Positions 1-36,574 of a DNA stretch of 36,574 bases are shown here, one piece after another; position 1 is the first letter of the stretch, and every line of letters starts with the position of its first letter. Location: positions 1 through 36,574 of the forward strand of contig JAGVZY010000006.1 in assembly GCA_018302225.1 (NCBI GenBank), given 5' to 3'. The position numbers and the translations under genes were made by a program. The notes beneath the pieces were generated by a model, which was not told the origin of the DNA, did no database searches, and worked only from the letters and a program-made list of their open reading frames with translations. This DNA is from Candidatus Woesearchaeota archaeon. GTDB lineage: Archaea > Nanobdellota > Nanobdellia > SCGC-AAA011-G17 > JAGVZY01.

Positions 1-23
1 ATTCCGCGAGGAGGTAATTTATT

Positions 24-689
24 ATGAAAAAGATAATATCCATTTTAGGAATCTTCATGACTTTATTTATTATTGGTCTAGTCCAAAATGCATCTGCTGA
101 AGAGGCAACAACTGAAACATACCAATGGGAGAGTGCTAAACACAAACTTTGCAGAGAAGTAATAGCAAAGTTTGCCCAAAATGATATAACAGAAGAAACT
201 AACACTATCAAATTAAAGAGGGGGGATGTCTTTGAGAGGAAGATTGCAAAAGATTTCACCTCATTTGACAGAAACATCTGTTTTGAAGGAAATGTCTATC
301 TCACACAACTCAGCATAGAAGAATATGCTATAGTTACTGAAACAATAGTTGTCAGATTAGGCAATGACACCACCGTATTCATAAGGATTACTAATCATTT
401 TCCTTATAGAAATGATCCCTATGAAAGCAAGATTGGCGAGCCTTTTGATATTTTCCTAATTGAACGTGATGACAAGGAATTGTGCGGGTTTGATGTTGAG
501 GGAAAGCTCACTGCCTCCAAGGAAGAAATTGAAACACTTAATAAAAAGTTGATTAGGTTGATTGGGGCTATTAAGTCCAAGGAGGATGAAAATCCTGAGA
601 TAATTCCAGGCGAATATTCTGATATTGATAGACTCGGCAAGGAATTAACAGAATTGCTTTTACTCAACCCAACTACAGAAAGAAAGTAG
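24..689 (+). CDS. Secreted hypothetical protein (221 aa)
   Basis: I do not recognise this family. An N-terminal Sec signal peptide is clear: MKK, a hydrophobic stretch to about residue 20, then a likely signal peptidase I site after Ala-Ser-Ala near residue 25. The mature part is mixed alpha/beta with few cysteines, and its last 70 residues are charged and probably helical. The start is set by a strong GAGGAGGT site 8 bases upstream of the ATG. It is a single-gene unit, ending in the hairpin terminator at 698-747. It resembles the next gene in size and layout (signal peptide, folded middle, helical C-terminus) but I cannot align them convincingly. Function unknown; probably in the periplasm, on the surface or outside the cell. 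Confidence 0.75.
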   Translation: MKKIISILGIFMTLFIIGLVQNASAEEATTETYQWESAKHKLCREVIAKFAQNDITEETNTIKLKRGDVFERKIAKDFTSFDRNICFEGNVYLTQLSIEEYAIVTETIVVRLGNDTTVFIRITNHFPYRNDPYESKIGEPFDIFLIERDDKELCGFDVEGKLTASKEEIETLNKKLIRLIGAIKSKEDENPEIIPGEYSDIDRLGKELTELLLLNPTTERK

Positions 690-697
690 AATTCTTG

Positions 698-747
698 GCC
701 AGGCTCAAATTTACTATGCTCATTAAGGCAAATTGGGCCTGGCTTTT
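698..747 (+). terminator. Intrinsic terminator after the first gene
   Basis: GCCAGGC at 698-704 pairs with GCCTGGC at 737-743. The stem continues through AT-rich pairs, and a T-rich run follows. A GC-rich stem with a T-tract is bacterial style and is not seen in the archaeal half of the window. Confidence 0.7.
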
Positions 748-813
748 CTATTGTTTTATTTTCATTTCTCTGATAAGTTTTTTAATAGCCTGTGAATTAG
801 TTGATATTATGGA

Positions 814-905
814 AAAGGCAGAGCCAAATCTTTTCTAATGGCTCTGCCTCCTTTTTTGAACTTTTGATTTTTTTGGAATTTGAGGAATAAATTATTTTAA
901 GGAGG
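814..905 (+). repeat. Intergenic repeat A, copy 1 (hairpin plus ribosome binding site)
   Basis: About 92 bases match 3579-3670 with only a handful of differences. The repeat starts with a hairpin (GGCAGAGCC at 817-825 and GGCTCTGCC at 840-848, followed by a T run), continues through an AT-rich stretch, and ends at the AAGGAGG site of the next gene. The genes after the two copies are unrelated. It probably combines a terminator for upstream transcription with expression signals for the next gene. Confidence 0.8.
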
Positions 906-913
906 AATTTATT

Positions 914-1570
914 ATGAAAAAGTTATTTGTATTTGCAGTCATTTTCTCGCTCTTTTCTACGATAGTTGTATCGCAGGCAAGGGCAGATGTTGTTCTGGAA
1001 TGGGAAACAGAGAGAGTAATGACATCTATAGGGAGTTATGTCGCTGTTGAGGTTACCCCTTTAAATTCACCACAGATTATAAAAACCATAACTCAAATAG
1101 ATATTACAACTGAAACTCCTTACACATATATAGCTTCTGACGAAGATCGTTCTGCAACAGGCACAATTATTTATATTCCAAACAGCACAACAATTAAAAT
1201 CGAAGAGGTAAGAAGACACATTTTTTCTGGTAATTGGGGGGGGGACACATCTTTATATTTGGAAGGGGTATTCGCAGTTAAAAAAATGGGTAATCAATTT
1301 ATATATTATTCCCCTTCAACAAATGAGCAAGAAGAAATTTCTGAAGCTGAATTTAAACAGGTTGAAGAAGTCTGCATCCAGACTATTGAAATGATAAATA
1401 ATATGAAAAAACTTGAAGAATTGAAAAACGAAATGCAGAAGTATGATGCCTTCCAAAAATCCATAGATGAACAGTTGAAATTGCAGGACAACCCAATAGA
1501 TGACCTTGAAAAAATCCGAAAGGAAAGCCAGGAACTAATTGATCTTCTTCAGAGAGAAATTCTAAAATAA
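914..1570 (+). CDS. Secreted protein with helical C-terminus (218 aa)
   Basis: Family not recognised. A Sec signal peptide covers residues 1-24 (hydrophobic core, cleavage after Ala-Arg-Ala). Residues 25-150 look beta-rich with many Thr, Ile and Val. Residues 150-218 are a charged heptad-like helix, probably a coiled coil. The AAGGAGG site that sets the start is the last part of repeat A. A run of nine G at 1236-1244 lies in the coding sequence near an Asn-Trp-Gly-Gly-Asp segment, a possible slippage site. The next ORF starts 11 bases after the stop, so the two may be co-transcribed. Confidence 0.75.
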   Translation: MKKLFVFAVIFSLFSTIVVSQARADVVLEWETERVMTSIGSYVAVEVTPLNSPQIIKTITQIDITTETPYTYIASDEDRSATGTIIYIPNSTTIKIEEVRRHIFSGNWGGDTSLYLEGVFAVKKMGNQFIYYSPSTNEQEEISEAEFKQVEEVCIQTIEMINNMKKLEELKNEMQKYDAFQKSIDEQLKLQDNPIDDLEKIRKESQELIDLLQREILK

Positions 1571-1580
1571 GGGGGGTAAT

Positions 1581-2009
1581 ATGCAGCAGGCAGGAAAATT
1601 ACTTTGTCTTTCATGGCTTAGTCTTTGTCCTAGAAGAGGTCTTGCTGAAGGTATAAAAGAATATTTCGAAAGATTCTCTTCGTCAGTCTTAATTTCAATC
1701 CATAAGGACATAAACAAAGCATTAATGTGGGCTGGAATGAGGTTGAAAGGGGATGTTAAGAAAAGAATTTTCATCACAGATAGTTCGTTTACAAGAGGAC
1801 AGATGATGATAGAACATCCTTCAACAGATGAGATTATGACTTTGAAAACGTTTCATGAGAGACTTAAAAAGAGAGATCCTTTAGTAATACATGTTCATTA
1901 TGACCCGTCTAATAAAGCAAAGGAGGATAAAGATTCTTACGATTACTTAATTACTGGAAATATAAATAAGTTTATATTTTCTGGTGAAATGAGGGGTCTT
2001 TTGGAGTAA
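1581..2009 (+). CDS. Hypothetical protein (142 aa)
   Basis: I do not recognise this protein. It has no signal peptide or clear membrane segment, and several basic residues and histidines in the C-terminal half (His-Val-His-Tyr near residue 108). It starts 11 bases after the preceding stop, so translation may be coupled; the ribosome binding site is a G-run (GGGGGGT) rather than a full GGAGG. The 144 bases between its stop and the next gene hold a GGAGGT at 2073-2078 with no usual start codon behind it. The reading frame is likely real, with moderate confidence. Confidence 0.55.
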   Translation: MQQAGKLLCLSWLSLCPRRGLAEGIKEYFERFSSSVLISIHKDINKALMWAGMRLKGDVKKRIFITDSSFTRGQMMIEHPSTDEIMTLKTFHERLKKRDPLVIHVHYDPSNKAKEDKDSYDYLITGNINKFIFSGEMRGLLE

Positions 2010-2153
2010 TCTTGAAGATGGTTGCGGATTCTAAAAGGATGAAGCAACTCTTTCTTCTTTAATTTTGTTTTTGGAGGTGTAATTTCTTACTTAGCTTAGA
2101 AAGCTATTTAATTTGATAATTTCCAATTAAAAATCTTTGGAGGTATATCTTTT

Positions 2154-2735
2154 ATGATTCTAAATATTATGGGTTATATTTTCCTGAGTCTTTTCGGATG
2201 CATGATGATCTTTGCGGCAATTATTCGGCCGGCTGCGAGAAACTTGTATACCTACCGTCTCAGAATGAAAGCAACCAAAAAGCTGAAGGTCGCGATGATG
2301 CAAGCAGCCAATGATCTGAAGGGTCTTTATTCAAGAAAGCCTGAACCATTCGTTGGTTTGCTTGAGCTGTTCCAGATTACTTCACCGCTGCAGGATTTAA
2401 TAAATCAGGTTGGGCCGCTGCTGAATAAAAAGCAAGGAAGAAAACTTGAGTTTGTAATCCGAGAAATCCGAAAAGCGGGAAGATGTGAATATGGTATTAA
2501 TAGAACAAGACCGGGCCAGGATGTTACACCTGATAAAGTTTTTCTTGGAGATATCTATGGTCTGTTCACTCTTCCCATGACCAAATGGATAGAAGATGGG
2601 TGGAACCATCCTGCCAAAACTTCAACCTACTGTGGCCAGGATCTTAATTTCAATCCAATCTATGAACAGGCCAAGTCCTTTTTTAACTCTTATGCCTTCT
2701 TGCCCAAGGCAATGGAAGAAGCAATAAGTCAGTAA
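2154..2735 (+). CDS. Membrane-anchored hypothetical protein (193 aa)
   Basis: One N-terminal hydrophobic segment (about residues 5-25) is followed by a basic stretch, which suggests a membrane anchor with a cytoplasmic body. The rest is soluble and helical with no motif I recognise. The start has a good TTGGAGGT site 11 bases upstream. The gene ends in a strong intrinsic terminator (2755-2793), so it closes a transcription unit. Codon use includes CGT, CGC and CGG for arginine, unlike the AGA-dominated genes after base 9000. Confidence 0.7.
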   Translation: MILNIMGYIFLSLFGCMMIFAAIIRPAARNLYTYRLRMKATKKLKVAMMQAANDLKGLYSRKPEPFVGLLELFQITSPLQDLINQVGPLLNKKQGRKLEFVIREIRKAGRCEYGINRTRPGQDVTPDKVFLGDIYGLFTLPMTKWIEDGWNHPAKTSTYCGQDLNFNPIYEQAKSFFNSYAFLPKAMEEAISQ

Positions 2736-2754
2736 AGTTTTCAGAAATTTTAAG

Positions 2755-2793
2755 AGAGTTCTCAAGATGTAAAAGTTTTGAGAACTCTTTTTT
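2755..2793 (+). terminator. Intrinsic terminator
   Basis: AGAGTTCTCAA at 2755-2765 pairs perfectly with TTGAGAACTCT at 2778-2788 across a 12-base loop, and a T-tract follows. The T-tract leads straight into repeat B. Confidence 0.85.
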
Positions 2794-2834
2794 CTTTTGA
2801 AAAAAATCTGGAAATTATTTCCAGTTGAAGATAG
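2787..2834 (+). repeat. Intergenic repeat B, copy 1, with 17-bp palindrome
   Basis: These 48 bases are almost identical to 8817-8864. Each copy directly follows a different terminator hairpin, so the repeat begins at the T-tract. Each contains the perfect palindrome CTGGAAATTATTTCCAG (here 2808-2824). It could be an operator, or part of a promoter region for the next transcript; no convincing -10 box could be assigned. Confidence 0.8.
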
Positions 2835-2869
2835 ATTAAAATTGTGAAAACTCTGGAGGTGTTTAATCT

Positions 2870-2980
2870 ATGGATAAGATAATTAGTCTGATCGAACAAT
2901 TAATAATAGGGGGGATGTCACTTTTTATAATAATATTGGTAGTAGTTTTTCTTGAAGGGAAGATAAATAAGAAAGGTTAG
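2870..2980 (+). CDS. Single-pass small membrane protein (36 aa)
   Basis: A 36-aa ORF with an excellent CTGGAGGTG ribosome binding site 7 bases before the ATG. A short amphipathic start is followed by one hydrophobic segment (about residues 13-29, Met-Ser-Leu-Phe-Ile-Ile-Ile-Leu-type) and a lysine-rich tail, typical of a small single-pass membrane protein with its C-terminus inside. It sits between repeat B and the next gene, whose own site lies 17 bases after the stop. No function can be assigned. Confidence 0.6.
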   Translation: MDKIISLIEQLIIGGMSLFIIILVVVFLEGKINKKG

Positions 2981-3010
2981 GAAAAAAATTTTTTAAAGGA
3001 GGTAATTTAT

Positions 3011-3559
3011 ATGAGTATGGCTTATTACACTTTAATTTATAGAAGCGGGGGACATAGAGGATCTAGTGGAACAAACAGTGGGGGAGACTTAGGCGTAGGA
3101 AAAGAGGTTCCATATAATTTCCTATTTAGAGGGTCAGAAACAATAATAGGGAAATTAGGTTATATATCCGTTTGGATAATAAAGATTGTAGCGTGGATTT
3201 CAATAAATTTTTTAGTGTTACGTCTTTTGTTCAATACTCAAATAAAAGAAGCAGTTAAAGGATTGCTGTGTTTGTTTTATCCAGGATTTTTCTTTTTCTC
3301 GATGCCAATAATTTTTATAATAGAAGATTTAGCAGATTGGATTTTAGATGATTTGCAATTAGTTAGCAAGAAAATTCGAATTAACCTTGAGGATTTCTTC
3401 TGGAATTTAGGCAGAAATTATAGATATATCTTACGCTCATTAGGCAGAAATTATAGATATATCTTACGCTCATTTTCTGGGGGGTTTATACTTCTGAAGA
3501 AGAAATACATTTTAACGCACTGGATAACTTTCCTAATGGAAAAGAGGCAGAAACTTTAA
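3011..3559 (+). CDS. Multi-pass membrane protein with internal duplication (182 aa)
   Basis: Family not recognised. A Gly/Ser-rich N-terminus (residues 12-35) is followed by at least two hydrophobic segments (about 50-75 and 82-105), then a basic C-terminal part. Residues 133-154 are an exact tandem duplication of the 11-residue unit Leu-Gly-Arg-Asn-Tyr-Arg-Tyr-Ile-Leu-Arg-Ser, encoded by a perfect 33-bp DNA repeat. The start has a TTTAAAGGAGGT site. The weakened copy of repeat A follows the stop by 19 bases. Confidence 0.65.
   Translation: MSMAYYTLIYRSGGHRGSSGTNSGGDLGVGKEVPYNFLFRGSETIIGKLGYISVWIIKIVAWISINFLVLRLLFNTQIKEAVKGLLCLFYPGFFFFSMPIIFIIEDLADWILDDLQLVSKKIRINLEDFFWNLGRNYRYILRSLGRNYRYILRSFSGGFILLKKKYILTHWITFLMEKRQKL
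3407..3472 (+). repeat. Perfect 33-bp tandem repeat, two units
   Basis: Units 3407-3439 and 3440-3472 are identical and begin TTAGGCAGAAATTATAG. The length is a multiple of three, so the frame is kept. Perfect identity suggests a recent, possibly unstable duplication. Confidence 0.95.
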
Positions 3560-3578
3560 CTGGAAACAGTTATTTATT

Positions 3579-3670
3579 AAAGGCAGAACTAAATCTTTTC
3601 TAATGGCTCTGCCTTTCTTTTTGAACTTTTGATTTTTTTAGAATTTGAGGAATAAATTAGTTTAAGGAGG
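3579..3670 (+). repeat. Intergenic repeat A, copy 2
   Basis: Matches 814-905. The left arm of the hairpin has diverged (GGCAGAACT against GGCTCTGCC), leaving GGCAGA/TCTGCC, so it probably terminates less well than copy 1. It ends with the AAGGAGG site of the gene at 3677. Confidence 0.8.
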
Positions 3671-3676
3671 TCTTTT

Positions 3677-4120
3677 ATGGAAAAAATAAAATTCTTTTTT
3701 GGTATGTTAAAAGAAGGAGTTATTATCGTGCTTATGGCTTGCTTGATTATGGGGGGGGTAATTTCCTTATTCTGGCTTGGGTCAATCAACTTTTCAAAAA
3801 TAGTTGATAATTCTGAACGGATTATTGGGTTCGAAGAAGGATATAAAGTTGTTGAATTCTATATCCCCACTAAGGGTGATGTTGTTTTTATCAAAAAAAT
3901 CCCTGGTGAGAAATACCGAGTAGAAATTTTGCAGGGTAATAGAATTAAGATGATTGGCAAATTTTATTATCAGATTCAGGGTGATGGATGTTTTTATCCA
4001 AAGGATGAGGATCACTCTGATATAAAAGGGAAACAGCCAGGAGATAAAAATTCTGATTATTGGGGCGATACTCGTCCAGGATATATAGTTCTAGAGAAAA
4101 TCACAGGAACACAAATATAA
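3677..4120 (+). CDS. Membrane-anchored hypothetical protein (147 aa)
   Basis: One hydrophobic segment near the N-terminus (about residues 13-38) is followed by a mainly beta, extracytoplasmic-looking domain with no recognised motif. The ribosome binding site TTTAAGGAGGT comes from repeat A. A run of eight G at 3751-3758 encodes part of the membrane segment; changes in its length would shift the frame. The next gene starts 14 bases after the stop, so the two probably form one transcript. Confidence 0.65.
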   Translation: MEKIKFFFGMLKEGVIIVLMACLIMGGVISLFWLGSINFSKIVDNSERIIGFEEGYKVVEFYIPTKGDVVFIKKIPGEKYRVEILQGNRIKMIGKFYYQIQGDGCFYPKDEDHSDIKGKQPGDKNSDYWGDTRPGYIVLEKITGTQI

Positions 4121-4134
4121 GGGAGGAAATTCTT

Positions 4135-4626
4135 ATGAAGAGAATTTTTGTTATTCTAATGGTGGTCGTTCTTTTTTCGTTTTCAACAGTGGTGCAGTCA
4201 TTTGGTGTGGACAGAGGTAAACCTGTACCTAAGATGAATCAGATGCAGGAGATCGGGTTTGCCTATCTGAAAACTCTGAAAGATCTTCCTGCACAGGGCG
4301 GAGAAAATATGGCTGCAGAAATAAATCTGAAGAACTTGGCTGCACGCCATATTCTTTATAGCTTTGCTGGATGTGTCAAGGACGGAAAAGTAACTAGGAA
4401 AGGAGATGAAACTCTTCTTGAGGTTAAAACCAAAGTATCTAGACAAGATACTATGAATGCCTTGAACATTCTTTTTTCCAGCGAAGTCTATGTCAACTTC
4501 GCTGATTTCTGTGGAGATAATAACGGAATGTATACTATTGAAGAGGTAAATAAGCTTACTTCTATATACCTTAAGTCAATTGGTTTGAAACTGATTCGAA
4601 GTTGGTATTTAGAAAATACTAAGTAG
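4135..4626 (+). CDS. Secreted hypothetical protein (163 aa)
   Basis: The ATG at 4135 is chosen over an upstream in-frame start at 4060 because it has a GGGAGGAAAT site at the right spacing and gives a textbook signal peptide: Met-Lys-Arg, a hydrophobic core to about residue 20, then Gln-Ser-Phe-Gly. The mature protein is helical with two cysteines about 60 residues apart (Ala-Gly-Cys and Asp-Phe-Cys), which could form a disulfide after export. The family is unknown. It follows the membrane protein gene at 3677 by 14 bases. Confidence 0.7.
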   Translation: MKRIFVILMVVVLFSFSTVVQSFGVDRGKPVPKMNQMQEIGFAYLKTLKDLPAQGGENMAAEINLKNLAARHILYSFAGCVKDGKVTRKGDETLLEVKTKVSRQDTMNALNILFSSEVYVNFADFCGDNNGMYTIEEVNKLTSIYLKSIGLKLIRSWYLENTK

Positions 4627-4809
4627 GTTTGAAAAAGGGTTGTGTTCATTTCATTTTGATTTGAGTCCAACTTTCTGTTTCTTTTTTTTCAGAAGTTCTT
4701 TTCAAATTTTATAAAAAGGAGGAAAAATAATTTAACAAATTTTAGGAGGTGATATTTTAAATTTTCGAAATAGGAATAACATCTAAAAAATAGTAAAAGG
4801 AGAATTCCT

Positions 4810-5103
4810 GTGAGAAAGACAAAAGATATTTTTGATGAAATAAAAACTGCTAAAAAAGATAGGGCTTTAAAGAAGGCTTTGAATTTGCTTGCACTCAGAG
4901 AGGGAGAAGATCCGGTGGATGTGGGATTAGAAATAGAGCCAGGAGTAAAAAAGATTGAACCTTCCTTTGAGGTAAATGAGGTGAACCCTTTTGATTCTAT
5001 GAGGGTAAATCGCCTTCTTAATTGTGGGTTAAGTGTAATAACTCTTCCTGAATTGATAAAAGAAGACGAAGAAGCTTTATCTAATATCAACAGCTTAAAT
5101 TAA
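4810..5103 (+). CDS. Small acidic hypothetical protein (97 aa), GTG start
   Basis: The start is GTG at 4810, supported by AAAAGGAGA 8 bases upstream; no better start lies in frame. The protein is charged and soluble, with a lysine-rich first third and an acidic remainder. No family is recognised. The 183 bases upstream hold two ribosome-binding-like sites (4716-4722 and 4743-4749) without a normal start codon. It begins a run of three small genes to 5725. Confidence 0.5.
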   Translation: MRKTKDIFDEIKTAKKDRALKKALNLLALREGEDPVDVGLEIEPGVKKIEPSFEVNEVNPFDSMRVNRLLNCGLSVITLPELIKEDEEALSNINSLN

Positions 5104-5138
5104 TTATGTCGTAAAAATGTAAAAGGAGTGTGAAAAAA

Positions 5139-5306
5139 ATGAGTATGCTCCATCTTATTGATATGGGTTTTTGCGGCAGTGAAATAGAAGACGCTGTTGA
5201 ATCTTCTGTCTGTGTTTTGTCTGGAGCCAACAGCTGTCTTGAATGTGATGAAGACTATAAAAAGAAATGTATCGCAGATCAGGAAAAGGCTGAGAAAGAG
5301 TGCTAA
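5139..5306 (+). CDS. Cysteine-rich small protein (55 aa)
   Basis: A 55-aa ORF with AAAAGGAGTG 8-10 bases before the ATG. It has six cysteines: Gly-Phe-Cys near residue 12, Val-Cys near 25, Cys-Leu-Glu-Cys near 33-36, a Lys-Lys-Cys, and a C-terminal Cys. This spacing suggests a small metal-binding or disulfide-stabilised protein, but it is not a standard zinc ribbon. It lies between two other small genes with short gaps, probably one transcript. No family is recognised. Confidence 0.55.
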   Translation: MSMLHLIDMGFCGSEIEDAVESSVCVLSGANSCLECDEDYKKKCIADQEKAEKEC

Positions 5307-5341
5307 GTAAATCTTGGGAGGGGTAAAAAAGGAGGTTTACC

Positions 5342-5725
5342 TTGAAAAAAGCTTTGCCACCCTTAAGTTCTTTTGAAGTTGTTTCTTTGATTAATCTGCT
5401 TGTTGATACAAAAGGTGAATTTATTCCTTTAGTCAGGCTCAAAGCTTTGAGAAGAATTTATCTTTATCTAGAGAAACATAAGGCGTATGAAAGTATGCTT
5501 ACAATAATTAAAGCTACAGAAATACTACCTGATAATTCTCAAGATATTGAATTATTTCTTCTCGAACAAAGGAGGTATGAAGAGATAGAACACTATTTCA
5601 GAAATGGAATGGTTAAGTTTAGAAAGAGAAATATATCTCCTAAATCAGTAACTGAAGAGATTAAATTAAGCAGTTATATCAGGGCAGCTTTAGAAGAATA
5701 TGAATTGCATGGATGTGGTAGATAA
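5342..5725 (+). CDS. Hypothetical protein (127 aa), TTG start
   Basis: TTG at 5342 is taken as the start because AAAGGAGGT lies 7 bases upstream and the protein then begins Met-Lys-Lys-Ala. It is soluble, helical and leucine- and glutamate-rich, with no signal peptide or membrane segment, possibly a small helical-repeat adaptor (inference only). Another strong AAAGGAGGAGG follows the stop at 5737-5747, but leads only to a CTG-initiated 11-codon frame (5753-5788). Confidence 0.6.
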   Translation: MKKALPPLSSFEVVSLINLLVDTKGEFIPLVRLKALRRIYLYLEKHKAYESMLTIIKATEILPDNSQDIELFLLEQRRYEEIEHYFRNGMVKFRKRNISPKSVTEEIKLSSYIRAALEEYELHGCGR

Positions 5726-5807
5726 ACTAAAAAAGAAAGGAGGAGGTTTTACCTGACCCGCGATTATTATCGCCCCATTATTTTCTAAATAAAAAGGAGG
5801 TATGTTT

Positions 5808-5858
5808 ATGGGGAACATCAGAAGTAGAGATTCTCCGAAAAAATATTTTTATAATTGA
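5808..5858 (+). CDS. Possible 16-aa micro-peptide
   Basis: AAAAAGGAGG lies 7 bases before ATG at 5808, giving a basic peptide ending in Tyr-Phe-Tyr-Asn and a TGA stop. The terminator at 5876 begins 17 bases later. A strong site, an ATG, a short frame and a terminator fit a leader or a very small protein, but this could equally be the remnant of a longer gene. Confidence 0.35.
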   Translation: MGNIRSRDSPKKYFYN

Positions 5859-5875
5859 ATACACTGTCTGACTGG

Positions 5876-5927
5876 AAAAGAGAACCAGATTCAATTTGTT
5901 TTTAGTTTGGTCTGGTTCTCTTTTTCT
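5876..5927 (+). terminator. Intrinsic terminator
   Basis: AAAAGAGAACCAGA at 5876-5889 pairs with TCTGGTTCTCTTTT at 5911-5924. The 3' arm runs into a T-rich tract. It closes the run of small genes beginning at 4810. Confidence 0.85.
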
Positions 5928-6073
5928 TCTTTACAAAAAATATTTTTGTAGAAAGTATTTCTTGTAGTAAAGAAATAATATTTTGATTTGAAAAGAATAA
6001 AAAGACATTCTAAAAAGAGAGAATATTGATTTCTTTTTGTGGGGGGGAAATAAAATTTAAGGAGCTAATTAAA

Positions 6074-6490
6074 ATGAAAGAGACCATTTATATTTCTATT
6101 TCAGCTATTAATTTCTTAAGAATTATTATTTCGATTGTCAAAAAAACCCTGAAAAAAATCTGGAAGCAACCCTTAAATGTTTTCAGAATAATTGAAGATG
6201 TTATTCATGGATGGAATGATACTAAAAAAGTATTTCTTTCGCCCTGGGCACTTGGAAAAATGTTTGAAAGGGAAGGGAATCTTGAGGGTGATGTTCTGAT
6301 TATAGATTATTTTTCTTTAAAATATGTTTCTCCTTTTCCTGAAGTTAGGAAATTTTTCTGTATAGGCATATGTGATGATTCTACAGTTGAACCTGAACTT
6401 AAGATAAGAGTAGATACATTTGTTCCAGTATCAACACTAGAAAATTTTCCAGGAGACGTATTTAAGGAATATTTTTTTAGAAGACCATAA
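6074..6490 (+). CDS. Hypothetical protein (138 aa)
   Basis: ATG at 6074 is preferred over an in-frame TTG at 6026 because AAGGAGCT stands 8 bases upstream. The N-terminal 35 residues are hydrophobic and basic (Ile/Ser, then Lys-rich) and could insert in or lie along the membrane. The rest is a mixed alpha/beta soluble domain without recognised motifs. The next gene starts 18 bases after the stop, suggesting co-transcription. Upstream there is a run of seven G at 6041-6047. Confidence 0.55.
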   Translation: MKETIYISISAINFLRIIISIVKKTLKKIWKQPLNVFRIIEDVIHGWNDTKKVFLSPWALGKMFEREGNLEGDVLIIDYFSLKYVSPFPEVRKFFCIGICDDSTVEPELKIRVDTFVPVSTLENFPGDVFKEYFFRRP

Positions 6491-6508
6491 ATACAGGAGG
6501 AAAACAAA

Positions 6509-6856
6509 ATGAATAATCTTTTTAATATGGATTTCTTTTTTCTTTTGAATGTATTAAAAAAAATGAAGAATGGTTCGTTGCATATTATTTCTAAGGGAAA
6601 TGTTTCTCCTGAAAAAATCTTCTTTGGGGCGAGAGAGATGCTCGAGTGTTATTATCAAGATAAAGACGCTTCAGAAAGCGTAAACTCATTTTTCTTTTTG
6701 GAGCAAGAAAATACGGTAGTTATGATTAAAGGTCTAAATTATAAACAGGCTGTAGAGAAACTAGATGATTATATCTATTACTACATGGCCAAATTCGTAG
6801 ATCTTTCTGTTGAGCTGATGAATCTCAACAGTCTTGATATGATTGATTTTAATTAA
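6509..6856 (+). CDS. Hypothetical protein (115 aa)
   Basis: The start is supported by CAGGAGGA 8 bases upstream. The protein is soluble, with aromatic-rich and acidic stretches, and is not recognised. It lies in a three-gene series (6074, 6509, 6874) with gaps of less than 20 bases. Confidence 0.55.
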   Translation: MNNLFNMDFFFLLNVLKKMKNGSLHIISKGNVSPEKIFFGAREMLECYYQDKDASESVNSFFFLEQENTVVMIKGLNYKQAVEKLDDYIYYYMAKFVDLSVELMNLNSLDMIDFN

Positions 6857-6873
6857 ATCGGGGGGAGTAATCT

Positions 6874-6999
6874 ATGCTAGTTTATATTACTCTACTGCTG
6901 GAAAGAGATATTGAAAAGGCAGAAATTCCCGAAGAAAAGGAAGTGATGGAAAGAGCAATTAAAGATGTGGATAAAATTCGTAAAAAAAATAAAGTTTAA
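6874..6999 (+). CDS. Small charged helical protein (41 aa)
   Basis: A 41-codon ORF with GGGGGGAGT 5-8 bases before the ATG. The sequence is one long charged helix (Glu/Lys-rich, with a Val-Tyr-Ile-Thr-Leu-Leu-Leu start). It follows the gene at 6509 by 17 bases. A strong AAAGGAGGG at 7004-7010 immediately after it leads to no normal start. The family is unknown. Confidence 0.45.
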   Translation: MLVYITLLLERDIEKAEIPEEKEVMERAIKDVDKIRKKNKV

Positions 7000-7076
7000 A
7001 GAAAGGAGGGAGATATTTTAACAAAATAGTTTTTAATTGATTTCTTAAAATCCAAAAAGTAAAGGAGGAATTTTTT

Positions 7077-7574
7077 ATGTCATGGAATGATTATGAAATC
7101 TCTGCTGAGAAGGGTCCTTTCTCTATTATCATGAGAGTGTTTTTTCTTTTTCTGATCATGGGAATTATCATCGGCATCATTGGCTATGCTATTTCCTGGT
7201 TTAGTGAAACCGGAAAGGTGGCCAAAGAGGAGTTCGGGGCCAGGGCGCTTCTGGAAAAGTATGAATGGTTTAAAAATGCATCTGCTACGCTGGATAAGCA
7301 GAAAGCAGATATCCAAGTATATGAAAAACGCATTTCGATGATGGAAGAAGATTATAAAAATCTTCCGAGAAACAAGTGGTCGCGCGAAGATCGCGAACAG
7401 TGCAATGTATGGAAATCCGAGGTTGCAGGAATAATTGCAGGTTACAATGGTCTTGTAGCAGAATACAATGCACAGATGGCCAAGTTCAACTGGCGCTTTG
7501 CTAATGCAGGTATGCTTCCTGAAGGGGCCACTGAGCCAGTGAGAAGAAAATACAAAGAGTATAAAATAGAATAA
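7077..7574 (+). CDS. Membrane-anchored coiled-coil protein (165 aa)
   Basis: A short N-terminal segment, one strong membrane helix (about residues 18-42, Gly/Ile-rich), a coiled-coil region (about 50-105) and a conserved-looking C-terminal helix pair with Asn-Gly-Leu-Val-Ala-Glu-Tyr-Asn near residue 138. The layout resembles LemA-like or phage spanin-like proteins, but I cannot place it in a named family; I have an unverified memory of similar proteins in bacteria and phages. The start has AAAGGAGGA 9 bases upstream. The two following genes are close behind (20 and 33 bases) and are probably co-transcribed. Arginine codons include CGC twice within 15 bases, unlike the archaeal half. Confidence 0.75.
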   Translation: MSWNDYEISAEKGPFSIIMRVFFLFLIMGIIIGIIGYAISWFSETGKVAKEEFGARALLEKYEWFKNASATLDKQKADIQVYEKRISMMEEDYKNLPRNKWSREDREQCNVWKSEVAGIIAGYNGLVAEYNAQMAKFNWRFANAGMLPEGATEPVRRKYKEYKIE

Positions 7575-7594
7575 TTAAAAAGGGGGTGAGTTTA

Positions 7595-8161
7595 TTGAAG
7601 AAGTTTTTTGTTATATTCCTTGTGATTATACTTCTTTTCATTGTAAGCGGAATTTATACCCGTGTTTTTTCAGAACCTAAGGCTGCTTCCGGTGTAAAGA
7701 AAGTCAATGTCCGAGTTCCTGTGGATGCTGACGGTTATACCATAGAACAAAAAAACGTTGCCCGAAGGTTGATAGAAGACAACAAGCCAGGTTCAATCAA
7801 ACACCTTTATGTCATTTCAGCTTACAGTGGCCAGGTCCTGATCTACAGTACTGTGAATGGCAAAGTCACAAGTTCAGGAAAAAGACTAAGCCCTTATACA
7901 ATTACTGAAGGTGGGGAGTACATTCCTGGAGATCCTTTTCCGGTGAATATCGGCGGTGAAACAAGGTACACTACTGAAGTTCTTCAGGACGATGGTACTT
8001 ATGGGCGTTCAATTCCTTATCTTTTTTGGTGGGATACAAAAGGAGTTTACCATCAGCATTATATTACTGGTGGGCAAATGGTTCATATTTCTAATCAATC
8101 TCTGGCAGTAAAGAGCATAGTCATCAACATGGAACTTACCAAAAAGAATTCAGAAGAGTAA
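7595..8161 (+). CDS. Secreted/anchored protein, tandem paralogue 1 (188 aa)
   Basis: TTG at 7595 is preferred to GTG at 7586, because AGGGGGTG then has normal spacing and the protein starts Met-Lys-Lys. A hydrophobic segment (about residues 4-22) is a signal anchor or an uncleaved signal; there is no lipobox. The body is about 70 percent identical by eye to the next gene, strongest from Lys-His-Leu-Tyr-Val-Ile-Ser-Ala-Tyr-Ser-Gly-Gln to the Tyr-His-Gln-His-Tyr motif. The paired histidines and the Trp-Trp-Asp before them are candidate functional residues. The family is not named by me; exported location is supported, function unknown. Confidence 0.8.
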   Translation: MKKFFVIFLVIILLFIVSGIYTRVFSEPKAASGVKKVNVRVPVDADGYTIEQKNVARRLIEDNKPGSIKHLYVISAYSGQVLIYSTVNGKVTSSGKRLSPYTITEGGEYIPGDPFPVNIGGETRYTTEVLQDDGTYGRSIPYLFWWDTKGVYHQHYITGGQMVHISNQSLAVKSIVINMELTKKNSEE

Positions 8162-8194
8162 GATACCCCAAAAATTATAAGGAGGTACAAAATT

Positions 8195-8770
8195 ATGAAA
8201 AAAGGTATATTCTCTTTTCTGATTCTCTTGATTCTTGTTCCAATGACTATGACTAATACGGGGTGTGGAATGACAACCGCACCTCCAAAGTCGGCATCTG
8301 GAGTAAGTAAAGCCAATGTAAAAGTTCCTACAGATGTAAACAATCTTACACGCGAGCAAAAAAATGTTGGCAGAAGGCTACTTGATGAAAATAAACCCGG
8401 TGCAGTTCAGCATCTCTATATCATTTCAGCCTACAGTGGCCAGGTCCTGATCTATAGTACTGTGAAGGGCAAAGTCACAAGTTCAGGAAAAAGACTAAGC
8501 CCCTATACAGTTTCTGAAGGTGGAGGGTGCATTCCTGGAGATCCTTTTCCGGTGAATATCGGCGGTGAAACAAGATATACTGCTGAAGTTCTTCAGGATG
8601 ATGGTACTTATGGATCTTCAGATGAATATTTATTCTGGTGGGATACAAAAGGAATTTACCATCAGCATTATATAGAAGATGGTCAGATTATCCATATTTC
8701 TGATCAGCCCATTGCTGTAAAAAGTGTTATCATTAACATGGAACTTACTTCGAAAGAAGAAGGTTCTTAA
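8195..8770 (+). CDS. Predicted lipoprotein, tandem paralogue 2 (191 aa)
   Basis: This is the second copy of the duplicated family. The signal sequence ends Asn-Thr-Gly-Cys-Gly near residues 21-25, a plausible lipobox, so this copy may be lipid-anchored while paralogue 1 is not. Long DNA blocks are nearly identical between the two genes, such as CAGTGGCCAGGTCCTGAT, showing a recent duplication or ongoing gene conversion. AAGGAGGT lies 9 bases before the ATG. It ends in a strong terminator at 8781-8823. It carries the same Trp-Trp-Asp-Thr-Lys-Gly and Tyr-His-Gln-His-Tyr motifs. Confidence 0.8.
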   Translation: MKKGIFSFLILLILVPMTMTNTGCGMTTAPPKSASGVSKANVKVPTDVNNLTREQKNVGRRLLDENKPGAVQHLYIISAYSGQVLIYSTVKGKVTSSGKRLSPYTVSEGGGCIPGDPFPVNIGGETRYTAEVLQDDGTYGSSDEYLFWWDTKGIYHQHYIEDGQIIHISDQPIAVKSVIINMELTSKEEGS

Positions 8771-8780
8771 TCCATTCCTA

Positions 8781-8823
8781 AAAGTGGGGCTTATTTCTTA
8801 ATTGATTTGAGCCCCACTTTTTT
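8781..8823 (+). terminator. Intrinsic terminator
   Basis: AAAGTGGGGCT at 8781-8791 pairs with AGCCCCACTTT at 8810-8820 and is followed by T residues. It is placed directly before repeat B, as at 2755-2793. Confidence 0.85.
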
Positions 8824-8864
8824 CTTTTGAAAAAAATCTGGAAATTATTTCCAGTTTGAGATAG
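8817..8864 (+). repeat. Intergenic repeat B, copy 2, with 17-bp palindrome
   Basis: Nearly identical to 2787-2834, including the palindrome CTGGAAATTATTTCCAG at 8838-8854. The upstream terminator arms differ completely between the two copies, so the conserved unit starts at the T-tract. Here it precedes only a possible 11-codon frame (ATG at 8906, stop at 8941). Confidence 0.8.
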
Positions 8865-8941
8865 TAGGTATTTAAAATTCTTCTAAGGGAGATGATTTCA
8901 ATGATATGAATCTATTCCAGATTACAACTGAATATCATTAA

Positions 8942-8968
8942 GGCCAAATCCTACTTGGCCGTTTTTTT
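8942..8968 (+). terminator. Intrinsic terminator at the edge of the bacterial-type segment
   Basis: GGCCAA at 8942-8947 pairs with TTGGCC at 8955-8960 across a 7-base loop, followed by G and seven T. It is the last bacterial-looking element before the AT-rich archaeal sequence. Confidence 0.75.
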
Positions 8969-9226
8969 ATCTTAAATATTAACAATAGTTTACTTTTTGT
9001 AAACTTTGTTTAATTTTTTATTAAGTTAAAAATAAACAATAGTTAATATTTTATTGGAAATTTTGGTAAAAACAAAAGTATATAAATAGAAAATCACTGA
9101 AATTTTACAATAAAGAGGGTTGTAAAAACAGGTTGAGTTAGTAAAAAAGTAAATAGACTAATTTATATATAATGTTTTTTCAAAACTCTTGTTTTCTGTA
9201 GGGGGTTTTATATTTAGAGGACTAAA
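8969..9226 (+). promoter_or_regulatory. Gene-free AT-rich region with archaeal promoter signals
   Basis: This is the archaeal side of the join; the whole gene-free stretch from 8771 to 9226 also holds the terminators and repeat B above. AACAATAGTT occurs twice (about 8980 and 9033), with a hairpin AGTTTAC/GTAAACT at about 8988-9006 between them. A second inverted repeat, TTTTACAA/TTGTAAAA, is at 9103-9127. Two TATA-like boxes are visible: TATATAAATA at about 9079-9088 and TTTATATATAA at 9162-9172. The second probably serves the gene at 9227, which also has a GAGGA site. The first could start a short RNA, but nothing confirms this. Confidence 0.5.
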
Positions 9227-10078
9227 ATGACAACACCTTCCCAGCAGAATACAAGTCTTGAAAAGAAAAAGGATATTTTATTTTATAATCAGGTATATAT
9301 TCTTGGGCAAGATTTTAAAGTAATTCAAGCTTTAAATAAACAAACAAGAAGAGCATATTTTCCTATTCCTGTAGACCAAGAATCACCATTAACTACTGGA
9401 GCAATTTTAGTTTTGAATATGAACCATGAACAACTTAATGATTATTGCCATAATTTAACTATAACAGATAATGTTCATTTAGAACATTTTACTTATCCAG
9501 ATATCATACTTGCAAATTTAAGAAGAGATTGTGATAGGGCAAGAGTTTTTGTAAATGATAATTTAATGTTTGATACAATTTTACACTTTGATTACAATGT
9601 GAAAGCGAGTGTGTGCGCTAAATTTGGTGTAAAAAATATAGATCATGATTTATACACAAAAGCATTGGGTGAAGCAAAAAAAGATTCAAAAGAATCTACA
9701 AGAATAACTACTGCTTTATTAACCAGTATTGGTTTAGGTTTACCAGTTATAATTTCTTCTAAAACTGTAAGGCCACAAAAAGATTATGATGTTGCAATGA
9801 TGGTATTGGATGGTTCTGGAAGAAGGATGTGTTTTAGTAGATTAGGCACAGGAAGAGTTGCATTGTTTGGAGAAAATGGAATTGAAAGAGAAGTTTTTTT
9901 AGAAATAAGACCAAAAGCAGAACCAGACAAAATATTTCATAAAATAAAAAGTTATAACAAAGTTTATCCTGTTGCGTTTGTAGAAAGAAGATATAAGTAT
10001 GATGAAAATACTAGATGCGTAAAAATGACTGGAGAAAGACTTATTTCTAAGGCAGATATTGATAGTTGGAGAAGATAA
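9227..10078 (+). CDS. Hypothetical protein (283 aa)
   Basis: Not recognised. It is soluble, with no signal peptide and one mildly hydrophobic stretch (about residues 160-178, Thr-Ala-Leu-Leu-Thr-Ser-Ile-Gly-Leu-Gly-Leu-Pro) probably buried in the core. His and Asp residues are scattered, and a Gly-Ser-Gly-Arg-Arg near residue 200 could bind phosphate or nucleic acid, but this is weak. Arginine is almost all AGA/AGG, as in the following genes. TTTATATATAA at 9162-9172 is the likely TATA box and GAGGA the ribosome binding site. It is the first gene on the archaeal side. Confidence 0.7.
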   Translation: MTTPSQQNTSLEKKKDILFYNQVYILGQDFKVIQALNKQTRRAYFPIPVDQESPLTTGAILVLNMNHEQLNDYCHNLTITDNVHLEHFTYPDIILANLRRDCDRARVFVNDNLMFDTILHFDYNVKASVCAKFGVKNIDHDLYTKALGEAKKDSKESTRITTALLTSIGLGLPVIISSKTVRPQKDYDVAMMVLDGSGRRMCFSRLGTGRVALFGENGIEREVFLEIRPKAEPDKIFHKIKSYNKVYPVAFVERRYKYDENTRCVKMTGERLISKADIDSWRR

Positions 10079-10139
10079 TTAAGAAAAAGTTTATAAATTT
10101 TAGTGTAATAAATGTACTATAATCTAAGGGAGGATTAAA

Positions 10140-10892
10140 ATGAAAAAGATATTATTTGGTTTTGTTATAACCCTATTACTCGTATGTTCTTTTGCAATTG
10201 CAGAAGAGGGAGTTGTAACTGATAATACTGAAAAAGTAATCGCTGTTTCGGAGAATGAGAGTTTAACAGAAAGTGTGGATGAGGTTGCATTGGATGCACA
10301 AGCAGATGAATCATTAGGTTTTTTTTATAATCTTGGACAAAACTTAAAACTTGCACTTATAAGAAATAAAGAAAAAAGAGCAGAATTAGCATTAAGAATA
10401 GCTAATGAAAAGATGGCTCAAGTGAATAAGATTTCTAAATTAAATGACCCCATAAAATTAGAAAAAGCATTAGCACGACAAGAAAAAGCACAAGCAAAGG
10501 CAGACAAATTAATTGAAAAATTAGAAACTGAAGATGCTAAAAATGTTGAAGCTATTGAAAGAATAAGAAATAAAACTCAAGAGCAAACTGCTAAGGTTTC
10601 TGAAATAAAAACAAGAATTCTTGAAAGACAAAAAGATAAAATGACTCCAGAGCAAATCACACATCTTGAAGAAGTTTTTGCAAAAATAGAAGCAAAAGCA
10701 CAAGAGAGAATGGAAAAGAAGTTAGAAGTTAAAAAACAAATTAAAGAAAAACTTCAAGAAAGAAATGAAACTAAAACTGGGTTAAAAGAGCAGATTCAAA
10801 AAAACAAAGATGAAATAAATGCAACCAAAGCTCAAATACAAGAACGGAAACAAGTAAAAGTTGAACAAAAGGAGCAAATGCAAACTCAATAA
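10140..10892 (+). CDS. Secreted coiled-coil protein (250 aa)
   Basis: A signal peptide (residues 1-21, cleavage near Ile-Ala-Glu) is followed by an acidic spacer and then, from about residue 75 to the end, an almost unbroken Lys/Glu/Gln-rich helix with heptad spacing. There are no cysteines and no enzymatic motif. It resembles the secreted coiled-coil proteins often seen in DPANN archaea (unverified memory). TATA box TTTATAAAT is at 10090-10098 and GGGAGGA lies before the ATG. The role is probably structural or in the envelope. A small hairpin with T runs at 10895-10933 lies between this gene and the convergent MEMO gene. Confidence 0.75.
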   Translation: MKKILFGFVITLLLVCSFAIAEEGVVTDNTEKVIAVSENESLTESVDEVALDAQADESLGFFYNLGQNLKLALIRNKEKRAELALRIANEKMAQVNKISKLNDPIKLEKALARQEKAQAKADKLIEKLETEDAKNVEAIERIRNKTQEQTAKVSEIKTRILERQKDKMTPEQITHLEEVFAKIEAKAQERMEKKLEVKKQIKEKLQERNETKTGLKEQIQKNKDEINATKAQIQERKQVKVEQKEQMQTQ

Positions 10893-10941
10893 AAAGCAAG
10901 TCAGGCATAAGCTTGATTTTTTCTTTTTTTATTTATTCTTT

Positions 10942-11769
10942 TTATTCAAATATAATTGAACAATAACTAACTGAACTCTCTGTATCCTTTGTAATCTCTG
11001 CTGAAGTAGAATAATTTATTATTCTTACTTTTTTAACATTTAATTCATTTAAAATTTCTAAACCGCAAGCAATTGCATATTTACCACAAATAGTTTTTTC
11101 TTTTTTATCACAATTCTCAACAAAACCATGTGAGTCTAATTTTTTGATGTAACTTATCGATTCTTCATCTAAGGATTTTATATTTTTTTGTAATAAATTA
11201 GGATTTCTTATTTGTGAAAAAGGAGTATAATCATAGTTTAAACCATAATGTGTAAAATCACTGCTCATGATTATACAAGGTTTGAGAGAGTTTTCTTTTA
11301 TGAATGGGATTATTTTTTTAGAGGTTTCTAACCAATCTTCACCTATAATAATGGGAATAATTTTGGCATTAGGAAAGAGATATTTAATAAAAGGAAGTTG
11401 TACTTCAATTGAGTGTTCATTTTCGTGTAAAGAAATTTTAATTGTTTTAGATAAGTGTAAGGATAGTTTAGCGGTTTTTAATATTCCTAATGGAGTTTCA
11501 TAATCTTCTAAACAGATAGAAGTTCCTCTACCTTGATGATTTGTTCCAAGTATAATAAACAAATCTATTTTTTTATTTATTAGTTCTTTATATCCTAAAG
11601 CAGAGCATTTACCTGAATATAAATAACCTGCATGTGGAGAAATTAACCCTTTTACTAAGGAATTATCTTTATGCATGCTTGTAAACTCTAAAGTTTCACT
11701 TAGAAATTGTTTTAATACATCTGGATTAGAAGGATAAAATTGACCTGAAACAAAGGGCTTTCTTGTCAT
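10942..11769 (-). CDS. MEMO1 family / AmmeMemoRadiSam system protein B (275 aa)
   Basis: The whole protein matches the MEMO family layout: Gly-Gln-Phe-Tyr-Pro near the N-terminus, Ser-Pro-His-Ala-Gly-Tyr-Tyr-Ser-Gly-like motif with His46, Leu-Gly-Thr-Asn-His with His78, Ser-Ser-Asp-Phe-Thr-His-Tyr-Gly near 170, and Ile-Cys-Gly-Lys with Cys228. In human MEMO1 the residues equivalent to His46, His78 and Cys228 bind metal; family members resemble class III extradiol dioxygenases. In prokaryotes the gene often accompanies AMMECR1 and a radical SAM gene, but neither is nearby here. The gene is probably leaderless: an AT-rich TATA element at 11789-11801 is centred 26 bases upstream of the ATG. Biochemical role unknown. 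Confidence 0.9.
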   Translation of the reverse strand: MTRKPFVSGQFYPSNPDVLKQFLSETLEFTSMHKDNSLVKGLISPHAGYLYSGKCSALGYKELINKKIDLFIILGTNHQGRGTSICLEDYETPLGILKTAKLSLHLSKTIKISLHENEHSIEVQLPFIKYLFPNAKIIPIIIGEDWLETSKKIIPFIKENSLKPCIIMSSDFTHYGLNYDYTPFSQIRNPNLLQKNIKSLDEESISYIKKLDSHGFVENCDKKEKTICGKYAIACGLEILNELNVKKVRIINYSTSAEITKDTESSVSYCSIIFE

Positions 11770-11838
11770 AATTTAAGATAAATACACCAAAATATAAATA
11801 AGTTTCGAATAAAAATAAAAATTAAGAAAAAGGAAGGT

Positions 11839-12303
11839 TTAAACAACCTTCTTGATTATACTTCCACCAGTTGTTTGATTTCCAAGTGCACCTTGTGGAT
11901 CATAACTTACTGCTATATCTGCTTTAAAGTTATCTCCAGATGTTAAACCTGTACATGGAATTGCGAAAGTTTGTGTTCCACTAGTACTTATTTGGTTGTC
12001 TGCTGAGAAAGTTTGTGTACATGAACTGTAAATATCACCATTTGAATCTTTGAAACTGATTGCATTCACAGTAACTTTTCTATCGCCACCATTTCTTATC
12101 ATTAATGTTACACCTGTTGTGTCTGCTTTACAACCTGAAATTCCACCTTCAACTGAAAGCGGTGCATTTAAAATACACTGCTCAGGTAACAAGCTTTGCG
12201 GTTTGATAAAGTAAGCTAACAAACCTATAGCAATAAGAACAACTAAAATTGCCCAACCATAAGTCATTAAAAACTCCATGGCTGCTTGACCTTTTTTATT
12301 CAT
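11839..12303 (-). CDS. Archaeal type IV pilin-like protein (154 aa)
   Basis: The N-terminus Met-Asn-Lys-Lys-Gly-Gln-Ala-Ala-Met-Glu-Phe is a class III signal peptide: archaeal prepilin peptidase should cut after Gly5, leaving Gln at +1 and Glu near +5, followed by a hydrophobic helix (about residues 11-31). The rest is a small beta-rich domain with four cysteines, suited to disulfides outside the cell. It is likely a major pilin, assembled by the secretion ATPase and platform genes at 25809-30486, although it lies 14 kb away. Its leader has TATA box ATTTATATAG (12363-12372, minus strand) and GAGGTGATA before the ATG, so strong expression is plausible. Confidence 0.9.
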   Translation of the reverse strand: MNKKGQAAMEFLMTYGWAILVVLIAIGLLAYFIKPQSLLPEQCILNAPLSVEGGISGCKADTTGVTLMIRNGGDRKVTVNAISFKDSNGDIYSSCTQTFSADNQISTSGTQTFAIPCTGLTSGDNFKADIAVSYDPQGALGNQTTGGSIIKKVV

Positions 12304-12389
12304 TTTATCACCTCAATTTTTTAATATTAAATATGTTAATTAATCTTTATATTCTTAAACTTCTATATAAATCTTTGCATAAAAAGGGT

Positions 12390-13049
12390 TTAATTGCCTT
12401 TTTTCTTCTTTTCTATAAATTTATATGCAAACCAAATAAGAATTACTAAGGCCAAGAATAAGACTAATAATCTTAGATATTTACTAAATTCATTCCAGAA
12501 TCTTATTATTGAATAGATTATAGTTAAAATTCCTCCACCTAAAATTCCAGAACCTATTGATTCATAAGAAATAAAATAAGCTCCAGCCATTAAAGCTATT
12601 AATCCAATTATACCTAAAATTATAAAATTAACCAAATTATATTTTTTCATTACTTGTCTGTAAGTTGTTTCACAAGTGCATTGTAATGAGTTCATAGAAG
12701 TGTAAATTTCTGTGCATTTTTGAATATTTTCTGAAGGAACATTTCTTTGTAAAGAAATTAAATCTAGCTTTGGACAAGTATAATTATTATCTTTGTTGTA
12801 TACTTCTGAATAAGTCTGGTATCCACCATAATATCTATAGTCTTCTATTGCATAAATCTGAGCCTTATCAAAAGTATTATTAGATACACAAAACTCATTT
12901 GATTGTGAGATTAATGATTGTATTTGTTCTTTTTCTGGACAAGAATCTTCATATTTAGGTTCTTCATAAAAAGTGTAAACTGTATAACCTACAAAGAAAA
13001 CAAAGATCAAAGCAATACCAATTGTAACAAATGTCTTTGCAATACCCAT
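12390..13049 (-). CDS. Membrane protein with cysteine-containing external domain (219 aa)
   Basis: A membrane helix at about residues 8-28 is followed by an external region of about 100 residues with six cysteines, then three further membrane segments (about 140-160, 163-183 and 190-210, with Gly-Ser-Gly-Ile-Leu-Gly-Gly-Gly) and a lysine-rich tail. I recall similar proteins as common hypothetical proteins in Woesearchaeota and relatives; not verified. It is leaderless from a TATA box shared with the divergent glycosyltransferase (13068-13081, about 25 bases upstream). The C-terminus lies 86 bases upstream of the pilin gene, with the pilin's own TATA box between them. Confidence 0.75.
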   Translation of the reverse strand: MGIAKTFVTIGIALIFVFFVGYTVYTFYEEPKYEDSCPEKEQIQSLISQSNEFCVSNNTFDKAQIYAIEDYRYYGGYQTYSEVYNKDNNYTCPKLDLISLQRNVPSENIQKCTEIYTSMNSLQCTCETTYRQVMKKYNLVNFIILGIIGLIALMAGAYFISYESIGSGILGGGILTIIYSIIRFWNEFSKYLRLLVLFLALVILIWFAYKFIEKKKKGN

Positions 13050-13067
13050 AATTTAAAGTATTTTTAG

Positions 13068-13081
13068 TAATTTATATATAT
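13068..13081. promoter_or_regulatory. Shared bidirectional TATA box
   Basis: The 54-base gap between the divergent start codons at 13049 (minus) and 13104 (plus) has one near-palindromic TATA stretch, AATTTATATATATT. Its centre is 25-28 bases from each ATG, the archaeal spacing for leaderless transcripts in both directions. No ribosome binding site precedes either ATG. Confidence 0.65.
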
Positions 13082-13103
13082 TTGCTTTATTTTTAAGGCT
13101 TTA

Positions 13104-13772
13104 ATGAAGACTATAGCAATAATACCTGCATATAATGAAGAAAAACATATTAAAAAAGTAATTTTAAATGTTCGAAAGTATGTTGATTGTGTTCTTGCTA
13201 TAAATGATGGTTCTAAAGATAAAACAATTAAAGAAATTAAAAAAACTAAATGTGAATTTATAGATTTTAAAGAAAATAAAGGCAAGGGTAATGCTATGAA
13301 AGCAGGTATTGAATATGCTATTTCTAACAAATTTGATGTTTTAGTTTTTATTGATGCAGATGGGCAGCATGATGCTTCTGAAATCCCTAAGTTAATAAGT
13401 GAAATTAAGAAAGGCTATGATATTATAATCGGAAGAAGAAAGAAAAGGCATAGTTCAATGCCTTTAATTAGGAGAGTTTCAAATTTTATTGCTTCATCTT
13501 TGGTTAGTTTAGTAATAAGACAAGATATAAGAGATGTTCAGTCAGGATATAGAGCAATAAGCGTTTCAAAATTAAAAGGATTAAAATTTGTTTCTCAAAG
13601 ATATGATATTGAAGCTGAAATGTTAATTAAATTGGCTAGAAATAAGGCAAAAATAAAAGAAGTTATAGTAAAAACAATTTATGCAGATGAAACAAGTACA
13701 GTTCATCTAATAAAAGATACTTATCAATTTTTTAGAATGCTATTTAAGGGTATAAAATGGGAATATTTTTAA
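13104..13772 (+). CDS. Family 2 glycosyltransferase, polyprenyl-phosphate type (222 aa)
   Basis: Classic GT-A/GT2 features: Ile-Pro-Ala-Tyr-Asn-Glu-Glu at residues 7-13, Asn-Asp-Gly-Ser-Lys-Asp at 34-39, and the metal- and nucleotide-sugar-binding Asp-Ala-Asp at 84-86 followed by Gly-Gln-His-Asp. The size and the Gly-Lys-Gly-Asn-Ala-Met motif near 61 match dolichyl-phosphate mannose/glucose synthase-like enzymes, which load a sugar on a polyprenyl phosphate on the cytoplasmic face of the membrane. There is no C-terminal membrane domain. The next gene, 23 bases downstream, is polyprenol-kinase-like, supporting a lipid-linked sugar role. It is probably leaderless. The sugar specificity cannot be read from sequence. 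Confidence 0.88.
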   Translation: MKTIAIIPAYNEEKHIKKVILNVRKYVDCVLAINDGSKDKTIKEIKKTKCEFIDFKENKGKGNAMKAGIEYAISNKFDVLVFIDADGQHDASEIPKLISEIKKGYDIIIGRRKKRHSSMPLIRRVSNFIASSLVSLVIRQDIRDVQSGYRAISVSKLKGLKFVSQRYDIEAEMLIKLARNKAKIKEVIVKTIYADETSTVHLIKDTYQFFRMLFKGIKWEYF

Positions 13773-13795
13773 GTAAATCTGATTTATAAATTAAA

Positions 13796-14458
13796 ATGGC
13801 TTGGAATTATAAAAAAGAGGTTGGAAGAAAAGCTATACATCTATTTTCTTTGCTATTTATTTTTATTTATATAATTGGTGCATGGTTGTTTGGGCATAGA
13901 GCTTCTTTAATAATTTTGGGAGTTATTTTAACTATATTAATTGAGATGGAATATCTTAGAATTGAAGCAAAATATAAAATTCCTCTATTATCTAAACTGT
14001 GGAAATATAAACGTGCAAAAGAAAAGCATAGATTGGGCGGAGAAGTTTTCTTTTTAATTGGAGTAATAATATGTTTGGCTTTACTAGATTTTAGAATTGC
14101 AGTTGCAGCAATTTTAATGACTACATTTGGAGATTTAGCTGCTGCATTGATTGGAAGACTAGGTAGAATAAAAATTCTTAGTTTTAAAACTTTGGAAGGA
14201 ATTTTAGCTGAGTTAATTATTGATTTATTTATAGGATTTTTGTTTGTAAGAGAATTAATAAATGGACAAGTCGGATGGTTAAGTGGAAATTTTACAAGCG
14301 CACCTATTTGGCCAGTAATTATTGTAATGGCTTTTACTGCAACTATAGTTGAAACTTTGGTTTTTAAAATAGATGATAATTTATTAATTCCATTATTTTC
14401 TGGAATAAATGGGCAGATTGCAATGTTAGTTTTAAATCTTGTTTTAGTATTTATTTGA
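13796..14458 (+). CDS. Polyprenol/dolichol kinase or CTP-transferase family membrane protein (220 aa)
   Basis: A polytopic protein of the COG0170 family (Sec59/Dgk1/phytol kinase group). Residues 6-16 carry Glu-Val-Gly-Arg-Lys-Ala-Ile-His-Leu, the family's N-terminal signature. Thr-Phe-Gly-Asp-Leu-Ala-Ala-Ala near 111-118 and Lys-Thr-Leu-Glu-Gly near 131-135 match the CTP-binding motifs. About six to seven membrane helices are visible. Members use CTP to phosphorylate polyprenols or related lipids. Together with the preceding GT2 gene this suggests making and loading a lipid carrier for glycan assembly. The substrate is unknown. No separate ribosome binding site is evident, so it is probably translated from a shared transcript. 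Confidence 0.82.
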   Translation: MAWNYKKEVGRKAIHLFSLLFIFIYIIGAWLFGHRASLIILGVILTILIEMEYLRIEAKYKIPLLSKLWKYKRAKEKHRLGGEVFFLIGVIICLALLDFRIAVAAILMTTFGDLAAALIGRLGRIKILSFKTLEGILAELIIDLFIGFLFVRELINGQVGWLSGNFTSAPIWPVIIVMAFTATIVETLVFKIDDNLLIPLFSGINGQIAMLVLNLVLVFI

Positions 14459-14481
14459 ATCAAATGATTATTCTGAGAAAA

Positions 14482-14583
14482 TTATTCTAAGAGCCATTTC
14501 CAAACAGGTTTAATTATTATTTTCTTATTATTAATAATAAATTCATCATCTTGATTTTTATTGTCAATAGAAAGAAGTTTCCA
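14482..14583 (-). pseudogene. 3' relic of a DUF4143-type ATPase gene
   Basis: On the minus strand this piece encodes about 33 residues ending Pro-Val-Trp-Lys-Trp-Leu-Leu-Glu-stop, matching the C-terminus of the intact ATPase at 20340-21644 (Pro-Ile-Trp-Lys-Trp-Leu-Leu-Glu-stop). The match continues upstream through Asn-Gln-(Asp/Glu)2, Ile-Ile-Asn and Lys-Lys-Ile. The last 20 or so DNA bases, including GGAAATGGCTCTTAGAATAA, are shared. A stop codon lies just upstream in frame and no earlier part of the gene is found, so only the 3' end survives in this 190-base gap. Confidence 0.75.
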
Positions 14584-14651
14584 TTATTAATAGAAAGTTT
14601 ATAATACCTTAAATTTTAATTTGAGAATGCTTTGTGTACTGAGTAACATAA

Positions 14652-15260
14652 TTATTTAAGAATCTTATTTGTTTCTAGATACCAAAGATATAAATCTAAT
14701 TCTGCTAAATTTAATTTTGTTTGATTTGCTAACTTTTTTAAAACATTTTCAATTTCAATATAAGTTTTTTTATTTATGGTTTTTTGTTTTTTTATAAGTT
14801 TATTTTCTTCTAATAAATCCAAAATATGAAAGTCTATAATTGCATAATCTTTATAACCTATATTTCTTAAGAAATGGCTTGCTTCCTTGTATCCTAGGCC
14901 TTTAATGTTATTTACTAACCATTCTCTTAAAGTGGTTTTATTGGCTATCTGAAGAATATCTTTTAGGTTTTCTTTGTGTTTTTTTGCTTCTGAAATATAT
15001 TTTGCTCTCGTATTTGGAAATCTATGTCCAAGAGATTTTAGTTTTTTTGCAAGTTGTTTTTCAGTTAATTTATGAAAATCTTTATTTAAGATATTTTGAA
15101 TTTTGATTGAACGCTCTGCATTAAAGTTTGCAGTTAATAAACAATAACATAACTCACTAAAATAATCTTTATTGTTTTCAAATTCTTTTATTCTTTTGTC
15201 TACTTCAGACTTTACAAAACTTTTCTTTAATGTTTCTATTGAATTAAGTAAGGATTTCAA
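14652..15260 (-). CDS. ogg: 8-oxoguanine DNA glycosylase/AP lyase, Ogg2 family (202 aa)
   Basis: A helix-hairpin-helix-GPD base excision repair enzyme. The hairpin Ile-Lys-Gly-Leu-Gly-Tyr-Lys-Glu-Ala (residues 119-127) contains the catalytic lysine (Lys125), and Ala-Ile-Ile-Asp-Phe-His-Ile (140-146) contains the catalytic Asp143. Length and the His-Arg-Phe-Pro-Asn motif near 79-83 match archaeal Ogg2 (the M. jannaschii type) rather than AGOG or bacterial MutM. It removes 8-oxoguanine from DNA and cuts the abasic site. It starts 2 bases after the stop of the upstream gene (15263-15772), so they share a transcript. Confidence 0.9.
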   Translation of the reverse strand: MKSLLNSIETLKKSFVKSEVDKRIKEFENNKDYFSELCYCLLTANFNAERSIKIQNILNKDFHKLTEKQLAKKLKSLGHRFPNTRAKYISEAKKHKENLKDILQIANKTTLREWLVNNIKGLGYKEASHFLRNIGYKDYAIIDFHILDLLEENKLIKKQKTINKKTYIEIENVLKKLANQTKLNLAELDLYLWYLETNKILK

Positions 15261-15262
15261 TA

Positions 15263-15772
15263 TTATTCAGGATTATAAAAATTAAAATGTTTCTTTACGA
15301 CCTCAATTAAACTTTCGTGAAATCCTGCAATATCTCCAGCCATTGAAAGCATATTCGGTTTGGTAATATAATAAATATATATTTTTCTGAGAGCTTTTAA
15401 AAATGGCGATTTTTGGAAATTATCTTTATAATCCATAATCATTTTGCTAGTAATTACTAATTCTATGTTTCCTTTGTTTAATGTGTGAGGATTATCTTGG
15501 AGCATTACATCCATCATATCTTTAATTACAATTTCAACTGAAATTTCAGATTTTACAAATTCTGTAAATTTTCTTGCATATTCTAATTGAATAACATATT
15601 GTTTTCCTGTACTTTTTACTTTTTCTTCAAAGGCCTTTTCAACTAATTCATATTGATGGGGTTTAGCCCAAGCTTTTAATGCGTGATAAAGTTTTGGAAA
15701 ATCAAATATTACTCTTTCTCTTCTAATTATTCTTTGATTTTTATCAGTTGTTAAATTCCATGTTTCTGGCAT
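15263..15772 (-). CDS. Hypothetical protein upstream of ogg (169 aa)
   Basis: The reading frame is open from 15781. The ATG at 15772 is preferred because a TATA element (GTTTAATATATAG, 15791-15803) is centred about 26 bases upstream, giving a leaderless start at Met-Pro-Glu-Thr-Trp. The protein is soluble and helical with a basic surface and no recognised motif or membrane segment. It precedes ogg by 2 bases, so a link to DNA repair is possible but rests only on the shared operon. I have a weak memory of similar hypothetical proteins in DPANN genomes. Confidence 0.65.
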   Translation of the reverse strand: MPETWNLTTDKNQRIIRRERVIFDFPKLYHALKAWAKPHQYELVEKAFEEKVKSTGKQYVIQLEYARKFTEFVKSEISVEIVIKDMMDVMLQDNPHTLNKGNIELVITSKMIMDYKDNFQKSPFLKALRKIYIYYITKPNMLSMAGDIAGFHESLIEVVKKHFNFYNPE

Positions 15773-15890
15773 AGTATTCAAAAAAGAGGAGTTTAATATA
15801 TAGTTTTCGGATTATTTGCTAAAATAACCAGTAAAGTTTATATATAATGGTAAATTAGTTATTTTTAATATTCCAAGAGGTGTTGAATTA

Positions 15891-18800
15891 ATGAAATCTG
15901 CAAAAAATAGTTCGAAATTAGTTCTTTTTATATTTATATTAATCATAATGAGTTTTTCTATGTTTGCTTTGTCTCCACCACTTGATGAGGATATTAATTG
16001 CGTTTCGGAAGGTCAAGAAAGAAAACAAACAGACGGAAGCAATTTATGTTGTAACGGATTGAATGAATGTTTAGCAAAATCTTCTTACACCTCAGCAGGT
16101 TATATCCCATCAAAAATTTATTGTAGGGTAGAATGTGAAAATGGGGAAATATTAAGGGGGGCTATTACTCCTAAAGAGGGGAGAGAAACTAAAAAGTCTA
16201 CACAATGGTGTAAAGATACGGATTTTGGTTTAAATTATAATAAAAAAGGCATTATATTAATAAAAGAAAAAACAGAAAATTTTCTTAATTCAAGAGTTCT
16301 TGATTCAAAAACAGAGGTTAATGTTTATCAAGATGTCTGTAAAGATGGAAATATCTTATTAGAAGCAAGTTGTAAAAATGTTGAAGGTATTGAATATGAT
16401 TGCAGTTCTGAAAATAAAATCTGTAAAAATGGGAGATGTATAAACCCAATTCCTGGAAGCTCAGCTTATTTATACAATATTGCGCCATTTACTGAAATAA
16501 CTGTTAGTTCAAAATATGGAGAAGTCGACAAGGAATTTGATAATTTTTATGGTGATGTGGAGAAAATAATTGATAGCAAAAATGATGAAGCGCATTCATT
16601 TTATTTTGGTGATAAGAAATCAAATGATGTGAATTCTGCGCAAGGAAGTAGTGTGGAATTTAAATTTGAAAGAAGATATGAAGTTAAAAAAATAGTCTTA
16701 AAAAAGACTAAAGCCGAGCCTTCAACGCAAGCAAAAGTAAGGGTAAGTGGATTATTAAACGATAATGAAGTTAAAAGTGAAACTTATGATTTTAATTCTG
16801 AAGTGTTAACAATACCAATTAATAACAATTTAGATGAGATAAAATTAATCTTTGAGGGATTAAAGAATGTTGGAGAGGCAGAAATTTATATTAAAATAGG
16901 GGATGTATCTTTGATTGAGGATATTTTAAATAAAATTGGAATTGGTCAAAGAGATTTTGATAATATTCAAAGGAAAGATATAACTCAGCTCCCTGATTTA
17001 AGTGCCTTGCCTCAAGGGCCAAAAACACCACCGAGGGAACTTCAAATTCCACCAAAAGGAGTTGGAATCCCTGTTGGTCCTTCACTGGGTATAGGAGATT
17101 GTATAGATATGTGTCAAGACCCTAGCACTGGAGAATTTTTAGAAATTATATGTGGACAATCTTGCCCAGAAGGAACAACAAAAGATCAAAATTTGTGGAT
17201 TATACCTTCTGTTTTATGTGAAACAAATACAGGGAAGTATAATAGTAATTGTGTTTGTCCTGAAGGAAAAACTAAACAAATATATAGATGTCCTGTTGGA
17301 GAAACTTGTGCAACTGTAATAACTTATGAATGCGTTACAACTTCAGTTAGTTGTGATGTTGCTCCAAGAAATGCTAATTGTGTATGTAATGGGGGCTTAG
17401 AAAAACAACAAATTTCTTGTTTACCTGGAAGAGCGTGTATTCCGGAAAAGAAATATGCCTGTTTACCTAAGGGATCTACACTTATTTCTGAAGAAGAAGC
17501 TAAACAAATAATAGCGGCTAATAATGAGTGTGAATATAGTTTAAGTGATCCAACTGTTTCAGTTACATACAGAGATCTATATTGGACTGCTAGAAAGGAA
17601 GGATGTGGTGGTGTATGTAGAGTAAATGCAGTTACAAAAGTATTTGATTTTGGTGAAGGAGTAAATGATTTTAATCCTATGTGTACTGGTTTGATACCTA
17701 GTCAAAGTTTTGGTGGCACAGGTGGTGGGGGCGGAGGAAGTAGTAATTCTATAGTCAGTCTAATATTTACTAGACCAAGAATCTTACTTGAAAGTGCCGA
17801 AATAATAAGACCTATTGGAAGTTCACAAATGGATAATTTCCTTGCTGAAAATAATTTAAGGCAACAAATGTTGGATAAAACTATGCAACAAATAGTTGAA
17901 AATAGACAACAACTATCTCAAATAAATTTACCTGAAGAAACGGATATAATAAGAACTCAAACAGATATATTGGTGAATGATTATAGCTCTCAATTTGTAG
18001 GTATTATGGATTTAAATAATAAAATTGAACAATTCCAGAAAGATAGGATAAATCAGGCCATTATTTCTCCAAGAGGAGATTTACAATTAAATAATCTAAG
18101 AAAGCGAGCAGAAGATCTTCAATTAAAATCTATTGAAACTACAAGAGAATTAGATATTCCTCTTCGAAAAGTTGAGCCGTTTAAGATAAATTCTGAAGTA
18201 ATTTCACAATTCAAAAAGGATTTGATTAAAGGAACATTTGATATAAATAAAGCGAATATAAAAATAGTTCCTGGAGAAATATTAACTACAACTACTTTAC
18301 CTTCAAGAACTGCTCCAATAGTGCCTACAACCTCAACAACCTTGAGAGAAGGTGCACAAAGACTTACAGTTGGAAAAGAAATTTTGTTGTATGATAATAG
18401 ACATAAAGTTAAATTAACCAAAATTAATAAAGATGCTACTGCAGATTTGGAGGTTATTAGAATAGCTGATAATTCAGTAAGGAATAATCTTCCGAGCGTG
18501 AAGAAAGTAGGAGATAAAGCAAATGCACAGGATGTCATTAATAGTAGGATTATTAATTTGGCTTGTGTTGAGATAACGGGCATAAGTGCTAATACTGTGG
18601 ATGTAATTGCAACATCTGGTGCTTGTGCGACTAATAGTGATATTGCAACAACCTTAATTACTAATCCAATGATATTTTCAAGAAGCATATCAGTTAAACC
18701 AGAATTGTCTCAAATAGACAACAAGGCAATAATAGATAATAAACTTATTACTAGCGAAAATATAGATTTAATAAAAAAGGCTAAAATATCTGCTAATTTT

Positions 18801-19223
18801 GAATTAATGAATGCCAAGAAGGGGCAAGCATTTGTTTGGGATAGCCAGTCAGTAGAAAAAGAGATTAGCTTAGATTGGGATACACCTCAAGCACTTGGAA
18901 CTATAGTTTTAACACAAACTGATGGAAGTGATAAGACCTTGTCCACGGTTAATAAAGTAAAAATAGTATTAGATTCTACATCTATAGATATAAATTTAAA
19001 TTCAAATTTTAAAGCAGTTAATACAATTAATTTAGAGGATTATGTGCCGAAAGATAAGTTAAAAACTAAGCATATTGGAATAATAATGACTGAACCAAGC
19101 ATAGGAAAAGGACAATCTGGGGGCTTAGGCAGTATTATTATGTATAGTGAAGACTATAATAGCTGGCCCTGTTGTAGCGGATTTAATTGGGGATTTCAAA
19201 AGAGAAAGTGTAAGGTATGTTAA
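15891..19223 (+). CDS. Large cysteine-rich surface protein (1110 aa)
   Basis: Signal peptide at residues about 9-27. The rest is a mosaic: a cysteine-rich part (about 35-185); a discoidin/galactose-binding-like beta domain (about 199-340); a Pro-rich linker; a second cysteine-rich part (about 400-600); a glycine linker (about 607-616); a helical part (about 640-785); a Thr/Pro-rich linker typical of glycosylated stalks (about 797-820); a beta region; and a second discoidin-like domain (about 970-1070). It ends Trp-Pro-Cys-Cys and Cys-Lys-Val-Cys, so the C-terminus may be disulfide-bonded. There is no C-terminal membrane anchor. TATA box TTTATATATAA is at 15837-15847 and AAGAGGTG before the ATG. 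Domain calls are from pattern only. The pilin-like gene 81 bases downstream suggests an adhesion role, perhaps contact with a partner cell; this is inference. Confidence 0.8.
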   Translation: MKSAKNSSKLVLFIFILIIMSFSMFALSPPLDEDINCVSEGQERKQTDGSNLCCNGLNECLAKSSYTSAGYIPSKIYCRVECENGEILRGAITPKEGRETKKSTQWCKDTDFGLNYNKKGIILIKEKTENFLNSRVLDSKTEVNVYQDVCKDGNILLEASCKNVEGIEYDCSSENKICKNGRCINPIPGSSAYLYNIAPFTEITVSSKYGEVDKEFDNFYGDVEKIIDSKNDEAHSFYFGDKKSNDVNSAQGSSVEFKFERRYEVKKIVLKKTKAEPSTQAKVRVSGLLNDNEVKSETYDFNSEVLTIPINNNLDEIKLIFEGLKNVGEAEIYIKIGDVSLIEDILNKIGIGQRDFDNIQRKDITQLPDLSALPQGPKTPPRELQIPPKGVGIPVGPSLGIGDCIDMCQDPSTGEFLEIICGQSCPEGTTKDQNLWIIPSVLCETNTGKYNSNCVCPEGKTKQIYRCPVGETCATVITYECVTTSVSCDVAPRNANCVCNGGLEKQQISCLPGRACIPEKKYACLPKGSTLISEEEAKQIIAANNECEYSLSDPTVSVTYRDLYWTARKEGCGGVCRVNAVTKVFDFGEGVNDFNPMCTGLIPSQSFGGTGGGGGGSSNSIVSLIFTRPRILLESAEIIRPIGSSQMDNFLAENNLRQQMLDKTMQQIVENRQQLSQINLPEETDIIRTQTDILVNDYSSQFVGIMDLNNKIEQFQKDRINQAIISPRGDLQLNNLRKRAEDLQLKSIETTRELDIPLRKVEPFKINSEVISQFKKDLIKGTFDINKANIKIVPGEILTTTTLPSRTAPIVPTTSTTLREGAQRLTVGKEILLYDNRHKVKLTKINKDATADLEVIRIADNSVRNNLPSVKKVGDKANAQDVINSRIINLACVEITGISANTVDVIATSGACATNSDIATTLITNPMIFSRSISVKPELSQIDNKAIIDNKLITSENIDLIKKAKISANFELMNAKKGQAFVWDSQSVEKEISLDWDTPQALGTIVLTQTDGSDKTLSTVNKVKIVLDSTSIDINLNSNFKAVNTINLEDYVPKDKLKTKHIGIIMTEPSIGKGQSGGLGSIIMYSEDYNSWPCCSGFNWGFQKRKCKVC

Positions 19224-19304
19224 GTGATTACTCGTAAAGTTTAAATATAAGCCAGATTTAAGGCATTATATAATTATAAAAAATAACCACAGGGGTGAAA
19301 TTTA

Positions 19305-19841
19305 ATGTTTAAACAAAAAAGTAAAAAAGGTGTTTCTCCTTTAATTGCAACTGTCTTGTTAATTGGTTTTGCTGTTGCTATTGCTGGAGCATTATTTGCG
19401 TGGATACAAACAGGAATAATTGATAAAGCTAAAGCACAAACAGCAGGTTTTGATACTCAATTGAATTGTGCAGGTGTGAGTGAAGATCAGATTTCTTTTT
19501 CAAATATAGCCTGTGCTAAAGGAACTAACGAACTAACACTTAACTCTGTAGCAATTCAAAATACGAAAAGTGAACCTATAACCTCATATATGATAGGTAT
19601 TGAATGTACAGGTAAAGTTAGTGGTACACCCAAGAGTTCTGAAGCCTTAAGTGGCATAAAAACTGAGATTATTAAGGGATATAATAACCAAGCCATAAGC
19701 TTGCCAACTCCACTAAAATGTGCTTTAACTGCAACATCTGATCAAGCAGTAACTGTATTTGCAAGAGTAGGCATAAAAGGTATGGGCGAAAATGTATGTG
19801 ATACTCCAGTTATAAAAGCTCAAACAGTTATGTGTACTTAA
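19305..19841 (+). CDS. Archaellin/pilin-like protein (178 aa)
   Basis: The N-terminus carries Lys-Lys-Gly-Val-Ser-Pro-Leu-Ile-Ala-Thr-Val-Leu-Leu-Ile-Gly, the pattern of the archaeal pilin/archaellin N-terminal domain, with likely prepilin peptidase cleavage after Gly9 and a hydrophobic assembly helix (about residues 10-33). The mature domain is beta-rich with cysteines for disulfides. It differs from the Gly-Gln-Ala-type pilins at 12303 and in the 31.6-35.3 kb cluster. TATA box GTTTAAATATAA at 19239-19250 and GGGGTGA before the ATG give it its own promoter, close behind the surface protein gene. A T-rich tract after the stop is probably the archaeal terminator. Confidence 0.88.
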   Translation: MFKQKSKKGVSPLIATVLLIGFAVAIAGALFAWIQTGIIDKAKAQTAGFDTQLNCAGVSEDQISFSNIACAKGTNELTLNSVAIQNTKSEPITSYMIGIECTGKVSGTPKSSEALSGIKTEIIKGYNNQAISLPTPLKCALTATSDQAVTVFARVGIKGMGENVCDTPVIKAQTVMCT

Positions 19842-20050
19842 ATTTTCTTTCTTTTTTTCTTTTATTTTTTTATTATTGTTTTAAGAACTAGTTCTTGATA
19901 CACCAAATTGTTTTAACAATTTTAGTGTTTTAATTCTATAAATCTTTCTAAAGTGTTACATTTTTTGTTACACTTTGAGATTAAAAAGGGTAATTTACTC
20001 GTTATACTAGTTTGTATTATACATAATACACAATAGCCCAAAAATGTTTG

Positions 20051-20140
20051 GTAGAGAAGACAAATTTAGATATGAATTATGATAAAATTATAATTTTTTG
20101 GAAGGGATATTATTATAGGCTTATAAAGATTATAACCTGA
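20051..20140 (+). pseudogene. 5' relic of the DUF4143-type ATPase gene
   Basis: The frame reads Val-Glu-Lys-Thr-Asn-Leu-Asp-Met-Asn-Tyr and then Phe-Trp-Lys, matching the N-terminus of the intact ATPase 289 bases downstream. It then diverges and stops at 20138-20140. The GTG start of the intact gene is GTA here, and the upstream 45 bases also match. This is either a broken copy or a duplication left by insertion or recombination. Confidence 0.75.
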
Positions 20141-20302
20141 CTGATAAGACTCTCAATATTAAGTTCTGAGGAATTAATGTTATAATCACCCTTTTGTTTG
20201 CTTATTAATATACTAAAGTATAATAATATATAAACAAAAATTTACAGTAAATAAGGGTTTGAAATAAAGGGCAAAAAGACCGAAATCTTTATATACTAGT
20301 TT

Positions 20303-20318
20303 GTATTATACATAATAC
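20303..20318. promoter_or_regulatory. 16-bp palindrome beside the ATPase TATA box
   Basis: GTATTATACATAATAC is a perfect palindrome. It lies just after the TATA box TTTATATAC (20288-20296), so it overlaps the probable transcription start, as expected for a repressor site. The same 16 bases are intact at 20014-20029 upstream of the relic. Confidence 0.55.
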
Positions 20319-20339
20319 AAAATAATCCAAAAATGTTCA

Positions 20340-21644
20340 GTGGAGAAGACAAATTTAGATATGAATTATAACCAAGTTATAACCTTCTGGAAGGAATTTG
20401 AAGTTCCTGCAAGTTTGTATAGAAATATAGAGATAGACTTAGAAATAGATTTTATAAAAACTATAACTGGGCCTAGAAGAGCAGGAAAAACATTCTTATG
20501 TTTTCAATTAATTAAAAAACTTATACAAGAGGGTCATTTGAAGGAAAATATATTATACATTAATTTTGAGGATAATGCTTTGCTAGGTGCAAATTCAGAA
20601 GATTTAGATGGGTTAATGAACTCTTTTTTTGAACTTTATCAGCCAAATAAAAAACAAAAGATTTACTTTTTTTTCGATGAAATTCAAGTAGTTAAAAATT
20701 GGGATTCATGGATAAGAAAAATTTATGATACTAGAAGAGATATACAATTAATTTTAACTGGTTCGAGTTCTAAATTATTAAGTAAAGAAATTTCTACTCA
20801 ACTCAGAGGAAGGGTAATAAATAAAGAAATTTTTCCATTGAGCTTTAAGGAGATTATTCTATGGAAAGGAATAGATTATAACTTAAAAATAGTTTCATAT
20901 AGCAAAAGTAAAGTTGAAATTAAAAAAATATTTTCTTTATTTGTTAAAGAAGGTGGATATCCTGCAATCATTTTTCAAGATAAACAAAAAGAAAATATTT
21001 TGCAAAGTTATTATGAATCTATGATTTTTAAAGATGTTATAGAAAGATATAGAATAAAAGATGTAAAAAAATTAAAAACTTTAGCGAATCTTCTTTTTGA
21101 ATCAGTTTCTAAAGAAATGTCCTATAATAAACTTGCAAACAAACTAAAATCCATGGGATTTAAAATAAGTAAGAATACAATTATAGAATATCTATCTTAT
21201 TTTGAAGAAGCTTATTTATTCTTCCAAAATATGAAATATGAATATTCTTTAGCAACACAATTAGGTTCAATTAAAAAGGTTTATTGTATTGATAATGGGT
21301 TATTAAATGCTGTAAGCTTTAAAGTCTCTGATGATTTTGGAAAACTCCTTGAGAATTTAGTGTTTATTGAATTAAAAAGAAGAAATGAACAAGTTTATTA
21401 TTATAAAAAAGATTATGAATGCGATTTTTTGACAATTAAAAAAAATAAAGTTATTTTAGCTATTCAAGTAACACGCAAATTAGATGAAGAAAATGAAACA
21501 AGAGAAATTAAGGGTTTATTAGGAGCGATAAATGAATATAAACTTAAAGAAGGTTTAATTTTAACTGAAAATCAAGAAGAAGAAAGAATAATAAATGGAA
21601 AAAAGATAAAAATACTTCCTATCTGGAAATGGCTCTTAGAATAA
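20340..21644 (+). CDS. AAA-type ATPase with DUF4143 C-terminal domain (434 aa)
   Basis: Walker A Gly-Pro-Arg-Arg-Ala-Gly-Lys-Thr is at residues 44-51, Walker B Phe-Phe-Phe-Asp-Glu-Ile-Gln at 110-116, and the sensor Leu-Thr-Gly-Ser-Ser-Ser-Lys at about 139-145. A winged-helix-like middle follows. The C-terminal domain has Glu-Asn-Leu-Val-Phe-Ile-Glu-Leu, Tyr-Glu-Cys-Asp-Phe-Leu and Ala-Ile-Gln-Val-Thr, a restriction-endonuclease-like pattern (Glu, Asp, then a Gln-Val-Thr strand). The family is widely amplified in archaea and bacteria, but its function is poorly known. The start is uncertain: GTG at 20340, or ATG at 20361 (residue 8). Two relics of the same family occur in this window, implying turnover. 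It converges with the regulator at 21660. Confidence 0.88.
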   Translation: MEKTNLDMNYNQVITFWKEFEVPASLYRNIEIDLEIDFIKTITGPRRAGKTFLCFQLIKKLIQEGHLKENILYINFEDNALLGANSEDLDGLMNSFFELYQPNKKQKIYFFFDEIQVVKNWDSWIRKIYDTRRDIQLILTGSSSKLLSKEISTQLRGRVINKEIFPLSFKEIILWKGIDYNLKIVSYSKSKVEIKKIFSLFVKEGGYPAIIFQDKQKENILQSYYESMIFKDVIERYRIKDVKKLKTLANLLFESVSKEMSYNKLANKLKSMGFKISKNTIIEYLSYFEEAYLFFQNMKYEYSLATQLGSIKKVYCIDNGLLNAVSFKVSDDFGKLLENLVFIELKRRNEQVYYYKKDYECDFLTIKKNKVILAIQVTRKLDEENETREIKGLLGAINEYKLKEGLILTENQEEERIINGKKIKILPIWKWLLE

Positions 21645-21659
21645 TTTAAAAGTTAACTC

Positions 21660-22055
21660 CTACTTTAATCCTAAACCTTCATCTATATCTTTTGCTGTTG
21701 ATTCAAGATCTAAGAAAATTCTATCTAAATCTTTCCTAATCTCTTTTAAAACTTCGGTTAAAGAATTTTCACGTAAGAAATACTTTGAGCTATGTTTTAT
21801 TATTAATCCAGAATCAATCAATTTATTCAAATGATGTATAATTGTTGTTCTACTTAGTTTTAATCTTTGAGCTAATTCTTCAGAAGACAGTCCATTTCCA
21901 ATTTTAATTTCTTTTACTAGTTCACTAAATATCTTAAATACTATCTTTTGCTTATCTCTTTTAGATTCTAATCCAAGAGTTTGAGTAAACCATGCTATCT
22001 CTTCATTAGGTCCAAGTTCTCTAGGTTTACGTACTTTTTCTAATGATATCTTCAT
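21660..22055 (-). CDS. Winged-helix transcription regulator, possible heat-shock regulator (131 aa)
   Basis: An ArsR-like winged helix is clear at about residues 56-95: Leu-Ser-Ser-Glu-Glu-Leu-Ala-Gln-Arg-Leu, then Leu-Ser-Arg-Thr-Thr-Ile-Ile-His-His-Leu as recognition helix, then a wing. A C-terminal amphipathic helix could dimerise. There is no cysteine cluster, so a metal sensor is unlikely. It is transcribed divergently from grpE-dnaK-dnaJ across a 239-base gap, like archaeal heat-shock regulators of the Phr/HSR1 type; that role is inference. The gene looks leaderless, with a TATA element at 22077-22086 about 26 bases upstream. Confidence 0.8.
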   Translation of the reverse strand: MKISLEKVRKPRELGPNEEIAWFTQTLGLESKRDKQKIVFKIFSELVKEIKIGNGLSSEELAQRLKLSRTTIIHHLNKLIDSGLIIKHSSKYFLRENSLTEVLKEIRKDLDRIFLDLESTAKDIDEGLGLK

Positions 22056-22099
22056 ATTTATAGGTTAAACTTTACTAATTTAAATACTTTTTGTTTATC

Positions 22100-22128
22100 T
22101 TAATTAGACAATTTAAGCTTTAATTAGA
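22100..22128. promoter_or_regulatory. Paired direct repeats upstream of the chaperone TATA box
   Basis: TTAATTAGA occurs at 22100-22108 and again at 22120-22128, exactly 20 bases (two helical turns) apart. The TATA box of the grpE operon (CTTTATAAAC) follows at 22141-22150, and the divergent regulator's TATA lies on the other side. This is a likely binding region for the neighbouring regulator. Confidence 0.45.
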
Positions 22129-22221
22129 AGCAACCAAAAGCTTTATAAACCACTCCAGGAATAGTATATTTAGAAAAAAGTGTTTGAAAAAATACTTTAC
22201 ATTTTCCGTGTGTTGTGTTTT

Positions 22222-22270
22222 ACTGGAAATCTAAGATTTCCAGTTCCAAAAACTCACTTATGAGTTTTGG
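22222..22270 (+). promoter_or_regulatory. Two adjacent hairpins in the grpE leader
   Basis: Hairpin 1: ACTGGAAATC (22222-22231), loop TAA, GATTTCCAGT, a perfect 10-bp stem. Hairpin 2: 22246-22270, CCAAAAACTCA with TGAGTTTTGG, ten pairs with one bulged A and loop CTTA. They lie within the predicted leader between the TATA box and the ATG at 22295. The ribosome binding site AGAGGT (22283-22288) is just outside hairpin 2. RNA-level control of translation or stability is possible. Confidence 0.55.
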
Positions 22271-22294
22271 TTATTATTAGATAGAGGTAGAAAT

Positions 22295-22807
22295 ATGCAA
22301 AAAAAAGACGAAATAAAAGATTTTAACAAAGAAATTCAAGAATTAAAGAAAGACTTTGAAGAATTAAAACAAGAAAGTGAATGTAAAGAAGTTAAAATTC
22401 AAGAATATGAAACTCATTTAAAAAGACTTCAAGCAGATTTTGAAAACTATCAAAAAAGAGTAGATAGAGAAAAACAAGATATTTCAAATTATTCAAATGA
22501 AAAAATTATATTAAAAGTTCTAGAAGCAATAGACAACTTTGAACTTACATTAAAACATATTGATAATGCAAGCAAAGAAGATATTGTTAAAGGAATTCAA
22601 ATGACTGTAAAACAACTTTCAAATGCTTTAGAATCTGAAGGACTAAAAGAATTAGAAGCTAAAGAAAAATTTGATCCTTTTGAAAATGAAGCAATAGAAA
22701 GATTGGGAGAAGGAGATAATATCTCTGAAGTAATACAGAAGGGGTATTCACTAAAAGGAAAGATAATCAGACCAATAAAGGTCAAGATAGGGGGAAAAAA
22801 TGAATAA
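22295..22807 (+). CDS. grpE: GrpE nucleotide exchange factor (170 aa)
   Basis: A long N-terminal coiled coil (residues 1-55, Lys/Glu-rich) is followed by Leu-Gln-Ala-Asp-Phe-Glu-Asn-Tyr and the C-terminal beta domain with Phe-Asp-Pro-Phe-Glu-Asn-Glu-Ala. These match the GrpE family, and the length is near normal. GrpE dimers release ADP from DnaK. It heads the operon; its stop overlaps the dnaK start by 8 bases, so translation is coupled. AGAGGT precedes the ATG. Archaeal hsp70 systems are known to have been gained from bacteria. Confidence 0.95.
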
Positions 22808-24632
22808 AATTATAGGTATAGATTTAGGAACAACATTCTCAGCAGTTGCAATAATGGAAGGTGGAAAATCAAAAATAATTCCAAATACAGAAGGAAATAA
22901 TATTACACCGTCAGTAGTTACTATTAGAAATGATGAAATTGTGGTTGGAGATGTAGCAAAAAGACAAGCCGTCTCTAATCCAAATCACACAGTTAGAAGT
23001 ATAAAAAGATTAATGGGTACTAAAGAAAAAATAGAAATAGATGGTAAAAGTTATTCACCAGAAGAAATTAGTGCTATGATTCTACAAAAATTAAAAAGAG
23101 ATGCTGAAGCATATTTAGGTGAAGAAATAAAAGAAGCTGTAATTACAGTTCCAGCTTATTTTGATGATGCACAAAGAACAGCAACTAAGAATGCTGGAGA
23201 AATTGCTGGTTTAAAAGTTTTAAGAATTATAAACGAACCAACAGCTGCAGCATTATCATATGGTTTAGATAAATCAAATAATCATACTATTTTAGTATTT
23301 GACTTTGGTGGTGGAACATTTGATGTTTCTATATTAGAACTAGGAGAGGGAGTATTTGAAGTTAAATCAACTTCAGGAAACAACCATCTTGGTGGTGATG
23401 ATATAGATGATTTAATAATTGATTATTGTGCTAAAGAGTTTAAGAAAGAGCATGGAATTGATTTAAGAGAAGATAAAACAGCATTACAAAGATTAAGAGA
23501 TTCAGCTGAAAAAGCAAAGAAAGAACTTTCAACTCTGCAAGAGACTACAATAAGTCTTCCGTTTATAACAGCAACTAATTCAGGACCAAAACATCTTGAA
23601 ATTAAATTAACAAGAAGTAAATTAGAAGAATTAATTTCAAGCATACTTGAAAAACTTAAAGTTCCAACTTTAAATGCTTTAAAAGATGCTAAATTAAAAC
23701 CTGAAGATATTAATAAAGTAATTTTAGTTGGTGGTTCAACAAGAATACCTGCTGTTCAAAAATTAGTTAAAGATATTATGCATAAAGAGCCAGATAAATC
23801 TGTTCATCCAGATGAAGTTGTTGCTTTAGGTGCAGCAATTCAAGCAGGAGTATTAAGAGGAGATGTTAAAGATATAGTGTTGTTAGATGTTACACCTTTA
23901 ACTCTTGGAATAGAAACTCTAGGTGGAATTAGAACTCCAATTATAGATAGAAATACAACTATTCCAACTAAGAAGTCCCAAGTATTCTCAACAGCAGCAG
24001 ATAATCAACCAGGAGTAGAAATAAATATACTTCAAGGTGAAAGAGAAATGGCTGCAAATAACAAAAGTCTTGGAAGATTCTTATTAGAAGGTATACCTCC
24101 AGCACCAAGAGGAGTACCACAAATCGAAGTTACTTTTGATATAGATGCAAATGGTATAGTAAATGTCTCAGCAAAAGATTTAGCAACTGGTAAAGAAAAT
24201 AAAATTACAGTAAAAGGAAGTTCAAATCTTACAAAAGATGAAATTGAAAAAATGAGAAAAGAAGCTGAAGCTAATGCAGAAGATGATAAAAAGAAAAAAG
24301 AAGAAATAGAAACTAAAAATCATGCAGAAGCTGTAATCTACCAAACAGAAAAGATGCTTAAAGAATATGGTGACAAAGTAGAAAAAGAAACTAAAGAAAA
24401 GGTAGAAAAAGGCATTGAAGAATTGAAAGAAGCTTTAAAGTCTGAAGAAACTGCAAAAATAAAAGAAAAGCTTGACAAATTAAATGAAACTGCTCAAGAA
24501 ATTGGTGCTAAAATGTATGAAAAACTAAAGAAAGAGCAACTAACTCAAGAACAAGGAAATGCAGAAACAAGCAATGATGACAATGTAGTTGATGCAGACT
24601 ATGAGATGAAAGATAAAGACAAAAAAGACTAA
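22800..24632 (+). CDS. dnaK: Chaperone DnaK (Hsp70, 610 aa)
   Basis: Full-length Hsp70. The nucleotide-binding domain has Ile-Gly-Ile-Asp-Leu-Gly-Thr-Thr near residue 5, Asn-Glu-Pro-Thr-Ala-Ala near 146, Asp-Phe-Gly-Gly-Gly-Thr near 170 and Val-Gly-Gly-Ser-Thr-Arg near 311. The linker is Asp-Val-Thr-Pro-Leu-Thr-Leu-Gly, then the substrate-binding domain and a helical lid ending in an acidic tail. The N-terminal part goes straight from the Arg-Leu-Met-Gly motif to Ser-Pro-Glu-Glu-Ile, so the roughly 24-residue insert of Gram-negative DnaK is absent. This is the type usual in Gram-positive bacteria and archaea. ATP-driven protein folding with DnaJ and GrpE in the cytoplasm. Confidence 0.98.
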
Positions 24633-24675
24633 AAATAATAAGAATTAAAAAGAGGTGTTAACTTTTTAATTTTAT

Positions 24676-25812
24676 ATGAATAAAAAAGACTATTACGAAG
24701 TACTTGGATTAAGTAAAGGTGCTTCAAAGGAAGATATAAAGAAGGCTTACAAAAAGCTAGCTAAACAGTATCATCCTGATATAAGCAAAGATAAGGGCAC
24801 AGAAGAGAAATTTAAAGAAATATCTGAAGCTTATGCTGTTCTTTCTGATGATAATAAAAGAAAACAGTATGATCAATTTGGACATGCTGGATTTGATCAA
24901 AGATATTCTCAAGAAGATATATTTAGAAATGCCCACTTTGAAGATATATTTAGTGAAATATTTGGAAGAAATTCTGGAGATCAAGAAGATTTCTTTGGTG
25001 GAAGTATATTTGATATGTTTTTTGGGGGTAGTCAAAGAAAACAAAGAGGTGCGGATTTAAGATATGATTTGGAAATCACATTAGAAGAAGCTGCAAGAGG
25101 TGTAAAGAAAACTTTGCATTATGAAAGATTAGAAAAATGTAAAGAATGTAAAGGTACTGGTGCTGAAGAGGGAAAAACTGAAACATGTAAACATTGCAAT
25201 GGTACTGGACAATATAAACAAGTTCAAAGAACTCCTTTTGGATTGTTTGCACATACATCAAGATGTGGAGAGTGTAATGGTTCTGGAAAAATTATAATTA
25301 AAAAATGTAAAAAATGTCATGGACATGGAAAAATTAATTCTCAAAAAGAAATTCAAGTAAGTATTCCTGCAGGTGTAGATAATGGAATGCAATTAAGATT
25401 AAATGGTGAAGGTGAAACTGGAAGTCATGGGACTGGAGATTTATATGTTTTTATTCATGTTTTAGAATCTGAAATATATGAAAGAAGAGGCATGGATTTG
25501 TATACTAATACTAAAGTTTCTTTTGCTGATGCAACACTAGGAACAATAATTGAAGTTCCTACATTAGAAGGAAATGCGGAATTAAAAGTTCCAGCAGGAA
25601 CACAACCAGGAACATTATTTAGATTAAAATCAAAGGGTATGCGTAGGGTAAATAGTTCTGTAAGAGGAGATTTGTATATTAAAGTTAATGTTGAAGTTCC
25701 TCAGTCTTTAAGCAAAAGACAAAAAGAATTAATTGAGGAATTAAAAGAAAATGAATCAAAGAAAAAGTCTATATTTGAAAAGATTTCTGAAGCGGTTATG
25801 TTTTTATTTTAA
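24676..25812 (+). CDS. dnaJ: Chaperone DnaJ (Hsp40, 378 aa)
   Basis: Class A DnaJ: J domain at residues 1-70 with His-Pro-Asp at 33-35, a Gly/Phe-rich region (about 75-118) and four CXXCXGXG zinc-binding motifs starting near residues 155, 171, 197 and 211. All eight cysteines are present. A C-terminal substrate-binding region follows. It stimulates DnaK ATPase activity and delivers substrates. The gene starts 43 bases after dnaK, with AAAGAGGTG somewhat far (about 20 bases) from the ATG. Its stop codon overlaps that of the convergent pilus platform gene by 4 bases. Confidence 0.98.
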   Translation: MNKKDYYEVLGLSKGASKEDIKKAYKKLAKQYHPDISKDKGTEEKFKEISEAYAVLSDDNKRKQYDQFGHAGFDQRYSQEDIFRNAHFEDIFSEIFGRNSGDQEDFFGGSIFDMFFGGSQRKQRGADLRYDLEITLEEAARGVKKTLHYERLEKCKECKGTGAEEGKTETCKHCNGTGQYKQVQRTPFGLFAHTSRCGECNGSGKIIIKKCKKCHGHGKINSQKEIQVSIPAGVDNGMQLRLNGEGETGSHGTGDLYVFIHVLESEIYERRGMDLYTNTKVSFADATLGTIIEVPTLEGNAELKVPAGTQPGTLFRLKSKGMRRVNSSVRGDLYIKVNVEVPQSLSKRQKELIEELKENESKKKSIFEKISEAVMFLF

Positions 25813-26768
25813 AAACTAAATATTCCAGACATTAGTCCAGTAATTAGATATTTAACTATAAAGAAAACTGCAAGGGATATTCCTATAAGAATAGGAATCA
25901 TCTTTATTCCTTCTTTTTCTTTTCCTTTTTTAATTAAACCTATTATTAAAGAACCTAAGATTGCTGTGGTAGTTAGTGAAATTAAAGAATAAGTTACAAC
26001 AAAATCAGTTGTTATTGCAATTGTAGAGATTTTTATAGGTATAGCCAAAGTATCAGGAACATCAACTTGAGACATTGTTTTTCCTAGAACCCTTACCATA
26101 AAAGAAGATAATGCAAATAACATTGGTGCACCAAATCCTATTGCAATTGAAATAAAAATGACATAAAGATTTACACTTGCACGTATTTTCTTTTCTATTA
26201 ATTCTTGGCTTTTTAAGTCTTCAGCTGTATGTTCTAATAGTGATGCAAGCTCTCCACCAGATCTTATTCCTGAGCCAATTAGTCTCATTGTTTTTTCAAG
26301 CTTTTCTGAGCGGATTCTTTTTGCTAGGTCTAGTAGAGCTAAATCAAGTTCTTTACCAAGCGTAATTTCTTTACCAACTCTTTCTATCTCATCTTTAAAT
26401 GGCCCAAATTCAGGACGTGCACTTAGTATTAAAGCTCTGTCAATAGTCATTCCGGCTCTTAAGTTAGAAGCCATTAATTGCAAAGCATCAGGTAAAATAG
26501 ATTCTACAAATTTAGCCTTAGCATCAACAGATAATAAGAACCAAAAATAAATAATTATATTTAAGAGTATAAAAGTTACAAATCCAGATAATAAAGGATT
26601 TTTATTAAATAATAATTTTGAATAGATTCCTATTAAAAATCCAAATAAAATGCTAAATGTTAAGATAAAACCTATAAACTTTCTTGCGTCTAAACCTAGA
26701 GATGAATAGTTAATTAACTTTTCTAACTTCCTGCTTTTTGGATATAATAAAGCTATTTTTTTGTACAT
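25809..26768 (-). CDS. Type IV pilus platform protein, TadC/FlaJ-like (319 aa)
   Basis: A T2SSF-domain membrane protein. Two N-terminal membrane helices (about 30-50 and 58-78) are followed by the cytoplasmic T2SSF domain (about 90-200; Leu-Gln-Leu-Met-Ala-Ser-Asn-Leu-Arg-Ala-Gly, then Gly-Ser-Gly-Ile-Arg-Ser-Gly-Gly), then helices at about 205-230, 260-285 and 295-315. It forms the inner-membrane platform that converts ATPase strokes into pilus assembly. It starts 1 base after the stop of a second T2SSF gene, so the two form a pair like TadB-TadC. Last gene of the pilus cluster. Confidence 0.9.
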   Translation of the reverse strand: MYKKIALLYPKSRKLEKLINYSSLGLDARKFIGFILTFSILFGFLIGIYSKLLFNKNPLLSGFVTFILLNIIIYFWFLLSVDAKAKFVESILPDALQLMASNLRAGMTIDRALILSARPEFGPFKDEIERVGKEITLGKELDLALLDLAKRIRSEKLEKTMRLIGSGIRSGGELASLLEHTAEDLKSQELIEKKIRASVNLYVIFISIAIGFGAPMLFALSSFMVRVLGKTMSQVDVPDTLAIPIKISTIAITTDFVVTYSLISLTTTAILGSLIIGLIKKGKEKEGIKMIPILIGISLAVFFIVKYLITGLMSGIFSF

Positions 26769-26769
26769 T

Positions 26770-27666
26770 TTAATTTCCTATTAAATTTGGTCTCCTAGTT
26801 CTAATCATACCTAAAAAGATTATTTGAAAAAATAAAACTAAGGCATATAAACCAAAAAATAATAAATTTAGACCGGTTTTACCTAGTGGAAGGAAAGAGG
26901 TCATTACAACTAATAAAGTTGTTGCTAATGAAGGGATAATTATTACTACAAGCATATAAAACATTGCTAGGGGGTTTAATTTTGAACCATAGTTTTCTAT
27001 TTGTATGCTTTGCTCTTTTGAAAGTGAATCTATAACATTTTCCAAAGTATTTTTAATATCACTTCCAGCTTTCATACCATTAACCAATTGCCAAATTGCC
27101 CTTCTAAAAAATAAAGAGGGATTATTTTTTGCAATTTCTTCTAGAGCATCAATTTCTGGATAACCTGCATTTATTTTTTTGACTGCTCTTTTAAATTCGT
27201 CTGAAACAGCACCATAGTTTTCATTTGAAATTGAAACTAAGATATTGAACAAAGGGATTCCTGAATTTAATTGTATTAAAGTTGCTCTTAATGAAGGCAA
27301 TAAATTTTGTTCTATTTTTTTTATTCTTGAATTTAAATAAAATTTTGGATATAAAATTTGTTGAATAAATACAAAAAGTGAAATAATCAAAGATATAAAT
27401 GGAGCTATTAAAAGTGTGTTTTTAAGTTCGAAACTATTAAGTATTAAAAAAAGAAATAAACTGAAAAAGATAAAGAAGAATAAACTAGAAGTTAAACAAA
27501 GAGCAATATAATCTCTTGGCTCTATATTATACTCAACTTGCTCTAAAGTTAGTTTAAGGAAAGGAAAAAATAGTTTTAGTTTCTCTGAAACTCCCTTAAG
27601 GATATTAGAGAATTTGAATAATTGTTTTAAGGGTATAAATGTAAACGGAATCCTGATATTTTGCAT
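26770..27666 (-). CDS. Type IV pilus platform protein, TadB/FlaJ-like (about 298 aa)
   Basis: A second T2SSF protein with hydrophobic helices near the N-terminus, a cytoplasmic domain containing Leu-Leu-Pro-Ser-Leu-Arg-Ala-Thr-Leu-Ile-Gln-Leu-Asn-Ser-Gly and Gly-Met-Lys-Ala-Gly-Ser-Asp, and C-terminal helices. The frame is open from an ATG at 27726, but the ATG at 27666 is preferred: TATA element TATATTTAAA (27687-27699, minus) is centred 27 bases from it, while the 27726 codon lies within the TATA box of the divergent gene. It works with the next gene and the ATPase at 29005. Separated from that ATPase by a plus-strand gene. Confidence 0.85.
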   Translation of the reverse strand: MQNIRIPFTFIPLKQLFKFSNILKGVSEKLKLFFPFLKLTLEQVEYNIEPRDYIALCLTSSLFFFIFFSLFLFLILNSFELKNTLLIAPFISLIISLFVFIQQILYPKFYLNSRIKKIEQNLLPSLRATLIQLNSGIPLFNILVSISNENYGAVSDEFKRAVKKINAGYPEIDALEEIAKNNPSLFFRRAIWQLVNGMKAGSDIKNTLENVIDSLSKEQSIQIENYGSKLNPLAMFYMLVVIIIPSLATTLLVVMTSFLPLGKTGLNLLFFGLYALVLFFQIIFLGMIRTRRPNLIGN

Positions 27667-27755
27667 AGAATTAGGATGGGGTCCAGTTTTAAATATATTA
27701 GTTATTACTATTAAGTAACGAAACATTTATAAATATATATAGATTTTTAGAAAAC

Positions 27756-29000
27756 ATGAATCTAGAAGATAAACTTAAAAAGATTATAAAAAGCAATGAA
27801 GAGCATTTTGAAGAGATAGATACCTTAAGGTATGCAGCTACAGAAGAAATTATGTGTGGTGTTAATGCCTATCTTACAGAAATATTTAATTCTATAGATA
27901 ATAAATCTAAACTAGAAGAAAAAGCAGGTTCAGATTATGAAACTTATTTAGACTTAGCTAAAAATGTTAATGAAGGTAAAGTTGTATTGCCTGAAGCTTT
28001 AAAATCCCAAGTGCAAGATTATATTAAATTAATAGAAACTGAATCACTAAATGAAGTTTTAGTTCCTATAATCTATGTTAAAAGTTCTAATAAGAAAGAA
28101 AGTATAATTTACATACCTTATAATGAAAAGTTAAATGAAATTGTAATTAAAATTGTGGATAAAACTGAAACACAATTAAAGAAAAATAAAACTAAATACC
28201 ACACAACTAAAAGTGCAGAGTATATTAAAATAGAAGTTCAAGGCAACAATATTCAAGAAATTTTGGATACTGCTGTTAGCTCGGGAAGATATGGTTCTAA
28301 AAAACTTTTAAAGCAGTATAACTTAAATTTAAGTTCTATGGAGTTAGAAAGTATATTAAGAAATGGATTTAATCAACCTCAACCTGAAAAAGAAGTAAAT
28401 TCTGAAATTGATTTAAATAAAAATAATAAATCTATTGAAGTTCATGAATTTGCTAGAGTTTATAATGTTGCAGATTTACAAGCAGATAAAAAACAGAGAA
28501 AAGAAAAAGGAATAAAATTTAATGGTGCTGCAATTCATATACCTTCTAAGCTTTATGAAGACTATCTTAAATATGGAGTAATAAATAGAAAAAGTGTCGA
28601 AGATAATAGTATTTCAGGTAGTGTGTTTAAAGAGTTAGTTCAATCAAGTTATAGTGTGGATAAATTAGCAAATAAGCTCAATCTTACTAGGTCTTCTATT
28701 TATAGCGCAATGTTGCACAAAGATTTAGAAGGATTTGAAGTAAGTCATGAAAAATATTTTGCAAAAAATGATGTTATAAATTATTTATTAAAGAAAACTA
28801 ATACTCCCAAATCAGGAAATAGATATAAAGCTAATTTATCTTTTGCCAAAGAATTATTAAATGTTACATTTAGTGAATTAATTAAATATTTAGATGTGCT
28901 TGGAATTCAACCAGAAGATAGTGGTAAAGAAAAGTTGTTAAGTGGAGATAAACTATTCATCTTAAGAGAAAAGCTTTACTCTATCAAAGCTAAAAGATAA
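27756..29000 (+). CDS. Hypothetical protein with C-terminal helix-turn-helix (414 aa)
   Basis: Not recognised. It is a soluble, Lys/Glu/Asn-rich, largely helical protein. Around residues 300-350 there is a DNA-binding-like pattern: Val-Asp-Lys-Leu-Ala-Asn-Lys-Leu-Asn-Leu-Thr-Arg-Ser-Ser-Ile-Tyr, a classic helix-turn-helix spacing. A second helical unit follows at 365-400. It is leaderless: TTTATAAAT at 27726-27734 is centred 26 bases before the ATG. It lies on the plus strand inside the otherwise minus-strand pilus cluster and ends 5 bases before the convergent ATPase gene. It may control the cluster or be an unrelated insertion. Confidence 0.75.
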   Translation: MNLEDKLKKIIKSNEEHFEEIDTLRYAATEEIMCGVNAYLTEIFNSIDNKSKLEEKAGSDYETYLDLAKNVNEGKVVLPEALKSQVQDYIKLIETESLNEVLVPIIYVKSSNKKESIIYIPYNEKLNEIVIKIVDKTETQLKKNKTKYHTTKSAEYIKIEVQGNNIQEILDTAVSSGRYGSKKLLKQYNLNLSSMELESILRNGFNQPQPEKEVNSEIDLNKNNKSIEVHEFARVYNVADLQADKKQRKEKGIKFNGAAIHIPSKLYEDYLKYGVINRKSVEDNSISGSVFKELVQSSYSVDKLANKLNLTRSSIYSAMLHKDLEGFEVSHEKYFAKNDVINYLLKKTNTPKSGNRYKANLSFAKELLNVTFSELIKYLDVLGIQPEDSGKEKLLSGDKLFILREKLYSIKAKR

Positions 29001-29004
29001 TTAT

Positions 29005-30486
29005 TTATTTTTTAATTTCTTTTAAAAGTGTTTCTTTATCTTGATAATAACGAGATATAATCTCTCCAACACTATCGATATCACGAATGTTCTTCTTAGC
29101 CATATATTCTAAAATTTTCTTTTTTTCATTTATTTCTTTAGTTATTTCATTAATAGTCATACCTGTATGGGTGCTTAGATTTTCAAACAATTTTAAACTT
29201 TCATTATGTTGGACTATTGTGTCGTCCACTGCTTTCCATCTATAAAGAATGTTTGGTTTTATAATTGAAGAGCCTTCTTCTTCTCCTAAGATAAATTCAG
29301 AAACTTGTAAAGTTCTTCTTAAACCTCTTTTTCTATCCCTAAACATAACAATATTAATGTTTACAGCTTCAAGCATATTAGAAGGAATTTCTATTGGCGG
29401 ATTAACCAATCTCTGAATAGTCTGATTTGTTGAGTCTGCGTGAACAGTAGCATATACACTATGTCCTGTGTGCATTGCTTCGAAAAGAACTTCTGCCTCT
29501 GCTCTTTTTCTAATTTCTCCAAGTATAATTCTATCGGGTCTCATTCTAAGTGAATTTACAAGTAAATCTAACATTGAAACTTCACCTTTTCCTTCTGGAT
29601 TTGGTTGACGTGTAACTAAAGGACACCAATATAAAAATTTAGGTAATGCAAGTTCTCTTGTATCTTCCATTGAAACTATTCTATGATTTGGTGGAATAAA
29701 AGGCATGCAAGTATTTAAGAAACTGGTTTTTCCAGATGCAGTACCACCACTAAATAAAATATTATTTTCATATTCTATTGCTTCCCAAATTAAAGCATAA
29801 ACATCTGAAGAACAAGTTTTATTCTTGATAAAATCTATCATTGTCCAAGGATCACGTGCAAACTTTCTAAGTGTAATCGTATTACCTTTTGTTGAAATAG
29901 GATATAAAACTGCATTTGCTCTGTCCCCTGTAACTAAATGAGCATCTAATAAGGGAGTTAAACTTGTGATTTGTCTTCCAACTCTTCTTGCAATAATGCT
30001 TGAGAAGTTTGCAATTTGTGCTTCTGTTTTAATTAGAACGTTTGTGGATAACCAACCATACTTTCTGTGATAAACTCTTATTGGCTCTTGTGCAGAATTT
30101 ACAACAATTTCTTCTAGTTGGATATCATTCAGTAAGAATTCAATTAAATCTAAACCAAGCATTTCTTGCATTAATCTTCCAATGAAATATTTTTTTGCTG
30201 TGCCAGTTATTGAAGGCATGTGCAAAGAGATTAATTCTTCTGCTTTTAGTCTAAATCTTTTTTTAAGTTCTTCAATAGTTTTTGGATCAAGAATCTCTGA
30301 TGCAGTTACTTGAACTTGAGTTACCAATTCAGATTTTATTTTGTCTAAAAGTGCTGCAGTCGCTATGCCAATTTCTTGAGTTTTTATAACATAATCTGTT
30401 GCTTTCTTGCCTTGGCCACAAATATGCACTTCTGTAGAAATCTCATCTGCAGTTAATTGATATTTTTCTATTATATCTTTTGCCAT
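29005..30486 (-). CDS. Type IV pilus assembly/secretion ATPase (493 aa)
   Basis: GspE/VirB11 superfamily, archaeal FlaI/TadA-like. Walker A Gly-Gly-Thr-Ala-Ser-Gly-Lys-Thr at residues 247-254, Asp-box Ser-Met-Glu-Asp-Thr-Arg-Glu-Leu at about 272-279, Walker B Arg-Ile-Ile-Leu-Gly-Glu-Ile-Arg at 319-326, and His-box Gly-His-Ser-Val-Tyr-Ala-Thr-Val-His-Ala-Asp at 341-351. The 110-residue N-terminal part is typical of archaeal versions. It is a cytoplasmic hexamer that powers pilin extraction and assembly. It starts 2 bases after the stop of the upstream membrane/winged-helix protein, so they are co-transcribed. No archaellum genes flaG/F/H are present, so a pilus rather than an archaellum is favoured. 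Confidence 0.93.
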   Translation of the reverse strand: MAKDIIEKYQLTADEISTEVHICGQGKKATDYVIKTQEIGIATAALLDKIKSELVTQVQVTASEILDPKTIEELKKRFRLKAEELISLHMPSITGTAKKYFIGRLMQEMLGLDLIEFLLNDIQLEEIVVNSAQEPIRVYHRKYGWLSTNVLIKTEAQIANFSSIIARRVGRQITSLTPLLDAHLVTGDRANAVLYPISTKGNTITLRKFARDPWTMIDFIKNKTCSSDVYALIWEAIEYENNILFSGGTASGKTSFLNTCMPFIPPNHRIVSMEDTRELALPKFLYWCPLVTRQPNPEGKGEVSMLDLLVNSLRMRPDRIILGEIRKRAEAEVLFEAMHTGHSVYATVHADSTNQTIQRLVNPPIEIPSNMLEAVNINIVMFRDRKRGLRRTLQVSEFILGEEEGSSIIKPNILYRWKAVDDTIVQHNESLKLFENLSTHTGMTINEITKEINEKKKILEYMAKKNIRDIDSVGEIISRYYQDKETLLKEIKK

Positions 30487-30487
30487 T

Positions 30488-31504
30488 TTAAGCCTTTGCT
30501 CTTAATTCTGTTTCTCCCATTGCAGGATAATGTAATATCGCTAAGTTTGATTCTTCTAGTATTAAAGCCCATTCTTCAGCTTTTTCTTTGGTAATTCCAA
30601 ATATTTCAACTATTTCTGATAATTTGATTAGTTTATATTCTTTTAATAAGGAGTATAATATATCAATATCTGTTTGATATTGGGACTTTTGTTTTACTAG
30701 ATTTTTTATTTGAGTTATTGGAAGTCTTCGTTTTATAGGCATTTGAATTTCTGGTTTTTTTAGGATAATTTTTTCTTTTCTTGATTCTAAATTTTCTTTT
30801 AGATTTTTTACTTCTTTCTTTGGAACTCTAAATAAAGATCTCTTTTTCATTAAATGCTTTTTTAAAGAGAGTAAAAAGTTTATAATTGTAATAAATAAGG
30901 AAACTATAATAATATAGAGATTATTTGAATAAAATGAGGCTAAGATTAGGATTATTACAACTATATAAACCAAAATAAAAGGCGCCAATATAATCTTTCT
31001 TAGATTTTTAGATTCTAGGGGTTTAGTCTTAAGTTTAATTTTTGGTTGAATTACTTTAGAAGATTTTCTTTTAAAACTAAATAATCTTTTGAAAAAATTA
31101 ACTTTTGGTTTTTCTATTTTGAGTTTTACTTTTGGAGTTTTATGAATATGTGCAATTGAAAATTTATGGGATTCTAAATTTTTGTGATCAAAATGTATTT
31201 TTGGTCTTCTGAAAGAAATTATTGAGATTATAATAATAATTACACCTGTAAAAAGTGCTTTTAGACTTCCAAAATTTAATGAAAGTATTACTAATATTGC
31301 TCCAAGAATATAAAATAAGATAAATTGAAATTTTGCGAGATTTTTTAAATTTTCTTTATGGTCTTCAAATAAAGAAAGCATAGTAAACAAAATTGCGATT
31401 GAAATTAAGATTAATTTATCAAGAATAAATCCGATAAATAGCAAGATAATACCTACCCAATAGATAATTTCAAATAGTATAACCTCTTTTCTTTTAATAT
31501 CCAT
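30488..31504 (-). CDS. Membrane protein with C-terminal winged-helix domain (338 aa)
   Basis: Two hydrophobic clusters (about residues 8-45 and 55-95) and another pair (about 172-215) are separated by very basic loops. The C-terminal about 65 residues (Asp-Ile-Leu-Tyr-Ser-Leu-Leu-Lys to Leu-His-Tyr-Pro-Ala-Met-Gly) look like a cytoplasmic winged-helix ending in a Tyr-Pro-x-x-Gly motif that I have seen in archaeal proteins next to secretion ATPases (unverified memory). It could tether the ATPase to the platform. A TATA element at 31526-31536 centred 27 bases upstream gives a leaderless start, so this gene and the ATPase form a separate unit from the pilins. Confidence 0.7.
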   Translation of the reverse strand: MDIKRKEVILFEIIYWVGIILLFIGFILDKLILISIAILFTMLSLFEDHKENLKNLAKFQFILFYILGAILVILSLNFGSLKALFTGVIIIIISIISFRRPKIHFDHKNLESHKFSIAHIHKTPKVKLKIEKPKVNFFKRLFSFKRKSSKVIQPKIKLKTKPLESKNLRKIILAPFILVYIVVIILILASFYSNNLYIIIVSLFITIINFLLSLKKHLMKKRSLFRVPKKEVKNLKENLESRKEKIILKKPEIQMPIKRRLPITQIKNLVKQKSQYQTDIDILYSLLKEYKLIKLSEIVEIFGITKEKAEEWALILEESNLAILHYPAMGETELRAKA

Positions 31505-31581
31505 AAATATAAATTCTGTTTCTTAGTTTTTAAAGCTGTGTTATAATCAAAAAGTAGTATTTTAATAAAAATCCATTAAAT

Positions 31582-32430
31582 TTAGGCGATTTGCACTCCG
31601 CTTTCTTTAGTAATATCAATTGTGCTTTCTTTTTCTGCTGTAGCTAAATTAATTTTAAAGAAATCAGATGGAAAAGTAACATAAGGTAGTTGGTCTAATT
31701 GATTTAAATAAACAGAAGTGTCAATTTTTATATAGGCTTGTGAATTTGAAACTGATAGTTTTCCACCATCTTTAAGTGTAATATATATTTTTTTGTTGTT
31801 AAAATTAAATTCATTATCTTGATATGGATCTACATATCCTGAGAAATTACAATTTTGTTCTAGACCTTTTGCATCTACTATTAGTTGTATAGCAAGACTT
31901 TGATTTCCAGTAGGAGTAGTATATTCACAAGAAGTTATGGCTGCACCTGTTTGTATTGATAAAAGATACTTATTAAAATTAATTGTTTCTGGAATTACTT
32001 CTAAAGTATTTCCACCCCAAGGATTATGTTGATAAACAATATTATACGGTTTAATTACTAAAGATCTCTTTTCTAAGAAATTGCCTAGATTTACGTCTAC
32101 TTCAGGATATTGAGTTTCAACATAACTTGCAAAATCCTGCAAGTCTACTTGTAGTTTCTTTTCTTGTTTTGTTGGAAGGTCTTCTGAAAACATTATATAC
32201 TCATTTGTAAGATTTACCTCCAAATTAGAACTTGTTAAAAATATTTTTCTAAAACCTGCTTGAACTGCAGAGTCTATTAATCTAACCCTTTCAAGCATAA
32301 TTAATTCTGTGGTAGTTTCATCAAAAGCAGATTTTAAGTCTTTATGAAGCATAGAATAACTTAATAGCGTTAAACCTAACAAAAAGATACCTATTGTAAT
32401 TACAAACCCTTTCTTAGTTATTTTAACCAT
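31582..32430 (-). CDS. Membrane-anchored pilin-like protein (282 aa)
   Basis: ATG at 32430 is preferred to the in-frame TTG at 32436. The N-terminus Met-Val-Lys-Ile-Thr-Lys-Lys-Gly-Phe-Val-Ile-Thr-Ile-Gly followed by about 15 hydrophobic residues resembles a class III signal/assembly helix, but the glycine site is not followed by a Glu at +5. It may therefore be an anchored rather than processed component. The external domain is beta-rich with two cysteines. It overlaps the upstream pilin-like gene by 13 bases, indicating coupled translation. Confidence 0.72.
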   Translation of the reverse strand: MVKITKKGFVITIGIFLLGLTLLSYSMLHKDLKSAFDETTTELIMLERVRLIDSAVQAGFRKIFLTSSNLEVNLTNEYIMFSEDLPTKQEKKLQVDLQDFASYVETQYPEVDVNLGNFLEKRSLVIKPYNIVYQHNPWGGNTLEVIPETINFNKYLLSIQTGAAITSCEYTTPTGNQSLAIQLIVDAKGLEQNCNFSGYVDPYQDNEFNFNNKKIYITLKDGGKLSVSNSQAYIKIDTSVYLNQLDQLPYVTFPSDFFKINLATAEKESTIDITKESGVQIA

Positions 32431-32825
32431 ATCCAATATCTTGCGTTTGCAAAGTATTTTATATTATTTAATTCTGAAATCACAAAAATGTACTTTCCTG
32501 AAGCCACAAATTTATCTTGAGGTATTTCAGAGCCTATATCAAACTCTCCTTGTGGAAAATTTCCAGAGATTTTTAAGTGCATATCATAATTTTCAGGAAG
32601 CATTTCATACATTGAATTTTCTATCTGATTTTCAGAGAGTAAATTTAAATTGTCTATATGCTCAAGAATGGAAACTATATCATTCCCTATACGTACTACT
32701 TGTAATTCTGATTGAGTATCTTCGTTTATTATATTTTTATAGGAAATTGCTAGAATTATTATTAAAATTATTGTAGCAACCATAGCATCATATACAAAGA
32801 TATAACCTTTTTTATTTAATCCCAT
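32418..32825 (-). CDS. Minor pilin-like protein (135 aa)
   Basis: Met-Gly-Leu-Asn-Lys-Lys-Gly-Tyr-Ile-Phe-Val-Tyr-Asp-Ala-Met-Val-Ala followed by a 20-residue hydrophobic helix. Lys-Lys-Gly is the expected processing site, with an acidic Asp near +6 in place of the usual Glu. The short external domain has no cysteines. It overlaps both neighbours (10 and 13 bases), placing it firmly in the pilin operon. Probably a minor pilin, possibly for priming or the tip. Confidence 0.75.
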   Translation of the reverse strand: MGLNKKGYIFVYDAMVATIILIIILAISYKNIINEDTQSELQVVRIGNDIVSILEHIDNLNLLSENQIENSMYEMLPENYDMHLKISGNFPQGEFDIGSEIPQDKFVASGKYIFVISELNNIKYFANARYWIWLK

Positions 32826-33295
32826 AGTGCAAACTCCATTATGTGCGGAACTTTATTGAATAATACAACTCTTTGAGTTGAAATTACATTTTCAGCAGTA
32901 GTAAAATTTCCTGCTTGATATAAAATAGTTCCTTCAGTAGTTTTTAATTTGAAATAAAATTCATATTTTTCAATATTTAATTTTTCTTTGATTTGAGAAT
33001 ATTCTAAAGTAATAAAAGTGTCTAATTTTTCTTTTTTAAGAGTTTTATCCATATAAGCTAAACCAAGAGTCTCTGGCTCTGAAAGGTTGTATTCCCAAGC
33101 ACTTGGTCTTCCAGTAGTAGAAATAAGTAAGTTTGAAACTGAAAAGGCTTTATTTTCCATCAAAGAATATTCTTTTTCCTTTTGAAAAGTAATACTATGA
33201 CTATACCAGAAAGTAAATATTAAAACTAATAAAAACACAAATATGGCTGAGGCTACCATTGCATCCATTGAAAATAGTTGGGCTTTCTTGTTCAT
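32816..33295 (-). CDS. Minor pilin-like protein (159 aa)
   Basis: Met-Asn-Lys-Lys-Ala-Gln-Leu-Phe-Ser-Met-Asp-Ala-Met-Val-Ala-Ser-Ala begins a class III-type signal; Ala replaces Gly at the cut site, and Asp stands near +6. A hydrophobic helix (about residues 13-32) precedes a beta-rich external part. It shares the Asp-Ala-Met-Val-Ala helix start with the pilin-like protein downstream, so the two may be paralogues. It lies 4 bases after the preceding gene and overlaps the next by 10. Confidence 0.75.
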   Translation of the reverse strand: MNKKAQLFSMDAMVASAIFVFLLVLIFTFWYSHSITFQKEKEYSLMENKAFSVSNLLISTTGRPSAWEYNLSEPETLGLAYMDKTLKKEKLDTFITLEYSQIKEKLNIEKYEFYFKLKTTEGTILYQAGNFTTAENVISTQRVVLFNKVPHIMEFALWD

Positions 33296-33299
33296 TTTC

Positions 33300-34274
33300 T
33301 TAGTAATTGATTAAATCTATTGTTCCATTAACATTCCATAATTGATAATCATAACTGAATTCTGTTGAAGTAATATTAGCTGTATTTGAGCAAAAATAAA
33401 AATTTTCTGAATCAAAAATAAGTTCATTGATATTTATAATGTGTGTAGTGATTATTCTTGTAAAATCTTTATTTTCCATATCAGCATTAAAGTCTGGAAA
33501 GTGTGAAATAATTCCGTCACCATATCTCCAATAAGTTATTGCTGGTTTTAAATCTTCAAATCTTGCAACAACAATCTCTTCAGTATTAAAATAAGGATAT
33601 TCATTAAATATGATCTCATCTCCTGTTTCAAATTCATAGACTGGATCATTTTTTGCTGTGATAATTGCTTTTTCATTACCTAAATTTCTACCTCTAAATG
33701 CGAATTCTTTTCCAAATGCAGTTCCTGCAGAGTTTATAGCATGTTCTGAAACAATTAAGGCAGTTCCATTTTTTACTATATTTTCGAATTTTGATAGGTA
33801 AGCTGAATTTAGATGGGGATCTTCTAAATAGATAGTTGTGAATGAATAGGATTTTGAGATAAGTTCATCTAATTTTGAATCAGGATAATAACCACATTTT
33901 CCATCTCCTCTTATAAATTCTTCATGATAAAATCCAGTTAGAGCGGGATTTAAAAAAGCTTCATCAATGTGGCAACTATAATAGGCAACTTTTACAGTAT
34001 TAGGGTTATGGATTGGAGCAGAAACCATTAAAGTGTTGTTAATCATTCTTGAAACTCTTGGGATTGTAGAATTAATTTTTATTCCTGGACCAATTATCAT
34101 TGCTTGATCTATAATATTTGAAATTTGAGTGCAAGACATTTCATTTTCAAAAGATTCTCTTTCTGAAATAAGTTCTGTACGTTTTATATAATTAATGGCT
34201 AATAAACTGATAAATATAACCATCATAATTGCAGCCAAAAACATTATTTCTGCACTTAATTGTCCTTTTTTCAT
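33300..34274 (-). CDS. Pilin-like protein with large external domain (324 aa)
   Basis: ATG at 34274 is chosen over an in-frame TTG at 34292; it follows the upstream stop by 1 base and starts Met-Lys-Lys-Gly-Gln-Leu-Ser-Ala-Glu-Ile-Met, a good class III signal with Glu at +5. After the hydrophobic helix (about 10-30) comes a domain of about 250 residues containing Ala-Leu-Ile-Val-Ser-Glu-His-Ala near 180 and Arg-Tyr-Gly-Asp-Gly-Ile-Ile-Ser-His-Phe-Pro-Asp-Phe near 265. This resembles glutamine-amidotransferase-like (GATase1/ThuA) folds found in archaeal surface proteins, but no catalytic cysteine triad is evident. A pilin fused to such a domain would sit at a tip or surface. Confidence 0.75.
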   Translation of the reverse strand: MKKGQLSAEIMFLAAIMMVIFISLLAINYIKRTELISERESFENEMSCTQISNIIDQAMIIGPGIKINSTIPRVSRMINNTLMVSAPIHNPNTVKVAYYSCHIDEAFLNPALTGFYHEEFIRGDGKCGYYPDSKLDELISKSYSFTTIYLEDPHLNSAYLSKFENIVKNGTALIVSEHAINSAGTAFGKEFAFRGRNLGNEKAIITAKNDPVYEFETGDEIIFNEYPYFNTEEIVVARFEDLKPAITYWRYGDGIISHFPDFNADMENKDFTRIITTHIININELIFDSENFYFCSNTANITSTEFSYDYQLWNVNGTIDLINY

Positions 34275-34275
34275 T

Positions 34276-35292
34276 TTAAGTTTTAAATACAAATTCAGTA
34301 CTCCACTTACTTTGGGTTGAGTTTATTGCAAGAACATGCCATGTAAACCAAGCATTGTTTGTAATTGAACTCATTTGAGTATAACTGGTTGATGAAGTTG
34401 TTGTATTAATAATTATATTTGTGAATGAGCCATAATCTTGTGAAACTTGTAATAAGTAATTGTTTGCTCCTGAAACTGCAGACCATTGGAATGTTGGTGT
34501 TCTTGAAATTCCTGTTGAGGCATTTGCAGGTAAAATTAAAGTTGGAGAGTTTAGTATTAATTCTTCTGGCTCTTCTTCTGGGGGTGTTACTTCGTATAAA
34601 GAACTGTTTACTATAAAATTGATTTGTACAGAGCCCTGCATTGTATTTTCATAGAGATCTTTACATTTTGAATAATAAGTATAAGAACCATCTGAAAGAT
34701 TTAATGAAGCTGAATGATCTGTTGCAGTTCCTGTTAATTGTGAGGGCATTAAATCATAAGTTGTATCTATAGTGGAATATTTACATGTTGCAAATTCATT
34801 TGTGATTACACTTAAAATTACTGGATTTAGGGTTTGTTCTGAAGGCAGGGTTAAAAGGATAACCGGTGCAGAAGTATCATTTTCAGAACCTATTTGAACT
34901 ATACCTGATTCTAAGACTTCTAAGTTTATTAGTTTTAAACCTGAAATTGTTGAAATTGAACCAGTAATATTTCCTTTTGTGAATTCTGCAATATCATAAA
35001 GATTATTTCCTTTTGAATATTTTAAGATAATTTCTTTGTCTAAAATTTGAATAGATTCAACATTTCCTGGAAGTTCTAAACTAATTGATTTTTTTGAGCC
35101 AGGACCAAGAGAGTATAATCTATCTGCATTTGTTGCAATTGTTTTTATGAAATTTTCTGATTTTGAATAAGTGACATTTTCTGTTAAAGTAGTTGTAGCA
35201 TAATAAATAATAGGAATTATAATAAGAAAAGCAACTCCCACTAACATTAAATATTCTACACTTACTTGGGCTTTTTTATTAAAATAAAACAT
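34276..35292 (-). CDS. Pilin-like protein with Ig/fibronectin-type C-terminus (338 aa)
   Basis: The N-terminus Phe-Asn-Lys-Lys-Ala-Gln-Val-Ser-Val-Glu-Tyr-Leu is a class III signal with Glu at +5 and a helix at about residues 12-32. The middle (about 40-240) is beta-rich with an Ig-like pattern and Pro-Val-Ile-Leu. The C-terminal about 95 residues (from Pro-Thr-Leu-Ile-Leu-Pro, through Pro-Thr-Phe-Gln-Trp-Ser to Trp-His-Val-Leu-Ala) are typical of a fibronectin type III domain. This is the first gene of the cluster; GAGGTG precedes the ATG. The fusion suggests an adhesive minor pilin. Confidence 0.8.
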   Translation of the reverse strand: MFYFNKKAQVSVEYLMLVGVAFLIIIPIIYYATTTLTENVTYSKSENFIKTIATNADRLYSLGPGSKKSISLELPGNVESIQILDKEIILKYSKGNNLYDIAEFTKGNITGSISTISGLKLINLEVLESGIVQIGSENDTSAPVILLTLPSEQTLNPVILSVITNEFATCKYSTIDTTYDLMPSQLTGTATDHSASLNLSDGSYTYYSKCKDLYENTMQGSVQINFIVNSSLYEVTPPEEEPEELILNSPTLILPANASTGISRTPTFQWSAVSGANNYLLQVSQDYGSFTNIIINTTTSSTSYTQMSSITNNAWFTWHVLAINSTQSKWSTEFVFKT

Positions 35293-35346
35293 CTAGCACC
35301 TCTTTAAGAATATAAAGTAATAAACCTATTAAATAGTTTTCCATAT

Positions 35347-35392
35347 AAGACTACGCTCTTATCAATTCCGACCATCTGCGATAAGTCATAAA
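35347..35392. ncRNA. Possible structured leader or small RNA
   Basis: A segment richer in G and C than its surroundings, with CTTATC/GATAAG as closing arms (about 35358-35385) and an outer GACT/AGTC. It lies in the 175-base gap between the pilin cluster and the tRNA gene. It may be part of the pilin operon leader, since a TATA-like TATTTATAAAA stands further upstream on the minus strand (about 35430). No known RNA family was recognised. Confidence 0.25.
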
Positions 35393-35487
35393 AAATGGAA
35401 ATAAAGGTAAAGCTAATCCTTACATTCAATTTTATAAATAATTAATAATAGAAAATATGGGGATGTATAGCGAGGGGTGGATTTGAA

Positions 35488-35513
35488 TTCGGCAGCAATA
35501 TCCCCTATTGCTT
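35488..35513 (-). other. tRNA intron 2, non-canonical position 53/54
   Basis: On the minus strand: A, then AGCAATA-GGGGA-TATTGCT hairpin (7 bp), then GCCG, AA. GCCG pairs with CGGT (C48-U51, one G-U pair). The bulges are GG^A and AA^T. The exon boundaries cannot slide, because the flanking bases differ. Confidence 0.88.
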
Positions 35514-35529
35514 CCACCGACCTCTGGGT

Positions 35530-35543
35530 CTCTCAGATAAGCT
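35530..35543 (-). other. tRNA intron 1, canonical position 37/38
   Basis: On the minus strand AGCTTATCTGAGAG. TGAG pairs with CTCA (C32-A35); the bulges are UA^A and AG^A, above the CTGGG/CCCAG stem. At 14 nt it is near the lower size limit for such introns. Confidence 0.9.
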
Positions 35544-35603
35544 TATGAGCCCAGCGAACACTCCTAGCTGTTCTACCTCGCTATAATTAATAAATAAGTG
35601 GTA

Positions 35604-35614
35604 CTTTTATAAAG
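35604..35614 (-). promoter_or_regulatory. TATA box of the initiator tRNA gene
   Basis: CTTTATAAAAG on the minus strand, centred 27 bases before A1 of the tRNA. At this distance transcription would begin at or within a base or two of the mature 5' end. Confidence 0.65.
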
Positions 35615-35684
35615 GTTGCGCTGACTAAGTGAATTTAATCCTTTTTTAGAAATTCTTAAATAATACTGCTGATTATTTTTAAAT

Positions 35685-36574
35685 ATGTCTAGACAAAAAA
35701 GAGGAGATTCAAGTAGAGAGATTTTTCTTGTGCTGGGTTTGTTTTTATTTATTATAGGATTTTTCTTTTTACTTGAAAATAACTCCTTTTTTTTAAATTC
35801 AATAACGGGTTATACTATATTAGAAGTAAACTCTAGTTATATGGGTGGAAAAGATACTTATATTAATAATGGTACTGGCGGAGGTGGAGAATTATTTTAT
35901 GAAAGAAATTTTGGGGGAGCAAATACATTTCAAGTAGGTAATGATTGCCCTGTGGGAAATTGTGCTATAGACTATGGTTTAATATGGTGGAATCTTACGG
36001 ATATTCCGAGTAATGCAAGTATAGATGATGTTATGGTCAGTATATTCTGTGAAAGTAAAGTTGGACCTACGGCAACAGTTAATTTTACAATTCATCCTTT
36101 GTTACATTATTGGGAAGAAGGTACTGGATCAGATGTTATAAATTCAGATAGTGTGAATGGTTCAACTTGGCAAGAAGCATATTTTGGAAATAATCTTGAT
36201 GATGGTGGGGCCGAAGATTGGCAAGCAAATGGTACTGGAATAGATGGTGTAGAAGCTGAGAGTCTTGCTACTTCAGAACATCAAAGTAATGGTGTCGCAG
36301 TATGGTATAATTTTAATGAAACTAAATTAAAATCTTATATTCAGGGGTGGGTTAATGGTTCTTATGAAAATTATGGAATTCTAATTGAAAGAACTAATAG
36401 TATTATTGAATTAGAGATAGAGGGAGTTTGTCAGTTTACGTCTAATGAAGGAACTAATGCTTCAAATCATCCAAAAATATTAATAGATTATACAGAAATA
36501 GCTCCGGCAGATATTATCTTTCCAGGGTGGACTGAAACTGCACAAAATACAACAAGTACTCCCTCATACGGAGA
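35685..36574 (+). CDS. DNRLRE-type surface protein, 3' end outside the window
   Basis: Open to the window edge, with 296 codons visible. A basic N-terminus and one hydrophobic segment (about residues 15-32) form a signal or signal-anchor. From about 85 to 275 the sequence matches the DNRLRE/disaggregatase-related pattern: Leu-Ile-Trp-Trp-Asn-Leu-Thr-Asp-Ile-Pro, Ser-Ile-Asp-Asp-Val-Met, Trp-Gln-Glu-Ala, Ile-Gln-Gly-Trp-Val-Asn-Gly and Pro-Lys-Ile-Leu-Ile-Asp-Tyr. These extracellular beta domains occur in archaeal and bacterial surface proteins. Many Asn-x-Ser/Thr sequons suggest N-glycosylation. The start appears leaderless, with TTCTTAAATAATAC at 35653-35666 centred about 26 bases upstream. 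Confidence 0.85.
   Translation, partial: MSRQKRGDSSREIFLVLGLFLFIIGFFFLLENNSFFLNSITGYTILEVNSSYMGGKDTYINNGTGGGGELFYERNFGGANTFQVGNDCPVGNCAIDYGLIWWNLTDIPSNASIDDVMVSIFCESKVGPTATVNFTIHPLLHYWEEGTGSDVINSDSVNGSTWQEAYFGNNLDDGGAEDWQANGTGIDGVEAESLATSEHQSNGVAVWYNFNETKLKSYIQGWVNGSYENYGILIERTNSIIELEIEGVCQFTSNEGTNASNHPKILIDYTEIAPADIIFPGWTETAQNTTSTPSYG

Follow-up and report, generated by a model that had tools for sequence, protein, structure and literature searches.

The bond between nucleotides 53 and 54 is among the published non-canonical intron positions of tRNA genes, and the Nanoarchaeota are rich in non-canonical introns (PMC4090602). Multiple tRNA introns have been described in Nanoarchaeum and in ARMAN (PMC4033280), broad specificity in the splicing endonuclease is attributed to the (αβ)2 and ε2 enzymes (PMC6379350), and in Thermofilum an initiator tRNA with a disrupted T arm is encoded as a permuted gene (PMC3218864). 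The 53/54 position was thus known beforehand, and interest centres on the enzyme. By a standing rule, relaxed introns go with two-subunit or fused endonucleases. Our literature search found no publication on a 53/54 intron in Woesearchaeota; subscription journals lay mostly outside that search, and such a publication may therefore exist.

The window analysed here is the whole stretch of 36,574 nucleotides that forms the entire contig C6 of the 814-kb genome of a Candidatus Woesearchaeota archaeon, which is assembled in 21 contigs with a completeness of 99.4%. A tRNA gene lies on the minus strand at positions 35582-35468, its reverse complement being 115 nt long. Exon 1 (35544-35582) supplies tRNA nucleotides 1-37 in 39 bases, including D-loop insertions, and is followed by a 14-nt intron at 37/38 (35530-35543). 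Exon 2 (35514-35529) carries nucleotides 38-53, a second intron of 26 nt occupies 53/54 (35488-35513), and exon 3 (35468-35487) runs from nucleotide 54 to the 3' end, comprising the T loop, T stem and acceptor strand. Removal of both introns gives a 75-mer (GCTGGGCTCATAACCCAG, with ends A...T A) that folds as a cloverleaf with all exon stems intact and is called tRNA-Met(cat) by ARAGORN, which bears out the coordinates and lengths in the preliminary description. It can be seen that the spliced product has a CAT anticodon, an anticodon stem with GGG/CCC pairs, and an A1-T72 type acceptor end, and we assign it, judging class on sequence, to the archaeal initiator tRNA-Met. The unspliced gene, by comparison, is invisible to ARAGORN and to Rfam at the gathering score; in genomes of this type the initiator tRNA can escape gene finders. 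A putative TATA-box-like element recognised by eye, TTTATAAAA, lies at 35605-35613 on the minus strand, between 23 and 31 nt upstream of where the mature tRNA starts, and is a possible archaeal promoter of the gene. Elsewhere in the window, three consecutive frames at 22295-25812 appear by eye from their translations to be GrpE-, DnaK- and DnaJ-like, and a cluster on the minus strand at 26770-34292, with an ATPase and membrane proteins, resembles by eye a secretion system of the archaeal type IV pilus or archaellum-like kind.

Each intron forms the bulge-helix-bulge (BHB) geometry that had been proposed for it, a 4-pair helix between two 3-nt bulges, in each of which the cut follows the second base. 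At intron 1, exon CTCA pairs with intron TGAG between the bulges TA|A and AG|A; at intron 2, CGGT (nucleotides 48-51) pairs with GCCG of the intron between GG|A and AA|T, and the 7-bp inner hairpin AGCAATA/TATTGCT is present as described. Neither intron has the helices on both sides that define a strict BHB, so both are relaxed forms: an inner helix is all but missing from intron 1, and intron 2 is without a full outer helix, showing one extra pair (T47-A), and is hBH-like. Shuffling of intron 2 produced four pairs together with an inner helix of at least five pairs in 13 of 200,000 trials. The corresponding figure for intron 1, 2,404 of 200,000, is weaker. When 13 or 15 nt were removed at 37/38 the ARAGORN anticodon call was lost, and when 25, 26 or 27 nt were removed at 53/54 a tRNA was still called each time; the evidence for the 53/54 boundary therefore comes from the T loop and from the relatives of the gene.

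These relatives were collected by scanning 84,980 species with a gapped pattern that permitted inserts at both positions, which returned 77 records. Fifty-two of them are bacterial and false, consisting of an intact initiator with a chance TTC motif or tandem copy downstream. The other 25 are archaeal, and every one has 24-34 nt exactly at 53/54; by their record titles, from which the group names were taken, they belong to Woesearchaeota, Nanoarchaeota, Aenigmatarchaeota, Nanohalarchaeota or just 'archaeon'. An insert at 37/38 accompanies the 53/54 intron in seven of the 26 genes (the host gene and six others). The phylum sample gave matches in 14 of 371 genomes, a minimum figure given that the pattern is exact. 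For the order, a pattern under which intact genes also qualify matched 29 of 103 genomes, and most of these are uninterrupted at 53/54. The distribution of the intron is patchy; the matched strings of two order-mates are identical to those of one record titled Woesearchaeota (L096) and one titled archaeon (L045), and the host's family contains no further genome. The preliminary description had considered two introns, one of them at 53/54, to be unusual in a DPANN-like genome. This view finds no support, given the 53/54 introns in 25 other records, the two introns in six of them, and a literature that already names Nanoarchaeota and 53/54. The aligned genes instead show a recurrent and constrained DPANN intron, no one-off.

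The constraint is apparent in the pairing of exon with intron. Exon nucleotides 48, 49 and 50 are paired with the 3' part of intron 2 in all 26 sequences, through different bases: position 49 holds a G-C pair in 22 sequences and an A-T pair in four, and position 50 holds G-C in 23, T-A in two and A-T in one, with the changed pairs spread over several differently named records. Together the two positions give 52 Watson-Crick pairs out of 52 with two-sided changes, where shuffles averaged 39.8 and reached at most 47. In 20,000 trials that dealt the introns out to the exons anew, the observed pairing was never equalled; this count is not a probability, being inflated by the shared ancestry of the 26 sequences. 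Position 51 is T-G in 18 sequences and has A opposite G in eight, so the helix often has just three sound pairs. The inner hairpin of intron 2 has at least five pairs in 25 of 26; by the same count, the inner helix in the Aenigmatarchaeota genome G114 (locus L078) is 2 bp. At 37/38, four full pairs are formed in the host gene and in three of the 11 others listed, the remainder having two or three.

Folding of the precursor raises the question of whether the 26-nt insert might simply be kept, unspliced, as an enlarged T arm. The unconstrained minimum-energy fold contains neither BHB motif, retaining instead the T stem with the insert hairpin stacked on top of it; forcing the motif of intron 2 costs 1.6 kcal/mol and that of intron 1 costs 2.3 kcal/mol. 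A retained insert would, however, part the T stem from a T loop that is the standard TTCAAAT in 26 of 26 genes, and two-sided changes preserve the pairing of exon with intron despite its competition with the T stem. We consider retention highly improbable.

We also addressed whether the gene is the only initiator of its genome. A BLAST search of the host genome with the spliced sequence recovered just the three exons of the gene at 35468-35582 and 19-nt T-arm matches in other tRNAs, and the only additional CAT gene matched in full (L009) is of the elongator Met type and intron-free. No intact second initiator, which would have counted against two introns in a working initiator, was found in the assembly, and 35468-35582 is, within that assembly, the cell's only initiator tRNA-Met gene. 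Division into 21 contigs leaves gaps in which an intact copy might hide while this one decays as a pseudogene, and use cannot be proven from an intron-containing gene alone. Set against this are the intact exon stems, the failure to find a second copy at 99.4% completeness, and 25 other records that are interrupted at the same bond and show coordinated changes; a decaying pseudogene is accordingly a very remote prospect.

We conclude that two protein-spliced BHB introns very probably interrupt the sole initiator tRNA-Met gene. In the precursor, exon nucleotides 32-35 would pair with the 3' part of intron 1 and nucleotides 48-51 with that of intron 2, the splicing endonuclease (EndA) would cleave every 3-nt bulge behind its second base, and RtcB would ligate the exons. 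Support comes from the calling of the product as tRNA-Met, the lack of a second initiator in the assembly, inserts at the same bond in 25 records and the conserved pairing, and also from the presence of EndA and RtcB genes and of other host tRNAs with introns of the 37/38 type; against it stand the often unsound pair 51 and a lowest-energy fold without either motif. That the gene is transcribed, that its transcript is cut at these bonds and ligated, and that this EndA handles the relaxed 53/54 motif is inferred. Among the other host tRNAs, two lie on contig C9: L021, called 'Stop' with an intron by ARAGORN, reads by eye as tRNA-Lys(TTT), and L029, called 'Ala(AGC)' with an intron, as tRNA-Asp(GTC), each with a 37/38 intron, indicating that ARAGORN intron placement is unreliable in this genome. 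A further tRNA-like locus (L177, contig C13, 5900-6040) has an Rfam match, no ARAGORN call and, by eye, an insert in the anticodon arm, and is possibly tRNA-Ala(GGC).

The host genome has one RtcB gene and one PF01974 (EndA) gene (contig C13, 149-661), the latter encoding 170 aa in which a single N domain and a single C domain are recognised. The preliminary description expected an (αβ)2 or ε2 enzyme, which is not confirmed. An ε2 enzyme consists of three fused units totalling ~390 aa, and is excluded for this gene. For (αβ)2, no β subunit was found in the host genome with Pfam, one NCBIfam β model (whose sole match is the α gene) or an α profile. That profile, built from seven sequences, found no second EndA copy in five genomes; it detects the Nanoarchaeum β NEQ261 at 8.7e-17 and lists no Aeropyrum or Pyrobaculum β chain, so a β of crenarchaeal type could be missed and the host enzyme may yet be (αβ)2. 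Across 33 genomes searched (the host and 32 others, several of the latter listed as 98-100% complete), most have one EndA gene and two have none; the EndA frame of G114 differs from the single-domain-pair gene of the others in having 406 aa and two domain matches.

A homotetramer of the single EndA, with a specificity broad enough to cut 53/54 introns, would fit both the single PF01974 gene in the host and most of the compared genomes and the failure of the α profile, sensitive as it is to NEQ261, to find a second copy in five of them. A heterotetramer with an undetected β would fit the closest solved chain (3iey_A, the Nanoarchaeum equitans α, a subunit of a heteromeric enzyme), the blindness of the profile to Aeropyrum and Pyrobaculum β chains, and a C-terminal Trp, present in 26 of 26 aligned EndA sequences, that aligns with the α Trp of Nanoarchaeum and Aeropyrum, papers assigning two Arg to the α4 enzyme. 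The Arg and Trp expected for base recognition in (αβ)2 enzymes are both present and invariant, their equivalence being inferred from the alignment. We entertain the homotetramer tentatively, as somewhat doubtful. It is unlikely, in our judgement, that a DPANN-wide initiator 53/54 intron is maintained by a homotetrameric single-gene EndA that uses the Arg-Trp pair on relaxed motifs, which would be a fifth enzyme arrangement. With 26 DPANN initiators carrying a relaxed 53/54 intron and a single detectable EndA, the standing rule becomes testable with one purified protein.

The host introns resemble those of Thermoproteales, other Crenarchaeota and Nanoarchaeota, which are likewise short, occupy 53/54 among other non-canonical sites, in some cases alongside an intron at 37/38, and include relaxed hBH motifs (PMC4090602, PMC4033280). 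They differ in lying on the initiator, in recurring across many DPANN lineages, and in the one short EndA gene detected. The initiator of Thermofilum pendens likewise has a disrupted T arm and needs splicing (PMC3218864), but it is permuted and joined at 59/60, whereas the host gene has normal order and introns. ARMAN-2 is similarly an ultrasmall archaeon with non-canonical introns, and these are cut by a broad-specificity ε2 EndA; its ε protein has 390 aa in three units, in contrast to the 170 aa and single N and C domains of the host enzyme.
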